From the NCBI GenBank assembly GCA_902782665.1, contig CACZOA010000109.1, positions 84,899 to 148,898 on the forward strand: a stretch of 64,000 nucleotides of DNA. The letters are read 5' to 3'. The translations under genes and the position numbers were made by a program. Source of the stretch: an uncultured Bacteroidales bacterium. Lineage in GTDB: Bacteria; Bacteroidota; Bacteroidia; Bacteroidales; Paludibacteraceae. Of the stretch, positions 1 to 64,000 are shown one piece after another; positions within the stretch are counted from its first letter, which is position 1; each line of letters begins with the position of its first letter. Below the pieces are notes generated by a model. That model did no database searches and had not been told where the DNA came from. It saw nothing but the letters and a program-made list of their open reading frames with translations.

Positions 1-1654
1 GCTTCTTATTGAAGTCGTGCAACCAAGTTGCATAAGAAGAGAAACGAATTGAATTGTTCTTGTAATCACCAATTGTTAGAGTAGCAGCATCCTCCTTACG
101 GTTGAAAGCTGAATTGATGAAATAATATGGCTGGTAATAACTTTCGTCAGCATTTGTGACATCGATACCAAACTCATTTCTCCATGACAATCTGTTCTCT
201 CCAAGTTTAGACTTCTCAGCAGTAGCACCGCTCTCCTGAGCTTCCTTATCCAATCTCTCCTGATCTTTCTTCTTCTTGTCGAACAATGTCATGTCTACGA
301 ATGCTGTTCCCAAAACATTGAACTCAGTTCTCTCAACTGGGGACATGTTCAACTCAGCGATAGGGTTCATCTTAACACCATCTGAAGTCTGAGGTCCAAA
401 TGGTCTTCCATCAACACCGTATGGCTGGCTTGAAGGCTGAGAAAGCAATGCCTGCATGATGATAGACTCATCCATATTATCGAAATTTCCGATAGAAGCC
501 TGGTTTGCAGACAAGTCTAGGATATTACGGATAGATGTTTTCTCCTGACGAGTAACACCGACGTTCATACCAACCTTCATCCAATCCTTAGCCTGAGTTT
601 CCAAGTTAACACGGCCATTGATACGCTTATAGTCAGAGCTTAGCATAACACCTTCCTGACCTGTGTATCCTAATGAAATGTTGTATGTAGTCTTGTCAGT
701 ACCACCACTAGCACTTACCTGGTGGCTGTGACCGATACCGTTGCGGAACAACTCATCCTGCCAATCTGTACCCTCACCCAAAACATCTGGATTAGTCAAA
801 AGTACATCTGGCTCAGACTTGAATGCTTCGATAACAGCTTTGTCATTCACATATTGAGCATACTCCTTAAGATTCATCATATCGTATCTCTTAGTGAACT
901 GAGATACTGAGAAGCTACCGTCGTATGTGATCTTAGCGTCACCGCTCTTACCCTTACGAGTTGTGATCATAACGACACCATTAGCAGCACGAGATCCGTA
1001 GATAGCTGTAGCAGACGCATCCTTCAACACCTCCATAGATACGATATCTGCAGGGTTGATTGAAGCCAATGGGTTAGAAGACGCAGAGTGAGAAGCATCA
1101 CCACCACCAATTGGCATACCGTCTACAACGTACAATGGCTCAGATGAACCAGACAAAGAGCTGACTCCACGCACACGTACTGAAGTTGCCTGTCCTGGCT
1201 GACCTGATGAAGATGTTACGCTAACACCAGATACACGACCTGCCATAGCCTGGTCGATTGATGTAGCAACACTCTCCTTAAGTTTTTCCTCATTTAGAGA
1301 GGATACCGAACCAGTAACATCACTCTTCTTCTGAACACCATAACCAGTTACCACCAACTCTTCTAGCATCTCCTCTGACAAAGTCACATTAAGAGTAGAT
1401 CCTGTCTTTGCAGTGATCTTTCTTGTCTGTGTCTCGTAACCTGAGTAAGAGAACTCTAGAATAGCACCTTCTGGCACCTCAATTTCGTAGTTACCGTCCA
1501 TATCGGTATTTGTACCGATTGTAGTTCCTTTAACGACTACATTGGCGAACGGTAGAGGTTCTTTCGCATCTTTCACAACACCCTTGATGGTTCTATCGGC
1601 CATCACTGTAAGTGCTGAGGACATCATTGCGACAGATAATAAAACTTTCCTCAT
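1..1654 (-). CDS. SusC/RagA-family TonB-linked outer membrane protein, N-terminal part (3' end outside window)
   Basis: My own reading of the minus strand from the ATG at 1654 gives about 551 open codons that run off the left edge. The product starts with a short signal peptide (MRKVLLSVAMMSSALTVMA), followed by a carboxypeptidase-like regulatory domain (TIKGVVKDA...GTNTDMDGNYEI), then a TonB plug with the family hallmarks VVTGYG, SVRVRG and LYVVDGMPI, and KDASATAIYGSRAANGVVMITT. SusC proteins import glycans or other large nutrients across the outer membrane with a SusD lipoprotein partner, which would lie to the left, outside the window. Only the plug and the first part of the barrel are present here, so the substrate cannot be deduced. 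The gene is the first of its transcript, with 412 bp of non-coding sequence before trpS. Confidence 0.93.
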   Translation of the reverse strand, partial: MRKVLLSVAMMSSALTVMADRTIKGVVKDAKEPLPFANVVVKGTTIGTNTDMDGNYEIEVPEGAILEFSYSGYETQTRKITAKTGSTLNVTLSEEMLEELVVTGYGVQKKSDVTGSVSSLNEEKLKESVATSIDQAMAGRVSGVSVTSSSGQPGQATSVRVRGVSSLSGSSEPLYVVDGMPIGGGDASHSASSNPLASINPADIVSMEVLKDASATAIYGSRAANGVVMITTRKGKSGDAKITYDGSFSVSQFTKRYDMMNLKEYAQYVNDKAVIEAFKSEPDVLLTNPDVLGEGTDWQDELFRNGIGHSHQVSASGGTDKTTYNISLGYTGQEGVMLSSDYKRINGRVNLETQAKDWMKVGMNVGVTRQEKTSIRNILDLSANQASIGNFDNMDESIIMQALLSQPSSQPYGVDGRPFGPQTSDGVKMNPIAELNMSPVERTEFNVLGTAFVDMTLFDKKKKDQERLDKEAQESGATAEKSKLGENRLSWRNEFGIDVTNADESYYQPYYFINSAFNRKEDAATLTIGDYKNNSIRFSSYATWLHDFNKK

Positions 1655-2012
1655 CTTTACCTTTTGTTAATTATTTATTAATATTTTTATTTACTTTCTA
1701 TCTCTAAAATGCGACAAATATATTCAATTTACTAATATATTTAGCATAATAAGACAAAGAATTTCCCTTTGTTTCCACAAAGAGTGCAGCAAAAATGTTA
1801 TTTAACACATTTTTACAGATAATGTTAACTTTTGTTGATTATTTTCATTGGCATTAGTGTTTGTAATACAGTTATACAATAGTGTTGTTTGTTTGGAAAA
1901 CACATTTTCAAATTGTCTCCTTTATCTCAAATGTGTCTTTCTGATATTAGGAATAACCGACTTAACACATTCCATTTGTTTTATGTCGGAAGGTAATATA
2001 CTTATATAAAAA
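1655..2012. other. Non-coding region between SusC gene and trpS; candidate promoter
   Basis: No convincing gene is seen in this AT-rich stretch. On the minus strand TATATTTG at 1722-1715 matches the Bacteroidota -7 element TAnnTTTG and would give a leader of about 55 nt before the SusC start at 1654. A clear -33 TTTG at the usual distance is missing. The short palindrome ACAAAG...CTTTGT at 1754-1772 lies upstream of it. Its role is unknown. Confidence 0.4.
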
Positions 2013-2053
2013 GGGGGGGCAAGAATCTCTACAATATCAAATTCTTGGCCCCC
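2013..2053 (-). terminator. Intrinsic terminator of trpS
   Basis: A near-perfect inverted repeat pairs a G-run plus CAAGAAT (2013-2026) with ATTCTTGGCCCCC (2041-2053). Read on the minus strand it is followed by a T-rich tract, and it starts 14 bp after the trpS stop. Confidence 0.85.
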
Positions 2054-2066
2054 TATATAGTTTCTA

Positions 2067-3155
2067 TTATTCTGCTCTATATCTAGCTGCCTGTTCTTTG
2101 ATTAGTTCTGCATCGTCGAAATAATTAATCTTCATCGCACTGCGAACATCTGCCAATGTTTGTGCGGCCACCTTTCTTGCCTCATCCGAGCCCTTCTTCA
2201 AGATTCTGTATATTTCCTCGATATCTTTCTCTAGCTCTTTTCTTCGTGCACGAATCGGATTCAATTCTTCCTGCAATATTGAGTTAAGGAACATCTTCAC
2301 CTTCATGTCTCCAAGACCTCCTCTTGTATAGTGGTCTTTCAACTCCTGCAGATTTGCATACTCAGGAAGGAATTCCGCAAAGTGTTCGTCACGGCTGAAT
2401 GCGTCAAGATATGTGAAGACGGCATTTCCTTCTAGCTTACCTGGATCCGAAACCTTCAAGTGAGTTGGGTCTGTAAACATTGACTTAACCTTCTTTTGAA
2501 CATCAGCCTCAGTATCCGATAGATAAATACAGTTTCCAAGAGACTTGCTCATCTTTGCCTTTCCATCGGTTCCTGGCAAACGCAAACATGCTGCGTTATC
2601 TGGCAATAGGATGTTTGGTTCTACCAACGTCTCACCATAGATATGATTGAATCTGTTTACGATCTCACGAGTCTGCTCTATCATCGGTGCCTGATCCTCT
2701 CCTACAGGAACTGTTGTTGCCTTGAACGCTGTGATATCGGCTGCCTGAGATATCGGATAACAGAAGAATCCGACTGGGATGTTAGCCTCGAAATTACGCA
2801 TCTTGATCTCTGTCTTTACAGTCGGATTACGCTGCAAACGAGAGACTGTGACAAGATTCATATAATAAAAAGCCAACTCACATAGTTCAGCCACCTGACT
2901 CTGAATGAATATAGTCGACTTTGTCGGATCCAAACCAACAGAAAGATAGTCTAACGCTACCTCTATGATATTCTGACGCACTTTCTCCGGATTGTCAGCA
3001 TTGTCTGTCAACGCCTGTGCGTCGGCAATCATGATAAATATTTTGTCATACAATCCAGAATTCTGCAACTCGACACGTCTTTTCAATGAACCTACGTAAT
3101 GGCCGAGGTGCAATTTGCCAGTTGGTCTGTCTCCTGTTAATATTATTTTCTCCAT
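2067..3155 (-). CDS. trpS: Tryptophan--tRNA ligase
   Basis: This 362-residue class I aminoacyl-tRNA synthetase charges tRNA-Trp with tryptophan in the cytoplasm. The HIGH-type signature is HLGH at residues 16-19, inside [13 protein letters not shown]. The KMSKS loop is intact at residues 201-205. [20 protein letters not shown] is typical of bacterial TrpRS. Length is normal for the family and the ATG start gives the expected N-terminus right before the TGDRPTG motif. It is the last gene of a minus-strand run (DUF4254, GT9, trpS), with a 43-bp gap after the GT9 gene and its own terminator downstream. Confidence 0.97.
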
Positions 3156-3198
3156 TTTATCTATATTTTCGTTTTATGCAAACGATAATTACTCTATA

Positions 3199-4224
3199 TT
3201 ACTCTTTTAAATTAAGTATATCCAAAATTTTTCTGCATACTGAATCGGGCATTATCTGCGTCATGCATCGCAGATCTCCGAATCTGCATGGTTTGTTGCC
3301 GTATGCCGAACAAGGCTGGCAATCAAGATTGGCGACAATCGCGTCTTCTGGATCCTGACCGTAGCCATAGAACCCCATGTACGGATGTGTAGCTCCCCAT
3401 ATTGAAACAACTTTTACTCCACATAGCGACGCGAGATGCATATTTGCAGAATCCATTGTGAGCATCAGATTCATCTTCTTCATCAGTACCATCTCTTCCT
3501 GCAATTTATATTTTCCAGCAAGAGAGGTGACGTTGGGATATCTCTCAACCCAAGAATTGAACACATCTTCTTCTTTCTTGCCTCCGCCAAAAAGATAGAT
3601 GCCTATATTGCGTTCAGACAATGTCTTTACTACCTGCTCCATTTTATCCAAAGGATAAATTTTCCCTTCATGCTGGGCGAACGGTGCTATTCCAATGTTG
3701 GATACGCAAGATGTAAGATTCAAATCATCACTGAAATCTGTTGCTGTGTTGGAATCATAGCCATCATAGCCGAGTTCAAACTTATAACCTGCCTTTTCAA
3801 ATGTCTCATAATAACGTTGGACCATCTGTTTCAACGGAGTCTTGTTTTTTCCGTTCAACAAGGCCTTCTTCTCTGCCCTACCTTTATCTACTACTGTCAC
3901 ATCAACACCTCTCAGGTGCATGATTGTTCGTAGTATCTTACTACGCAATACATCATGAAGGTCGATCATCTGGTCGAACTTGCCATCAGCGACAATCTCT
4001 TTGCTCAATCTCCACAATCCCCTGATCCCTTTATGTCGTCCGTTTTTTTCGACTCCGACAAAATTAAGGTTGGGGATATTTGCAAACAAAGGTTGGAAAC
4101 GTGGTGTGGAAAGCATCGTGATATTGATGTCGGGATAAGCCTTGGCGAATGAAGTCACAACAGGCACCGTCATCGCAACGTCGCCCATCGCCGACAATCT
4201 CATCAACAACACTCTCTTAGCCAT
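3199..4224 (-). CDS. Glycosyltransferase family 9 (heptosyltransferase-like) protein
   Basis: The 341-residue product matches GT9 ADP-heptose:LPS heptosyltransferases. It has an N-terminal Rossmann start (KRVLLMRLSAMGDVAMTVPV), the second-domain segment IGIAPFAQHEGKIYPLDKM, and the nucleotide-sugar binding region DSANMHLASLCGVKVVSIWGATHP. GT9 enzymes extend the LPS inner core on the cytoplasmic face of the inner membrane. The acceptor and donor in this organism are not deducible. It starts 2 bp after the DUF4254 gene, a pairing often seen in Bacteroidales, so the two are very likely co-translated. The C-terminal CxxYGNKPCRFGDLRC segment carries several cysteines. Confidence 0.85.
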   Translation of the reverse strand: MAKRVLLMRLSAMGDVAMTVPVVTSFAKAYPDINITMLSTPRFQPLFANIPNLNFVGVEKNGRHKGIRGLWRLSKEIVADGKFDQMIDLHDVLRSKILRTIMHLRGVDVTVVDKGRAEKKALLNGKNKTPLKQMVQRYYETFEKAGYKFELGYDGYDSNTATDFSDDLNLTSCVSNIGIAPFAQHEGKIYPLDKMEQVVKTLSERNIGIYLFGGGKKEEDVFNSWVERYPNVTSLAGKYKLQEEMVLMKKMNLMLTMDSANMHLASLCGVKVVSIWGATHPYMGFYGYGQDPEDAIVANLDCQPCSAYGNKPCRFGDLRCMTQIMPDSVCRKILDILNLKE

Positions 4225-4226
4225 AT

Positions 4227-4835
4227 TTATTTACCCGATGCGTAAAGTACAGGATTTAGATTTGGATCGTTGTACATTTTCATCTGTTTATAGACTTTCA
4301 TGTAACGATCTCCATTCTCAATATCAGAAATCAATTGATCGATAGCCGACGACAAATCAACTCTCTGCTCCAAAAGGACATTAAGTTTTTTCTGACAAGC
4401 ATCAATATGTGATGCGTCAACATCCTTACGGTCGACCTCAACCTGCATATGATAAATCTTCAATGCCAATATAGAAAGACGGTCGATAGCCCAAGCTGGC
4501 GACTCTGTATTGATAACAGCAGTCGGTTTTACTTTCACCGATGAATATTTCTCCAAGAAATAGCTGTCTATTCTCTCCACTAGGTCTGTACGATCCTGAT
4601 TTGACTTATCGATACGACGCTTGATTTTCAACGCCTCAACTGGATCGATCTGCGGATCACGGATGATATCCTCCAAATGCCACTGGACCGAATCAATCCA
4701 GTTCTTCAAATATAGCACAGACTCAATCGTACCTGCCTGATACGGGTTATTCATCTGTGCATTGACGTCATCGCTCTTGTGATAGTCTGCGACAACCTGA
4801 TCAAAAATCTTATTTGCGTCTGAACTAAAACTCAT
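4227..4835 (-). CDS. DUF4254 domain-containing protein
   Basis: The 202-residue mostly helical cytoplasmic protein has no signal peptide or membrane segment. Its features (N-terminal SSDANKIFDQVVADYH, central AWAIDRLSILALKIYHM) fit the Bacteroidota DUF4254 family, whose biochemical role I do not know. Members are commonly encoded next to GT9 glycosyltransferases, and here the stop is 2 bp before the GT9 start. A role in LPS-core synthesis is therefore an inference from context only. The ATG start at 4835 is the first in frame. Confidence 0.75.
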   Translation of the reverse strand: MSFSSDANKIFDQVVADYHKSDDVNAQMNNPYQAGTIESVLYLKNWIDSVQWHLEDIIRDPQIDPVEALKIKRRIDKSNQDRTDLVERIDSYFLEKYSSVKVKPTAVINTESPAWAIDRLSILALKIYHMQVEVDRKDVDASHIDACQKKLNVLLEQRVDLSSAIDQLISDIENGDRYMKVYKQMKMYNDPNLNPVLYASGK

Positions 4836-4903
4836 TGACTTAAATTAATTAAAAAACTCCGTCAAAATTAGTTTTTTTTATTTAAAAAACTGATTCTTTA
4901 TCG

Positions 4904-5467
4904 TTAGAAATTGAATGAAAACTCAAAACCTTTGTTTCTTCCAGTACCATCTTTATAAAAAGAGAGCAAACCTACACGATAACCGACATTGGCTGAAATT
5001 CTGTTTGCTATTCGCATGGAAGCCCCCGCAAAAACGGAACATTGAACCGGTCTGACATTAGAATCATAACTATTGTTGGACACCCTCATTATCTTCTCTG
5101 CATCCATGCCTCCATAGGCTCCGACTCCGAATGTACCATTATTGATAAGACTATAATCCGCTCTTACTGGCACACGCAATGATTTATACTCAGCTGAATA
5201 GCCATCACAACTGAAATTATCCCAGTTGTAAACCAAGCGAGGAGACACAGCCAATTTTTCATCCACATGGAATGTATATCCGGTACTCACCCAAAAACCC
5301 TGCGATTGACCATTGCCATCAGTGTCGTAGGAATAACCACCTCCTGTGTTCGACAAAATATTAGCAATTATTTCAGATGTACTTGTACCCTTCTTCGCTT
5401 GTGCCTCCTGAGACATTGCCAGAGAAGACACTAAAGAAAATAATGACAGAATAATAAATTTTTTCAT
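4904..5467 (-). CDS. Small outer-membrane beta-barrel protein
   Basis: The 187-residue exported protein has a signal peptide ending near SLAMSQEAQA. Alternating hydrophobic/polar strands follow (FWVSTGYTFHV, LAVSPRLVYNW, LRVPVRADYSL, FGVGAYGGM, SANVGYRVGLLSF), and the chain ends in FEFSFNF with an aromatic terminal residue, as expected for BamA-inserted barrels. It resembles the porin/OmpW-like 8-strand barrels of Bacteroidota. The specific function is unknown. It follows yigZ by 1 bp, and a 68-bp gap separates it from DUF4254, so co-transcription is likely but function is not shared in any obvious way. Confidence 0.7.
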   Translation of the reverse strand: MKKFIILSLFSLVSSLAMSQEAQAKKGTSTSEIIANILSNTGGGYSYDTDGNGQSQGFWVSTGYTFHVDEKLAVSPRLVYNWDNFSCDGYSAEYKSLRVPVRADYSLINNGTFGVGAYGGMDAEKIMRVSNNSYDSNVRPVQCSVFAGASMRIANRISANVGYRVGLLSFYKDGTGRNKGFEFSFNF

Positions 5468-5468
5468 A

Positions 5469-6065
5469 TTAGTCTTCTATTATGAGTGATTCAACTTTTT
5501 TCAACCTTTCAATCAAATTCGGAGCGTCCCCCTTACGGATGGAAAGGACCATCTTACAACTGTTGTCAAACTGTTGCGACAGAACCTGTGGAGCCACGTC
5601 CTTGATTATCTTCATCACATCGTTCATCACCAAGTAGTCAAATGAAATATGAATCTCCTCATCCACCGTCTTCTCTATTATTTCAGCATTTTCCAAAGCA
5701 TCTGCCGACGCTACTTTATAAGCGTTTATCAATCCGCTAGTTCCCAGTTTTGTGCCGCCGAAATAACGTACCACAGCAATCAAGACATTCGTCACTCCTG
5801 CGGATAGAAGAGATCCAAGAATCGGACGACCCGCCGTTCCCGACGGTTCTCCATCATCATTTGAACGGTAATCCGTTTTGTCAACACCCAGAATATAGGC
5901 ATAGCAAACATGTCGGGCATCGTGATGCTCCTTACGTTTCTCTTCAAGTATCTCCTTGATCTGCTCAACATTAGACACAGGGATAGCAAAAGCAATAAAC
6001 TTACTGCCTTTTTCTTTGTATAAGCCCTCTGCTGGAGCACTGATTGTCAGATACTTGTCTTCCAA
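5469..6065 (-). CDS. yigZ: YigZ/IMPACT (UPF0029) family protein
   Basis: The 198-residue protein carries the IMPACT N-terminal signature DDGEPSGTAGRPIL and the preceding HVCYAYILG block, followed by a second alpha/beta domain (EIHISFDYLVMNDVMKII). Bacterial YigZ proteins have a proposed role in translation or protein turnover, but no settled activity. The start is TTG at 6065. The N-terminus beginning EDKYLTISAPAEGLYKEKGSKF is the expected family start, and no ATG is available. It lies in the same reading frame as the upstream helicase, separated from it only by TAA, TAG, ATT and CAT codons, which implies tight translational coupling. Confidence 0.88.
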   Translation of the reverse strand: MEDKYLTISAPAEGLYKEKGSKFIAFAIPVSNVEQIKEILEEKRKEHHDARHVCYAYILGVDKTDYRSNDDGEPSGTAGRPILGSLLSAGVTNVLIAVVRYFGGTKLGTSGLINAYKVASADALENAEIIEKTVDEEIHISFDYLVMNDVMKIIKDVAPQVLSQQFDNSCKMVLSIRKGDAPNLIERLKKVESLIIED

Positions 6066-6074
6066 ATGAATCTA

Positions 6075-7928
6075 TTAGTTAAACTTATTGCGACGCTGCC
6101 CTTCCTTCTTACGTTTTCTATTGTCAGTCGGAGCACCCTTGCGGTCACGTCTAGGCTTCTGGTAAGCCCACTCATCTTCATCGTGCTTGCGTTTTCCGCC
6201 ACCAAAGTTCTTGTCTCCAAAATCTTTGTTTCGTCTTTCGCTGTTGCGGCTGCGTCCACGCTGTTCTCCTTGTACCTCAGCCAAAACAATATCACTGCCA
6301 CGATGTACCTCACTGAACGCTTTGAACATCTTCTGCACGTGAGAGTTAGGAACATCAAAGAATGTATAACGAGGAGTGATTTCTATATCACGAATGCTGA
6401 TTTTCTTATCGTTGACAGTATCGTTGATAAGGCCAAGCACCTTCTTTGGAGTCATACCGATATTTTCTCCCTTGTTGATTTTCAAGCGAGTGTAATCAGG
6501 GCGAGTGTAACCTCCACGCAATCCCTTCTTCTCCTTGCCTTCCGACCTATCATCATCTCCACGTCTTCCCTTTCTATCACGGCTGCCACGCTCCGGACGC
6601 TCTGCGATATTAAGATCCTCCGCATCCTTATAATACTCGATAAACTGGTTGAACTGCAATGAGACGAAATGTTTGATGATATCCTCACGACTCATTCCAT
6701 CTAGTTCAGAGTATGCCATATCCAGATATTGCGACACCTGATCCTCATTGATCTCAACAGTCTTCAGTTTATTCAGGATAGACTTCAACTGAGCGGAACA
6801 AACTTCAATTCCAGAAGGGACATCTTTTCTTTCGAACTCCTTGCCGATGATCTTCTCTATCTCACGGATTTTGCTTTTCTCACGCAAGTGAAGGATGCTT
6901 ATAGAGACACCCTTTTTACCAGCTCTACCTGTACGGCCACTTCTGTGAGTGTAGCTTTCCACATCATCAGGCAAACAATAGTTGATAACATGGGTCAGAT
7001 TATTCACGTCCAAACCACGAGCAGCGACATCCGTTGCCACCAGCAGCTGTAGATTCTTTATTCTGAATTTCTGCATCACAGCGTCACGCTGAGCCTGCGA
7101 CAAATCGCCATGAAGAGCGTCAGCATTGTAGCCGTCCTTCATCAAAGCCTCAGCTATATCTTTAGTCTCCTGACGAGTGCGGCAGAACACAATTCCATAG
7201 ATATCAGGGTTAAGGTCGACCACACGCTTCAAACAAGCGTAACGATTCTTAGCAGCAACCATATAATAAATATGGCTCACGTTTTCAGAACCAGAATTTT
7301 TCTTGCCGATTGCAATCTCCACATGATTCTTCATGTAGTTTTTAGCGATATTGGCAATTTCTCTAGGCATTGTGGCAGAGAAAAGAAGAGTACGGTGGTC
7401 TTCTGGTATCTCACTGAAGATTCTTTCGATATCTTCTTTGAAACCCATGTTGAGCATCTCATCAGCCTCGTCAAGGACAAGGAACTTCACATTTTCAAGA
7501 TGCACTTTTTTTCTCTCTATAAGATCGATAAGACGACCAGGTGTAGCCACAAGGATTTGAGGCTGTACATCAAGGTCCTTAAACTGGCGGATGATACTCT
7601 CTCCACCATAAACAGGGACAACCTTAACTTTAGTATACTTTGCAAAATTCTTCAAATCATTACTGATCTGCACACACAATTCACGTGTAGGAGCCAAGAT
7701 CAATGTTTGAATCTGATTACGGGAATCATCAGTGAGTTGAAGTACAGGAAGTCCAAAACCAGCAGTCTTGCCAGTTCCGGTTTGGGCCAAAGCCACTAGA
7801 TCTCTATCGTCATCACTAAGCAAGAAAGGAGTCACTTTCTCTTGGATTGGCATTGCTTCGACAAAACCCATGTCGGAAACAGCCTTTAGGATTTCATCTT
7901 TGAAACCCAATTCTTCGAATGTTGCCAT
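6075..7928 (-). CDS. DEAD-box ATP-dependent RNA helicase (DeaD/CsdA-like)
   Basis: The 617-residue enzyme unwinds RNA and is typically involved in ribosome assembly and RNA decay. Motifs are in order: Q motif near residue 29, Walker A AQTGTGKT (48-55), PTRELC, DEAD (153-156), SAT, ARGLDV and HRSGRTGRAG. The C-terminal half holds a DbpA-type RNA-binding domain (NIGMTPKKVLGLIND...ITPRYTFFDVP). A basic Arg/Lys/Gly tail flanks it. An in-frame TTG lies just upstream at 7931, but the ATG at 7928 gives the usual MATFEELGF start and is preferred. It heads the minus-strand unit with yigZ. A candidate -7 (TACATTTG) lies at 8035-8028. Confidence 0.95.
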   Translation of the reverse strand: MATFEELGFKDEILKAVSDMGFVEAMPIQEKVTPFLLSDDDRDLVALAQTGTGKTAGFGLPVLQLTDDSRNQIQTLILAPTRELCVQISNDLKNFAKYTKVKVVPVYGGESIIRQFKDLDVQPQILVATPGRLIDLIERKKVHLENVKFLVLDEADEMLNMGFKEDIERIFSEIPEDHRTLLFSATMPREIANIAKNYMKNHVEIAIGKKNSGSENVSHIYYMVAAKNRYACLKRVVDLNPDIYGIVFCRTRQETKDIAEALMKDGYNADALHGDLSQAQRDAVMQKFRIKNLQLLVATDVAARGLDVNNLTHVINYCLPDDVESYTHRSGRTGRAGKKGVSISILHLREKSKIREIEKIIGKEFERKDVPSGIEVCSAQLKSILNKLKTVEINEDQVSQYLDMAYSELDGMSREDIIKHFVSLQFNQFIEYYKDAEDLNIAERPERGSRDRKGRRGDDDRSEGKEKKGLRGGYTRPDYTRLKINKGENIGMTPKKVLGLINDTVNDKKISIRDIEITPRYTFFDVPNSHVQKMFKAFSEVHRGSDIVLAEVQGEQRGRSRNSERRNKDFGDKNFGGGKRKHDEDEWAYQKPRRDRKGAPTDNRKRKKEGQRRNKFN

Positions 7929-8162
7929 CAAAAAAGGATTATATTCATGGCCGAAACATCCTCACCCCCTTTTACAACAGTGATACATACCTCGCCACAA
8001 ACCATTTAGCATAAATATTATCGGTGGCAAATGTAAGAAAAAAAGTTTACAAATAATGTTTAAAAGCAGAAAATAAGGAGACAAAAGCATACGATTTATC
8101 AAAAACATCATTTGTTTTCAGTTCAAAGCATTTTTTCATTATGAATAAAGAGAAAAAAGTGA

Positions 8163-8170
8163 TAGATTTG
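8163..8170 (+). promoter_or_regulatory. Candidate -7 element for the parvulin operon
   Basis: TAGATTTG fits the Bacteroidota TAnnTTTG consensus and lies 22 bp before the ATG at 8193. No -33 TTTG is visible at the right spacing. Confidence 0.4.
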
Positions 8171-8192
8171 CAAAAACAAAATTCAAGAAATA

Positions 8193-10193
8193 ATGAATAT
8201 TACAAAATACATCACGACAGTTTGCGCTTTGACAAGCATTAGCGCATCAGCGATGGACATAGATGTTGCAGGTTTGATGAAAACACTCAACAAATCCGAT
8301 GATCCAGTCCTTATGATTGTTGGCAAAGAAGAATACAGATTCGACACTATCACAAGAGGTGAGTTTGAATACATGTACAACAAGAATAACAATATCTCTC
8401 TTGACGGTCCTATGAGCATGGACGACTACAAAGAGTTGTTCATCAACTACAAATTGAAAGCTTTTGATGCCACAAAGAGATTCCCTGATTTGAAGCTCAA
8501 CACTTACACAAGCGAAATCGAATCATACACAAAGCATTTGGCATATCCATACCTGATCGACAAAGATTTGGAGAAGCAGTTTGTAAAAGAAGCGTATAAG
8601 CGCGAGCAGGAATATATCACAGCCAGCCACATCCTTATCAAAGGAGTGAACGAAAAATCCAGAAAAAAGATAGAGGAGATATACTCCCGTCTTAAAAAAG
8701 GAGAAAAATTCTTTGACTTGGCAAAAAACAATTCTGAATGCGGTAGTGCTGTAAGAGGTGGATTCCTTGGAGAATTCTCCGCTTTCGACATGGTTTACAA
8801 TTTTGAGACAGAAGCATACAACACTCCAGTCGGAGAATTCAGCAAGCCATTCACAACTCAATTCGGATACCACATCGTGTATGTGCACGACCGTCGTCCT
8901 AAAGCTATCGCTGTAAAGGCACAAGAGATTTTCTTCCCTTTGGAAACCAGAGAATCCTATGTAGACTCTATTTTTGCGATTGCAAAGAAGAGCAAGAATT
9001 TTGGCAAAGTTGCTAAGAAATATTCGCAAAAAGGTGACGCCAAAAAAGACAAAGGAGACATGGGCACAATAAAGAATGACGGAAAATACCCAAATGAAGT
9101 TGTTGAAAAACTTTTCAAAATGCCTGTCGGAGACATCCAGAAATTCAAGAGTTCATTCGGAAACCATATTTTCAGAGTTTACGAGATGGAAACTGCGGAG
9201 CCTCTTGATAGTGCTAAATATGAGCGTTTGAAGAAGAAAGTGATGAGTGGAGACCGTTATGAAGCCATCAAAGGAAGAGTCGCTGTCAATCTTCGTGAAA
9301 GACGTGGATTCCTGCTTAACGACTCAATCATCGATCTTGTAAGTAAATACCAGAGCACAGATCCGAATGCGATAAGCGATTCGTTGAAAAAAGTCGACGG
9401 TGCATGGTATTACTACAATGGAGATGCCATCTCAACAGATGTCATTAAAAACGAATTCACTAAATTCCATGCTTCTTACTTTAGAAAAACAGTTGACAAA
9501 TATCTTAAGACAGAAGTCGCAATCGACACAACAGTGTCATACAAGCAGAATTTGATCAACTTCATTTATAGCAAGGTTGACACAGATGCTTTGAACCATG
9601 AGTTGAAAGATATAGCCAAGAACAACAAGGATTTCGTCTACGCACTAAAAGAATACAGTGACGGATTGTTGGTATACGCAGCAAGCGAATACAATATCTG
9701 GGGACACAAGTCAACAAAACCAGACAGTCTGTCTAAATTCTTCCGTGAAAGAAAAGAAAAATATCAGTTTGATGAGCCTAAATGGGTCGGTATAATCTAT
9801 TCGGTAGCTAACAAAGATACTTTGAAAAAAATCAAGAATCTTGCGGCTAAGAATCCAAACATGGAGGCGTTTGATTTCTACAATCTTGTCAGAGATAAAG
9901 TTTACAATGGATTCATGTCAAAGAAGGGTGCTTGGAAAGCCGGCGAAAACGCCATTTTGGACAAGCATTACTACAAAACAATTCCTGCCGATTCTACAGT
10001 AGAAGCAGAGAAGTTCCCTCTTGTCTACTTATATGGAAAGGAATCTAAGATTCCTCAGTGGTACACATTGGTAAAAGGCAAAGTGATTTCCGACTACCAA
10101 AAAGAGCTTGAGAAAAATTGGATTAACAACAACCGTCGAATATATCCAGTTGTCATAAAAGAAGATGTATACAAAACAGTGAATAACCATTAA
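8193..10193 (+). CDS. Periplasmic parvulin-type peptidylprolyl isomerase
   Basis: The 666-residue protein has a signal peptide (cleavage near ALTSISASA) and two parvulin domains. The first is ASHILIKGVNEKSRKKIEEIY...FSKPFTTQFGYHIVYVHDRR at about residues 140-235. The second is VKAQEIFFPL...MPVGDIQKFKSSFGNHIFRVYEME at about 240-345. The rest is a long helical region with no recognised domain. The family folds or chaperones outer-membrane and periplasmic proteins. It is the first of four closely packed genes (1-bp gap to the next) ending in the OstA-like gene, an arrangement that points to outer-membrane biogenesis. Confidence 0.85.
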   Translation: MNITKYITTVCALTSISASAMDIDVAGLMKTLNKSDDPVLMIVGKEEYRFDTITRGEFEYMYNKNNNISLDGPMSMDDYKELFINYKLKAFDATKRFPDLKLNTYTSEIESYTKHLAYPYLIDKDLEKQFVKEAYKREQEYITASHILIKGVNEKSRKKIEEIYSRLKKGEKFFDLAKNNSECGSAVRGGFLGEFSAFDMVYNFETEAYNTPVGEFSKPFTTQFGYHIVYVHDRRPKAIAVKAQEIFFPLETRESYVDSIFAIAKKSKNFGKVAKKYSQKGDAKKDKGDMGTIKNDGKYPNEVVEKLFKMPVGDIQKFKSSFGNHIFRVYEMETAEPLDSAKYERLKKKVMSGDRYEAIKGRVAVNLRERRGFLLNDSIIDLVSKYQSTDPNAISDSLKKVDGAWYYYNGDAISTDVIKNEFTKFHASYFRKTVDKYLKTEVAIDTTVSYKQNLINFIYSKVDTDALNHELKDIAKNNKDFVYALKEYSDGLLVYAASEYNIWGHKSTKPDSLSKFFRERKEKYQFDEPKWVGIIYSVANKDTLKKIKNLAAKNPNMEAFDFYNLVRDKVYNGFMSKKGAWKAGENAILDKHYYKTIPADSTVEAEKFPLVYLYGKESKIPQWYTLVKGKVISDYQKELEKNWINNNRRIYPVVIKEDVYKTVNNH

Positions 10194-10194
10194 A

Positions 10195-11073
10195 ATGGCA
10201 CACACTAAAAAGATAATTGTCAAGAAGGCAATAAAACTGACCGGAATAGCAGCACTATTTTCTATGTGCTGCTTTTCGTCATGTAAATACTTCGGGAAAG
10301 GAATTGAGCCGATAGCCGAATTGAACGGAAAACCTTTATACGAAGATGAAGTCAAAAGCGTACTTCATCCAGACATGTCTTACGAAGACAGTGTCAAGAG
10401 TATCGAGAACTATATCCGCAACTGGGCTGTCGAGGAGCTTCTATACCTTAAAGCAGAAGAAAACATCACAGAAACAGAAGAGGTGGATCTGCTTGTAGAG
10501 AAATATCGTAAATCACTAATGATATACGAGTACCAGCAACACCTAATCCAAGAGAAACTCAGCAACCCTATTAAAGAGTCTGAGCTACAGGATTTCTACA
10601 ACAGCAATCCAGAGCTTTACACCGCTCACGAAACACTGTTCAACGGAATCTTCATCACTATGCCTGTCAAATCTCAGGCAAAGAATGAGATCAACAGCCT
10701 GCTGAAATATGCAGACATAAACATCAGTGCTATAGAACCGATAGCTACAAAATATGGTTTGAAGATCAAATATTTCGACAATGAATGGACCCCTATCGCA
10801 GCTGTCCAGCGTTTGGGAATGAACGATATTTCCCGAACACATTCATTTGAGCACAAGAACCATTTTGAAAGCACAGACGAAGAAAATGTTTATATTCTTA
10901 TTGTCCAGGACCATATCAAAGTGGGAGACAAACAGCCATTCGTCTACGTGAAGGAGAGAATCGAGAACATGATGATAGAACAGAAAAAGGCTAATTTCCT
11001 ACGCAAACTGGCTGATGATGCTTACAACGAAGCTATAACGTCAGGTGCTTTGATCAGAAACGAGAAAAAATGA
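10195..11073 (+). CDS. SurA-like lipoprotein, peptidylprolyl isomerase-associated
   Basis: The 292-residue predicted lipoprotein has the lipobox FSSC at about residues 27-30. It resembles the N-terminal chaperone part of SurA/parvulin proteins: AELNGKPLYEDEVKSVL followed by long helices and IKESELQDFYNSNPELY. I cannot see an intact parvulin catalytic core, so it may act as a chaperone rather than an isomerase. Bacteroidales genomes often carry such a gene between two PpiC/SurA genes. It starts 1 bp after the upstream gene and overlaps the next by 4 bp (ATGA), so translation is coupled. Anchoring in a periplasm-facing membrane leaflet is predicted from the lipobox. Confidence 0.7.
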   Translation: MAHTKKIIVKKAIKLTGIAALFSMCCFSSCKYFGKGIEPIAELNGKPLYEDEVKSVLHPDMSYEDSVKSIENYIRNWAVEELLYLKAEENITETEEVDLLVEKYRKSLMIYEYQQHLIQEKLSNPIKESELQDFYNSNPELYTAHETLFNGIFITMPVKSQAKNEINSLLKYADINISAIEPIATKYGLKIKYFDNEWTPIAAVQRLGMNDISRTHSFEHKNHFESTDEENVYILIVQDHIKVGDKQPFVYVKERIENMMIEQKKANFLRKLADDAYNEAITSGALIRNEKK

Positions 11074-12419
11074 AAAGTATAAAATTTATTTCAATATTGG
11101 CTTTGCTGAACATAGTAGTTTCAGCATTTTCACAAAACAACATAGTGGACGAAATCGCTTGGATTGTCGGCGACGAAATAATTCTGAAGTCTGACGTGGA
11201 GGAGCAAAAAATCCGTATGCAGATGGAAGGTGAGAAGATCAAAGGAGACCCGTACTGCTATATTCCAGAACAGATGGCTCTTACTAAGTTGTTCCTCGAC
11301 CAAGCAAAAATCGATAGCATTGAGGCTGACGAGAAAAACGTTGACCAACAGGTCGAGATGCGTCTCAATTATATGGTCGGACAAATCGGTTCAAAAGACA
11401 AACTTGCGGAATATTTCATGAAAGACTACGAGGATATCCGCACAGAGTTGAAAGATATGGTCCGCACTCAACAATTAGTACAACAGGTACAGAACAAAGT
11501 TGTTGGAACAATCCAGTCGACACCAGCTGAGATCCGTAAATTCGCCAACAGCCTACCAGAAGACAGTCTGCCAAGTATCCCTAGCCAGGTAGAAGTGCAG
11601 ATCCTTACTGTTGAGCCTTTCATCACAAAAGAAGAGATTGAAGAGGTTAAAGACAAACTTCGTGATTTCCAGAAACGTTGCGACGATGGAAGTACATCAT
11701 TCTCCACTTTGGCAATCTTTTATTCTGAAGATGCGGAAAGTGCGAAAAGAGGAGGTGAACTTGGATTCATGGGAAGAGGTCAGTTGGTAAAAGAATATGC
11801 CGACGTTGCTTTTGCCATGTATGAACCTGGTAAAATCTCAAAGATTGTGGAGAGTGAGTTCGGATTCCACTTGATCCAACTTATCGAAAGAAAGGATGAG
11901 AAAGTGAACACACGACACATCCTGCTTAAGCCAAAAGCTTCTTTGGAGAATATGAACAAAGCAAAAGCCCGCATTGACAGTATCGCTCAGATCATTAACG
12001 ATAAAAAGTTCACATTCGAGCAATGTGTCTCTCTCTACTCTACAGACAAAAACACTCGCAACTGTTCCGGCATTCTAACAAACATGCAGACAGGAACAAC
12101 AAAGCATGAGATGCAGGAGCTTCCTCAGGAAGTTGGTAGAGCAGTCTACTCTTTGGAAGAAGGACAGATTTCAAAGCCATTCCTTATGGTCGACCGTTCA
12201 GGAAAAACCGTTTACTGCATCGCCAAACTGAAGAGTAAGACAAAAGCTCACAAGGCAAACATGAACAACGACTTCGCTCTGCTCAAGCAGATGTATGAGG
12301 CTCACAAAAAACAGGAAAAATTAAACAATTGGATTGCGAAGAAGCAGAAAGACACTTACGTCCGCATTGATGAGAATTGGAAGAAGTGTGACTTCGAGCA
12401 TGATGGTTGGATAAAATAA
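11070..12419 (+). CDS. surA: SurA-like periplasmic chaperone/peptidylprolyl isomerase
   Basis: The 449-residue protein starts with a signal peptide (IALLNIVVSAFSQ). It has a SurA N-terminal chaperone domain (DEIAWIVGDEIILKSDVEEQ), then two parvulin domains (VEVQILTVEPF...GEFGFHLIQLIERK-like at about 170-280, and VNTRHILLKPKAS...GQISKPFLMVDRSGKTVYCIAKL at about 280-390). SurA escorts nascent outer-membrane barrels to the Bam complex. The ATG overlaps the stop of the preceding lipoprotein gene. The gene symbol is by domain architecture, since Bacteroidota SurA is divergent from the enterobacterial one. Confidence 0.87.
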   Translation: MKSIKFISILALLNIVVSAFSQNNIVDEIAWIVGDEIILKSDVEEQKIRMQMEGEKIKGDPYCYIPEQMALTKLFLDQAKIDSIEADEKNVDQQVEMRLNYMVGQIGSKDKLAEYFMKDYEDIRTELKDMVRTQQLVQQVQNKVVGTIQSTPAEIRKFANSLPEDSLPSIPSQVEVQILTVEPFITKEEIEEVKDKLRDFQKRCDDGSTSFSTLAIFYSEDAESAKRGGELGFMGRGQLVKEYADVAFAMYEPGKISKIVESEFGFHLIQLIERKDEKVNTRHILLKPKASLENMNKAKARIDSIAQIINDKKFTFEQCVSLYSTDKNTRNCSGILTNMQTGTTKHEMQELPQEVGRAVYSLEEGQISKPFLMVDRSGKTVYCIAKLKSKTKAHKANMNNDFALLKQMYEAHKKQEKLNNWIAKKQKDTYVRIDENWKKCDFEHDGWIK

Positions 12420-12440
12420 AAGTTCCTATACAAAACGACA

Positions 12441-13949
12441 ATGAGTCTACTTAAAAAGACATATTTATTTTTATTGTTGTGCATTTTTGCAGCGTCCGCT
12501 AATGCAGCGACCAACGTGATCCTTGAAAACAGCGAGGAGCTGTCTTTCGACAAGGAGCATGGCCGTGACTATCAGATTCTTCGTGGCAATGTACGATTCC
12601 GCCATGAGAATGCTGTGATGTACTGCGACAGCGCATACTTCTACGATACTAACAATTCGTTTGACGCATTCGGCAATTGTCGTGTGGTGCAGGACACTAT
12701 GACAATGGTGTCCAACACGATGTATTACGATGGAAACACCCGAATAATAAAAGTGCGTGGAGGAGCAGTGCTTCACAACGGAAGCATGACACTGACAACA
12801 GACTGGCTTGATTTCTACAGAGATGCCAACTACGGCTATTACGCTGACGGCGGCCATCTCGTCGACCCTCAATTTGATATTGTCTCAAAGAAAGGCTACT
12901 ATTATCCGAATTCCAAAGTCTCGTTCTTCAAGGGCGACGTGACTATGCTGAGCGGAGAGACAAAAATCCTCACCGACTCTTTGAAGTTCGACCAGAAGCA
13001 GAACATTTCATCTGTGTTCGGTCCGTCGACAATCTACCACACAGACTACACGATAGAGACAACTCACGCATGGACCAACACGGTGGACAGATATGGTCGT
13101 CTTTACAACCATTCAGTCCTGACCAACAAAAATGGAGGCAAAATGACAGCTGACTCCATATATTTCTCAAGTCTGACAAATACTGTGGAGATGTGGGGCG
13201 ACGCGTTGGCTCTCGACGACTCCACTCATACTGGTTTTTCCGGCGATTACGCTTGGATGCAAAACAATCCAGGCAAAGGTATCGTAGTAGGCAGAGCTTG
13301 CATGATGGACTTCACAAACCCGGAGGACACCATGTTTGTGCATGGCGACACAATCAAGTATCGTCAGTCTACCGTTGACACAACGAAAAGAGAACTTTTC
13401 GCTTTCCATCATGTGAAACTTTTCAGCAATGACATGCAGGCGAAAGGAGATTCAATGACTTATATAGAATTGGATTCTTTGATCCGTCTGGACGGAAATC
13501 CCGTCTTATGGTCGGACGAGAGTCAGATAACAGGTGACACTATCAAGATTTTCACGAAAGACAACAAGCCAAACTGGATGCACATCCGCGGCAACGCATT
13601 CGTGATTCAACAGCAAGCGGTGGACTGCTACGACCAGCTAAACGGACGTGAGGCAAAAGGCTACTTCAAAAACAGTTATCTTGACAAACTTGACATGATC
13701 GGCAATGCCATGTCGCTTTACTACGCACAAGACGAATACAACAAACTGATCGGAATAAATAAGTGTGAAGGTCAGATGCTCACCATCTTCCTTCTCAACA
13801 GAAAAATGGACAGAATCAAAATGACTCCGGCATCGAAAGGCAAAATGTATCCGCCGGGCAAAATGTCGGAGAAAGAGCAAAAATTGAGAGGATTCAACTG
13901 GAGAGAAGAAGAAAGACCTTTATGCAAAGAGGATATTTTTAAATGGTAA
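12441..13949 (+). CDS. OstA/LptA-like protein (LPS transport)
   Basis: The 502-residue exported protein has signal peptide LFLLLCIFAASANA. It consists of repeated beta-jellyroll-like OstA_N units: ILRGNVRFRHENAVMYCDSAYFY, KVRGGAVLHNGSMTLTTDWLDFY, FFKGDVTMLSGETKILTDSLKF, MWGDALALDDSTHTGF. This alternation of 'barrier/loss' strands is the signature of periplasmic LPS-bridge proteins such as LptA and the LptD N-terminus. It is far longer than E. coli LptA (about 185 residues), as is usual for Bacteroidota OstA-like proteins. It lies 21 bp after surA, consistent with one outer-membrane biogenesis operon. Confidence 0.82.
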   Translation: MSLLKKTYLFLLLCIFAASANAATNVILENSEELSFDKEHGRDYQILRGNVRFRHENAVMYCDSAYFYDTNNSFDAFGNCRVVQDTMTMVSNTMYYDGNTRIIKVRGGAVLHNGSMTLTTDWLDFYRDANYGYYADGGHLVDPQFDIVSKKGYYYPNSKVSFFKGDVTMLSGETKILTDSLKFDQKQNISSVFGPSTIYHTDYTIETTHAWTNTVDRYGRLYNHSVLTNKNGGKMTADSIYFSSLTNTVEMWGDALALDDSTHTGFSGDYAWMQNNPGKGIVVGRACMMDFTNPEDTMFVHGDTIKYRQSTVDTTKRELFAFHHVKLFSNDMQAKGDSMTYIELDSLIRLDGNPVLWSDESQITGDTIKIFTKDNKPNWMHIRGNAFVIQQQAVDCYDQLNGREAKGYFKNSYLDKLDMIGNAMSLYYAQDEYNKLIGINKCEGQMLTIFLLNRKMDRIKMTPASKGKMYPPGKMSEKEQKLRGFNWREEERPLCKEDIFKW

Positions 13950-13959
13950 ATAAAAGAAT

Positions 13960-15447
13960 ATGAGCAATAAATCAACAAAGGAGTTAAATCTCGTTCTTCA
14001 GAACTCAGACGGTATTCGTGACAATCAAATTAATACCTATAAATATTCTAATTTGATAGAAGAACATAAAAAATTTCAGGATTTTTTTGTTTTGATAGAA
14101 GAACATAAAAAATTTCAGGATTTTTTTGTTTTGTTAGAAGAATATAAAAAATTTTTGGATTATTTTGAAAACAAAATTAAACCAAAAGAAAAAGATTGTA
14201 CGGCATATAATCTAGATATTTTCAAAAAGGTGCAGAAGGCATCAGCGGAACTGAACCTTCTGACTGAAAGTAAGATCAACGATATTCTTCGTGATTTGGC
14301 AGACGCTGCAGAAAGCAACTGTGCAGAGATCTTAGCAGCCAATGAAAAAGATTTGGCAAAGATGGATCCTGCAAATCCAATGTACGACAGATTGAAACTG
14401 ACAAAAGATCGTATAGACGGAATTGCATCCGACATCCGCAACGTTGCTACCCTACCTTCGCCACTTGGCAAAACATCAAAGGAGAACACACTGCCAAACG
14501 GTCTGAAGATCAAACGTGTGAGTGTGCCATTCGGTGTGATTGGAATTATCTATGAGGCCCGTCCAAACGTGACATTCGATGTGTTCAGCCTATGTTTGAA
14601 ATCAGGCAACGCATGTGTACTAAAAGGTGGAACAGACGCATTCGACAGCAACACTGCGATTGTCAATGTCATCCACAACGTATTGAAGAAGAACAATGTC
14701 AACCCAGATATCGTAGCTCTTATGCCAGCAGGACGTGAGGCGACAGCTGATTTGCTTGCAGCACGTGATTACGTCGACCTTCTTATTCCTCGAGGAAGCG
14801 CAGGTCTGATCAAATTTGTACGAGAGAACGCAAAAGTGAATGTCATTGAGACAGGAGCTGGAGTTGTCCACACATATTTCGACAAAGCAGGAGATTTGGA
14901 GAAAGGAAAGGCAATCGTCAACAATGGAAAGACTCGTCGTGTGAGTGTATGTAACGCTCTCGACTGCCTGATCATCCACAAAGACCGTCTATGCGACATC
15001 GATGCTCTATGCGCTCCTCTTGCCGCAAGCAATGTAAAGCTTTATTGTGACGATGCGTCGTTTGCCGCACTTAAACAGTATCCTGCAGAATTGAAGAACC
15101 ACGCGACTGCGGACGATTTCGGTTGTGAGTTCCAAGACTACAAGATGGCAATCAAGACTGTCGATGATATCGACGGTGCGATTGAGCATGTGAGCACATA
15201 TTCGTCTAAACACTCAGAAGCCATCATCAGTGAAGATCCAGCAGCGTTGGCAAAATACGTCCAGTTGGTGGATGCCGCATGCGTCTACCAGAACGCACCA
15301 ACAAGTTTCACCGACGGAGCCCAGTTCGGACTTGGAGCAGAGATCGGAATCTCTACACAGAAGCTTCATGCACGTGGTCCGATGGCACTTGAGGAGATCA
15401 CCACATACAAATGGGTGATTGAAGGAAACGGACAAGTGAGGAAATAA
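13960..15447 (+). CDS. proA: Glutamate-5-semialdehyde dehydrogenase with a repeat-bearing N-terminal extension
   Basis: ProA reduces gamma-glutamyl phosphate with NADPH to glutamate semialdehyde in proline synthesis. The canonical domain begins near residue 88 ([14 protein letters not shown]) and carries [17 protein letters not shown], the catalytic-Cys region [12 protein letters not shown] and the C-terminal [23 protein letters not shown]. At 495 residues it is about 80 longer than normal. The extra N-terminus is AT-rich, charged, and contains three tandem 13-residue units (32-44, 45-57, 58-70). No ATG exists between 13960 and the conserved core, so either the extension is translated or a non-ATG start is used. 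It follows the OstA-like gene by 10 bp. No proB is in the window. Confidence 0.93.
14053..14169 (+). repeat. Three tandem 39-bp repeats inside the proA 5' extension
   Basis: Copies at 14053-14091 and 14092-14130 are identical. The third copy at 14131-14169 has diverged. Each encodes 13 residues of the form L(I/L)EE(H/Y)KKF(Q/L)D(F/Y)F(V/E), so copy-number change keeps the frame. The repeats are much more AT-rich than the ProA core. Confidence 0.95.
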
Positions 15448-15509
15448 TGCTAAATGCTAAATGCTAAATGCTAAATGCTAAATGCTAAATGCTAAATGCT
15501 AAATGCTAA
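15447..15509 (+). repeat. Nine perfect copies of the heptamer ATGCTAA
   Basis: The array begins on the last base of the proA stop codon and runs for 63 bp without mismatch. It separates proA from the four-helix-bundle gene. One or two copies of the same heptamer occur after the thioredoxin gene (about 29308-29323) and before the second ThiE-like gene (about 47261-47270). Confidence 0.95.
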
Positions 15510-15556
15510 ATAAATAAAAAAATAAATGGATTAGAATAAATACAGGAGGATTATGA

Positions 15557-15940
15557 ATGAAGGAGAATATTGTTGAGTCAAAAAGTTTGGATTTTGCAGT
15601 AAAATGCATTGAACTATACAAGCATCTAACATTTGAGAGTAAAGAATATATACTTTCAAAGCAAATGGTAAGAAGTGGCACTAGCATTGGAGCGAACATA
15701 AAAGAGGCGGTAAGAGGTCAAAGCAACGCTGACTTCATTTCTAAAATGAGTATTTCATTGAAAGAAGCAAGCGAAACCGAGTATTGGCTAACACTACTAG
15801 AGAAAACTAATTATATCACTCCTCAACAATTCCGATCTATGATTGCTGATTGTAAAGAGTTGATCGCGATTCTAACTAGTATTACAAAGACTGCCAAACT
15901 AAATATAGACAAGAAAAAAATGCAAAATGCGACAAATTAA
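15557..15940 (+). CDS. Four-helix-bundle protein (23S rRNA intervening-sequence/S23 family)
   Basis: The 127-residue helical protein has the family core SKQMVRSGTSIGANIKEAVRGQS...KMSISLKEASETEYWLTLLEKT...DCKELIAILTSI. Members are encoded in 23S rRNA intervening sequences and as stand-alone genes. Their function is not established. Unusually for Bacteroidota, a strong Shine-Dalgarno AGGAGG lies at 15544-15549, 7 bp before the ATG. The gene sits between proA and argF' and is flanked by the ATGCTAA array on the left and an AT-rich repeat (about 15941-15975) on the right, so it looks like an insertion into the operon. A frameshifted relative lies at 51838-52204. Confidence 0.88.
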   Translation: MKENIVESKSLDFAVKCIELYKHLTFESKEYILSKQMVRSGTSIGANIKEAVRGQSNADFISKMSISLKEASETEYWLTLLEKTNYITPQQFRSMIADCKELIAILTSITKTAKLNIDKKKMQNATN

Positions 15941-15978
15941 TTTCGCATTACGCATTTATAATTTATAATTTAAAAAAG

Positions 15979-16935
15979 ATGAGATATTATACAGGCGTCA
16001 AAGATCTTGGCGATTTGAACGCAGCCGTTAAGGAAGCGTTGGAAGTAAAGAAGAACAGATTCGGATACAAGCATCTTGGAGAGAACAAGACTTTGCTTAT
16101 GGTATTCTTCAACAACAGTTTGCGTACACGCTTGTCTACACAGAAAGCAGGCATGAACCTTGGTATGAACACAATGGTGTTGGACGTTAACCAGGGAGCA
16201 TGGAAGCTTGAGACAGAGCGTGGAGTGATCATGGATGGAGACAAGAGCGAGCACTTGCTTGAGGCAATCCCAGTGATGGCATCATTCTGCGACATTATTG
16301 GAGTAAGAAGTTTCGCACGTTTTGAGAGCAAGAAATTCGACTACGAAGAGACTATCATCAACCAGTTTATCAAATACTCTGGCAAACCTGTTTTCTCTAT
16401 GGAGTCGGCAACATGCCACCCACTACAGGCATTCGCAGACCTTATCACAATTGAGGAGTTCAAGGAGGTAAAACGACCAAAGGTTGTTTTGTCGTGGGCT
16501 CCACATCCAAAAGCACTTCCACAGGCAGTGCCAAACTCGTTCGCTGATTTCATGAACGAGGCAGACGTTGATTTCGTGATCACACATCCAAAGGGATACG
16601 AATTGGCAGAGCAGTTTGTAAGAGGAGCAAAAGTGGAGTACGATCAGGACAAAGCACTTGCTGGAGCTGATTTCGTATATGCTAAAAACTGGAGTGCATA
16701 CCAGGATCCTAACTACGGACAGATCTTGAGCAAAGACATGTCGTGGACAATCACAACAGAGAAGATGGCATTGACAAACAACGGACATTTCATGCACTGT
16801 TTGCCAGTTCGCCGCAACATGATCGTTTCAGACGACGTGATCGAAAGCCCACGTTCACTAGTTATTCCAGAGGCTGCCAACAGAGAGATCTCTGCACAGG
16901 TAGTATTGAAGAGAATATTAGAGACTGAATTTTAA
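15979..16935 (+). CDS. argF': N-succinylornithine (or N-acetylornithine) carbamoyltransferase
   Basis: The 318-residue enzyme transfers carbamoyl phosphate to an N-acylated ornithine in arginine synthesis. The carbamoyl-phosphate loop is SLRTR in FNNSLRTRLSTQKAG, unlike STRTR of standard ornithine transcarbamylase. HPLQAFADL and HCLPVRRNMIVSDDVIESP are the other signatures. From memory, the sequence closely tracks the Bacteroides fragilis succinylornithine enzyme, including VRSFARFE and VITHPKGYEL, so N-succinylornithine is the likelier substrate. It lies downstream of proA in the same direction, separated only by the four-helix-bundle insertion. Co-location of proline and arginine genes is typical for Bacteroidales. 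Confidence 0.9.
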   Translation: MRYYTGVKDLGDLNAAVKEALEVKKNRFGYKHLGENKTLLMVFFNNSLRTRLSTQKAGMNLGMNTMVLDVNQGAWKLETERGVIMDGDKSEHLLEAIPVMASFCDIIGVRSFARFESKKFDYEETIINQFIKYSGKPVFSMESATCHPLQAFADLITIEEFKEVKRPKVVLSWAPHPKALPQAVPNSFADFMNEADVDFVITHPKGYELAEQFVRGAKVEYDQDKALAGADFVYAKNWSAYQDPNYGQILSKDMSWTITTEKMALTNNGHFMHCLPVRRNMIVSDDVIESPRSLVIPEAANREISAQVVLKRILETEF

Positions 16936-16955
16936 TAATTTAAATAACAAGAATT

Positions 16956-17630
16956 ATGAAAAAAGAGTATTTAGCAGAGATGATAGGAACAATGGTTCTT
17001 GTCCTCATGGGATGCGGTACAGCCGTAAGTTTGAATTGTGGTGTTGACACAGCGTCAGTTGTTGGCACAGCAGTAGCATTCGGTTTGGCAGTTGTAGCTA
17101 TGGCCTACACAATCGGAGGAATCAGCGGATGCCACATCAACCCAGCTATCACACTTGGCTGCCTGATTTCAAAGCGTATTTCTCCAAAAGATGCTGGTAT
17201 GTACATGGTATTCCAGGTGATTGGAGCATTCATCGGAAGCGGTTTATTGGCATTGTTGGTTAGTCAGGTAGGTGCGGCAGGCACACAGACAGGAGCCAAC
17301 GCATGTGCGAACGGACCTGTTGCCGCTTGTATCGCAGAGGTCATCTTGACATTTGTATTCGTGCTTGTAGTGCTTGGCACAACAGATTCAAAGAAGGGTG
17401 CTGGCAATTTCGCAGGACTTGCTATCGGTTTGTCACTAATCCTAGTGCACTTGGTAGGAATCCACTACACAGGCACATCAGTGAACCCAGCACGTTCAAT
17501 CGCTCCAGCTGTATTTGAGGGAGGCGAGGCATTGTCTCAACTATGGGCATTCATCGTAGGCCCATTCGCTGGTGCTGCTCTTGCAGCAGTAGTTTGGAAC
17601 TGCATTTCAGGATGCTGCAACAAAGACTAA
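16956..17630 (+). CDS. aqpZ: Aquaporin Z-type water channel
   Basis: The 224-residue integral membrane protein of the MIP family has both NPA boxes: GCHINPAITLG in the first half and GTSVNPARSIAPA in the second. Six hydrophobic segments with internal two-fold repeat are evident. His in VHLVGIHYTGTSVNPARS and the short length favour the water-selective AqpZ type over glycerol facilitators. It follows argF' by 20 bp and is closed by a strong terminator, so it may be the end of the proA-argF' transcript. Confidence 0.93.
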   Translation: MKKEYLAEMIGTMVLVLMGCGTAVSLNCGVDTASVVGTAVAFGLAVVAMAYTIGGISGCHINPAITLGCLISKRISPKDAGMYMVFQVIGAFIGSGLLALLVSQVGAAGTQTGANACANGPVAACIAEVILTFVFVLVVLGTTDSKKGAGNFAGLAIGLSLILVHLVGIHYTGTSVNPARSIAPAVFEGGEALSQLWAFIVGPFAGAALAAVVWNCISGCCNKD

Positions 17631-17654
17631 AAACTGATTTCAGATAAACAGAAT

Positions 17655-17689
17655 AGGCGGAGAGATGAGCGTCTCTCCGCCTTATTTTT
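17655..17689 (+). terminator. Intrinsic terminator after aqpZ
   Basis: A perfect 11-bp stem AGGCGGAGAGA / TCTCTCCGCCT with a 6-nt loop is followed by TATTTTT. Confidence 0.93.
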
Positions 17690-17719
17690 GTACATCACAT
17701 TTGCATTATCATCAATTAT

Positions 17720-18883
17720 TTATTTTGCTGTCATCAGCTTTTCTTCAGTATACAAAACGACATCTTTTATTACGAGTTTTTGTATGGCAGAGATAAAAGT
17801 TTCCATTGCTTTGTAGTCGAGATTACCGTTTTTTACGGGAAGATACATTTTAAAGCCTTGACTTTTAGAACTGCGTAATTTGTGTCCATACGAGTATTTT
17901 CCTTCAAGCGATTTACCTACAGCTGTAGCAAAAAAAAGCATTTGTTCTTTTGTATATTCCTTTTGATCATTCCAATATGCTCCTGTATCATCTCCCAAGC
18001 CATAATCAAAACTACGATAAAATGTATTACCAAAGATATCTACAGTAAGTGAATTTCCAGGAAAAGATGCCACAGGATTTGAAATATAATTTACAACGCC
18101 TGTGTTTGTAATTCCAGACATCACAAATGGAATTGAGCCAGATTTTTGATCTTCTTTCTTCAACCGTCTACCTTGCTCAATGTGGTTGAAAATCTCATCA
18201 TATCTGAATTTCTGCCATTCAAGCGAATCAAAGGTGTTTAGTGCATTTTGTTCCTCGTCTGTCAATGTATAGTCTTGCAATCCTGTAACAACAAGGTACG
18301 ATTTTAGTTTACGTACACGCTCCTCTTCAAGTTCACGTATAAAAGACTCCATAAAATCAAAATCGATTTCGTTGTTTTCGGTAATGGGAAGATGAATAAT
18401 CGTGCTGTTCATCGCGTCACGGTTGAACTTGTGTGCATAATCATATCCTGCATTTACCGTTGCAACTCTACACGCAGAAATAATGAACATGGCAATAGAT
18501 TCGTCGAACGGCTCAATCTTCGGGACAAAATGCTGAATATGCTGATAGCCAATAAAATCATCTTTTTGATAATACATTGTATCAGCGCCAAGCGTCGTAT
18601 CAGAACAAGAAATTGTATTTCCCTTGTTATTCGCTTTAAGATTTGAAAATCCCATTACACCATTGTCTGTTGATGAATTTGAAACAAGAGGCACTTTTCC
18701 ACCGTCAGATAAAATCTGATCATTTGTGAATTTATACCATTTCGTCGGATTTATCTCAAACAAATCCCCAAGCCTGAATTTTCCCCACTTGACCGCTTGT
18801 AGCTTTTCGCCAAGTGGGGAATCTATTTTCCCAAGCCGTCTTCCCCGTCTGTTTGTTTTTTCAAAAGATTTGACACTTCCCAA
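17720..18883 (-). CDS. Restriction-modification specificity subunit (BcgI B-like/HsdS-like)
   Basis: The product contains two target-recognition domains. The first runs from [20 protein letters not shown] to the helical spacer [21 protein letters not shown]. The second runs from [17 protein letters not shown] to [25 protein letters not shown]. Such subunits choose the bipartite DNA site for the partner enzyme. The reading frame overlaps the methylase gene by about 60 bp. No ATG exists before residue 75, so the start is TTG at 18883 or another non-ATG codon in the overlap, and initiation is probably coupled to the methylase stop. Size is close to BcgI B (about 340 residues). Confidence 0.87.
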
Positions 18884-20880
18884 GCAAGATAATCCGCAAC
18901 GGTTTTCTTGAAGTCCTGTAAAGTCGGCTTTGTGTCCACTGGTGCACTCTGATTCCAGTCTGCCCCGTTTTCTGGATCAATAGTACTTTCGTAATATTCC
19001 TTTTCTGTAAAAATACTCAGTTTGCTTTTGCCAAACCTAACAAGATTTACAACTTCATCATATCGTCCTTTTGCGTTGTCTGTGTCACGAAGATTAATAC
19101 TTGCTTTCTTACGGTTGGTTCTTGTGTAACCGTCATTTGAAAAATCAATGAACTTTACAATATCGTCTTTCTGGTGAGCTTCTCCAACACGGAACACATA
19201 TACATTCGTCTGAACACTTGATTTACCGACAAATAAGTCTATCGGCATTTTTATGCTAGCAAGAAGTGTGGAATGTTTCAGAATATTTTTGTTATATTCA
19301 ACAGCTTTTCCGCTTCCTGCACTGTTTTGAATGATAATTGCCGCATATCCCTTTTCCATCATCGAAAGAGCCTTTTCAACGAAAACCATACCGTTACCAC
19401 TTGCAGAATATGGAGGATTCAATACAAATGCTGTTGCAGGGAATTTTTCTGCAGTACGAACAAATCCATAGTTTCCGTCAAAATCAGTCAACGAGTTTTT
19501 GTTCAAGATATTGCTACTTCCATCGCCCATCAAAATCATATTTAAAATTGCAAGCATATAAATTGACGGTAAGATTTCCAAACCCAAAAGCTGGTTTGTC
19601 TTTATAAATGCTTCCTTTTTCTTGAATTCTTCAGGACTCTTTATGCTAATCTTTGCGTCATCAATCATAATGTTCATTGCCGCAACCAAAAGACCAGCCG
19701 AACCTGTGGCAAAATCCCATACATAGCTGTCTTTGTTCACTCTGGCAAGACGTGCCAAAAAAGTTGCAACATAACTCGGTGTCAATACCACATCATTCAG
19801 TTTGTCCTGCGTAAAGCCGAGCCAATTGTACATTTCATTAAAGAGTCTTCCTGTAAAATCCGTAGTCAAACCGATTTTATAATACAATCCCAAATCGTCT
19901 ATTACTTTTGAAAAAACTCTTTTTAATTGACTTTCTCCATTTATCGGTTTGTTGATGTTTTCGTTTGTCAAAAGACCTTCTGAAAAAGTCTGTATGATAA
20001 GGTTCTTTTTGTCCTCTGGAACATTTTTAGCAGTCAAAAAAGAATTGATTTTGCGAAGCATTATGTCACCATCACGCTCACCTTTTTCCTCAGAACATTT
20101 CAAGTCTGATTTTTCCAGTGGTCTTACAGCATTTTCGCCTTTAATGCCGAGGTTAGCTATTATAGAAGCAGCAACAAGATAAATACGAGCAGACTCTCCA
20201 AGTCCACTTTCGTTTTTGTATATATCATTATTGAGTTTCACAAGACTTGAAGAGATTTCCTGCTCACGCTTTTCTATGCTCTTGGTTTTCTCTTCTTCAG
20301 TGAGATTAAGCGATTTTACTTTCTCTATAAATAAATCAAAGTTCTCTTTCTTCAAGAAAGACAAATCTGTATATTTTGCTACTTCCTGACCGTAACCGTA
20401 GTTCTTGCTAGAAACATAATAAACACCGATTTCGCTGTGTATTTTTCCTCCTTCATCTTTGTAGCCAGTAACGCCGATTGAAATTATATCTTCGTAATCC
20501 GTGTAATGCAAAAGAGCGTTTGCATAGTGAACCGCACCGTTAACGGCATAAGAATTTATATTTTTGTAATCGTTTTTATTATCTGCCGTTTTGATTGCGA
20601 CATTGCCGTTTTCGTCAAACTTTACTAGTCTGTCTTTATATCCTTTGTATTCAATGAGAACAGGATAATTCGTACCGTAAGAATCATGCACTAGCAATTT
20701 GCAGTCTGGTCTGTTTCCTCCTGTTCCGCCTTGTTTTGATTTGTATTCGTCCAAAGCCTTGTCAATTGGAGTGTTAAGGCTTTCCTGTTCAAGTTTGTAG
20801 TCAAGTTTGTATGTTTTTAGCCAACCGTTTACTAGGTCAGCAATATTTGGTTCTACTGACTTTTCTTTTTGTTTCGCCAT
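18823..20880 (-). CDS. BcgI-like fused endonuclease / N6-adenine DNA methyltransferase
   Basis: The 685-residue protein appears to join an N-terminal PD-(D/E)xK nuclease and an N6-adenine methylase. The nuclease motif is P58-D59 with E77-Y-K79 in VLIEYKG. The methylase carries the SAM motif [10 protein letters not shown] (389-398) and catalytic NPPY (488-491), plus [12 protein letters not shown], typical of HsdM. This architecture and length match subunit A of type IIB BcgI-type enzymes, which cut on both sides of their site. A plain type I system is less likely because no HsdR is present. It is transcribed before, and overlaps, the specificity subunit. The opposite neighbour is the DUF3791/DUF3990 set. 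Confidence 0.88.
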
Positions 20881-21236
20881 TGTCTTCTGTTTTTAGGTGC
20901 GTTTGCCATTCCCCTAAAAACGACAGTCAGACCAAGCACAAAAAAGAACGTGGACATTTCCTCATCCACATTCCGGGTGCTTGGCCAAACCCATCCAATC
21001 AGACAAGGAATGTCCACGCCATACGACGCAGACATTCGCAACTATCATCTGATTGGAATTCCTATGCGGCCAAGCTTTGGAATGATTTCAGAATAGCAGC
21101 AAACGCTATAATTATAAATATGTCAAGTATCTAAATCTTCTGTTTCTTTTTATCTATAGTTTATTCGTTCAACATTTTTCTGAATTTGTTCAACTTCACC
21201 GCAAAATTAACATATTTCTAGTTTGAAATGAAAATG
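20881..21236. repeat. Non-coding spacer with nested inverted repeats upstream of the RM genes
   Basis: No gene is supported here. Several inverted pairs are visible: TTTTAGG/CCTAAAA (20891-20897, 20913-20919), GTGGACATT.CC/GGAATGTCCAC (20950-20961, 21007-21017), and a nested pair GCTTGGCC (20979-20986)/GGCCAAGC (21068-21075) enclosing CCAATCAGA (20995-21003)/TCTGATTGG (21048-21056). The last two pairs together could form a long imperfect hairpin of about 97 nt. Confidence 0.6.
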
Positions 21237-21467
21237 TCATTTGCAAATATCATTAGGCAACTTGTATCCGTATTCTAACAAAAGCTCATCAGCAAGATAT
21301 TCATCGCTAAAACAATGCATATCAGCTACGCCATTACTTATCAAGTCGTAAGTTTGCGAATCATAAAATTTTCCCAAAGCATCCTCATACGACAGGTTTG
21401 CCTGCTCAGCAAAAATTTTTATGATGCGTGCATACTTCATCTGTAATATAGCTGGATTGGCTTCCAT
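21237..21467 (-). CDS. DUF3791-like small protein (putative antitoxin/partner of DUF3990)
   Basis: The 76-residue soluble protein ends in the segment ADMHCFSDEYLADELLLEYG, which resembles the C-terminal part of DUF3791 proteins. The similarity is weaker than for the third gene of the set. It begins 2 bp after the DUF3990 gene, so the two are surely co-translated. DUF3791 genes habitually neighbour DUF3990 genes in gut Firmicutes and Bacteroidota. An antitoxin role is an inference from that pairing. The biochemical function is unknown. Confidence 0.65.
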   Translation of the reverse strand: MEANPAILQMKYARIIKIFAEQANLSYEDALGKFYDSQTYDLISNGVADMHCFSDEYLADELLLEYGYKLPNDICK

Positions 21468-21469
21468 AA

Positions 21470-21940
21470 TTATAAAATTTCTGAGGATTGGAAATGTAGA
21501 AAATTATCTAACACAAACTGTGAAGTAATACAAACCTGATGATTAGGTTTCTTGTATTGCAACTGATTAAGAGCCTGCTCTCGTGTGTATATTCCAGAAA
21601 AATACAAATCAATTGTGTCAAAAACTTGGTCATCGGCGATTCCTCCCTCTATGACATCATAGGCTTCATGTGACAGATCTTTGCGACATGCTGTTACAAA
21701 ATCAAGCCACTCTCCATCATAGGCAGAAAATATTTTGCGAGTGAACGCAGAACTGGTTTCATCAAACATGAAAGTGTTGAGTACTGCCATTTCTCCTCGT
21801 CTAGTAAATCGTTCTCCGTATCGTTCCGCTTGATTGCGAAGCGAGGTAAGATAAAAGCCCCTGCCAAAATCAAGTCGTGGACGAGAATGCAACAAATCAG
21901 GTTGCTTGATTTCTATTGTTGAAGTATGATACAATATCAT
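21470..21940 (-). CDS. DUF3990 protein, putative ADP-ribosyltransferase-fold toxin
   Basis: The 156-residue protein has the DUF3990 hallmarks: LYHTS at residues 3-7, DFGRGFYLTS at 24-33, and GGIADDQVFDTIDLYFSG further on. LYH-T/G-S followed by GFYLT is reminiscent of ADP-ribosyltransferase (H-Y-E) active sites, and as I recall the Pfam family is placed in that clan. The third catalytic residue cannot be assigned from the sequence alone. It lies in a three-gene cluster, overlapping the first DUF3791 gene by 4 bp (ATGA) and spaced 2 bp from the second. This layout and size suggest the toxin component of a toxin-antitoxin module. Confidence 0.75.
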   Translation of the reverse strand: MILYHTSTIEIKQPDLLHSRPRLDFGRGFYLTSLRNQAERYGERFTRRGEMAVLNTFMFDETSSAFTRKIFSAYDGEWLDFVTACRKDLSHEAYDVIEGGIADDQVFDTIDLYFSGIYTREQALNQLQYKKPNHQVCITSQFVLDNFLHFQSSEIL

Positions 21941-22152
21941 GACAACACTCCTTTCTTTCGCATAAATGACACTAAATCTTCAACGATATACTCTTTTGAG
22001 AATGTGTGCAATACGTCATAACAAGGCACAATATAGCCATTTATAATGTTGGCGTCCTGCATCAAATGATATACTTCTCTTGCATTTCGGTTGAGATACG
22101 ATGCAACATTATTCACACAGAAAATCGTAAAGTTCAAACTATTAAAATCCAT
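21937..22152 (-). CDS. DUF3791 domain-containing protein (putative antitoxin)
   Basis: The 71-residue protein shows the typical DUF3791 pattern: an N-terminal helix (FTIFCVNNVASYLNRNAREVYHLM) and C-terminal NGYIVPCYDVLHTFSKEYIVEDLVSFM. It is the first gene of the triad and overlaps the DUF3990 gene by 4 bp. Antitoxin-first order and overlapping stop/start are common in type II modules. Function is inferred only. A candidate -7 element TATATTTG lies at 22252-22245. Confidence 0.78.
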   Translation of the reverse strand: MDFNSLNFTIFCVNNVASYLNRNAREVYHLMQDANIINGYIVPCYDVLHTFSKEYIVEDLVSFMRKKGVLS

Positions 22153-22244
22153 ATCTATACGAATAAGAGTCTAAAGACTCAGTATGTCTGACAATTCCAC
22201 GGCAAGTACATTGTTCATGCGCTTTCCAACAGTCATCACTCATG

Positions 22245-22252
22245 CAAATATA
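22245..22252 (-). promoter_or_regulatory. Candidate -7 element of the DUF3791/DUF3990 unit
   Basis: TATATTTG on the minus strand fits TAnnTTTG, about 93 nt before the first ATG. No -33 element at standard spacing was found. Confidence 0.35.
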
Positions 22253-22300
22253 ATGAATGATTTACAATCCATTATGAAAATGTCATTAATTCAGCATTAT

Positions 22301-22400
22301 GAATCACACATTATCGAGCAACCACAAGGGCTCGCATCTACGGTCAAATTTCCTACGATGGAGTTTCCCAACAATTATGCATTATGAATTATGAATTCCT
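22301..22400. repeat. Composite intergenic repeat, copy A (contains a GTAG-headed palindrome)
   Basis: The core CGAGC..ACCACAAGGG..GCTCG (22315-22334) with CTAC at 22338-22341 reads on the minus strand as GTAG followed by a hairpin. Downstream come TACGGTC-AAAT, GATGGA and CAACAATTATG. The same order recurs at 35161-35238. Both copies lie directly at the 3' end of a minus-strand gene. Confidence 0.7.
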
Positions 22401-23078
22401 TCAAAGGCTGTATTCAACAAACGTATTCACCTCTTCAGCCACCCACTGAGCTGAAATGGATTCCGACGTTTTAAGCTGGGCAATAATTGATTTCACTCTG
22501 TCGAGATATTGCTCACGTCGTGCCACCTGCTTCAAGAAGAAGGCGATCGCAGACAAGGCTCTCTTGTCCGTGTTGTGCACATCATCCACAGATTTGGATA
22601 AATACCGCTCTATCATAGCGTCTATGGATCTGTCGTTCATAAGAAGACGCGAATGCAATGAATATCCGATCAGCATCTTCTGCCATTCCGTCGCATCGGC
22701 AAGACTTTCCACTATATTTCCTGCAAAATCAAGTCTGATCAAAAGGTTGCGTGACAGATACTCGGCAATCTCCTCGTTGAAGGCTTCCGACACCCATTTG
22801 TCTGCCACCTCTGGTGTGCAACATTCCGTCGGCATTATGATTGTGGCGATAAGCATCGTCTCTCGTTGACGCAATCCCCATAAACTTTCTGCAAGTTCCG
22901 CATCTGGCTCGATCTCAGCGGTCAACTCCCTCAAACGGGGATATGTCACTCCAAAAGTCAGTTTATAGCCCAAATGACGCAATCTTGCGGCTGTGCTTCC
23001 ATCCATCGACAGACGAAGCATCTCTTTCACTTTACGAACTCTTTCACGGAGTTCCAATTTCTTATTTACCTTCAACAT
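22401..23078 (-). CDS. DNA alkylation repair (AlkD-like HEAT-repeat) protein
   Basis: The 225-residue all-helical protein resembles the AlkD/AlkC HEAT-like family. Visible features are LRHLGYKLTFGVTYPRLRELTAEI, LAESLWGLRQRETMLIATII and KWVSEAFNEEIAEYLSRNLL. AlkD-type glycosylases remove cationic alkylated purines using a HEAT-repeat cradle. The Bacteroidales version is short and I cannot confirm its catalytic Asp/Trp residues, so it may instead be a non-catalytic HEAT protein. It sits 65 bp downstream of tamL in the same direction. Confidence 0.65.
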   Translation of the reverse strand: MLKVNKKLELRERVRKVKEMLRLSMDGSTAARLRHLGYKLTFGVTYPRLRELTAEIEPDAELAESLWGLRQRETMLIATIIMPTECCTPEVADKWVSEAFNEEIAEYLSRNLLIRLDFAGNIVESLADATEWQKMLIGYSLHSRLLMNDRSIDAMIERYLSKSVDDVHNTDKRALSAIAFFLKQVARREQYLDRVKSIIAQLKTSESISAQWVAEEVNTFVEYSL

Positions 23079-23143
23079 AATCTTCTATTTTATCAAGCCA
23101 CCGATAATCAAACATTTTGCATTCTGCATTCCTAATTTTGCAT

Positions 23144-25459
23144 TTAGAATGGATATCCCACAGCGAAATGGAATGCGAAATCATCACCCCAATTCATGCC
23201 ATGCGCAGTACGCCACTGTTTACCTTCATCAATTCGAGATGGATCGTGGAATTTCAGACCGAGGTCAAAACGGATCAAGAAATAAGAGAAATCTATTCTC
23301 AATCCAGCACCTCCGGCCAACGCAATCTGCTTATAGAATTCATCTATAAAGAATTCACCACCTTGCTGATCTTCGTTATTATCATTATATAACGTCCACA
23401 CATTTCCTGCATCGACAAATGTGGCAAGCTCAAGTTTCCAGAACAATTTGATGCGGTACTCCAAATTCAACAGAAGGTTAATATCACCCGTCTGGGCAAG
23501 ATAGTCGTTAGTAGACGGAAATTTACCGGGACCAAGTGTACGAACCGCCCAACCTCTCACGCCACTCGCTCCACCAGCATAGAAACGTTTTTCAAACGGT
23601 ACACCATCTGAATTTCCATACGGCACCGCGACACCAGCTTTCGCATGGTAAACAATCCTACACTTCTCGTTGATATACTGGTTGAAAGCATATTCCAATT
23701 CCGTCTTCACATATTGAGAATATGGAACCTTAAAAATCATATTCTGACCAAAATTAGACGTATCATATTTACATACATGGCTGAAAAGCTGGAATGTGTT
23801 TCCTCCAGTCTCAAAACTAGCCTTGAAAAGTCTCTTATTAAGCAATCGCTTGCTCGACATATTATCAAATGTATAGGTGAATCCCGTACATAGGATCTGG
23901 TGGTCGGTATAATTATAGAGCAAGATAGGATTGGCATGCTCTTTGAAATACTTTTCACGGAAAGCATCCGCATTCTCCATCTTCACAAGATTATAGTCGA
24001 GGAAGTCTATCTCAAAATTATAGAAGCGACGACGCTGCCACTTATACTTCCAACCAAAACTAAGCTGATCTCGTCTATATCCCATCTGCTGGACACTGAA
24101 CGCCGCATCAAGTTCTGTGTTGGCGTTGATACGTCGTCTGAAATCACGAGTCAGGAACGGGAACATCACACGGGGAATGGCAAGTGTGACACTAGCTCCA
24201 TAATCACGGATTTTATCATTAGTGATATCCATTCCGCTGATCGCCTCCTGAGAGTAGCTCAACTTGAATGTCAAGCATTCAGATCCACGGAAAATATTGT
24301 GGTGGCTCCATCCCAAAGTTCCGCCAAAACCGAAGTCGCCGGATGTGGTAGTAGCCTCAACATCAGCCGAAATTGATTTCGTCTTTGTCGGAGAGAGTGT
24401 GATCTGGCAATCCACCTCATTAGCATCATTATGTTTGTCGTTGAAATTGATATATGCGGCTCGCACAATACCAAGAGAATTGAACTTAGACAAAGTGAAG
24501 TCGGAACGCATAGAATTGTATAGTTCACCTCTTCCAAACATAATATTGTCTTCTATCACTGAAGACCTCAGAAACGGTTTATGCATATACTTCATCAAAA
24601 TGCCCTCCTCCGTCCTGGCACTATCATATTCCATCACCTCAGAGAAAGAGACATGCGGCTTGTCGAGAGTGACAACAGAGATATCAGAGATTTTATACTT
24701 TGAGTGCGGGACATCCACCCTGCTTCCATCCGACTTCGTTTTAGAGAACGGTTTAAGTTCCAATGTCAGATCCACCTTATGATCGCCGACTGTAGTATCC
24801 GCAGTGTAAGTGATATAATCCTTGTTGAAATAAAAATATCCGTGTCGACGCAACAGGCTCGACATATTGTTGCGTTCCGCATCCAGCTCATCACTGTCGA
24901 AAAGCATTCCCTTCTTCAATTTTGACTCAAAGAATCTGTCCGTCTCCACAATTCTTTTGATTGCCGAGTCGCCACGGTAATCGAAGTCGATATTTTCGAT
25001 TCGGAATGGTTCACCTTCATTAATATGATAAGTCACCACAGCACGTTTTTTATTGAACACCACGTCGGAAGAAACCTTTGCGTTCAAAAAGCCCTTCGCA
25101 CGGTAATATTTCTCCAACTGACGTTCCGACTGGATACGCATCATAGAGTTGTAGATCACAGGCGGTTCTCCCATTTTACGAAGAGCACGACCCAAACGTC
25201 TTACCTTACCATTGCGCTTAATAGAATCTTTTCTGGAAAGGCTATAAAGACGGAGGTGAGCACGGAAAAGACCGAAGATTTTTAGATTGGGTTGCTGACA
25301 GATATACGACTCCGCGTCGTTCTCCTTCAATTGCGTATTTTTATTGTCAATTTTTACATCATCAAGCAAAAAATCACCGTCCGCCACATACTTCACTGGC
25401 GAGCAGGCGGAAAATAAGACTAAAAATATTGCAATTATTAAGAAATACGTTTTTTTCAT
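23144..25459 (-). CDS. tamL: TamL, BamA-superfamily outer-membrane lipoprotein
   Basis: The 771-residue protein has a lipoprotein signal with lipobox LFSAC (Cys19). POTRA-like domains follow (AVVTYHINEGEPFRIENIDFDY). The C-terminal Omp85 barrel contains the lid-lock-like GGASGVRGWAVRTLGPG and ends in a phenylalanine strand (FHFAVGYPF). Bacteroidota TamL is the lipidated counterpart of TamA and pairs with TamB in envelope assembly. A tamB gene lies 5 kb away at 30496-35010, on the other strand. The promoter candidate TATATTTG is at 25496-25489, divergent to that of glmM. Confidence 0.85.
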   Translation of the reverse strand: MKKTYFLIIAIFLVLFSACSPVKYVADGDFLLDDVKIDNKNTQLKENDAESYICQQPNLKIFGLFRAHLRLYSLSRKDSIKRNGKVRRLGRALRKMGEPPVIYNSMMRIQSERQLEKYYRAKGFLNAKVSSDVVFNKKRAVVTYHINEGEPFRIENIDFDYRGDSAIKRIVETDRFFESKLKKGMLFDSDELDAERNNMSSLLRRHGYFYFNKDYITYTADTTVGDHKVDLTLELKPFSKTKSDGSRVDVPHSKYKISDISVVTLDKPHVSFSEVMEYDSARTEEGILMKYMHKPFLRSSVIEDNIMFGRGELYNSMRSDFTLSKFNSLGIVRAAYINFNDKHNDANEVDCQITLSPTKTKSISADVEATTTSGDFGFGGTLGWSHHNIFRGSECLTFKLSYSQEAISGMDITNDKIRDYGASVTLAIPRVMFPFLTRDFRRRINANTELDAAFSVQQMGYRRDQLSFGWKYKWQRRRFYNFEIDFLDYNLVKMENADAFREKYFKEHANPILLYNYTDHQILCTGFTYTFDNMSSKRLLNKRLFKASFETGGNTFQLFSHVCKYDTSNFGQNMIFKVPYSQYVKTELEYAFNQYINEKCRIVYHAKAGVAVPYGNSDGVPFEKRFYAGGASGVRGWAVRTLGPGKFPSTNDYLAQTGDINLLLNLEYRIKLFWKLELATFVDAGNVWTLYNDNNEDQQGGEFFIDEFYKQIALAGGAGLRIDFSYFLIRFDLGLKFHDPSRIDEGKQWRTAHGMNWGDDFAFHFAVGYPF

Positions 25460-25488
25460 ACATTTTTACCCTTTCTGCAAAGGTTTTG

Positions 25489-25530
25489 CAAATATATCCT
25501 TTTTATCACTAAAAATTTGTTATAACTTTG
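25489..25530. promoter_or_regulatory. Divergent promoter region, tamL (minus) / glmM (plus)
   Basis: TATATTTG on the minus strand (25496-25489) and TAACTTTG on the plus strand (25523-25530) both match the TAnnTTTG -7 consensus and lie 30-40 bp from the respective start codons. Confidence 0.6.
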
Positions 25531-25569
25531 CTTTAATCATTGATTGAACGAAAAAAATAATAAATAGAC

Positions 25570-26961
25570 ATGACACTGATAAAATCTATTTCTGGAATCA
25601 GAGGTACCATTGGTGGAGGCACAGGAGATAACCTAACACCACTTGACGTAGTAAAATTCACAGCAGCGTTCGGCACTTGGATCGCCAAGAGAAACGGAAA
25701 GAAGACAGCGACAATCGTTGTCGGCCGTGACGCAAGAATTTCCGGACCAATGGTGGACTCGATTGTAACTGGCACACTTGTAGGTCTTGGTGTGAATGTA
25801 GTGAACATTGGTCTTGCATCAACTCCTACTACAGAGATCGCAGTTGTAAATGAGAAAGCAGACGGTGGTATCATCCTTACTGCGAGCCACAACCCAAAGC
25901 AGTGGAACGCATTGAAGCTTCTAAACGAAAGAGGAGAGTTCCTTTCTGATGCAGATGGAAAAGAAGTGTTGAAGATGGCAGACAACGACGAATATACATT
26001 CGCTGAGGTCGACAATCTTGGACAGGTTAAATATGTAAACAACTACGACGACATCCATATCGACAAGGTATTGGCATTGAAGCTTGTAGACGTAGAGGCA
26101 ATCAAGAAAGCCAACTTCACAGTTGCTATCGACTGTGTCAACTCAGTCGGAGGAAATGTATTACCAAAACTTCTTGAGCGTCTTGGCGTAAAGAACGTTA
26201 AATGCTTGAACTGTGAGGCAACAGGACACTTCGCACACAACCCAGAACCAATTCCAGCAAACTTGACTGATATCGCAGACCTTTGCAAGAAAGAGAAAGT
26301 TGATGTCGGTTTTGTTGTTGACCCAGATGTAGACCGTTTGGCTATCATCACAGAGAACGGAGACATGTTCGGAGAGGAATACACATTGGTTTCAGTCGCA
26401 GACTATGTGTTGAGCAAGACTCCAGGAAATACAGTTTCCAACCTAAGTTCAACTCGTGCTCTACGTGACGTGACAAAACGTCGTGGCGGTGTGTACAACG
26501 CAGCTGCAGTAGGTGAGGTCAACGTGACAACTAAGATGAAGGCTACAAACGCAGTCATCGGTGGAGAGGGTAACGGAGGAGTTATCTATCCAGAGAGCCA
26601 CTACGGTAGAGACGCATTGGTAGGTATCGCTTTGTTCTTGACTCATCTTGCAAACAAGGGAATCAATGTAAGTGAGTTGAAGAAGGAATACCCACTATAC
26701 TTCATCTCAAAGAACAAGATCCAGCTTACTCCAGACATCAACGTCGACAAGGTGCTTGCTTCTATCAAAGAGGCATACAAGAACGAAGAGGTCAACGACA
26801 TCGACGGAGTAAAGATCGACTTCGCAGACAGTTGGGTTCACTTGAGAAAATCTAATACAGAGCCAATCATCCGTATCTACTCAGAGGCAGCAACTGAGGC
26901 TGAAGCTGAAAAGGTAGCAAAGGAGATCATGGACGCTGTAGCAAAAATCACAAAGAAATAA
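25570..26961 (+). CDS. glmM: Phosphoglucosamine mutase
   Basis: The 463-residue enzyme of the alpha-D-phosphohexomutase family converts glucosamine-6-P to glucosamine-1-P for UDP-GlcNAc synthesis. Motifs in order: the catalytic phosphoserine loop TASHNPKQWNALKL, the metal loop DPDVDRLAI, the sugar-binding loop GGEGNGGVIYPESHYGRDAL and the phosphate-binding RKSNTEPIIRIYSE. Residues E-G-N in the sugar loop do not by themselves exclude phosphomannomutase activity, but length and overall pattern match Bacteroidales GlmM. It is a single-gene unit with its own promoter and terminator. Confidence 0.88.
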   Translation: MTLIKSISGIRGTIGGGTGDNLTPLDVVKFTAAFGTWIAKRNGKKTATIVVGRDARISGPMVDSIVTGTLVGLGVNVVNIGLASTPTTEIAVVNEKADGGIILTASHNPKQWNALKLLNERGEFLSDADGKEVLKMADNDEYTFAEVDNLGQVKYVNNYDDIHIDKVLALKLVDVEAIKKANFTVAIDCVNSVGGNVLPKLLERLGVKNVKCLNCEATGHFAHNPEPIPANLTDIADLCKKEKVDVGFVVDPDVDRLAIITENGDMFGEEYTLVSVADYVLSKTPGNTVSNLSSTRALRDVTKRRGGVYNAAAVGEVNVTTKMKATNAVIGGEGNGGVIYPESHYGRDALVGIALFLTHLANKGINVSELKKEYPLYFISKNKIQLTPDINVDKVLASIKEAYKNEEVNDIDGVKIDFADSWVHLRKSNTEPIIRIYSEAATEAEAEKVAKEIMDAVAKITKK

Positions 26962-26979
26962 GATTTGTTTGAAGAAGTT

Positions 26980-27018
26980 AGGGTTCAGGGCAGAAATGTT
27001 CTGAACCTTAATTTTTGT
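26980..27018 (+). terminator. Intrinsic terminator of glmM
   Basis: Stem AGGGTTCAG / CTGAACCTT is followed by AATTTTTG, starting 18 bp after the stop. Confidence 0.85.
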
Positions 27019-27071
27019 TAAACGCTGATCAAATCTATCGATTTTGTCGTTTTTCCGATACCTTTTTATGA

Positions 27072-27079
27072 TATCTTTG
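27072..27079 (+). promoter_or_regulatory. Candidate -7 element for the 27110 lipoprotein gene
   Basis: TATCTTTG lies 30 bp before the ATG. A TTTTG at 27042-27046 could serve as -33 but its spacing (about 25 bp) is long. Confidence 0.5.
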
Positions 27080-27109
27080 CAAAGAGTTTAATATTAATCT
27101 AATTACAAT

Positions 27110-27568
27110 ATGAAAAAATTTTTATTAATGTTGCTTTCCTGGACAATGCTATTGTTAGGAAGCGTTTCTTTTGTCTCTTGTGGTGATGACGACGATGATG
27201 ACAACAACAAGTCATCAGTACCAGCAAATGCAAGTGAAGCATTCAGCAAGTACGGAAGCACTAAGGGTGCAAAGCTAGATGGAGACAATGTAGTTTGGGT
27301 ATACGATCAGGAAGAAACCAACACTACAATGATAATGGTATTCCATTACAATGGAGCAAACATGGAGTCTGGAATAGCTTACTCTAAATTTGAGAGCGAA
27401 GAAGCTGCTAAGGCCTATTATGAGGCAGCAAAGGCAGATGGAAGCGAGGCATCCATTGATGGCAATTATGTCACTGTAAAAAGCAGCAAAGGTGATCTTG
27501 CAGAATATGAAGGTCTAGACAAGAATTCATTAGTTGCATTCTTTAACGCAATGAATGAATATTTCTAA
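27110..27568 (+). CDS. Hypothetical Asp-rich lipoprotein
   Basis: The 152-residue protein has a lipoprotein signal with lipobox FVSC and an acidic tract of six aspartates directly after the cysteine. Such acidic tracts in this position are typical of surface-exposed Bacteroidota lipoproteins (lipoprotein export signal). The remainder is a small alpha/beta domain (WVYDQEETNTTMIMVFHYNG...AKAYYEAAKADGSEASIDGNYVTVKS) that I do not recognise. It is flanked by its own promoter and terminator, so it is monocistronic. Function is unknown. Confidence 0.8.
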   Translation: MKKFLLMLLSWTMLLLGSVSFVSCGDDDDDDNNKSSVPANASEAFSKYGSTKGAKLDGDNVVWVYDQEETNTTMIMVFHYNGANMESGIAYSKFESEEAAKAYYEAAKADGSEASIDGNYVTVKSSKGDLAEYEGLDKNSLVAFFNAMNEYF

Positions 27569-27620
27569 TCAACAAAGCCATAGAACAGTCCTAAGACATT
27601 AGGACTAACTTATACGACAT

Positions 27621-27652
27621 GGGCATATCAAAAAATGATATGCCCTTTTTTT
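27621..27652 (+). terminator. Intrinsic terminator after the 27110 lipoprotein gene
   Basis: A perfect 10-bp stem GGGCATATCA / TGATATGCCC with a 5-nt loop is followed by a run of Ts. Confidence 0.92.
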
Positions 27653-27696
27653 GTGTCATCTGGCAAGTATGTAATCTAAATATTCCTGCAAATTTA

Positions 27697-27727
27697 TTGT
27701 AAATATTCCAATACAATTTTATTTTTG
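27697..27727 (+). promoter_or_regulatory. Promoter of the LRR-thioredoxin operon
   Basis: TTG at 27697-27699 and TATTTTTG at 27720-27727 are spaced by 20 bp, a good match to the Bacteroidota -33/-7 promoter. The ATG at 27744 follows closely. Confidence 0.65.
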
Positions 27728-27743
27728 TATATGTCTAAACATT

Positions 27744-28835
27744 ATGCAGATGCAAAGACTGATTATTCTGACATTATCCATATTGCTGAATAGCATATTC
27801 GTAATCGCGTCTCCTTTCTCATTCTCTTTTGATGAGATGACGGGAGAGGCGACACTTCTGTCTGTAGACAAAACACTTTCCAAAACAGCTATTATTCCTG
27901 ACAGCGTGGAAAATAAAGGAAGATGGTATGTCGTGACAAAAATAGCAAAACAGGCGTTTGCGAAATCTGGCAAGATGGAGACTGTGCAATTACCGTCGAA
28001 ACTGAAAAAAATCGGAGCTGTCGCATTTGCGGAATGCAGCAAACTTAAAACAATAGTCATTCCAGAAGGTGTTGAAGTCATTCCTCACCACTGTTTCTAC
28101 CTGTGCACTTCACTCGAGTCGGTGACATTGCCGTCTACATTAAAATCCATTGAGCACGATGCTTTCATAGCTTGCAGATCATTGCAGACGATACATATTC
28201 CCAACAGTGTAACCAAGATTGGCAGCTGGGCTTTTGGAGAAAACATAGCTTTAGAATCAGTAGATTTTCAAGCAGGCAACAATGGGCTATCTATCGAAGA
28301 CCACGCATTCGACCGTAGCGGATTGAAGACACTGACCATTCCGTCATTCGTGAAGTTTCTCGGAGAATACGTTTTCAACGGATGCCGTTCATTGAAATCT
28401 GTCGTCATAGAAGCCGACTTTGACACCCTTCCCAAAATGACATTCCATGGTTGCGAAGAGATGATGGATGTGATGTTGAAAGGGAAAATGAATGCCATCG
28501 CATACGGAGCATTTTCCGACTGCAAGAATTTGGAAGTAATCACGCTTCCTACCACATTGAAAGAAATTGGAGTAAACGCGTTCGACGGATGTAAATACCT
28601 AACAACCATCAATCTGCAAGACCTCTCGTCGCTACAATCAATCGGAGAAACTGCATTTTCCGGCTGTGAGGAAATCGAAAGGATTACATTGCCAAGCGGA
28701 ATAAAGAAGATCGAAGACGGCACTTTCATGAGATGCCATTCATTGATAGAGATAACGGGGGAAAATGTGGAATCAGAAGCAGAGTTCTCATTCTACGATT
28801 GTCCTAAATTGAAAACTAAAAAGTTTGCCAAATGA
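27744..28835 (+). CDS. Exported BspA-like leucine-rich-repeat protein
   Basis: The 363-residue protein begins with a signal peptide (LIILTLSILLNSIFVIAS). It then carries about ten LRR_5/BspA-type repeats with pattern 'aF..C.sL..i.iP.sv..Ig..aF', for example AFAECSKLKTIVIPEGVEVI, AFIACRSLQTIHIPNSVTKI and AFSDCKNLEVITLPTTLKEI. These proteins are exported, often mediating adhesion. No C-terminal sorting domain is seen, so the final location is uncertain. A second ATG two codons later is an equally good start. It overlaps the thioredoxin gene by 4 bp (ATGA). Confidence 0.9.
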   Translation: MQMQRLIILTLSILLNSIFVIASPFSFSFDEMTGEATLLSVDKTLSKTAIIPDSVENKGRWYVVTKIAKQAFAKSGKMETVQLPSKLKKIGAVAFAECSKLKTIVIPEGVEVIPHHCFYLCTSLESVTLPSTLKSIEHDAFIACRSLQTIHIPNSVTKIGSWAFGENIALESVDFQAGNNGLSIEDHAFDRSGLKTLTIPSFVKFLGEYVFNGCRSLKSVVIEADFDTLPKMTFHGCEEMMDVMLKGKMNAIAYGAFSDCKNLEVITLPTTLKEIGVNAFDGCKYLTTINLQDLSSLQSIGETAFSGCEEIERITLPSGIKKIEDGTFMRCHSLIEITGENVESEAEFSFYDCPKLKTKKFAK

Positions 28836-29308
28836 GGAATATTTTTCGCGCGATAATCGCATTGATTACACTATCATGCTGTACTCCAAAGAACGGTGTC
28901 GAGTCGCAGGCTCGCGTCAAAAGTATAAAAAACATGATAAGTAAAGACAAAGAAATTCCATCTATCTCATACAGGGAATTTCTTGACAAGATATACGATT
29001 TCGAGAACGATTCAGCACAAAAATGGACAAACAAATCCGGTCGTCCTATTGTAATCGACTTCTACGCCACTTGGTGTGCCCCATGCAAAAAACTGACCCC
29101 AAGTCTGGAGGCTCTGGCTAAAGAATATCCGAATGTTGATTTCTACAAGGTTGACACACAAGAAGAAGAACGTTTGGCAATAGCTTTCAATATCCAATCC
29201 GTACCGACACTTATGTTTATTCCTAAAGAGGGAGAACCATATCTGAGTCTTGGATATATTTCAAAGGGAGAAATAAAACAGATAATCAAGGAGCTTGTAA
29301 AATATTAA
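28832..29308 (+). CDS. Thioredoxin-fold lipoprotein
   Basis: The 158-residue protein has a lipoprotein-type signal (ALITLSCC) and a thioredoxin domain with the active site W81-C-A-P-C85, cis-proline region QSVPTLMFIPK and C-terminal helix. It is probably a periplasmic disulfide reductase or oxidoreductase tethered to a membrane. The target is unknown. Coupling to the upstream LRR gene (ATGA overlap) suggests joint expression. The segment between the lipobox and the fold is about 30 residues, a normal tether length. Confidence 0.88.
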   Translation: MRNIFRAIIALITLSCCTPKNGVESQARVKSIKNMISKDKEIPSISYREFLDKIYDFENDSAQKWTNKSGRPIVIDFYATWCAPCKKLTPSLEALAKEYPNVDFYKVDTQEEERLAIAFNIQSVPTLMFIPKEGEPYLSLGYISKGEIKQIIKELVKY

Positions 29309-29336
29309 ATGCTAAATGCTAAATAAAAAAATAAAA

Positions 29337-29372
29337 AAATGCGGGACGCTAATAATTTAGCATTCCGCATTT
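29337..29372. terminator. Bidirectional terminator between thioredoxin gene and tsaD
   Basis: AAATGCGG...CCGCATTT with an inner GCTAA/TTAGC pairing forms a long hairpin, flanked by A-rich and T-rich sequence. It lies between two convergent genes. Confidence 0.75.
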
Positions 29373-29388
29373 ATAATTTCTAATTCTA

Positions 29389-30408
29389 TCAAATCGTGAC
29401 TTTTGCGAATGGAGGAAGCGAAACATCGCTGAAATCTCCGTCCTTATATTTGAAATAGCCGGTGATGCCGACCATCGCCGCGTTATCGGTAGTATATCCG
29501 AATTTCGGAATATATATATTCCATTTGTAGCGACGTGCATGATCCTCGAATGCGGCTCTCAAAGCTGAGTTTGCCGACACTCCACCTGCCACAGCCACAT
29601 GGTTGATTCCAGTCTGTTTGACAGCCTTACGCAACTTATCCATCAGTATCTCAACGACCGTAGTCTGCAAAGAAGCACACAAATCGTTGACATTCTCCGC
29701 AACAAAATTCTCGTTCTTGGCTATCTCATCACGTAATGTGTATAAGAAAGACGTCTTTAATCCGCTGAAACTATAATCCAAGCCAGGGATATGTGGTTTA
29801 CAGAATTTGAAAGCCTCTGGGTTACCCTCCTTAGCCAACTTGTCTACCACCGGACCACCAGGGTATGGAAGCCCCATCACCTTAGCACATTTGTCGAATG
29901 CCTCACCTGCAGCGTCATCTATCGTCTGACCTATGATATTCATCTTGTTGTAGTTTTCCACCAAAACAATCTGTGAGTTTCCTCCAGACACAAGCAGACA
30001 TAGGAATGGGAAAGGAGGACATTTGTGGTCAACATCTTTTTCTTCGATGAAATGGGCCAAAATGTGAGCCTGAAGATGATTGACGTCTATCAACGGAATA
30101 CCCAACGATAGAGAGAATCCTTTTGCAAACGAAGTTCCGACCATAAGGCTTCCCATCAATCCCGGTCCACGTGTGTATGCCACAGCATGAAGGTCTTCCT
30201 TCTTCAATTCTGAACGTTTGATCGCCTCACTCACCACTGGCACAATATTCTGCTGATGAGCTCGGGATGCCAACTCTGGCACCACTCCACCGTAACTTTC
30301 ATGCACCTTTTGACTCGCGATCACATTGGACAAAAGGATATTGTCCTGCAAAACGGCAGCAGAAGTGTCGTCGCACGAAGATTCTATCGCTAAAATGTTT
30401 ATTGACAT
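29389..30408 (-). CDS. tsaD: tRNA N6-adenosine threonylcarbamoyltransferase
   Basis: The 339-residue Kae1/Qri7-family protein makes t6A37 in ANN-decoding tRNAs with TsaB, TsaC and TsaE. The N-terminal ILAIESSCDDTSAAVL, the metal-binding HLQAHILAHF (HxxxH), LVSGGNSQIVLV, DDAAGEAFDKCAKVMGL and NAAMVGITGYFKYK are canonical. A longer frame begins with TTG at 30414, but the ATG at 30408 gives the expected start. It is divergent from tamB. Confidence 0.96.
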   Translation of the reverse strand: MSINILAIESSCDDTSAAVLQDNILLSNVIASQKVHESYGGVVPELASRAHQQNIVPVVSEAIKRSELKKEDLHAVAYTRGPGLMGSLMVGTSFAKGFSLSLGIPLIDVNHLQAHILAHFIEEKDVDHKCPPFPFLCLLVSGGNSQIVLVENYNKMNIIGQTIDDAAGEAFDKCAKVMGLPYPGGPVVDKLAKEGNPEAFKFCKPHIPGLDYSFSGLKTSFLYTLRDEIAKNENFVAENVNDLCASLQTTVVEILMDKLRKAVKQTGINHVAVAGGVSANSALRAAFEDHARRYKWNIYIPKFGYTTDNAAMVGITGYFKYKDGDFSDVSLPPFAKVTI

Positions 30409-30431
30409 TTTCAAATCTTTTTATTTATCAC

Positions 30432-30477
30432 TAACTTTGTAGCATTATTCAATGACTGCAAAATTTATACAAAGATA
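30432..30477. promoter_or_regulatory. Face-to-face candidate promoters for tamB (plus) and tsaD (minus)
   Basis: TAACTTTG on the plus strand (30432-30439) and TATCTTTG on the minus strand (30477-30470) both match TAnnTTTG. Placed as they are, the two transcripts would start facing each other and overlap by roughly 15-20 nt at their 5' ends. -33 elements are weak. Confidence 0.5.
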
Positions 30478-30495
30478 AAAAAACTTACTTACATA

Positions 30496-33400
30496 GTGCT
30501 TATTCTTGCCGCACTTGTTTTCACCTTATTCACTGCGGCGTATTTTGTATTGCAAAATGAGCAACTACAGAGTAAGGTCGTACGCAAAGTAACGAAAGAA
30601 ATAGAGGCTCGCACTGGAGCCGACGTATATCTTGACAGAATAGACTGGAATTTTCCTAACGCATTCATTATAAATCAGTTCTATATTTCAGACGAAGAGA
30701 AAGACACTCTGCTTTACGTGGACAGAGCCAAAGTCACGCTTAATGTGTTGCCTCTTCTCAAATCCTGCATCAGTTTCAGAACTATCCAGTTTACAGAAGC
30801 CGACGCAAGGATAAAATATCTGAAAGACCGCAATAAATACAACTACGATTTTCTCGTCGAAGCATTCACAACTCCAAACGACACCACGTCGCTTGACTGG
30901 GATTTCGACCTTGAATCTCTCGCATTCACCGATTGCAAGATGAAATTTGTGACTGACGACGCGGTCATTCCCGTCGACAGTGTCTTCTGTCCGCAACATA
31001 TCGCATTCAACGACATCAACGGAGCATTGTTCATCAAAGAGTCTATGTTCTCCAATTCACAGGAATTCCGTCTGCACCGTCTTCACTTCAAAGAACGTTC
31101 CGGACTTGAATTGAGCAATCTCTCCACAACTGTGACACTCACAGACGATGAGATCAATTTCGACGAGTTTGTGACAGAGACACAGAACAGCCAGCTGGCA
31201 TTGTCGAAAGCATCAATAATACTTCCTAAAATCAGGGAAAACATACACAGATTGGCAGACAGCAAGATCGATATTTCATTAAGACCATCCAACATTCATC
31301 TTGCCGACTTTTCTTCTCTTGTCCACTCGTTCAAGAATTCCAAGGATGATATCCGTCTGAGCGGAAGTATCTACGGAACAAAACACGAGATGAATCTGAA
31401 ATCAATCCAGATGGATATGGGAGAGACCATGACTTTCGACGCTGATTTCAAGTTCACTGACTTCTTCAACATTGACTCTCTTGGAATCGACGCTGATTTC
31501 AAATCAATCACATTGACAGCGACCGACGCGAAAAAATTAGGACAATTGATCATCGACCGTCCTGTCTATCTTCCTCCTGTGGCAGACTCGCTTGGCTTGA
31601 TCCGATTCTCAGGATTGGTATATGGAAAATTCAAAGAGCTTTACACAGAAGGAAATCTAAGTACAGACGGGGGCTCTATTTCAACAGACGTTGTCATAAA
31701 AGCCAGCGACAACAAATATGAGAAATTCAATATCATAGGTGCGACAGCAGCCAGAAACTTCAATCTCACCAAACTGTTCGGAAAAGAGAGTGGTTTCGGC
31801 AAAACCGCCTTTGAACTTGAGGTGGATATACAAAAAATCGAAGCAGACAAGTTTGAGATGGAACTTGCCGGAAGAATCGACACAATCTACTTCAAAGATT
31901 ATCTCTACCAAGGTGTGACGATCAACGGAAAACTTAACGACAGAAGCTACACCGGAAATTTCACACTCAAAGATGACAATATCAACTGTGAATTCGAAGG
32001 AAGCGTCAACATGAAACACAAGGACATGCCTGTGATGAATTTTGTGGCAAGTGTAAAAGACGCGAATATAGACAAGCTTAACTGGGTAGAGTCGGAAGAT
32101 CCTATCACCGTCTCTTTCGATATAACAACAAACTGTACAGGAAAGACAATCGACGATCTGTCCGGATCAGTGACTCTTGATAATTTCCTATGCACACGTG
32201 GTGACAGGTATTTATATCTGAATCTCTTCACACTCAACACTGTCCCTTCAAAAGAAGGCAAAAAACGCATCAACATCATCTCCGACTATCTCAACGGAAA
32301 TGTGGAGGGCAAATACTCATTCGCCTCTCTCGTCGACAACATGAAGCATATTACATATTCTTATCTGCCGACGTTGAAGCAGATGGACAGCAAATATGAC
32401 GAATCGAAGGAGACGTTTGAGAATGCCAACGACTTCACTTTCAACTTCACAATAGAAAATACCGAACCGATAAACGATATTTTCGAACTGCCAGTTGTGA
32501 TACATCAAAAAAGCAAAGTGAAGGGATTCATCAACGACAACACTAAAAAATTCCAGTTGAGATTCGAAGCACCTCTGTTCATCTACAAAGAAAACATTGT
32601 GGAAGACGCATTGCTTTTGATCGAAAATCCTCATGACAATCTAAAAGTTGTGTGCCGCACAACTTACACTGACCCTGACAAACGCAGGTATCCATACTAT
32701 ATCAGTTTCAACGCCAACGCAAAAGATGACAATCTCGACTTACGTCTGTCTTTCAGCAATTCGGAAGATGTGACATACAGTGGAAATCTGTCGTTGAAAA
32801 CAGCGTTGAAAGGATACCACGACAATGGATTGTCGGCAGACATCTCAATCATTCCATCCAAAGTTGTAATCAAAGATTCGGTATGGAGCATCGGAGCCGG
32901 CGAGATAGAGCTACGTCCGAAGTTGCTTAATGTCAAACGTTTCGAGATAGAGAACAAATTCCAAAAATTCCACGCTCTCGGACGTACTACTGATTTGAAA
33001 GATGACAGTCTGAGAATATGGTTTACCGACCTCGACGTGACTCATTTCAGCAACATTCTCGACAACAAATTCATCACATTCGGTGGTATCGGAGACGGTG
33101 ATTTCTACTTGACAAAACTGTTCAGCAACCCTACGATAGAAGGAAAGTTAGGACTGTTTGACGCATATCTGAACAATTATCCGTTTGGTGATATGCAGGC
33201 TGAATTCGGCTACGACAAGAAGAACAACACACTCATTTTCGGAACAAACGTCATTTCCGCCTATGAGACTCATCAAAAGAGCGAGATCGACGGTGCTGTT
33301 TACTTTGATGAAGATTCGCTATTCATCGACGGAAGGCTCCGAGACATTGACATGAAATTCCTCCGCATCTATCTCGACGGAATATTGAGCAACAATACAG

Positions 33401-35010
33401 GAGTGCTCAACACCCACGTCTTGGCACTCGGACACTTCAACAACATCGGTTTGGAAGGTATGGGTCTTGTGCGTGATTTCGACTTCAACATCGACTATAC
33501 AGATGTCAAATATACATTCACAGACACAGTGTGGATGACACAGAATTCATTCAGAATGGACGGAATAAAGATAAAAGACCAAGAAGGCAACGACGGACTT
33601 TTGTCGGCACTCATCCTACATGAAGGATTCCTGCATTGGAAATATGCAGTAAACGTTGATTCAGAACACTTGTTAGCCATCAACACAAACGAGACAGATA
33701 ACGATCTATTCTATGGCAAGGCTTACATCGGAGGCAAAGTAGGAGTATCTGGAAGTGGTGACGAACTGAATATCGACATCAAAGCAAAGACAAACAAAGG
33801 CAGTAGGTTTGTTGTGCCACTCGACGGAACCAAAGGTGTGGATGACGCTGGATTCATAACCTTTAAGAAAAACACCAAGATGACGACGCAGGAGATGCGT
33901 AGGGCAAGAAGGATGAAGATTCAAAAGATACATGAGGAGGAGGAAGAAGATCCTCTCATTGTGAATGTCAATGCCGCGATAGATGCCACTCCAGACGCAC
34001 AAGTATCTTTGATTCTAGACCAGAAGCTTGGAGATGTGATACGAGCGAGAGGAAACGGAAACCTGACATTCTCATACGACGGTAGAGACGACCTTTTCAA
34101 ACTGTTCGGACAATACCAGATTACCAAGGGAGATTATCTGTTCACGATCCAAAGTATCATTGCCAGAAAGTTTGAACTGCTCGACGGAAGTACAGTGCGA
34201 TGGAATGGAGATCCAAGTGCGGCCATCCTTGACGTGAATGCTAAATATACACTGAACGCATATGTCGGTGATATTCTTGCAGATGATAATGTCACCACGA
34301 CTCAAGTCAACTGTATGATGGGCATCTCCGGTACAATTTCCCGTCCTATTGTCAAATTCGACCTCAACATGCCAAACATCGACGACGACATGATGCGTAA
34401 AGTACGAAGTGTGATCAACACCGACGAAGCGATGAACAGAAACGTCGCCAGCCTACTCGCATTCGGAACATTCAACACAAGCGACTTTGCCACAAGCAAC
34501 GCATCTGGCATGTCGACGGTAGGATTATTCGCCGCACTATCTTCTGAAATCAGCGGATTACTTTCAAAAATCAATAACGATGTCAATGTTGGTTTGAACT
34601 ACCGTCCATACACAGAAGACCAGACATCCGGAACCACAGAATTCGAAGTCGCATTGTCAACAGGACTGCTCAACGACCGTCTGCTTCTGAACGGAAATTT
34701 CGGATACCGCGAAGGAATGTCATCATACGACGATAAGACATATAGCAGTGGAGTTGTGGATTTTGACATTGAATACAAGATTTCACCAAACGGAAGACTA
34801 CGAGGAAAAGCATTCAACCGCTCATCCAACAGTTATCTGCGTAAGTTCAATTCCCAGACACAAGGCGTAGGTCTGCTTTACCGTCACGATTATGACAACG
34901 CAGAAGAACTGATCAGCACATACATTTCTCCTTTCAAAAAAATGTTTGGCAAGAGACGTGAAGAAAAGAAAGAAGAAAAAGAAAACAAAGGTAAAGAGAC
35001 AAAAGAATAA
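30496..35010 (+). CDS. tamB: TamB-domain translocation/assembly protein
   Basis: The 1504-residue protein has one N-terminal membrane anchor (LILAALVFTLFTAAYFVL), a long AsmA/TamB-like beta-groove, and the C-terminal DUF490/TamB domain (VNAAIDATPDAQVSLILDQKLGDVIRARGNGNLTFSYDG...GDYLFTIQSIIARKF). Repetitive beta structure fits a lipid-conducting bridge from inner to outer membrane that works with TamL. The start is uncertain: no ATG is in frame, GTG at 30496 is the first standard candidate after the -7 element, and the anchor could extend upstream through ATT/ATA codons. The C-terminus is Lys/Glu-rich (RREEKKEEKENKGKETKE). Confidence 0.88.
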   Translation: MLILAALVFTLFTAAYFVLQNEQLQSKVVRKVTKEIEARTGADVYLDRIDWNFPNAFIINQFYISDEEKDTLLYVDRAKVTLNVLPLLKSCISFRTIQFTEADARIKYLKDRNKYNYDFLVEAFTTPNDTTSLDWDFDLESLAFTDCKMKFVTDDAVIPVDSVFCPQHIAFNDINGALFIKESMFSNSQEFRLHRLHFKERSGLELSNLSTTVTLTDDEINFDEFVTETQNSQLALSKASIILPKIRENIHRLADSKIDISLRPSNIHLADFSSLVHSFKNSKDDIRLSGSIYGTKHEMNLKSIQMDMGETMTFDADFKFTDFFNIDSLGIDADFKSITLTATDAKKLGQLIIDRPVYLPPVADSLGLIRFSGLVYGKFKELYTEGNLSTDGGSISTDVVIKASDNKYEKFNIIGATAARNFNLTKLFGKESGFGKTAFELEVDIQKIEADKFEMELAGRIDTIYFKDYLYQGVTINGKLNDRSYTGNFTLKDDNINCEFEGSVNMKHKDMPVMNFVASVKDANIDKLNWVESEDPITVSFDITTNCTGKTIDDLSGSVTLDNFLCTRGDRYLYLNLFTLNTVPSKEGKKRINIISDYLNGNVEGKYSFASLVDNMKHITYSYLPTLKQMDSKYDESKETFENANDFTFNFTIENTEPINDIFELPVVIHQKSKVKGFINDNTKKFQLRFEAPLFIYKENIVEDALLLIENPHDNLKVVCRTTYTDPDKRRYPYYISFNANAKDDNLDLRLSFSNSEDVTYSGNLSLKTALKGYHDNGLSADISIIPSKVVIKDSVWSIGAGEIELRPKLLNVKRFEIENKFQKFHALGRTTDLKDDSLRIWFTDLDVTHFSNILDNKFITFGGIGDGDFYLTKLFSNPTIEGKLGLFDAYLNNYPFGDMQAEFGYDKKNNTLIFGTNVISAYETHQKSEIDGAVYFDEDSLFIDGRLRDIDMKFLRIYLDGILSNNTGVLNTHVLALGHFNNIGLEGMGLVRDFDFNIDYTDVKYTFTDTVWMTQNSFRMDGIKIKDQEGNDGLLSALILHEGFLHWKYAVNVDSEHLLAINTNETDNDLFYGKAYIGGKVGVSGSGDELNIDIKAKTNKGSRFVVPLDGTKGVDDAGFITFKKNTKMTTQEMRRARRMKIQKIHEEEEEDPLIVNVNAAIDATPDAQVSLILDQKLGDVIRARGNGNLTFSYDGRDDLFKLFGQYQITKGDYLFTIQSIIARKFELLDGSTVRWNGDPSAAILDVNAKYTLNAYVGDILADDNVTTTQVNCMMGISGTISRPIVKFDLNMPNIDDDMMRKVRSVINTDEAMNRNVASLLAFGTFNTSDFATSNASGMSTVGLFAALSSEISGLLSKINNDVNVGLNYRPYTEDQTSGTTEFEVALSTGLLNDRLLLNGNFGYREGMSSYDDKTYSSGVVDFDIEYKISPNGRLRGKAFNRSSNSYLRKFNSQTQGVGLLYRHDYDNAEELISTYISPFKKMFGKRREEKKEEKENKGKETKE

Positions 35011-35016
35011 CGACAT

Positions 35017-35041
35017 GTAGAGACGCACATCCGTGCGTCTC
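35017..35041 (+). repeat. GTAG-headed palindrome, family c
   Basis: GTAG is followed by the perfect stem AGACGCAC / GTGCGTCT. It lies 7 bp after the tamB stop and is followed by CATTTTAT, so it may double as terminator. Related copies are at 35089-35106 (degenerate, inverted), 43307-43332 and 48591-48600. Confidence 0.75.
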
Positions 35042-35160
35042 ATTTTATATCACACGTATCATTTATTTATTTCATCATACATATTACACGTTCGTACGTC
35101 TCTACGAGGGGATTACACCAGATGTATGATATGAATATTCCCAACAATTGTGAATCATGA

Positions 35161-35238
35161 ATTACGAATTATTGGGCGACCACAAGGGATCGCCCCTACG
35201 GTCTAAATCCATCAGATGGATTCCTCAACAATTATGAA
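35161..35238. repeat. Composite intergenic repeat, copy B
   Basis: GGGCGA / TCGCCC (35174-35179, 35190-35195) with loop CCACAAGGGA is followed by CTAC, which is GTAG plus hairpin on the minus strand. TACGGTCTAAAT, GATGGA and CAACAATTATGAATT follow in the same order as in copy A at 22301-22400. Another CCCAACAATT..GAATT tail lies just upstream (about 35137-35163). Confidence 0.75.
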
Positions 35239-36204
35239 TTAAATTTTTCCTTCTTTCTCAAATTTCCTCATCTGCCAAGTGTTGAACAGATTTTGCCACA
35301 AGCTGTAAAATCCACCAGCTATCGCACATGAAGGATGAAGGAATGTGGAGCCGAGCCAAATAATAAATACGGTATTACGTTGAGCTAATCCCTGCCCTGC
35401 ACCGATATGTTCTCCATAAACTCTTCCTATTCGTTTTCCTGAGTAGAACAATAGAGCACAAACTAACATAGAGATAAATGCGACAGCAATCTCAATAGAG
35501 ATACCAAACTCACTCGTTATCAGATAGCTTAAAGTCATTGAAATTGCCAGACACATGGCCACAGCCCAAAGGTATAATGGAAGGTCTTTCCATCCCTTCA
35601 CTATATCTATCACCTTAGGGATCATTATCTGTGTCAACAATGCCATCAGCATCGGAATAATCAACAATGGCGTAACACGTTCCACAATCATCCAAAAACT
35701 TTTCCAAAGCGAATAATCCTGCGTCGACATAAAAGGAATCATCACAGGCACAAAAAGAGCTGTAATGACGTTAGAAATAAGTGTATACGTGGTTGTAGTC
35801 TCACTATTGCCACCCCAACGTTGAGTCAGGACGACAACACTACCCGTAGCTGTAGGACTTGCTATACAGATAAACGCAGCCTCAGCCAAAACAACATATT
35901 TCGTACCCTGAAGTAGCGACGCGATCAATGTCACCAACGTCATCAACAATAACTGAAACAAGAAAAGCATCAGATGCCAACGGGTGAATTTCAACTGACG
36001 CAGGTTCACCTTGCAGAATGTAACATAAAGCATCACAAGCACCATCGTCGGAATCGTGAAATTCACAATGGCACGAACAGTTTCACGTGTTGAACTCTGC
36101 AGATCGAGGTTGTGATAAACCAAATACGCGGTAATACCAAATACCATTGCAATCAGGAGCACATACTGATTAAAAAAATGCTTTATTTTTTCTTTTGATG
36201 ACAT
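35239..36204 (-). CDS. BASS-like (bile acid:sodium symporter family) transporter
   Basis: The 321-residue polytopic protein has about nine to ten hydrophobic segments, two glycine/threonine-rich crossover-like stretches (AAFICIASPTATGSVVVLTQRWGGN, and AGQGLAQRNTVFIIWLGSTFLHPSCAIAGGFYSLWQN) and no other domain. This resembles the SBF/BASS fold, which imports organic anions with sodium. The substrate is unknown. An in-frame ATG at 36264 would add 20 polar residues (MDTTCAHFYNTQNGRQKKIE) that look unlike a family N-terminus. The ATG at 36204 (MSSKEKIKHFF) is preferred but not proven. Confidence 0.72.
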   Translation of the reverse strand: MSSKEKIKHFFNQYVLLIAMVFGITAYLVYHNLDLQSSTRETVRAIVNFTIPTMVLVMLYVTFCKVNLRQLKFTRWHLMLFLFQLLLMTLVTLIASLLQGTKYVVLAEAAFICIASPTATGSVVVLTQRWGGNSETTTTYTLISNVITALFVPVMIPFMSTQDYSLWKSFWMIVERVTPLLIIPMLMALLTQIMIPKVIDIVKGWKDLPLYLWAVAMCLAISMTLSYLITSEFGISIEIAVAFISMLVCALLFYSGKRIGRVYGEHIGAGQGLAQRNTVFIIWLGSTFLHPSCAIAGGFYSLWQNLFNTWQMRKFEKEGKI

Positions 36205-36311
36205 TTCTATTTTCTTTTGACGTCCGTTCTGCGTGTTGTAAAAATGGGCACAAGTTGTATCCATTTGAATCCATATTCAAGGGACTCACTATGAAATCAT
36301 ATTATCCAAAC

Positions 36312-36344
36312 AAAAAACAAGGTCGAGATTGAATCCCGACCTTG
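36312..36344 (-). terminator. Intrinsic terminator of the C1 peptidase operon
   Basis: Stem CAAGGTCG.GAT / ATC.CGACCTTG; on the minus strand it is followed by TTTTTTG. It starts 21 bp after the peptidase stop. Confidence 0.88.
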
Positions 36345-36364
36345 CCATTATAAATCAGATTTGA

Positions 36365-37858
36365 TTATTTCAACTCCTTTGCCAAGTAACCGATCAATTC
36401 AGCACCTGTATAGTCGTTTCTAATCTTACTTCCCAAATCAGCAGTAAGGATCTTGACATCGTTTGTGATTTCGTTGTTGAACACCTTCAATGGCTTCGCA
36501 TCTGAAGATGTGATGAAAGCGAAATTGTTTTCAAGATTGTCATCACCCGACTCATTCTTTGGATCAAGAGCCAAGAACATGTAGCAATCCGCATCTGTAG
36601 AAATACCGTTGCAGAACTGAGATGGCAACTGATATTCAATAGTCAATTTCTTACCTAGGACAGATGAAGCCTTAGCTCCAGCAGGAAGGATCACGTTTAC
36701 ATTCACGTCAGCCAATATAGACTTCTCGTGGAAATGCTTTTTCTTGTATAAAGTGTAGACGACGTTGCAATCTGCCAAATTAACATCACCTGTACCATTG
36801 TTCACAATATCGTAAGTCAACTTACGGTTGCCATTAGCAAGTGCCTCATCAGCGATAACCTCAAGTTTCAAATCTATGCCTGTGATTCCTCTCGTCGCAG
36901 CGGCAGAACTTGAATATGCATCAACTTTATTGGATGCAGACCATACACCAAATGCGAAATTATTGACAAAGTGGTTGTAACCTACCCAAATATATCCATT
37001 GTCACCCCACTCAGTTGTTCCCCAAGAATTCTGTATACGGAACGCCTTTCTTGAATCATCATATCCGACGATCATCATTGCATGGTATGCATGTCCACCG
37101 TTGTATGAATCTGGATCATCACTTGTGATGGTAGCACTGCTGTTCCAACGCATGAATGATTCTCCAAGTTTTGCACCTACTACAAGAGGACCTTCGTTAA
37201 GTTTAGACTTCAAGTTTGCAACACTCATACCATAAGATCCACTGCCAGACAACTCACTTGTGTATGCCACCAAACGATAAGCACCTAGTTTATTGCTTGA
37301 GTTTCCAGTAGGAGTTGCACCATCACACGTCATTTTTTGACCCGTAAATGGTTTTGTACTCATCGTAGCCACACCCTTATCAATCATAACCTTGAAAGCA
37401 GGGTCAAAACTTGAACCTCCACACTTTGTTGAAGTAGCACTACTATAGTTAGATCTCATCAAATGCCAAAGGTCAATTGGCGAAGTCTGATAAGAAGCAT
37501 TACTCCTATAACTTGTATAATTTTTGTCAATATTGTTAAGTGTAGTCTTCAAGCCATAACCAGTAGCCCAAGCCACACATGTACCATAGGATCCCTGATT
37601 TCCTACAGCAGGAGCATATTTAGTCCAATCTTTAGATGAAGGAAGTCCAGAATCATCATTATCCACATCATCAGTTGGAATATCTTCCACATCCTCTTCG
37701 TTAAGAAGCAAACCCATACTGTCCAATAAAGTTGTTAATATATCAACCACAGCTTGAGTTGTTGCTTCATCACATGAAGTCATAGAAAACGGCATTGTGG
37801 CAATCGTGCCGCTAAGAAAAAGCTTGCCAACACGTCCACGTAGATTCCTTAAATTCAT
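36365..37858 (-). CDS. C1 (papain-like) cysteine peptidase lipoprotein
   Basis: The 497-residue protein has a lipoprotein signal with Cys29 (SMTSC), an acidic linker, and a papain-type catalytic domain. Q88 is the oxyanion residue in VGNQGSYGTCVAWA, C94 the nucleophile, H259 lies in YHAMMIVGYDD and N277 in NSWG. A C-terminal beta domain of about 180 residues (from ITGIDLKLEVIADE) looks like a CARDB/Ig-like adhesion or substrate-binding module. No propeptide of classical length is seen. It is probably an envelope-anchored protease. The pentapeptide-like lipoprotein gene lies 17 bp upstream, so the two form an operon. Confidence 0.88.
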   Translation of the reverse strand: MNLRNLRGRVGKLFLSGTIATMPFSMTSCDEATTQAVVDILTTLLDSMGLLLNEEDVEDIPTDDVDNDDSGLPSSKDWTKYAPAVGNQGSYGTCVAWATGYGLKTTLNNIDKNYTSYRSNASYQTSPIDLWHLMRSNYSSATSTKCGGSSFDPAFKVMIDKGVATMSTKPFTGQKMTCDGATPTGNSSNKLGAYRLVAYTSELSGSGSYGMSVANLKSKLNEGPLVVGAKLGESFMRWNSSATITSDDPDSYNGGHAYHAMMIVGYDDSRKAFRIQNSWGTTEWGDNGYIWVGYNHFVNNFAFGVWSASNKVDAYSSSAAATRGITGIDLKLEVIADEALANGNRKLTYDIVNNGTGDVNLADCNVVYTLYKKKHFHEKSILADVNVNVILPAGAKASSVLGKKLTIEYQLPSQFCNGISTDADCYMFLALDPKNESGDDNLENNFAFITSSDAKPLKVFNNEITNDVKILTADLGSKIRNDYTGAELIGYLAKELK

Positions 37859-37875
37859 ATTTTATACAATAATGG

Positions 37876-38973
37876 TTATTCTTTTACTTTTTGGATATTG
37901 ATTTTGTCAGGATCAATTTTTTCTTTGTCCTCAGCCACAGAAGAAGATTCATCCTTATTTTTATCTGCCAAGCGGAACACATGTCTTTCACTAGAGACAA
38001 ATCTATAGACGCTTTCTCCATTGACCACCTTCTCAATCTTTACATTAGACAAATCTGGAGCAAAGAAGAACAAAGCCTCATTCATGTCAATCGCATAAGT
38101 AGACGCATTTGAGAATCTACTTGGAGAACTGAACACACAATAATTTAGGATAATCTTACCCAAGATTTCAGCATGAGTCATAATAACAGGAGCCAAGAAC
38201 TTTGAGTAAGACAAATCAAAATCATGGTTGAACTTAGCATAGTTGAATAAAGCAGCTCCACGGATTGTCTGATTAGAGAATATCGCATCTCCTTCAAACG
38301 TTGTATTGTTCATCATCAATTCCGAACAAATCAACTTATGGAAATTAGCGTCACCCTTGAAAGTGGCATCCATAAATGAGATATTTCCATTAGAATAGCT
38401 TGACGTGAATGAGAAATTCTTCTCAGCAATGATCTCGTAAAAACGGTTGATACCACCACGTAGTTCCACCAAATCAAATTTTGCGCTTTCTCCAAAAGTA
38501 GACTTGCTGAAATCTATATTGTCAGCAACCATAACCTTGGTAAAATCAACTTCACCACGGAAATCACAGTCTGAGAATGTTACCGAACGACGGAAGTTGG
38601 CGCTACATGAGAACTTGTCCTTGAATTTAGATTTTCCAAGCACATTACCCATAAACAAGCAATGATTGAAATATATCGGAACCTCCACATCTACCTCAAC
38701 AGCAATACCAGAGGTGACTCTTGGCTCACCACACTGTGTGAAATCCAAGTCATCCCAAATCATACAGTTCATCAACTGAATAGGTTTGCCTTTCTTTATC
38801 ATTTTAATGATATCTGCGGCATGGTATTCTGTCATTGAACTTGAAGTCAATGACTCTGATTCTTTCGCCTCTGCAGTTGTAGAGCCTACTCTTCCACAAG
38901 AAACATTGAAAAAAGAGAAAAGCAATAAAATTACTATTTTTATGTAAATATGCGACTTTGTCATATACCTCAT
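37876..38973 (-). CDS. Pentapeptide-repeat-like lipoprotein
   Basis: The lipoprotein signal is HIYIKIVILLLFSFFNVSC. The body contains imperfect beta-helix repeats with pattern (D/N)F..(A/S/C).F, for example VDFTKVMVADNIDFSKSTF, ANFHKLICSELMMNNTTFEGDAIFSN and GAALFNYAKFNHDFDLSYSKF. They resemble degenerate pentapeptide repeats. The frame extends to a TTG at 38994, but that codon lies inside the -7 box TAACTTTG (38999-38992), so translation must start at ATG 38973 or ATG 38964. Both precede the signal peptide. Function is unknown. It is the first gene of a two-gene operon with the C1 peptidase. Confidence 0.8.
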   Translation of the reverse strand: MRYMTKSHIYIKIVILLLFSFFNVSCGRVGSTTAEAKESESLTSSSMTEYHAADIIKMIKKGKPIQLMNCMIWDDLDFTQCGEPRVTSGIAVEVDVEVPIYFNHCLFMGNVLGKSKFKDKFSCSANFRRSVTFSDCDFRGEVDFTKVMVADNIDFSKSTFGESAKFDLVELRGGINRFYEIIAEKNFSFTSSYSNGNISFMDATFKGDANFHKLICSELMMNNTTFEGDAIFSNQTIRGAALFNYAKFNHDFDLSYSKFLAPVIMTHAEILGKIILNYCVFSSPSRFSNASTYAIDMNEALFFFAPDLSNVKIEKVVNGESVYRFVSSERHVFRLADKNKDESSSVAEDKEKIDPDKINIQKVKE

Positions 38974-38991
38974 TTTTACTCTATTTAAAAG

Positions 38992-39024
38992 CAAAGTTAA
39001 CTATTTTTGAATACTAAAGGCAAA
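38992..39024 (-). promoter_or_regulatory. Promoter of the pentapeptide/C1-peptidase operon
   Basis: On the minus strand TTTG (39024-39021), 21 bp, TAACTTTG (38999-38992) matches the Bacteroidota -33/-7 promoter. It rules out the TTG at 38994 as start codon. Confidence 0.72.
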
Positions 39025-39149
39025 AATAGTACAAAAATAAAAACACATTTCACAAAAAAGGTCTATTTTTTTATGCAACCATAAAATCTTTATGGTATAT
39101 ATACATTTATCTCTGCTTCAGATCTATAATTATGCGCAACCGAACACAC

Positions 39150-39181
39150 AAAAAAAAGAGACGTGATCACTCACGTCTCTT
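39150..39181 (-). terminator. Intrinsic terminator of the FKBP cluster
   Basis: A perfect 11-bp stem AAGAGACGTGA / TCACGTCTCTT, followed on the minus strand by a T-run, lies 21 bp after the last FKBP gene. Confidence 0.92.
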
Positions 39182-39201
39182 ATTATAAAATATCTCTTTT
39201 A

Positions 39202-39942
39202 TTATCTACGAGGCATTCCTGGACGAACTGGTCTCTCTGGATCAACCTCTACAAGCTCAACTTCAAATGTGATACATGATGCTGGCGGAATAGATCCTGC
39301 CTCGCCATCACCGTAAGCCAAACGTGCTGGAATTGCAAGTTCTGCCTTACCACCTTCCTTCATCATCTTTATACCCTCAGCGAATCCTGGGATTACACCT
39401 TTAAGATTGAAGATAGCTGGTTCACCACGTTCAATTGAGCTGTCGAACACAGTTCCGTCGATCAACTTACCTGTATAGTTAACCTTTACATACGAAGAAT
39501 CAGTAGCCTGCTTTCCTGTACCCTCAACGATAGACTTAAAGTGCAATCCTGATGTTGTAACCTGAACACCCTCTTTTGACTTGTTAGCCTCCAAGAAAGT
39601 CTCCTCCTCAGCTCTGTTCTTCTTGATCTGAATGTCACGAACTTTAGTGACATACTCCTGCATTACGTTTCTTGCATCTTCAATAGACATAGGCAGGCTT
39701 TCAGCGTCTGCTGCCTTCATAGCCTCTGTGAAACCAGCGATTAGAGCATCCTTGTTGATTGTATCACCAGGGAATCTCTCCAAGTCGTGCTTAAATCCAT
39801 CTCCGACATTGATTCCAAGTGCATAAGAAACAGAGTCAACATCTGACTTCAAATTCTTTACCGACATCGTTGACTGCTTCTGGCATGATGTCGACGCTAG
39901 TAGTGTCAAAACAGACACTGCTGTCATTAATTGTTTTTTCAT
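39202..39942 (-). CDS. FKBP-type peptidylprolyl isomerase, lipoprotein
   Basis: The 246-residue protein has lipobox LASTSC, an FkpA/Mip-like N-terminal dimerisation domain (DSVSYALGINVGDGFKHDLERFPG) and a C-terminal FKBP domain. The FKBP domain shows VKVNYTGKLIDGTVFDSSIERGEPAIFNLKGVIPGFAEGI and SCITFEVELVEV. It accelerates prolyl isomerisation of envelope proteins. It is the last of three tandem FKBP genes transcribed leftwards, 29 bp after the second. The C-terminal tail is Arg/Pro-rich (PERPVRPGMPRR). Confidence 0.92.
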   Translation of the reverse strand: MKKQLMTAVSVLTLLASTSCQKQSTMSVKNLKSDVDSVSYALGINVGDGFKHDLERFPGDTINKDALIAGFTEAMKAADAESLPMSIEDARNVMQEYVTKVRDIQIKKNRAEEETFLEANKSKEGVQVTTSGLHFKSIVEGTGKQATDSSYVKVNYTGKLIDGTVFDSSIERGEPAIFNLKGVIPGFAEGIKMMKEGGKAELAIPARLAYGDGEAGSIPPASCITFEVELVEVDPERPVRPGMPRR

Positions 39943-39971
39943 TATTATTGCTATTTTTCTTTTCTTTCAAA

Positions 39972-40718
39972 TCACATTGTACGCTGATAAGGCTTGAACT
40001 GGAACTTGGCTGAGCTACGAGTCTGTGCCTTCTCGATACCAAGAAGTTCCACATCGAAAACCAAGATTGAATTTGGTTTGATTTTACCTGTAGCACGATT
40101 GCCATAAGCAAGTTCTGAAGGAATAAACAATTTATATTTGCTTCCCACAGACATCAACTGAATACCCTCTGTCCAACCTGGAATGACCTTGTTTAGTTCA
40201 AATGAGATTGGAGACGTAGAGCTATCGAATATAGTTCCGTCTGTCAATGTACCTGTATAAGTAACTGTCACCTTATCAGTTGCCTTAGGCTTATCTCCAG
40301 CACCTTCAGTGATAACCTGATACTGCAAACCGGAAGCAGTTTCCTTAACTCCAGCCTTCGTTTTGTTGTTTGCCAACCAAATCTTGTTGGCTGCCAAATC
40401 CTTCATTGCCTTCTCCTGCTCTGCTCTTTGCATCACTGTCATGACGACATTGCCAGCATCTGAGGCTTTGATCTTCAGGCTTGCTGTATCCTTATTAAGA
40501 GTATATTTAAGAGCCTCACAAAATGCTGACGTGTTGATATTATCAATAGGAAGCTGTTTGAACTGCTCCTGAAGGCTCATACCAATATTGATACCAAGTG
40601 CATAGCTGACTGAATCTATTGAATTTGCCAACGCACCAGCATCTTTTTTCGATCCCTTCGCGGAAGAGGATCCTATTGCAAGCGATAATGACATTATCGT
40701 CAAGAATAATTTTTTCAT
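39972..40718 (-). CDS. FKBP-type peptidylprolyl isomerase, exported
   Basis: The 248-residue protein has a cleavable signal (MSLSLAIGSSSA), the N-terminal dimerisation domain (DSVSYALGINIGMSLQEQFKQLP) and a C-terminal FKBP domain (VTVTYTGTLTDGTIFDSS...FELNKVIPGWTEGIQLM). It has no lipobox, so it should be soluble in the periplasm, unlike its downstream neighbour. It lies 8 bp after the first FKBP gene. Confidence 0.92.
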   Translation of the reverse strand: MKKLFLTIMSLSLAIGSSSAKGSKKDAGALANSIDSVSYALGINIGMSLQEQFKQLPIDNINTSAFCEALKYTLNKDTASLKIKASDAGNVVMTVMQRAEQEKAMKDLAANKIWLANNKTKAGVKETASGLQYQVITEGAGDKPKATDKVTVTYTGTLTDGTIFDSSTSPISFELNKVIPGWTEGIQLMSVGSKYKLFIPSELAYGNRATGKIKPNSILVFDVELLGIEKAQTRSSAKFQFKPYQRTM

Positions 40719-40726
40719 AATTTTAT

Positions 40727-41311
40727 TTATTTTATGCCCAACAACTCTACATCAAAGACCAATGTAGAATTTGGCTCGATTGTTTCTCCAGCACCATATT
40801 CTCCGTAAGCCAACTCAGACGGGATGTAAAGCTGCCACTTTGAACCGACAGGCATCATCTGCAACGCCTCAACCCATCCTGGAATAACTCCATTTACAGG
40901 GAACTGAGCAGACTGACCTCTTCTGTAGCTACTGTCGAATACAGTACCGTTGATCAAACGACCCTCATAGTGGCAGTCTACTGTATCTGTAGCCTTTGGC
41001 TTAGATCCTGTTCCTGCAACTAATACTTTATATTGAAGTCCGCTTGCCGTCGTCTGAACTCCTTCTTTTGACTTATTCTGTGCTAAAAACTCCTCACCAG
41101 CCTTCTTGTTCTTCGACATAACCTCTGTCTTCTGCTTTGCAAAAAACTCATTGATTGCATTCTGAGCCTCTTCAGGTGTCATCTGCATTTTTTCGCCATT
41201 GAAAACAGATTTGATTGCACTAGCAAAATCATCAACATTAATACAATCCAAACCACTCTGCTTCATATTTGAAGCCATAGACATGCCAAGTGCATAACTC
41301 AATTTATCCAT
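40727..41311 (-). CDS. FKBP-type peptidylprolyl isomerase, no signal peptide
   Basis: The 194-residue protein starts MDKLSYALGMSMASNMKQ, directly with the dimerisation domain. The FKBP domain shows DTVDCHYEGRLINGTVFDSSYRRGQSAQFPVNGVIPGWVEAL. The absence of a signal peptide predicts a cytoplasmic enzyme. The open frame continues to a TTG at 41341, but that codon overlaps the -7 box TACTTTTG (41346-41339), so ATG 41311 is the start. It is the first gene of the three-gene FKBP operon, divergent from typA. Confidence 0.9.
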   Translation of the reverse strand: MDKLSYALGMSMASNMKQSGLDCINVDDFASAIKSVFNGEKMQMTPEEAQNAINEFFAKQKTEVMSKNKKAGEEFLAQNKSKEGVQTTASGLQYKVLVAGTGSKPKATDTVDCHYEGRLINGTVFDSSYRRGQSAQFPVNGVIPGWVEALQMMPVGSKWQLYIPSELAYGEYGAGETIEPNSTLVFDVELLGIK

Positions 41312-41338
41312 AGTATATTTACTTTCATTAAATTTGGA

Positions 41339-41346
41339 CAAAAGTA
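41339..41346 (-). promoter_or_regulatory. -7 element of the FKBP operon
   Basis: TACTTTTG on the minus strand fits TAnnTTTG and lies 28 bp before the ATG at 41311. Confidence 0.55.
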
Positions 41347-41439
41347 CTTAATAATTTTTGTATTCACATAACTCAAAACACAATAAACACACCCATTTTT
41401 GATTTTTGTTGTTATAAAACATAAATAATCGGCATTTTG

Positions 41440-41471
41440 TTTGCGTAAAAATGTCGTTTACACTAATTTTG
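41440..41471 (+). promoter_or_regulatory. Promoter of typA
   Basis: TTTG at 41440-41443, 20 bp, then TAATTTTG at 41464-41471. This is one of the best -33/-7 matches in the window and places the start of translation at ATG 41493 and not at the earlier in-frame ATG 41451. Confidence 0.72.
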
Positions 41472-41492
41472 CACCAAATTTATAAATTAAGT

Positions 41493-43295
41493 ATGCAAAA
41501 GATAAGAAATGTGGCAATCATTGCCCACGTTGACCACGGTAAGACAACACTAGTAGACAAGATGCTCCTTGCAGGACAGCTTTTCTCTGATCGCGAGAAA
41601 CCGACTGAATTGATTTTGGACAACAATGACCTTGAAAGAGAGCGTGGAATAACGATTGTATCTAAGAATGTATCAATCCGTTACAAAGGATATAAGATTA
41701 ATATCATCGACACTCCAGGGCACTCCGATTTTGGTGGTGAGGTTGAACGTGTGCTTAACATGGCTGATGGCGTGCTTCTTCTTGTCGACGCGTTTGAAGG
41801 TCCAATGCCTCAGACTCGTTTCGTGCTACAGAAGGCTATCGAAATCGGTTTGAAGCCTATCGTTGTCATCAACAAGGTTGACAAGCCAAACTGCCGTCCT
41901 GAGGAGGTTCAGGAAGAGGTGTTCGACCTAATGTTCAATCTTGACGCTACTGAAGAGCAGCTAGACTTCCCTACTATCTATGGTTCTGCAAAGAACAACT
42001 GGATGAGTACTGACTGGAAGGCTCCAAGAGTAGACGATATCACTCCAGTGCTTGACGCTATCATCGAGCACATCCCAGAGCCCCATTATAATGAAGGTGC
42101 AACTCAGATGTTGATCACATCTCTTGACTACTCTTCATTCGTAGGCCGTATCGCTATCGGACGTATCCACAGAGGTAAGATCCGTGAGGGTCAGGACATA
42201 GCTCTTGTAAAGAGAGACGGTTCTATCCAGAAAAACAGAATCAAAGAGTTAAGAGTATTCGAAGGATTCTCTCAGTCAAAAGTATATGAGGCAGAGTGTG
42301 GTGAGATCGTAGCCGTTATCGGTGTTGAGAATTTCGAGATCGGTGATTCTATCTGTGATTTCGAGAATCCAGAGCCACTTCCACCAATCGCTATCGATGA
42401 GCCAACAATGAGTATGGTGTTCACAATCAACGACTCTCCATTCTTCGGTAAGGATGGTAAGTTTGTAACGTCTCGCCATATCAACGACCGTTTGATCAAA
42501 GAGCTTGACCGCAACCTAGCTCTTCGCGTAAAGAAGTCTGAGACAGAAGACGTATGGACAGTGTTCGGTCGTGGTGTGCTTCACTTGTCAGTGCTTATCG
42601 AGACAATGCGTCGTGAAGGTTACGAGCTACAGGTTGGTCAGCCACAGGTTATTTTCAAGGAGATCGGCGGAAAGAAATGTGAGCCTATCGAGGAGTTGAC
42701 AATCAACACTCCAGACGAGGTCAGCGGAAAGGTGATTGAGATGGTTTCTGTCCGTAAAGGAGAGATGGTTTCAATGGAGAAGAAGGGCGACCGTGTTCAT
42801 TTGGTATTCCAGATTCCTTCTCGTGGCATCATCGGTCTACGTACAAATGTACTTACTGCTACAGCTGGTGAGGCTATCATGGCACACAGATTCCTTGAGT
42901 ATCAGCCATACAAAGGTGAGATTGAGAAGAGAACTAATGGTTCAATGATCGCTATGGAAAGCGGTACAGCATTCGCATACGCAATCGACAAGCTTCAGGA
43001 TCGTGGAAAGTTCTTTATCTTCCCTCAGGATGAAGTATATGCAGGCCAAGTAGTCGGAGAGCACAGCAAAGACAACGACTTGGTTGTCAATGTGACAAAG
43101 GCTAAGCAGCTTACAAACATGCGTTCTAAGAGTTCAGACGAAAAGGCTAAGATCATTCCTCCAGTAGTATTCTCACTTGAGGAGGCTCTTGAGTACATCA
43201 AGGAAGATGAGTATGTAGAGGTTACACCAAACCACATGCGTCTTCGTAAGATCATCCTTGACGAGACAGAACGTAAAAAAGCAAACAAGCAGTAA
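41493..43295 (+). CDS. typA: Ribosome-associated GTPase TypA/BipA
   Basis: The 600-residue translational GTPase has G1 AHVDHGKTT, switch region [15 protein letters not shown]3 DTPGHSDF, G4 NKVDK and G5 GSAKN, then EF-G-like domains II, III and V and the BipA-specific C-terminus ([31 protein letters not shown]-type region). It acts on the ribosome in 50S assembly and stress adaptation. An in-frame ATG 14 codons upstream would add MSFTLILHQIYKLS, but the promoter lies between the two ATGs, so 41493 is chosen. Confidence 0.96.
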
Positions 43296-43306
43296 TTCAT
43301 TGGCAT

Positions 43307-43332
43307 GTAGAGACGCACGGACGTGTCGTTTC
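43307..43332 (+). repeat. GTAG-headed palindrome, family c, degenerate
   Basis: GTAG then AGACGCACG with an imperfect complementary arm, 12 bp after typA. It shares its first 12 bases with the copy at 35017. Confidence 0.6.
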
Positions 43333-43365
43333 TAACAACATGAATTTAGAGTTTAGAAATAATGG

Positions 43366-43398
43366 AAAGACGGGAGTTTTCACTTCCGTCTTTTTTTC
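43366..43398 (+). terminator. Intrinsic terminator after typA
   Basis: Stem AAGACGG.AGT / ACT.CCGTCTT is followed by a run of Ts. Confidence 0.9.
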
Positions 43399-43491
43399 TT
43401 CTGCAAATTAACAAAGATTAACTTAAGAATTTTCTCAATTGGGACATGAAACAAGTAACTTTGTCATCAGAAAACAAAATATTCCGTTATT

Positions 43492-44238
43492 ATGAAACCT
43501 TATTTATTACTGTTAGCAATTTCGTTTTCTATGGTTGCGTCGGCAAAAAAACAAGTATGTCTTTATACCAATGAGGGCAAAGAGATATGTTACGATGCGG
43601 AGAAGATAGACAGCATCTTTTTCTTTGAAGATTCGCCTGGCATGCTAAATTTTCATGAATACGTTGATTTGGAATTACCATCTGGAAACAAATGGGCGAC
43701 TACTAACATCGGAGCAAAATCACCTGAAGAGTTTGGTGATTACTTTTTCTGGGGTGGAACAAAAGGACAAAAAGTATTCTCTCAAAGTACGACTTTGACT
43801 TACGATCTTGAACTTGAAGAAATGATCGAAAAAGGATACTGTGATAAAGATGGCATTTTGACAAAAGAATATGATGCTGCAAACTGTAATTGGGGCGATG
43901 GGTGGAGAATGCCTACAATTGAAGATTTCGAAGAGTTAATCCAATACACCACCCGAAAGAAAACGGAAATAAATGGTATAGTTGGAATAATGTATACATC
44001 CAAGAATAACGGCAATAGTATATTCTTTCCATATGCAGGATCTTACAATTCAGATTTTCTTATACAAGATGGAGTCTACGGAACTTATTGGAGTTCCAGC
44101 TATGATAAAATCAGTGTAGAAGATCTTTTTTATGAATACAAAGGAAAAATCCTTTATTCAAGTGGAGGATTTGTCTCAAACGAGTACAGATATAGAGGTC
44201 TACCAATCCGTCCTGTCACATCTTATGAAAAAGAATAA
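43492..44238 (+). CDS. Exported DUF1566/FISUMP-like protein, paralogue 1
   Basis: The 248-residue protein has signal peptide LLLAISFSMVASA and the recurrent Bacteroidales pattern: VDLELPSGNKWATTNIGAKSPEEFGDYFFWGG, then ANCNWGDGWRMPTIEDFEELI, then TYWSSS and YRGLPIRPV. The pattern 'W..A..N..G..WR.P...E...L' defines C-type-lectin-like exported domains found in large lipoprotein/adhesin families. The role is unknown. A -7 box TAACTTTG lies at 43456-43463. It is followed after 77 bp by a paralogue. Confidence 0.75.
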   Translation: MKPYLLLLAISFSMVASAKKQVCLYTNEGKEICYDAEKIDSIFFFEDSPGMLNFHEYVDLELPSGNKWATTNIGAKSPEEFGDYFFWGGTKGQKVFSQSTTLTYDLELEEMIEKGYCDKDGILTKEYDAANCNWGDGWRMPTIEDFEELIQYTTRKKTEINGIVGIMYTSKNNGNSIFFPYAGSYNSDFLIQDGVYGTYWSSSYDKISVEDLFYEYKGKILYSSGGFVSNEYRYRGLPIRPVTSYEKE

Positions 44239-44315
44239 TGGACTTTAACGACCCGTACGCAGGCAAAATAGACTTGCATTAAACAATTATGTTTATTTTT
44301 CAAACGGATTTAACT

Positions 44316-45071
44316 ATGAAAAAAACAATAATCATAACGTTATCACTTTTGTTGTCTTTTGTCACAATGGCTCAAAAGAAAGTCGCTATCGTAATGAAAA
44401 ATGGCGACGTCGCAATCAACAAACAGGAACTGATTGATAGCATTAAAATAGTTGACGATGGAAAGAATCCGACAATTGGCGGTCATGAATTTGTTGATTT
44501 GGGTCTTCCAAGTGGTCTTAAATGGGCAAAAATGAACATCGGATCAACATCGATTTCTGATGCTGGAGCATTTATCTCTTGGGGAGAAACAGAGGAAAAA
44601 GAAATATATACATCCCAAAGCTATATAGCTCCAGGATCGAAAACGGAGACACAGTTGGAAGAGTTGGGAATCATAGAAAATAGGGTTTTAACCCAAGATC
44701 ATGATGCCGCATACGTTGTGTGGGGAGAAAAGTGGAGGATGCCAACGGAAAATGATTTCAGAGAACTATTGAAAAGCACCACTGCTGAATGGACAGAAGA
44801 ATTTGGAATTCCTGGATTTAAACTGACTGCTAAAAATGGAAATTTCATTTTCTTCCCGCTAAACGGCCATAAAGCCAATGAGTTTAAAATAAACAGAGAT
44901 TATCCATACGGCAGATATTGGACAGCAAATTGGACTGATGGATATGGAGAATCTACTTCCACTTCGTATGAAATTTCGGAAAAATATGGATTTGACAAAA
45001 CTATAGATAACAGATTTAATGGATTGTGCATCCGTCCAGTATCAAAAGCAGATCCAGACCCAGAGGAATAA
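44316..45071 (+). CDS. Exported DUF1566/FISUMP-like protein, paralogue 2
   Basis: The 251-residue protein has signal LSLLLSFVTMAQKK and the same layout as the preceding gene: VDLGLPSGLKWAKMNIGSTSISDAGAFISWGE, AYVVWGEKWRMPTENDFRELL, RYWTANW and FNGLCIRPVSK. Both open with KKVAIVMKNGDV/KKQVCLYTNEGKEI followed by a D-S-I motif, so they are tandem duplicates. An in-frame ATG at 44289 would place nine extra residues ahead of the signal peptide; the ATG at 44316 is preferred. No promoter is evident in the 77-bp gap, so co-transcription is likely. Confidence 0.75.
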   Translation: MKKTIIITLSLLLSFVTMAQKKVAIVMKNGDVAINKQELIDSIKIVDDGKNPTIGGHEFVDLGLPSGLKWAKMNIGSTSISDAGAFISWGETEEKEIYTSQSYIAPGSKTETQLEELGIIENRVLTQDHDAAYVVWGEKWRMPTENDFRELLKSTTAEWTEEFGIPGFKLTAKNGNFIFFPLNGHKANEFKINRDYPYGRYWTANWTDGYGESTSTSYEISEKYGFDKTIDNRFNGLCIRPVSKADPDPEE

Positions 45072-45266
45072 TTGTTATATTCTGATTGAGGAATTTTATG
45101 TTCCTGTCTTTTTTAAGAATGGTTTTGCACTACCATAACTTAACTCGTGCCGTAAGTTTCAAAGGAGAGCAGGACTACCTCAATGCGGTCACACGAATTA
45201 AGTATCGACTTTATTAATGAATTGTCGTAAAAGAATATTATTTTTGTTGAATCTAATCAAAACGAC

Positions 45267-46043
45267 ATGAAAGTAGTAATCAACGACGAATATAAGAATT
45301 GCAAGGAACTTGTGGTTTTCTTGGAGAGTTTGGATACACGTTACCGCCAGAAAGGCAGAACATTGCATCTTGACAGAAATGCAGTGAGAAGTTTTGCCAT
45401 TTCCGAACTTGGCAGAGACATTGTAATCAAGAGATATAAAAAACCGTTGTCAGTGCAACGTGTCGTCTACTCATTTTTCAGAAAGAGCAAAGCGGAAAGA
45501 GCATATTACAACGGACTCAAACTTCTTGAGTTGGGCATAGACACCCCTACTCCAATAGCATACGTAGAGCAGAAGAAAACAGGACTGATGGAATACTGCT
45601 ATTTCGCTTGTGAAAAGACATCATATAAAAGTCTGGAGCCACTTATTCTTCTCGACAGACCTCTTGACGACCACTTGGCAATGTCGCTAGCAAGATTCCT
45701 GATCGACCTACACACTAAAGGAGTGCTTCACAACGATTTGAACGGAGGAAACATCCTGTATTATCAGGACGGAGACACAAACTACCATTTCTCTCTGATC
45801 GACAACAACAGAATGGAATTCACAGACAAGGATATTTCATTCCGTGACAGAATGGAAAACATCTGTAAATTCAGCAGCAAGGCTATTTTCGTGCAGATAG
45901 TAGGATGTTATGCGGAAATCCTAGGAATGGACATTCAGATGGCGATAGAAGAGGCTCTCGATGCTCGTGAGAAATTCTTTGAGGCAAGAGCTAAAAGAAG
46001 AGCATTTTGGGCTAAATTCAAAAAGAACGAAGAAAAGAAATAG
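45267..46043 (+). CDS. InaA/WaaP-type lipopolysaccharide kinase
   Basis: The 258-residue protein kinase-like enzyme has DIVIKRYKKP (beta-3 lysine near K55), the catalytic loop HNDLNGGNIL (H155, D157, N162) and a DFG-equivalent LIDNNRM (D179). This is the pattern of InaA/KdkA/WaaP kinases that phosphorylate Kdo or heptose in the LPS core at the inner membrane. The strongly basic C-terminus (ARAKRRAFWAKFKKNEEKK) is compatible with membrane association. A -7 candidate TATTTTTG is at 45239-45246. It is a single gene ahead of the thiamin operon. Confidence 0.85.
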   Translation: MKVVINDEYKNCKELVVFLESLDTRYRQKGRTLHLDRNAVRSFAISELGRDIVIKRYKKPLSVQRVVYSFFRKSKAERAYYNGLKLLELGIDTPTPIAYVEQKKTGLMEYCYFACEKTSYKSLEPLILLDRPLDDHLAMSLARFLIDLHTKGVLHNDLNGGNILYYQDGDTNYHFSLIDNNRMEFTDKDISFRDRMENICKFSSKAIFVQIVGCYAEILGMDIQMAIEEALDAREKFFEARAKRRAFWAKFKKNEEKK

Positions 46044-46108
46044 AAATTTCCACCACACAGCATGGGGATTTTTCCATCTATTTTCTACCTTCCTAATTGA
46101 AAAACAAT

Positions 46109-46116
46109 TATCTTTG
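46109..46116 (+). promoter_or_regulatory. Candidate -7 element of the thiamin operon
   Basis: TATCTTTG fits TAnnTTTG and lies 14 bp before the riboswitch, so the aptamer would be near the 5' end of the transcript. Confidence 0.6.
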
Positions 46117-46129
46117 CATAAAATTAAAC

Positions 46130-46226
46130 AGAAGAAGAGGGGTGCTGAGAAGTGTTCGAGGCTGAGATCATACCCTTTGATAGACAACCTGATGCGGGTA
46201 ATGCCGATGTAGGAACATTCTTCTTG
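46130..46226 (+). ncRNA. TPP (THI-element) riboswitch
   Basis: The conserved blocks are present in order: GGGGTGCTGAGA, GGCTGAGATCATACCC, ACCTGATGCGGGTAATGCCG and GTAGGAA. A P1 stem pairs GAAGAAG near 46131 with CTTCTTG near 46220. Thiamin pyrophosphate binding here is well known to repress thi operons, and thi genes follow directly. Confidence 0.96.
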
Positions 46227-46260
46227 AAATATGTGACACAATCATATATAGTTGAGATAA

Positions 46261-46298
46261 TGCGACGCTGAGGCAATGCTTCTGCGTCGCAATTTTTT
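46261..46298 (+). terminator. Riboswitch expression-platform terminator
   Basis: A perfect 8-bp stem TGCGACGC / GCGTCGCA is followed by ATTTTTTG, between the aptamer and thiD. It makes transcription attenuation the likely control mode. It also contains the ATG at 46276, which therefore cannot be the thiD start. Confidence 0.88.
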
Positions 46299-46302
46299 GT
46301 TT

Positions 46303-47037
46303 ATGAAGACAATAGTGTCAATAGGAGCGTTCGACCCTACTGGAGGTGCTGGTGTGCTTGCAGACATCCGTGTGGCAGGCAGATTCGGTGTCTATGGCAT
46401 GTCTGTGCTTACAGCCGCAACGTCGCAGAACCCGAAATCTTTTAATGGGGTCGAGGCTGTGAGTGATGATATGTTTCGTAAACAGATTTCAGACGTCTTC
46501 GACCATTACCGTGTGGATGCGATGAAGTGCGGTATGATTGCGACTAAGTCCCAACTAAAGATATTGATCGATTTCTTTTCTGCCAACCACCCAAAAAACT
46601 TGATCATAGATCCGATAATAAGTGCGACGCTGGGAAACCGAGAATTCGACAAGGAGACAATTGATCTATATCGTGAACTTTGCGGCTATGCCCTACTCGT
46701 CACTCCCAATGTGAAGGAAACTGAGATATTGAAATCCATAACATCACATGCCATCCTCAACAAAGGAGGAGACGCAAATTCAAACATCTGCGTCGACATT
46801 CTAAAAATCGGAGACGAAGAGATAAAATTCACATCCGAAAAGATCAAGACCACCAATACCCATGGCACAGGATGCACAATGTCTTCTGCCATCGCCAGTT
46901 GTCTGGCAATCGGATATGATTTGAAGACATCTGTCAAGATAGCACACGATTATGTCAACAGGGCAATCGCCGGTGCTGTGGATCTTGACATCACTGAGGG
47001 CTACGGTCCTTTGAACCATTTTGTAGAAACAGAATAA
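46303..47037 (+). CDS. thiD: Hydroxymethylpyrimidine / phosphomethylpyrimidine kinase
   Basis: The 244-residue ribokinase-fold enzyme phosphorylates HMP and HMP-P to HMP-PP for thiamin synthesis. IGAFDPTGGAGVLADIR is the substrate-binding start, LVTPNVKETEIL the central motif and TTNTHGTGCTMSSAIASCLA the anion-hole/catalytic motif. The ATG at 46303 is chosen because the earlier in-frame ATG (46276) is inside the terminator stem. It is the first gene of the operon, 10 bp before thiS. Confidence 0.94.
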   Translation: MKTIVSIGAFDPTGGAGVLADIRVAGRFGVYGMSVLTAATSQNPKSFNGVEAVSDDMFRKQISDVFDHYRVDAMKCGMIATKSQLKILIDFFSANHPKNLIIDPIISATLGNREFDKETIDLYRELCGYALLVTPNVKETEILKSITSHAILNKGGDANSNICVDILKIGDEEIKFTSEKIKTTNTHGTGCTMSSAIASCLAIGYDLKTSVKIAHDYVNRAIAGAVDLDITEGYGPLNHFVETE

Positions 47038-47047
47038 TTCTTGAAAT

Positions 47048-47248
47048 ATGAAGATCAAACTTAACGGAGAAGATTTGGAGTTGCAAGACGGAGCTGTATT
47101 GTCCGACATCTGCACCAAACTTGGAATTGACAGCAAAGGAGTTGCCTTCGCTATAGACAGTGAAGTCATTCCTCGCGACGAGTGGGCATCCACAAAACTT
47201 GCAGAGGGAACAGACGTGATGATGATTCGTGCGGTGTGCGGAGGATGA
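47048..47248 (+). CDS. thiS: Sulfur carrier protein ThiS
   Basis: The 66-residue ubiquitin-fold protein carries sulfur as a C-terminal thiocarboxylate for thiazole formation. It ends in the obligatory Gly-Gly (AVCGG) and shows KLNGEDLELQDGAVLSDIC typical of ThiS. Activation normally needs the adenylyltransferase ThiF, which is not encoded in this operon. Confidence 0.95.
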   Translation: MKIKLNGEDLELQDGAVLSDICTKLGIDSKGVAFAIDSEVIPRDEWASTKLAEGTDVMMIRAVCGG

Positions 47249-47275
47249 GATAAAATTCAAAATGCTAAATTAGAA

Positions 47276-47848
47276 ATGAGGAATTGGAAAGTTGTCGTCA
47301 TCACTCCAGAAGATCCTTTTGTGGGGGAGACGGAGCAGATAAAGAAAGTGATCGCTTGCGGCATTTTCCGTCTGCATCTTCGTCATCCGAAAGCAGATGA
47401 GCAGACTATGAGACGCATCATAGATGGTCTTTCCGCTGATGAGAGAGGAAAAATTGTACTTCACGACCACTACAACCTGGTGGACGAATATAATCTCGGC
47501 GGAGCTCACCTTAACGGACGTCATCCTGAATTAGCATCCGTCTGTTCTTCACGTTCATGCCACTCTCTTGCAGAAGTAGTAGCGTCTACAGACATGAGAT
47601 ACTGCTTTCTAAGTCCGATTTTCGACAGCATAAGCAAAAACGGATACGCGTCTAATTTTTCAGACGAAGTTTTGCGTCAAGCTAAGAAAGACGGAATCAT
47701 AAACGAGAAAGTGATTGCTCTTGGCGGAATCACCGTAGGGAAAGTACAACAAGTGAAAGAGTACGGATTTGGAGGAGTCGCTATTCTCGGAAGTGCATGG
47801 AAAGATGGCATCGCTCAGCTTGACATTATAAAACAAATGATGGAATAA
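47276..47848 (+). CDS. ThiE/TenI-like protein
   Basis: The 190-residue TIM-barrel protein is related to thiamin phosphate synthase: VVVITPEDPF, RLHLRHPKAD, IVLHDHYNLVDEYNLGGAHLNGRHPE, FLSPIFDSISKNGYASNF and VIALGGITVGKV. The phosphate-binding GG-V-A-I-L-G motif is kept. It is about 25 residues shorter than the ThiE encoded next, and residues of the HMP-PP site are harder to match, so it may act like TenI or as a second synthase. Bacteroidales thi operons often carry such a pair. It follows thiS by 27 bp. Confidence 0.78.
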   Translation: MRNWKVVVITPEDPFVGETEQIKKVIACGIFRLHLRHPKADEQTMRRIIDGLSADERGKIVLHDHYNLVDEYNLGGAHLNGRHPELASVCSSRSCHSLAEVVASTDMRYCFLSPIFDSISKNGYASNFSDEVLRQAKKDGIINEKVIALGGITVGKVQQVKEYGFGGVAILGSAWKDGIAQLDIIKQMME

Positions 47849-47853
47849 ATTAA

Positions 47854-47911
47854 CCACAGAGACGCAGAAGTGACATAAGCAATTGGGGCTATACACACCG
47901 TCTCTCCGTGG
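47854..47911. repeat. Imperfect inverted repeat between the two ThiE-like genes
   Basis: CCACAGAGACG (47854-47864) pairs with CGTCTCTCCGTGG (47899-47911) with a bulge. CCACAGAGGCG also precedes the first family-a palindrome at 49420. There is no T-run, so it is not an obvious terminator. Confidence 0.6.
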
Positions 47912-47947
47912 AATATAAACAATTAAATTTCGACAAAGGTGAATCTA

Positions 47948-48586
47948 ATGCAGATGCGAGCTTTCTCGCTACAACTTATAACACATCCTGTAAACGGGAG
48001 AAATGAGATCGAAGGTGCCAAACTTGCTCTAGAAGGTGGATGCAAGTGGATACAGCTACGAATGAAGGAGACTCCCGTGGAAGAGGTGAAAAAAGTGGCT
48101 CTTGAACTTCTGCCATTATGCAAGCAATATGACGCAGTGATGATTATCGACGATCATGTCGAGCTTGCGAAAGAGGTCGGAGCTGACGGAGTACACCTTG
48201 GAAAGACAGATATGAATCCGAAAGACGCAAGGGCAATCCTTGGAGACGGATTCATTATCGGAGGCACATGCAACAGTTTCAACGACATTCTTGCCATCAA
48301 AGACGATGTCGACTACATCGGTTGCGGACCATTCCGTTTCACAACAACTAAGAAAAAACTTGCTCCAGTGCTTGGATTGGAAGGTTATCAGGAAATCGTA
48401 TGGAAATGCAGGGAGCAAGGCATCAACATCCCAATCGTAGCAATCGGAGGCATCACAAAAGATGACGTCCGAAAAGTGTTACACAGCGGGCCTAACGGAG
48501 TCGCCATATCAGGAGGCATTTTGTCGGCAGACGATCCCAAAACAGAGACCGAAGAGATTTTGAAAACAATCGAAAAATGTTTCTAA
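47948..48586 (+). CDS. thiE: Thiamin phosphate synthase
   Basis: The 212-residue enzyme joins HMP-PP and thiazole phosphate to give thiamin phosphate. Motifs: LQLITHP start, GCKWIQLRMKE, IIDDHVELAKEVGADGVHLGKTDM, GGTCNSFNDILA, DYIGCGPFRFTTTKKKLAPVLGL and IPIVAIGGITKDDV. A GTG at 47939 opens the frame. The ATG at 47948 or 47954 is a better start. It lies between the TenI-like gene and thiG in the same direction. Confidence 0.94.
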   Translation: MQMRAFSLQLITHPVNGRNEIEGAKLALEGGCKWIQLRMKETPVEEVKKVALELLPLCKQYDAVMIIDDHVELAKEVGADGVHLGKTDMNPKDARAILGDGFIIGGTCNSFNDILAIKDDVDYIGCGPFRFTTTKKKLAPVLGLEGYQEIVWKCREQGINIPIVAIGGITKDDVRKVLHSGPNGVAISGGILSADDPKTETEEILKTIEKCF

Positions 48587-48639
48587 TCTCGTAGAGACGT
48601 GAGATTCAAACAAACAGAATAATAAATACAACAACATAA

Positions 48640-49410
48640 ATGAGCAAACTAATAATAGCAGGCAGAGAGTTCAACTCTCGTCTATTCCTTGGAACAGGAA
48701 AGTTCAGCAGCAACGATTTGATGAAAGATTCGATCGTCGCTTCAGAGACAGAGATGGTGACGGTGGCAATGAAGCGTATTTCCCTTGGAGACGCGAATGA
48801 TGATATGCTAAAACATATCGTCGACAAAAACATACAATTACTACCAAACACCAGTGGTGTGCGTGACGCAAAAGAGGCTGTATTCGCAGCAAAAATGAGT
48901 CGTGAGGCATTCGGCACAAACTGGCTGAAACTTGAGATCCACCCAGATCCACGCTATCTGTTGCCAGACTCAATCGAGACATTGAAGGCTACAGAAGAGT
49001 TGGCGAAACTAGGATTCGTGGTATTGCCATATTGCCAGGCAGACCCAGTGCTTTGCAAGAGACTTGAAGAGGCAGGCGCAGCAACTGTCATGCCGCTTGC
49101 CGCACCAATCGGATCAAACAAAGGTTTGCGTACAGAAGATTTCTTGAAAATCATCATTGAGCAGGCCAATGTTCCTGTTGTTGTAGACGCGGGAATCGGA
49201 GCACCGAGTCATGCTGCAGCAGCCATGGAGTTAGGAGCAGACGCTTGTTTAGTGAACACAGCGATCGCAGTGGCAGGAGATCCAGTGCGTATGGCAGTAG
49301 CATTCCGTGATGCTGTGAAATGTGGACGTGACGCATACGAAGCAGGTCTAGGAGCCGTGACAGCAGGAGAAGCAGTCGCAAGTTCACCTCTGACCTCATT
49401 CTTGGGATAA
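48640..49410 (+). CDS. thiG: Thiazole synthase
   Basis: The 256-residue TIM-barrel enzyme condenses DXP, ThiS-thiocarboxylate and dehydroglycine into the thiazole. [59 protein letters not shown] and [31 protein letters not shown] are all canonical. As ThiH is present, dehydroglycine probably comes from tyrosine cleavage. A short GTAG-containing palindrome (about 48584-48606) precedes the gene, and two REP-like palindromes follow it. Confidence 0.96.
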
Positions 49411-49425
49411 TAAATAAAACCACAG

Positions 49426-49455
49426 AGGCGTAGGGGCAGGTTTCAAACCTGCCCG
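49426..49455 (+). repeat. REP-like palindrome, family a, copy 1
   Basis: AGGCGTAG is followed by the near-perfect palindrome GGGCAGGTTT-C-AAACCTGCCC (49434-49454). The 5' GTAG foot plus hairpin is the layout recognised by REP-associated transposases. It lies 16 bp after thiG. Confidence 0.9.
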
Positions 49456-49518
49456 CAACAACGGACATCAGATTTCCACGCCCGCAACAACGATGTTCGA
49501 AACAACATTCATTGGCAA

Positions 49519-49548
49519 AGGCGTAGGGGCAGGTTTCAAACCTGCCCG
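49519..49548 (+). repeat. REP-like palindrome, family a, copy 2
   Basis: It is identical to copy 1 over AGGCGTAG and the whole palindrome (hairpin 49527-49547) and in the same orientation, 93 bp further on. Both are followed by ACAACGG and ACAACATTCATTG-like sequence, so the repeat unit is larger than the hairpin. It ends 50 bp before the transposase ATG. Confidence 0.9.
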
Positions 49549-49597
49549 AACAACGGTGCACACAACAACATTCATTGATTAAAAACAGTACAATATT

Positions 49598-50098
49598 ATG
49601 TTACCATACAGAAAAAACATTCGTCTACAAGGTTACGATTATTCAAGCGACGGCTTGTATTTCATAACCATTTGCACAAACAATAGATATCCATTGTTTG
49701 GGAGCATAAAAGATTGGCAAATGAATCTAAATGATAATGGTAAAATAGTATTGGAATGTTGGAATGATTTGCCCAACCATTACGACAATGTCATCCTGTA
49801 CGATTTTTGCATTATGCCAAATCACATACACGGGATAATTCAAATATGTAATGGATTGGCAGGTTTGAAACCTGCCACTACGGCACATCCATTGTCGGAA
49901 ATTGTCAGAGCATTAAAAACATTTTCTTCAAGGGAAATCAATGAAAAGAATGGAACTCAAGGATGTCCTCTATGGCAAAGAAATTATTATGAACACATAA
50001 TCAGATCTGATTCGGCATACACGACTATTTCTGAATATATAAAAGGTAATCCCCAAAGATGGGTATACGACAAATTTTATTACAAAGAAAACTATTAA
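49598..50098 (+). CDS. REP-associated tyrosine transposase (RAYT, Y1/HUH family)
   Basis: The 166-residue protein has the RAYT pattern: start R-L-Q-G-Y-D-Y-S..GLYFITICT, the HUH motif MPNHIHGII (H76, H78), LSEIVRALKTFSSREIN, and WQRNYYEHIIR...ISEYIKGNPQRW with candidate catalytic tyrosines. Such enzymes nick and spread REP palindromes, usually as single domesticated copies. Here two GTAG-headed palindromes lie upstream and a third is embedded in the gene at 49858-49880, encoding AGLKPATT (residues 88-95). It sits between thiG and thiC, 3 bp before thiC, on the same strand. Confidence 0.92.
   Translation: MLPYRKNIRLQGYDYSSDGLYFITICTNNRYPLFGSIKDWQMNLNDNGKIVLECWNDLPNHYDNVILYDFCIMPNHIHGIIQICNGLAGLKPATTAHPLSEIVRALKTFSSREINEKNGTQGCPLWQRNYYEHIIRSDSAYTTISEYIKGNPQRWVYDKFYYKENY
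49858..49880 (-). repeat. REP-like palindrome, family a, inside the RAYT reading frame
   Basis: Read on the minus strand it is CCGTAG-T followed by GGCAGGTTTCAAACCTGCC, so it has the same GTAG foot and palindrome as the upstream copies but in the opposite orientation. It sits just after the HUH motif in a region that is variable in the family. Confidence 0.9.
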
Positions 50099-51802
<1,704 letters not shown>

Positions 51803-51837
51803 TTCATAATTCATAATGCATATTCATAATTAAAGGG

Positions 51838-52204
51838 ATGAAGAATCAAGACAACAATGCGATACTCAATAAAAGTAAGAAATTTGCTATTCGTTGTGTT
51901 AATCTCTATAAATTTATGCAAAGAGAAAAGTGAGTTCGTAATGTCAAAGCAACTTCTTAGAAGTGGCACAAGTATTGGTGCTAATATCAAAGAAGGAGTA
52001 AGAGCCCAATCAAAAGCAGACTTCTATGCAAAACTATGTATTGCTCTAAAAGAAGCTTCAGAAACAGAATATTGGCTTGAGATTCTCTACGAAACCGATT
52101 ATATTTCAAAAGACCATTTTGAGAATATCAATGCAGATTGTACCGAATTATTAAAAATATTAACTTCTATATGTAAGCATAAAGAAGAGGAAATAGCATC
52201 ATAA
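51838..52204 (+). pseudogene. Frameshifted four-helix-bundle (S23/IVP family) gene
   Basis: From ATG 51838 one frame gives the expected N-terminus (ILNKSKKFAIRCVNLYKFMQREK) and then hits TGA. The +1 frame continues with SEFVMSKQLLRSGTSIGANIKEGVRAQSKADFYAKL...KEASETEYWLEILYETDYI to 52204. Aligned with the intact relative at 15557-15940 the two parts join without a gap if two A residues are restored in the A-run near 51927-51931. It is therefore either a recent pseudogene or a slippage-dependent frame. It is flanked by AATTCATAATT-type repeats on both sides, between thiC and the transporter gene. Confidence 0.85.
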
Positions 52205-52228
52205 CAAAATAATTATGAATTGTGAATT

Positions 52229-53116
52229 ATGAATTATAAATTTCTAAAGTACGTTCCTGCGCTTATCGTTTCAATAATTTGGGGTACCACATTCGTGATC
52301 TCCAAATATATTCTTAACACAGGGATATCGCCGTTTCAACTCATCATTTTCAGGTTTGTGCTGGCATACATAGCGTTATGCATCATGTGCCCCAAACCAT
52401 ACAAGATGGAGTTCTCGAAGACGGAATTGAAAATGTTTCTAATAGCGTTGACTGGAGGCAGTCTATACTTTTTCCTTGAATACAGCGCATTGCAACACTC
52501 CAGTGCAGTCAATGTCGGATTAATCTGTGCGACGGTGCCAATCGTATCGGCATTGATGTCCATCATACTCAAATTGATGAAACCGACTAAATGGTTCGCA
52601 CTCGGCAGTGTGATTGCTTTGGCTGGAGTCGCTTGCGTCATATTCAACGGAGTGTTTGTGCTCAACCTAAGTCCACTAGGAGATTTCTTTGCTATACTAT
52701 CAGTCATATCATGGTCAGTGTATTCAGTATTGTTGAGCGTAATGCCAAAAGAAGTGTCAGAATTGCAGACCACACGAAGATTGTTTTTCTATAGCACCAT
52801 AACAATTCTCCCTATTCTGTTTTTTGATAATAACGCATTATCACTAGCAGAGATATGGGACAAATTGGAATGGACTCATTTCTTAGGAGCCTCTTATCTT
52901 GGACTTATAGCAAGTGGGGCTAGTCTTTGGCTTTGGAATGTGTCTTTCAACCAAATAGGAGCAGCCTCAACAAACAATTTCTTATATCTTATGCCGATAA
53001 TATCAGCAGTGGCGGCTACCATTTTTTTCTCAAGTGAGATTACAATCTGGATCGCGGTAGGCGCATTGTTGATATTCATAGGTTTAATAATTGCAGACTA
53101 TAAACAAAACAAATAA
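52229..53116 (+). CDS. EamA/DMT-superfamily transporter
   Basis: The 295-residue inner-membrane protein has ten hydrophobic segments arranged as two EamA repeats, each beginning with a short basic or polar stretch (VSIIWGTTFVISKYIL... and LGDFFAILSVISWSVYSVLL). Substrates of this superfamily are diverse small metabolites. The position between thiC and thiH suggests a thiamin precursor or product, but this is inference from context. The ATG follows an AATTATGAATT-type repeat tract. Confidence 0.85.
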   Translation: MNYKFLKYVPALIVSIIWGTTFVISKYILNTGISPFQLIIFRFVLAYIALCIMCPKPYKMEFSKTELKMFLIALTGGSLYFFLEYSALQHSSAVNVGLICATVPIVSALMSIILKLMKPTKWFALGSVIALAGVACVIFNGVFVLNLSPLGDFFAILSVISWSVYSVLLSVMPKEVSELQTTRRLFFYSTITILPILFFDNNALSLAEIWDKLEWTHFLGASYLGLIASGASLWLWNVSFNQIGAASTNNFLYLMPIISAVAATIFFSSEITIWIAVGALLIFIGLIIADYKQNK

Positions 53117-53124
53117 ATCAAGGT

Positions 53125-54237
53125 ATGTTTTCAGATGAATTAGAGAAGATTTCGTGGGATGAGACGACGAAATCGATCTATGCAAAGACAGACGCGGATG
53201 TGCGTCGAGCCTTGGCTAAAGACAGACTAACTGTAGATGATTTTATGGCTCTTATATCACCTGCCGCCGAACCATACTTGGAGCAGATGGCATTGAAGAG
53301 CCGACAGATTACACTCGAACGTTTCGGCAAGACAATATCAATGTTCATTCCATTGTATCTTACCAACTCATGCACCAACTCGTGCGTCTACTGCGGTTTC
53401 CACATACAGAATCCTATGGCTCGCACTATCCTCACAATGGAGGAGATAGAGAGTGAGTTTAAGGCAATCAAAAAGCTTGCACCATTCGAGAATATCCTGA
53501 TGGTGACGGGAGAGAATCCAGCAAAGGCTGGCGTCCCCTACCTTGCTAACGCCATCGACATAGCTAAAAAATATTTTGCCAACATCAAGATTGAGGTCAT
53601 GCCTCTTGCCACAGAAGAGTATGCCGAGCTTTGCGACCACGGATTGAGCGGAGTCATCTGTTTCCAAGAGACTTACAACAAGGCAAGATACAACGTATAC
53701 CACCCACGTGGAATGAAGTCTAAATTCGAGTGGAGACTGAATGGTTTCGACCGTATGGCACAGGCAGGCGTCCACTCCATCGGCATGGGAGTATTGGTAG
53801 GTCTTGAAGATTGGCGTACAGACATGACAATGATGGCGTACCATGTCCGCTATTTGGAGAAAAACTACTGGAAGACAAAATACAGTGTCAATTTTCCACG
53901 TATGCGTGTGGCAGAAAACGGAGGCTTCCAACCCAACGTCATCATGAGCGACAAGGAACTTGCACAGCTGACATTCGCCTTCCGTATCTTCGACCACGAC
54001 GTCGACATCAGCTACTCGACACGTGAGCCAGCCAATATACGTGACAACATGGCCACACTAGGTGTGACAACAATGTCGGCAGAGAGCAAGACAGAACCAG
54101 GCGGATACTTCACTTATCCTCAGGCTCTTGAGCAATTCCACGTCTCAGACGAAAGAACAGCAGTGGAAGTGATGACAGCGTTGAAAAAGATGGGTAGAGA
54201 ACCAGTCTGGAAAGATTGGGATCAGGTTTTGCAATAA
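53125..54237 (+). CDS. thiH: 2-iminoacetate synthase
   Basis: The 370-residue radical SAM enzyme cleaves tyrosine to dehydroglycine and p-cresol for thiazole synthesis. The cluster motif is C83-TNS-C87-VY-C90, with the GGE-like TGENPAKAGVPYL and the C-terminal SMAYTTREPANIRDN-type segment SYSTREPANIRDNMATLGVTTMSAESKTEPGGY. It is the last gene of the operon, 8 bp after the transporter gene, and is closed by a terminator. Confidence 0.96.
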   Translation: MFSDELEKISWDETTKSIYAKTDADVRRALAKDRLTVDDFMALISPAAEPYLEQMALKSRQITLERFGKTISMFIPLYLTNSCTNSCVYCGFHIQNPMARTILTMEEIESEFKAIKKLAPFENILMVTGENPAKAGVPYLANAIDIAKKYFANIKIEVMPLATEEYAELCDHGLSGVICFQETYNKARYNVYHPRGMKSKFEWRLNGFDRMAQAGVHSIGMGVLVGLEDWRTDMTMMAYHVRYLEKNYWKTKYSVNFPRMRVAENGGFQPNVIMSDKELAQLTFAFRIFDHDVDISYSTREPANIRDNMATLGVTTMSAESKTEPGGYFTYPQALEQFHVSDERTAVEVMTALKKMGREPVWKDWDQVLQ

Positions 54238-54280
54238 TTATCGTCACTTACATTGCCTATATTGACAGAATATAAAATAT

Positions 54281-54316
54281 AAATCGTGTGTATCGAATGA
54301 TGCACACGATTTTATT
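54281..54316. terminator. Bidirectional terminator between thiH and the Rpn gene
   Basis: A perfect 10-bp stem AAATCGTGTG / CACACGATTT is followed by TATTT on the plus strand, between convergent genes. Confidence 0.85.
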
Positions 54317-54337
54317 TCATAAAGTTTTACATCTAAC

Positions 54338-55204
54338 TCAAAGCGTTTCTATTTCTTCCAAAGAGAGTTTTGTCAACTCGGAAATGGTGGCGATGTCAAA
54401 GCCTTTATCCTTCATGCTTTTTGCAATTTGAATGGATTTGTTATGCTCTCCTTCCTCTCTACCTTCCTCTCTACCTTTCTCCATACCAAGCTCAAAACCA
54501 TGAGACTCCATGTCAATCTCATCTTCAAGATATTTCATGCTGGCTTCATAGCGTAGGTACTCTTCATCGGAAAGAGCGGCAACTTTAGCTTTCTCAAGCA
54601 GACGCAATAACCCTTCGTCGGCTCGATCATATACAGATTTGTCGATTCTATCCATACGTCCTAAATTTTTGAAACTGTTTATCCAGATGCTTTTTGTTGT
54701 TATGTCGTTGACATCCAACTCAAATTTCGGTAAAGATATAAAATATTTTCGATGTCTGTCCCAAAATATCTCCTCAGTATCGAGATCACACTCTGCTGTG
54801 CGTGTGATTACTTTGTCGAGACCAGCCAACCCGTCGGCCAAGATAAAGATACCGATGATCTTGGAAATGTCCTGCTTCATATCCTTCCACACCAATCCTC
54901 TTTCAATCTTTCTTCCCATAAGGTTGAAAATGTAGAAATTAGCACGTGTCTTGAAATATTTCTGATACGAGTTCTGCATCTCCACCAGAATCGTATCTCC
55001 CTTTTCTGTGGTGCAGAGCATGTCGAATATCACGCCACGACGATTCTTTCCTCTGCGTGGTTCCTCCACATTTTCAAACTGTACGCTTGTGATTGTGTCC
55101 TCGTCGCCTTCTAAAATGGCATTCAGAAACGACCTCATGATGATCGGGTCGGACATGCAATACTTAAACCCGAAATCACATCGCAAATCAATGTATTTTC
55201 CCAT
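54338..55204 (-). CDS. Rpn-family recombination-promoting nuclease (PD-(D/E)xK)
   Basis: The 288-residue protein has the Rpn/transposase_31-like start KYIDLRCDFGFKYCMSDP and nuclease core residues D61 and E75-x-Q77 (FDMLCTTEKGD..LVEMQ), followed by ANFYIFNLMGR. The C-terminus carries a Glu/Arg-rich coiled tract with GREEGREEGE and a short helical tail (SIQIAKSMKDKGFDIATISELTKLSLEEIE). Such proteins are Mg-dependent nucleases linked to RecA-independent recombination or, more recently, to anti-phage toxicity. Many copies per genome are usual in Bacteroidales. No partner gene is adjacent. Confidence 0.88.
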   Translation of the reverse strand: MGKYIDLRCDFGFKYCMSDPIIMRSFLNAILEGDEDTITSVQFENVEEPRRGKNRRGVIFDMLCTTEKGDTILVEMQNSYQKYFKTRANFYIFNLMGRKIERGLVWKDMKQDISKIIGIFILADGLAGLDKVITRTAECDLDTEEIFWDRHRKYFISLPKFELDVNDITTKSIWINSFKNLGRMDRIDKSVYDRADEGLLRLLEKAKVAALSDEEYLRYEASMKYLEDEIDMESHGFELGMEKGREEGREEGEHNKSIQIAKSMKDKGFDIATISELTKLSLEEIETL

Positions 55205-55385
55205 TGTTACTATTTTTATGAAATTTGTACTGTTTTGTCAATCCACATAGACCAAACAAAACTATTATCGATGCAAATATATGAATTTTACTTAAATATC
55301 ACAAATCTAAAAAAACGCCCCCCTCTTAAACACCCATATTTGTGTAAAAGTCACATTAAAAACTATATTTTAGAGAAAATATCTG

Positions 55386-55393
55386 TAACTTTG
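55386..55393 (+). promoter_or_regulatory. Candidate -7 element of the NUDIX gene
   Basis: TAACTTTG fits TAnnTTTG and lies 28 bp before the ATG at 55422. Confidence 0.55.
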
Positions 55394-55421
55394 CATTGTC
55401 CAACAACAAAAATGAACTGCT

Positions 55422-56099
55422 ATGTACACATACGAACATCCACATCCATCTGTCACTGCAGACTGTGTCGTTTTTGCATTCGACGGCAAGTCTCTCAACC
55501 TATTGTTGATCAATAGAGGTATTGAGCCCTACAAAGGTGCATGGGCACTGCCTGGCGGATTCATACACATGGATGAGACCGCAGAAGATGGTGCATTACG
55601 TGAGCTAAAAGAGGAGACGGGAGTTGAGGATATTTATCTGGAGCAATTCCACACATTCACAACTGTAGACCGTGACCCTCGTGAACGAGTGATGACGATA
55701 GCATTCCTGGCTTTTATCCGTCAGAATGACTATTCTATCGTGGCTGGCGACGATGCTGCAAAAGCCCAATGGTTCCCAGTGGACAAACTGCCTGATCTTG
55801 CTTTCGACCATAAAGAGATTATCAATGTTGCATTAGACAAACTGCGTTGGAAAATCATGTATGAGCCGCTTGTGTTCCATCTCCTAAACAAAACATTCAC
55901 AATGACACAGTTGCTTACAATATATGAAGTGGTGATTGGCAAAGAGTTGGACCGACGCAATTTCAATAAGAAGATGCTTCAGCTTGGTTATGTCGTGCCG
56001 ACAGAGGAGCGTGTACAAGGGGTGGGACGCCCAGGCACTCTATATATGTTCGACGAGGAGAAATACAGAGAGCAGATCAACAACAGAAACGTCTTTTGA
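55422..56099 (+). CDS. NUDIX hydrolase with C-terminal winged helix (NrtR-like)
   Basis: The 225-residue protein has an intact Nudix box at G46-FIHMDE-(x7)-RELKEETGV (to about residue 68). A C-terminal winged-helix-like domain follows (MTQLLTIYEVVIGKELDRRNFNKKML...YVVPTEERVQGVGRPGTLYMFDEE). This architecture is that of NrtR and related sugar-responsive regulators, in which the Nudix domain senses ligands such as ADP-ribose and the winged helix binds DNA. The intact box means hydrolysis is possible. No NAD gene is adjacent, so the regulon is unknown. Confidence 0.85.
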   Translation: MYTYEHPHPSVTADCVVFAFDGKSLNLLLINRGIEPYKGAWALPGGFIHMDETAEDGALRELKEETGVEDIYLEQFHTFTTVDRDPRERVMTIAFLAFIRQNDYSIVAGDDAAKAQWFPVDKLPDLAFDHKEIINVALDKLRWKIMYEPLVFHLLNKTFTMTQLLTIYEVVIGKELDRRNFNKKMLQLGYVVPTEERVQGVGRPGTLYMFDEEKYREQINNRNVF

Positions 56100-56150
56100 A
56101 ATAATCATTCAAAACATCCGTACTTATTTGTCGACGTATGGAAAAACAAA

Positions 56151-56190
56151 AAACCGAGCTGATTCCAAAGAATAGCCCGGTTTATTTTTA
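56151..56190. terminator. Bidirectional terminator between the NUDIX and phosphofructokinase genes
   Basis: AAACCGaGCT / AGCcCGGTTT (one mismatch) is followed by ATTTTTAT, between convergent genes. Confidence 0.82.
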
Positions 56191-56204
56191 TATAAATTCC
56201 GATT

Positions 56205-57527
56205 TTATTTCATCACCAAAGGCTGACCTGTAGCCTCGACGACGCTCCACCAGAACTCACCTTCAAGGTTGACCTTCTTACGTTGTGCTGTGGCAGCCTC
56301 GATTGGCAACAAAGTGAATGAACCGTTCCAATAACCTACCACAAAATCAGTACGTCCAGCCATAGCTGCATGTACCGCATTGTGAGTCAACTGTTCGCAG
56401 AACTTACTGTCGTTAGCATTGGCAGGAATACTGCGGATGATATAACTAGGGTCGATATATTTGACACAGATAGGAATATTCTTCTTGTTGAAATAATCTG
56501 TGATCTGGTTCTTCATATAGACACCGATATCCTCGTGAAGCACATTACCTGAAGCATCCTTCTTACGTTCACCCTGGAAGAACTGTTGTCCTGCACCCTC
56601 AGCCACGACAACAACCGCATGTTTCTTACGTTCCAAACGCTTCTCCAATAGGTTCAAGAATCCGTTCTGTGTCTCAGGATTGTCCAAATCGAAATCCATC
56701 TCAGGAATCAAACAGAAATTCACATCAGGCACAGCCAAAGCCACGTTAGCAGCGATAAATCCAGAGTCACGACCCATAAGTTTGACCAATGCCACACCGT
56801 TGATAGCACCCTTAGCCTCATAGTGGGCGTTCAAGATGATGCTTTGAGCGGCAGTGAAAGCAGACTCGAATCCAAAAGACTTCTCAATCAAGTTGATGTC
56901 ATTATCAATAGTCTTAGGCACACCAGCCACAGCAATCTTCAAACCACGTTTCTCAATCTCCTTATAGATACCGTGAGCACCCTTTAGAGTACCGTCGCCA
57001 CCTACACAGAACAATATATTGATATTGTTTCTTTCCAACGTGTCAACAATTATCTCATAAGGCTGTTGTCCACGGGAAGAAGCCAACATACTACCACCAT
57101 CCTTGTGGATATCATCCACCAAGTCGGGATTCAAATCAATAAACGGAATCTGAAGATCAGGATTCAAACCAGCGTAACCATATTGAACACCGACGATATT
57201 AGTCACACCATAACGGTTGTAGAGATGTGTCACCAAACCACGAATCACATTGTTCAATCCAGGGCACAAACCGCCACAAGTCACGATCGCCACCTTCGTC
57301 TTCGCAGGCTCAAAATATATCAATTCCTTTGGTCCTGGTTTTTCAAAAGAGACCAAGTTTTCGCCATTCTTCATGGCAGTCATCACCTCACGTAGAGAAG
57401 AAGAGTAAAGCACACGCTCACCATCCTCAACAAAATCATATATACCGTCGCCCTTAACTTTCGACAAATGAAGAGGAGTCTTGATCCTACACTCTCCTAA
57501 TGTTTTTACAGTGAAATCCATATCCAT
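56205..57527 (-). CDS. 6-phosphofructokinase (long, TP0108-like group)
   Basis: The 440-residue PFKA-superfamily enzyme has CGGLCPGLNNVIRG, GGDGT (176-180), PKTIDND (204-210) and VKLMGRDSGFIAA. In E. coli numbering the residue after GGD is Gly104, which favours ATP, while PKTIDND supplies the lysine at position 124 seen in PPi-dependent enzymes. This mixed pair occurs in the trypanosomatid-like ATP group, so ATP is the likelier phosphoryl donor but PPi is not excluded. It catalyses the committed step of glycolysis. It is monocistronic with a good upstream promoter. Confidence 0.9.
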   Translation of the reverse strand: MDMDFTVKTLGECRIKTPLHLSKVKGDGIYDFVEDGERVLYSSSLREVMTAMKNGENLVSFEKPGPKELIYFEPAKTKVAIVTCGGLCPGLNNVIRGLVTHLYNRYGVTNIVGVQYGYAGLNPDLQIPFIDLNPDLVDDIHKDGGSMLASSRGQQPYEIIVDTLERNNINILFCVGGDGTLKGAHGIYKEIEKRGLKIAVAGVPKTIDNDINLIEKSFGFESAFTAAQSIILNAHYEAKGAINGVALVKLMGRDSGFIAANVALAVPDVNFCLIPEMDFDLDNPETQNGFLNLLEKRLERKKHAVVVVAEGAGQQFFQGERKKDASGNVLHEDIGVYMKNQITDYFNKKNIPICVKYIDPSYIIRSIPANANDSKFCEQLTHNAVHAAMAGRTDFVVGYWNGSFTLLPIEAATAQRKKVNLEGEFWWSVVEATGQPLVMK

Positions 57528-57551
57528 AGATCAATCAGCTTTAGTTTGCTA

Positions 57552-57585
57552 CAAATTTAGTTTTTTTCACGATTCCATTAACAAA
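57552..57585 (-). promoter_or_regulatory. Promoter of the phosphofructokinase gene
   Basis: On the minus strand TTTG (57585-57582), 22 bp, TAAATTTG (57559-57552), about 25 bp before the ATG. Confidence 0.6.
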
Positions 57586-57727
57586 CTGAGACACTATTTT
57601 TATTTTTTGTGTGACGAAGTTACAATTTGAATGAAACAGACCTTATCCATGAATGATTTTTTGATCTAGCTTGACAAAATCTGTTATGAAATCAAACTGT
57701 TTATTAGAATGTTCAGTGAAGAGAAAG

Positions 57728-57761
57728 CAAAAAGTTCCGTCTGCCTCAAAGCAAACGGAAC
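57728..57761 (-). terminator. Intrinsic terminator of the FN3 / 1270-residue protein operon
   Basis: Stem GTTCCGT.TGC / GCA.ACGGAAC; on the minus strand it is followed by TTTTTGC. It starts 25 bp after the FN3 gene stop. Confidence 0.87.
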
Positions 57762-57785
57762 CCAAAACAATACAAATTATTTTTA

Positions 57786-59879
57786 TCACTTTACATTTCC
57801 TGCAAATTCAACCGGATCTGTATAGACAGCAGGACAGACAAATTCAGTGGAGATAGCTCTCACTATATAGACATAGCTACTGCCTAAAGCGATTTCTTTA
57901 TCTATATAGAACAATTCGTTAGCACTGACTGAAGCTATAGGCAACATTCTTCCCTCATCCTCTTTTCGATAAATCACATAATGAGAAATGTTGATTCCGT
58001 CACGTCTTCCCCAAGAGAGACGGATCTCCTTCATTCGCTCTGTATTATATACGACTGTACGCACATTATTCACACAACCAGGTCTGTCTCCAGCTGACTG
58101 CAGACGGTTGGTACGGCTTCTTGTCATGTTGCCAGCCTCATCGTATACCTGCATAAAATACTGGACCATAACTCCAGGTTCAACACTGTCGTCTACATAC
58201 TTAGTCGGTCTCTTCTTCTTACCGTCAAAGCGTTTCACCAGCACCACTTTTCCTGTATCATCCACCTGACGATAAAGTTCCATGTACGCGAAATCCTCAC
58301 TTGGTGAGTTCTCCCACACTACCGAGACTCCCTTCTCATCCTGGCTCAAGAATTCGAACACCACACCTATAGGAGCAACCGTATCTGGTCGGAGTGCCTT
58401 GATCGCCTTGGATCTTGGAGACGTGTTGTAATTCTTGTCTACAGCGGACACCTTATAATAGATGCAGTTTGTCAACGTGTTCAAGTTCAATGTGTCATAT
58501 AGGACAGTATCCTTATAATAGTCTGTGATATGGAAGAAATCATCATCACGTCCACTGTTAGATGAATAAACACGGTATCCCAACAAATCAGAGTCAGTGT
58601 TGGGTTTCCATGAGATTCTGACCACACCAGAAGAATCGACATCAGCTTTCAAACCAACAGGAATGGCTGGCGGAATGGTGTCGCCGATATGCTCGTAATG
58701 GAATCCGGAAGAGACCTTCTCATCCTTATTGAATCCGATAGCCTCCACAGCATAATAGTTGGTTTTGGCTATCTTTGGATCCTTGAATTTTCTTTGCTTG
58801 GCAGGGAGTAGCGAGCCGCCAGTCAAATCAGTAAATGATTTGAAACTCTCCGTTTTCAAGACTCTGAATCCCTTGATTTTCTTTTCATATTTTTTGTCGA
58901 CCGTCCAAGAGATGTTCGCCTCATTCCTTTTTGTATACACCACCGTGTCGATCTTGACATCAATAAGATTGAAATTGAACTTTGCCTGACCTTTGACAAC
59001 CTTTGACGCAGGGCCATAGAAGCCGAATGGGGAAAGACCCCTAACACGATAATAATAAACATGGTCCTGATCAGGGACACTATCAATGAAAGTACACAAA
59101 TCCTTAAATTTATCCTCTGCAAAAGAGTGGATAATAGGACGTTCCTTTACTGGTTTGAAATGAAGGCTGTCAAGTCCTCTTTCCACCATATAACCTGAAT
59201 AGTAACCCGCATGTTTGGCAATAGGCCAAGAGAAGAAGACATCCCACTCTCTGAACTCAGCTTCAAAGCCATCCATATTTGGCAACACGCTCAAAACAGA
59301 AGTGTTGACATTACAAACTCCCACTTTTGCGTTTGATTTAGACACCTCATCACCCAACACAACACGATACTGATATTTAGCACCCTTCACCACCGTCTTA
59401 TCTACATACAAAACAGCGGCAGCACGAGCAGCGTCGACTGAGAAATCACAAGAGAAAAGAGCCATGGCAAGAAGCAAATCCTCCTCCAACGGAGTCTCGC
59501 CTTCTACAGAATAGATTCCTCCACCACTTGGTGCTGGAGTATTCTTATTCGCATCACGACCTTTGTGATAGATAATCTCACGTATAGCCTCATAGTAGTC
59601 GTTGAAAGCTTCATTCACCTCCATCTTCTCATTCGACATCGGGAATAACGGCTGAGAGATCGACTGCCAAGCTTTTTCTCCTTCAAGACGTCGCTGCACC
59701 ACATATCCCACAGACGCACTCTTACGGAAAACATCTTCCCTGACTGGTGCCCATCTCAACGATACGGAATCACCATGGTTGAAATATAGCAATTCCAAAT
59801 CATTACTACTCTGAATCCCTGCCATCACATTGAAAATGGACATGCAGGCTATAATTGTCAATAAAAATATCTTTTTCAT
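57786..59879 (-). CDS. Exported multi-FN3-domain protein
   Basis: The 697-residue protein has a signal peptide (IACMSIFNVMAG) and several fibronectin type III domains. Signs are the repeated motifs W.P......GY.V.R, YYRVRGLSPFGFYGPAS, ISWKPNTDSDLLGYRVYSS, YYKVSAVDKNYNTSPRSKA and LSWGRRDGINISHYVIYRK. At least four modules are apparent from about residue 200 to the end. The N-terminal 190 residues are mixed helical and unrecognised. There is no sorting signal. The ATG overlaps the stop of the upstream 1270-residue gene by 4 bp, so the two products are probably made in step and may act together at the cell surface. Confidence 0.83.
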   Translation of the reverse strand: MKKIFLLTIIACMSIFNVMAGIQSSNDLELLYFNHGDSVSLRWAPVREDVFRKSASVGYVVQRRLEGEKAWQSISQPLFPMSNEKMEVNEAFNDYYEAIREIIYHKGRDANKNTPAPSGGGIYSVEGETPLEEDLLLAMALFSCDFSVDAARAAAVLYVDKTVVKGAKYQYRVVLGDEVSKSNAKVGVCNVNTSVLSVLPNMDGFEAEFREWDVFFSWPIAKHAGYYSGYMVERGLDSLHFKPVKERPIIHSFAEDKFKDLCTFIDSVPDQDHVYYYRVRGLSPFGFYGPASKVVKGQAKFNFNLIDVKIDTVVYTKRNEANISWTVDKKYEKKIKGFRVLKTESFKSFTDLTGGSLLPAKQRKFKDPKIAKTNYYAVEAIGFNKDEKVSSGFHYEHIGDTIPPAIPVGLKADVDSSGVVRISWKPNTDSDLLGYRVYSSNSGRDDDFFHITDYYKDTVLYDTLNLNTLTNCIYYKVSAVDKNYNTSPRSKAIKALRPDTVAPIGVVFEFLSQDEKGVSVVWENSPSEDFAYMELYRQVDDTGKVVLVKRFDGKKKRPTKYVDDSVEPGVMVQYFMQVYDEAGNMTRSRTNRLQSAGDRPGCVNNVRTVVYNTERMKEIRLSWGRRDGINISHYVIYRKEDEGRMLPIASVSANELFYIDKEIALGSSYVYIVRAISTEFVCPAVYTDPVEFAGNVK

Positions 59880-62800
59880 TTTCCGTCGCCTCCAGTTTTT
59901 TGACCATCTGTCTGGTCGCCATTTGCCTTTTCCTTTTCCTCCTCTTCTTTCTTCTTTTCTACTTTCTCTTTATAATCATTTATATATTTAAGCTTTTCAT
60001 CGGCAGAAAGGTCGTCCCACTTTTTAGCTTTCTCATCTTTTTTATGAGCTTCCTCATAATCTTTTTGAGCATCACGTAAAACCGTTTCAGAATCATAAAC
60101 ACCTACGCCATCGTTCTTTTTAGCCTCTTCAATCTCTTCATCTAATGATTTGATATCTTCTTCAAGTTCTTTCATCTCATCTTCATCCAAATCACCTGAA
60201 TTGAGGACATCTTTCAAGGCATCTTTCAATTTCTTTTTCTCAAACGACTTATCAAAAGTAAATCCTTCACCTTCGATCAATTCTCCATTAGGTCCACAAT
60301 GCTTACCTATATCGAATTTAGCATGGGCATCACCAGAGAACAATCCTCCAAGCACACTATATCTAAAGTCTACACGACCCACAATGAAATAAGGATCAGG
60401 GAACTCTGCCTCAAGCATTGTAAGTGCAGAGAATTCGACGATACAATACTTCTTCTTTCGTGGTTTGACTCCGGCACCAAGATCCATATATAGATAAGTC
60501 TGACCCTTTCCTCGATAATCTCTGTCGCCACACTCAGTCTTGTTTCTCACCACAAGTGCGTCTGTACCTCCCTTAAGTGTCACATTAGCGTAGATAAACT
60601 TCTTTGGTCCAAGATCAACTCCAAGTTTTGCACCGAATGCAAATCCTGTTCCATTAGAGAACGCCTCCGAATTATCTGTCGCTGTAGCGCCAGACTGAGT
60701 GACATTAAACTTTTCCGTGATCTCTTTATCCAATGGAGGCAGATATGTAGGCACACTATCTCCAAGCATGAAATATGTATAAGCATCAATCTTATCCATA
60801 AATGTCAAATGGACTTGATTTTTAACAGTACCCAAGTTGAAACACCATGCTTTAGGGTCACTATACAAATGGAATTTTCCTGTTCCTTTGACCTTACCAT
60901 GCAAATCAGCAATGAAATCCGCATCTGTCGTGAAAATATCATTGTCTAAGTCGTAGAATATTTTAAGCTGACCTTTAATAAACGACTCGTCCTCCTTTTC
61001 AGACAAGAAGTAGACAAGTCCATCAAGGCTCATCTTAGCAAGTCCTCCATAAGGACCGAAATCCATTCCTAATCGTGCTTCCGCCTGAACAAGTTTCGGT
61101 TTCACAAAGTAAACTCCGATTCCTGCCCAGAATCCCCATTTGACATTCTCAGACGGCGTATATGTTCGTACATTGTCCAGATTCTTTACCTTCTTACAGT
61201 CAAGTAGAGTTGAATAATCCATTTTACTGTAAAGCGACAAAGAGATACTCTTCAAATATATAGTTGGTGGGAAGAGCGGAGCGACATTGTCTGGCAATGT
61301 CACAGTACCAGTCACATACCAATACTTGAATCCTTCTACATTATTTACAGTAGGTGTACGTCCGAACTTAGCGCCAACCTTAACGCCAAACTGTGGTTTA
61401 TCCATAGAAATCTGGATGTCACCCTCGAATCCCTTACCCCAAGTTTCTTTTGGAGCATCGTGACCAAATGAGCTAATAGATCCTAATAGTTTGAATGCAG
61501 AGAAATGGACATCCACAGTGATCTTCTCCACTCTCACATGGGATACCTTCCAATTGTTTTCCACATCCGACTGAAGACGGAACTTAGCATCCACAGACGC
61601 ACCATCACCGTCACTGATCAAAGAAAGTTTAACCGAAGCATTCAGTTTGGCCATCATATTGCCACCTGCTGTATCCAAGCCAGCTGACAAATCATGCAGA
61701 CTCAATTCCAAACCTCCCAAATTAGCGGATTTTGCACAGTCAAGAGAGAATGTACCTCCACCAAAATACGTAGGATATGTAGAGAATCTCAAATTCTGGA
61801 ATTTCAATCCCTCCATCGTCACAAATCCAGCCTTGAAATCGACACCTCCGTTCAGGTTGAAATAGAAGCCCTTCTTGTAGCAATACTCATAAATATCCGT
61901 GCCTTCTATCTTCACTGAATCAGGCTGCTTCATATATCCGATATACGTACCGCCACCTAAAGTAAGACTACATTTATCCTTGGCAAATGGAAGATTAAAC
62001 TTTTTTCCTGTTTGCACTTTTGCATTGAAGTCGTAGCAGAATTCATCATTAGCATCTGTATAAACTTTTCCGCTCAAAGTAGTACAGAAATCTTTATTAC
62101 CTTCAGTATCTTTCAATCCCTTCACAGTGATAGAACCAGACAATTCACCGCCATTCACCTTATTGGATACGATTCCGATTGCCAATCTGTCGACCTTAGC
62201 AGTCATGACTTTATCTGCTTTTGGATCTGTCGACGAAGGTCCTGCCTGCACAACCTGGTCGACACGGGCAGACTCCTTAGTCGGCTGTTCTTTCTCATTA
62301 CTGTATGCGATTGCAGCAGAGAACCATCCTGAGAATCCCGTCTCATCGATAAGCATATTATAAGCCTTGAAACTTAACTTATCCAGACAGTCGACCTCCT
62401 TGCTAAGATCCACCTCCACAAGTTTCAAGGCGAAACCTGTCCAATAATTTTTGTCGCCATCTGGGAATGGAGACTTATAGCCTTGAGGAAATTCAAAATT
62501 ATCTGCATTACGAACAGTACTCATATCAGCTACCATTCCCGTCACCTGATATATAACATCACCAGTACCCTTCACCTTGAATTTCTGACCTATACCAAGT
62601 TCAATGACAATATCCTCAAGATCGGAAATCATCACATCAAAAGTAGCTTTGATTGTGGAATCTTTTGACGTTGCGGCTTTCTGATCAGATGGCTGAGCCT
62701 GGTCTCCTTGTGCCTGATCCCCCTGAGCTTGGTCTCCTTGTGGTGAAGATGCCTGAGCCTGATCTCCCTGGGGTTTATCACCCTGGGGTTGGTCACCTTG

Positions 62801-63688
62801 AGGAATATTTATATTGGGGTCATCCTTAGGCTTACTTGTTTTTTTCAGATCTGCAGGATAAATCACTTTGGAAGAGAACTCAAAATAACCTTTGAGACGC
62901 ATCTCCTTAAATCCATTACAATCAATAGCCAGATAAGAAGCAGAATCGACGACGAGATTACATTTGCCTCCAAACATCTTGTACTTTTTCTCCTTCTGAT
63001 GTTCTTCCATCGACACTTTAATGCGCGACTCACCCTCGCCGGCAAGTATCACATTTTTGCCTTTGAATCCGATTTTAGTAGAGCCGCCCTTTTCCGCCAC
63101 AGAGAAAGGCAATTGGAAATCAGCCTTTACATCGACGGCATTATATCCGACTCCATCCTGATTTCTCACATATTTGAGAGTGTCAATAGAGATGCACAAA
63201 CCAGCGCGGCCATATCCACCCTTCAGCTGAACAGGAGCAGTGAACACGACAGAAGCGACATTCTCGACATCAAACAGCAGTTTGTCGAAATTATTACTAA
63301 GGCTGTCAAGCGACTTTTTATAAAAATCTGGAAGATCTCCAAAAGACTTCGACCGTTCTCCAATATCCTTGAATCTCTTTTTAAGATCTTTCGTGTCGAG
63401 TTTCTTGAAGTCAGAGATTTTCAAGCCCTGGAGCTCTTTCTTATACTCTTTAAGGATGTCAATAATTTTACCGGCATCATTAAAATCTTTACCAGTAGCT
63501 TTGCCTGCTTCCTGAGCCTTTGAAATCATCGAGTTGACATTAGATATAATTTTGTCAACATCAGACTTCACCCTCTGAACATTAGCCGTCACCTGCTTAT
63601 CCACTTGGTCCACCACATCAGCTTTGACCGACGCGGCAGATGCGAATAGCATAAGCAACAGAACTAAATATCTTCCAATTTGTTTCAT
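59876..63688 (-). CDS. Very large exported protein of unknown function
   Basis: The 1270-residue protein begins with a signal peptide (LVLLLMLFASAASVKA). A helical segment rich in Lys/Asp follows (about 24-125). A low-complexity QGDQ-type repeat lies at about 291-332, in a linker between beta-rich parts. Most of the remainder (about 340-1150) is predicted beta structure with many VxGxGxF-type strands and repeated 'LGGLELSLHDLSAGLDTAGGN'-like segments. A highly charged helical C-terminus (DEDEMKELEEDIKSLDEEIEE..., then KKKEEEEKEKANGDQTDGQKTGGDGK) ends it. I do not recognise a named domain. It is the first gene of a two-gene operon with the FN3 protein and has no visible paralogue here. Confidence 0.8.
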   Translation of the reverse strand: MKQIGRYLVLLLMLFASAASVKADVVDQVDKQVTANVQRVKSDVDKIISNVNSMISKAQEAGKATGKDFNDAGKIIDILKEYKKELQGLKISDFKKLDTKDLKKRFKDIGERSKSFGDLPDFYKKSLDSLSNNFDKLLFDVENVASVVFTAPVQLKGGYGRAGLCISIDTLKYVRNQDGVGYNAVDVKADFQLPFSVAEKGGSTKIGFKGKNVILAGEGESRIKVSMEEHQKEKKYKMFGGKCNLVVDSASYLAIDCNGFKEMRLKGYFEFSSKVIYPADLKKTSKPKDDPNINIPQGDQPQGDKPQGDQAQASSPQGDQAQGDQAQGDQAQPSDQKAATSKDSTIKATFDVMISDLEDIVIELGIGQKFKVKGTGDVIYQVTGMVADMSTVRNADNFEFPQGYKSPFPDGDKNYWTGFALKLVEVDLSKEVDCLDKLSFKAYNMLIDETGFSGWFSAAIAYSNEKEQPTKESARVDQVVQAGPSSTDPKADKVMTAKVDRLAIGIVSNKVNGGELSGSITVKGLKDTEGNKDFCTTLSGKVYTDANDEFCYDFNAKVQTGKKFNLPFAKDKCSLTLGGGTYIGYMKQPDSVKIEGTDIYEYCYKKGFYFNLNGGVDFKAGFVTMEGLKFQNLRFSTYPTYFGGGTFSLDCAKSANLGGLELSLHDLSAGLDTAGGNMMAKLNASVKLSLISDGDGASVDAKFRLQSDVENNWKVSHVRVEKITVDVHFSAFKLLGSISSFGHDAPKETWGKGFEGDIQISMDKPQFGVKVGAKFGRTPTVNNVEGFKYWYVTGTVTLPDNVAPLFPPTIYLKSISLSLYSKMDYSTLLDCKKVKNLDNVRTYTPSENVKWGFWAGIGVYFVKPKLVQAEARLGMDFGPYGGLAKMSLDGLVYFLSEKEDESFIKGQLKIFYDLDNDIFTTDADFIADLHGKVKGTGKFHLYSDPKAWCFNLGTVKNQVHLTFMDKIDAYTYFMLGDSVPTYLPPLDKEITEKFNVTQSGATATDNSEAFSNGTGFAFGAKLGVDLGPKKFIYANVTLKGGTDALVVRNKTECGDRDYRGKGQTYLYMDLGAGVKPRKKKYCIVEFSALTMLEAEFPDPYFIVGRVDFRYSVLGGLFSGDAHAKFDIGKHCGPNGELIEGEGFTFDKSFEKKKLKDALKDVLNSGDLDEDEMKELEEDIKSLDEEIEEAKKNDGVGVYDSETVLRDAQKDYEEAHKKDEKAKKWDDLSADEKLKYINDYKEKVEKKKEEEEKEKANGDQTDGQKTGGDGK
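62696..62815 (-). repeat. Coding repeat (P/A)QGDQ in the 1270-residue protein
   Basis: Five to seven imperfect 12-18 bp units encode PQGDQ, PQGDK, AQGDQ in a Gln/Gly/Asp-rich linker. Copy number could vary in frame without breaking the protein. Confidence 0.9.
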
Positions 63689-63749
63689 TATATTGTTTTA
63701 TTCTTTTATTTTCTTTTTTACGATCTCACTCGAGCATGGGTTCACACAT

Positions 63750-63843
63750 GGGCAACCACAAGGGATCTTTTATCGGGCAACCACAAGGGATTGCCCCTAC
63801 ACCTCTCTCAACCGTCAACCATCAATCATCAACCGTCAACCAT
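63750..63843. repeat. Intergenic repeats: GTAG-headed palindromes (family b) and a 21-bp-spaced direct repeat
   Basis: GGGCAA..CCACAAGGGA..TTGCCC (63775-63796) followed by CTAC (GTAG on the minus strand) is a full copy. A half copy GGGCAACCACAAGGGATC lies at 63750-63767. TCAACCGTCAACCAT is repeated directly at 63808-63822 and 63829-63843. No gene is seen between 63689 and 63935. Confidence 0.8.
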
Positions 63844-63884
63844 TACCCGTTCCTTTTGGGAACACATAACCTCAAGTTAACTCC

Positions 63885-63925
63885 AAACCGATAGTGTTTT
63901 GCAGAGCAAAACACTGTCGGTTTTT
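63885..63925. terminator. Strong hairpin between the right-edge gene and the 1270-residue protein gene
   Basis: A 17-bp stem with one wobble pairs AAACCGATAGTGTTTTG with CAAAACACTGTCGGTTT around a 5-nt loop. TTTTT follows on the plus strand. It is placed as the terminator of the minus-strand gene ending at 63936, although its T-run is better on the plus strand. Confidence 0.7.
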
Positions 63926-63935
63926 ATGAGACCAA

Positions 63936-64000
63936 TCATTTCGTCATATACGCCTCCTTTGGCAAGCCTTCTCCCTTCTCGTTAATATAATAAAGACGGC
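63936..64000 (-). CDS. C-terminal end of a minus-strand gene (start outside window)
   Basis: The minus strand reads RLYYINEKGEGLPKEAYMTK and stop from the right edge to 63936, and a strong hairpin follows 11 bp after the stop. Only 20 codons are visible, so neither family nor function can be given. The reading frame is chosen because it has protein-like composition and ends just before the hairpin. Confidence 0.5.
   Translation of the reverse strand, partial: RLYYINEKGEGLPKEAYMTK

Follow-up and report, generated by a model that had tools for sequence, protein, structure and literature searches.

The window, a stretch of 64,000 nucleotides from an uncultured Bacteroidales bacterium of the Paludibacteraceae (assembly GCA_902782665.1, contig CACZOA010000109.1, forward-strand positions 84,899 to 148,898), carries a small gene at the junction of two thiamine genes. 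On the plus strand, thiG (48640..49410) is followed by an open reading frame of 166 amino acids (49598..50098, ATG at 49598, stop codon at 50096-50098), and thiC (50102..51802) begins 3 bp past that stop. The product is a RAYT (REP-associated tyrosine transposase) or TnpAREP, a Y1 HUH endonuclease of the subclass 2.4 (RAYT group 4) type. Its sequence contains PNHIHG at residues 74-79, with the HUH motif H76-I77-H78 encoded at 49823..49831 (+), as well as WQRNYYEH and YIKGNP. H76 and H78 are invariant in 27 aligned rows, the window included, and so is Y147 of the YIxxNP motif (50036..50038, +), the presumed catalytic tyrosine by analogy with the family. Two REP copies with a GTAG foot and the family stem lie upstream on the plus strand, at 49430..49453 and 49523..49546, and both read GTAGGGGCAGGTTTCAAACCTGCC. 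Another copy with its GTAG foot on the minus strand reads GTAGTGGCAGGTTTCAAACCTGCC and lies within the reading frame (49858..49881), where the plus strand encodes AGLKPATT as codons 88-95. Its outermost stem pair is T-A instead of the G-C of the flanking copies, and this replacement keeps the 10-bp stem. A preliminary description of this DNA had reported two identical GTAG-headed palindromes less than 170 bp upstream of the ATG and an inverted third one forming codons 88-95 past the HUH motif. Both statements are correct, the upstream pair being identical over 24 bases, and the palindrome inside the gene belongs to the same REP family as the flanking copies.

Profile matches and fold support the assignment of this reading frame to the RAYTs. 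The protein scored 37.3 bits with Pfam PF01797 (Y1_Tnp), for which the cut-off is 23. With the NCBIfam model NF047646 (REP_Tyr_transpos) it scored 67.6 bits (E 1e-18) and stayed under the 80-bit cut-off, which is a database threshold and no published family trait; across the phylum of the window, 138 of 198 genomes match this model at E 1e-10 and just 60 of 198 reach the cut-off. The NCBIfam IS200 TnpA model NF033573 gave 21.5 bits, below its cut-off of 55. A structure model built from 27 aligned sequences including that of the window had a mean pLDDT of 84.3. Its top fold in the PDB was 4er8, a RAYT with bound REP hairpin (E 1.4e-07, TM 0.61), which outranked the IS200/IS605 transposases in the fold search; by sequence alone 4er8 is a weak match (E 0.35). 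Alignment and model together place the in-gene REP in a variable coil, residues 84-98 (49847..49891, +), between the HUH strand 76-83 and the helix 99-118. The RAYT searches gave one match in the window genome. Three further PF01797 matches exist there, all of them missed by the RAYT query with its limit of E 1e-10, and the one of these three Y1 loci whose reading frames were read looks like an IS200-type TnpA.

The preliminary description had proposed a genome-wide count of the palindrome, whose absence elsewhere would have spoken against its reading. Searching the window genome with the REP 24-mer at up to 3 mismatches returned 35 strand matches, which collapsed to 21 sites, and the exact core GGCAGGTTTNAAACCTGCC was present at 13 sites; the same pattern written backwards returned none. 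Among the reading frames over the 21 sites (one of which could not be judged), the RAYT gene is the only convincing coding sequence with a copy; another site falls inside an open frame of 249 amino acids but upstream of its likely start. The genome is a draft (3.33 Mb in 114 contigs, 87.7% complete), which could speak for a chance resemblance or an assembly artefact. With an empty control and the same arrangement in four genomes of the genus, however, we give this explanation next to no credence. The exact core was present in eight of nine genus genomes, with 0 to 22 copies per genome. It persists in G068 (17 copies), G110 (10), G117 (8) and G125 (4), genomes in which this RAYT was not found and of which three are less than 80% complete, so that the repeats can outlast the RAYT.

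Homologues of the gene were collected in two samples. For the phylum sample, a profile from which the loop had been deleted matched 70 of the 198 genomes at E 1e-25. One locus was taken from each of the 69 matching genomes besides that of the window; 68 of these had an HUH segment, 56 had a readable loop and 12 were left out because the frame was broken or a motif could not be recognised. The named sample consists of 80 loci from many phyla, of which 79 were read, and is the only source of homologues outside the phylum of the window. Since its members were ranked by how closely they resemble the window protein, loop included, its rate is biased upwards. A palindrome was counted as tagged if it had a GTAG tag, at least 8 matched pairs, at most one mismatch and a loop of at most 5, and the loop region was scored from the HUH motif to the WQ motif. 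By this definition, which was adopted after GTAG had been seen inside longer stems and was applied likewise to all controls, tagged palindromes were found in the loop of 37 of 56 phylum homologues and in the rest of none of these 56 reading frames; the remaining 19 have no tagged palindrome. Among the named homologues, 64 of 79 carry one in the loop and 13 of 79 elsewhere in the reading frame. An earlier, narrower definition of the tag gave 31/56 and 60/79. Synonymous recoding of the same peptides left a mean of 0.92 and a maximum of 4 in the phylum sample (40 trials) and a mean of 2.08 and a maximum of 6 in the named sample. Eight other tetranucleotides in the role of the tag gave 0 to 8 of 56 and 0 to 17 of 79, and the best of them in both samples was GGTA, which is able to overlap GTAG.

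The peptides encoded by these palindromes differ widely: 37 different strings were read at the 37 tagged phylum loci and 56 at the 64 named loci, where edge residues are included and related REPs are thus counted apart. The palindrome recurs while the peptides vary, so what recurs is the DNA and not one peptide. The preliminary description had suggested aligning RAYT homologues and had named AGLKPATT conserved without the palindrome as the finding that would contradict it; the alignment gave the opposite picture. These data also bear on the idea that the loop peptide is functional and conserved and the palindrome a by-product of its codons. Peptides of the same REP family, such as VGAG[LF]KPAPT, do turn up again in distant genes. 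But beside the diversity of strings, 44 stem families were still counted in 102 rows, synonymous recoding nearly always abolishes the tagged palindrome and some homologues do without the loop peptide altogether. Peptide conservation as the cause of the palindrome was ruled out by the recoding and the peptide diversity, and we regard a functional peptide as very improbable. In some homologues (L080, L097) the loop is shorter and lacks a REP; compared with two REP-less homologues, the window loop has 5 and 9 extra residues. The proteins of five loci (L091, L143, L068, L069, L078) carry additional REP-like peptides outside this loop, either in a different loop or at one of the termini.

We compared the 18-base core of each in-gene palindrome with the 800-bp flanks of its own and of other genes and counted agreement in at least 16 of 18 bases as a match. 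In the phylum sample, 16 of 37 loci matched their own flanks, whereas other genes' flanks were matched in 11 of 1332 comparisons; in the named sample the respective numbers were 31 of 64 and 222 of 4032. The observed mean was reached in 0 of 10,000 permutations, and an earlier run without the tag filter had given 39/84 versus 356/6972. The loop thus often carries the cognate REP, though over half of the in-gene REPs (21/37 and 33/64) have no match at this level within 800 bp. A second RAYT-like gene of G068 carries a different loop palindrome, which recurs just past the end of that gene; in the loops of the second RAYT-like genes of G048 and G117 no stem of at least 10 pairs was seen. Flipping of the in-gene REP between relatives is at most a conjecture: out of 33 independent pairs, 8 agreed better inverted, 8 in the same sense and 17 equally, and in several of the informative pairs the outcome hangs on one central base or on different copies of a multi-REP loop.

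On a tree of 136 loop-deleted cores, the stem families require 51 changes, while 200 shuffles required a mean of 82.4 and a minimum of 77, which indicates that the REP type follows the enzyme core. For the mere presence of a tagged REP, 26 changes were counted (200 shuffles: mean 30.4, minimum 25), a number inflated by decayed copies because 'none' stands for no tagged palindrome by the definition used. The presence of the in-gene REP is thus labile on the tree, or the copy is lost from sight by decay. A more far-reaching interpretation, which we consider conceivable but doubtful, is that the genes of subclass 2.4 RAYTs retain a live copy of the enzyme's own substrate, whose renewal or exchange keeps pace with the REPs in the flanks. 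The gene would then record the specificity of its enzyme and might tie the level or fate of the enzyme to the REP population.

Within the genus, the RAYT lies between thiG and thiC in four of the eight genomes with thiC (window, G019, G048 and G085), and the in-gene REP is present in all four. G085 has one intact and one degenerate upstream REP, and its in-gene REP has 27 bases exactly in common with the intact one. The window and G019 have a T-A pair where the in-gene REP of G085 has the outer G-C pair; G048 shows the same replacement plus one broken stem pair. At the G048 locus (L245), three upstream REPs were seen, of which two belong to a near-exact tandem unit and are separated by 63 bp. 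For the RAYT genes of the window and G085, dN/dS was 0.18 when codons 83-98 were left out; these codons themselves gave about 0.9, from only about 9 differences; the core is accordingly under selection and the loop is drifting. We also observed that synonymous divergence from G085 is 0.38 for the RAYT gene versus 0.73 for thiG and 0.78 for thiC, and that the values from G019 are 0.02, 0.12 and 0.10, respectively. The lower divergence of the RAYT gene may reflect a recent exchange of the unit or a constraint on its DNA.

A rival explanation makes the in-gene REP a control element kept by selection, with the enzyme binding or nicking its own gene, or with an mRNA hairpin that slows translation or stabilises the transcript; self-targeting and hairpin control of translation were among the options of the preliminary description. 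The frequent cognate relation would agree with this explanation, as would the preservation of the stem in the window by the T-A for G-C exchange relative to G085 and an RNA hairpin stronger than in shuffled sequences (z -2.97). Further, 23 stem positions in 32 independent pairs were changed on both sides with pairing kept (null: mean 1.7, maximum 6), and 27 positions in the same pairs were changed on one side or without pairing. The paired changes are not proof of selection, however, since the comparison was confined to loci in which a palindrome was detected, which makes the null too lenient, and different REPs that were freshly inserted would also yield paired differences. Presence is labile on the tree and absent by our definition from a third of the phylum sample (19/56), G048 has broken a stem pair, the loop has a dN/dS of about 0.9 against G085 on its few differences, and around the start codon the predicted folding is not stronger than in shuffled sequences. 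Taken together, a control function seems improbable to us.

The preliminary description had further claimed that the vitamin operon now depends on the RAYT unit for its spacing and coupling. Relatives keep thiG and thiC adjacent or around another reading frame without this RAYT, and dependence of the operon is therefore not supported. The gap measures 55 bp in G117 and 27 bp in G099; in G068 and G110 it measures 648 and 655 bp and is occupied by another reading frame, which in G068 encodes a PDDEXK_3 protein (E 4.6e-44) and in G110 was likened to it by eye. In both genomes (loci L248 and L250) this frame is flanked by inverted repeats with ACCACAGAG, and we take it to be GxxExxY-like. The window keeps AAAACCACAGAGG immediately 5' of its first REP. 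With only 3 bp between them, the RAYT gene and thiC of the window could be translationally coupled. No Rfam element, riboswitches included, reached the gathering threshold between 42000 and 56000, and neither promoter-like sites (5 versus 2.9 expected, sd 1.8) nor terminator-like sites (1 versus 0.7 expected) at the unit were clearly above chance. A 23S_rRNA_IVP reading frame lies 3' of thiC in the window (51857-52204). Small passenger genes seem to accumulate in the thi cluster, and the genus offers a natural series at one site, with a RAYT, another reading frame or neither.

How quickly such a unit may move and its loop may change is illustrated by Bergeyella zoohelcum (L102, 2933-3533) and Capnocytophaga canis (L136, 2934-3611). 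Their RAYT cores are identical (252/252 and 195/195 bases), and the loops differ by one base and by a 78-bp in-frame insert of REP units. On both sides, the near-identity stops within REP-like sequences; farther out, segments of 318 bp (96%) and 573 bp (91%) follow in the same order with other spacings. Unless one assembly is contaminated, this suggests that DNA has recently passed from one genus to the other, as a REP-bounded unit or as a larger region that was later rearranged. It also suggests that the in-gene REP array changes rapidly.

In our view the locus is very probably a REPtron, that is a RAYT with cognate REPs upstream and one in frame in its own variable loop, in which the in-gene copy is a tolerated insertion and the whole a passenger between thiG and thiC. 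As judged from E. coli TnpAREP, the enzyme would recognise single-stranded GTAG-footed hairpins (GTAG-GGGCAGGTTTCAAACCTGCCC) and spread them. One copy may have landed, or been kept, in the coil between the HUH strand and the next helix, which would act as a permissive loop that accepts extra residues. The self-match and the tree point to a stem type tied to the enzyme lineage, and the tree to a detectable in-gene copy that comes and goes. Inside the genus, the in-gene copy is inherited and drifts slowly, the enzyme core is under purifying selection, and the unit is a passenger at the thiG-thiC junction which relatives lack. Insertion and tolerance of a REP, one of the options offered in the preliminary description, is thus the best reading of the in-gene copy, which most likely is a tolerated insertion in a permissive loop.

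In-gene REPs as such have been described before. Quentin et al. (2018) called REPs inserted in frame at this loop a "unique feature" of TnpAREP subclass 2.4, whose insert between strand beta3 and helix alphaC varies in length and sequence; to this subclass they assigned all 100 sequences that Bertels et al. had in RAYT group 4 (PMC6006769). In the traits compared, the window gene fits this subclass except for one motif residue. The HUH motif NH[IFV]H appears as NHIH at residues 75-78, and the WQ motif as WQRNYYEH with W126 invariant in 27 rows. The beta3-alphaC insert corresponds to residues 84-98, which differ among homologues in length and letters, and it holds the in-frame REP at 49858-49881. 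Long REPs with a GT[AG]G foot lie near the gene, namely the two upstream copies within 170 bp, and a C-terminal tail domain is absent, the protein ending 14 residues past YIKGNP. The Y motif YIxNNP, given in Table 1 of the same paper, reads YIKGNP in the window, with G at the fourth position, and YIKENP in its G085 ortholog, while Y, I, P and the second N are retained. The subclass is also described with an insert of 8 residues at the end of helix alphaB (PMC6006769). Further differences from the published subclass are that the loop of the window is merely 5 to 9 residues longer than in the two REP-less homologues, that its in-gene REP has a single instead of a double GTAG foot, and that the gene is set between thiG and thiC.

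More distant systems share parts of this arrangement. E. coli TnpAREP (subclass 2.2, 4er8) resembles the window RAYT in its fold, with 20% identity in the fold alignment, and in a GTAG-footed hairpin as the presumed substrate, but subclass 2.2 is listed in the table of PMC6006769 as having no beta3-alphaC insert and long REPs with bulges. The TnpA proteins of IS200/IS605 (subclass 1.1) belong with the window RAYT to the Y1 HUH nuclease superfamily. Di Nocera et al. (2013) found GTAG/CGTC REPs within unrelated genes, where the REP is read in frame inside a coding sequence as in the window; their named hosts are repair, tRNA and other genes, and sections 15 and 16 of the text name no RAYT host (PMC3733652). 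Within our partial coverage of the literature we recognised no other account of in-gene REPs of RAYTs, a term search of PMC2817692 returned none, and we found no mention of five of the encoded loop peptides. The window is thus a well-supported new example of a published arrangement and no new kind of system. What is new here is quantitative: the in-gene copy often matches its own flanks, and the stem type follows the enzyme core. If both relations hold, a subclass 2.4 RAYT that is still uncharacterised would often reveal its substrate in its own gene. REP specificity, for which three pairs of enzyme and repeat have been compared (PMC8266576), would then become directly testable over many such pairs.
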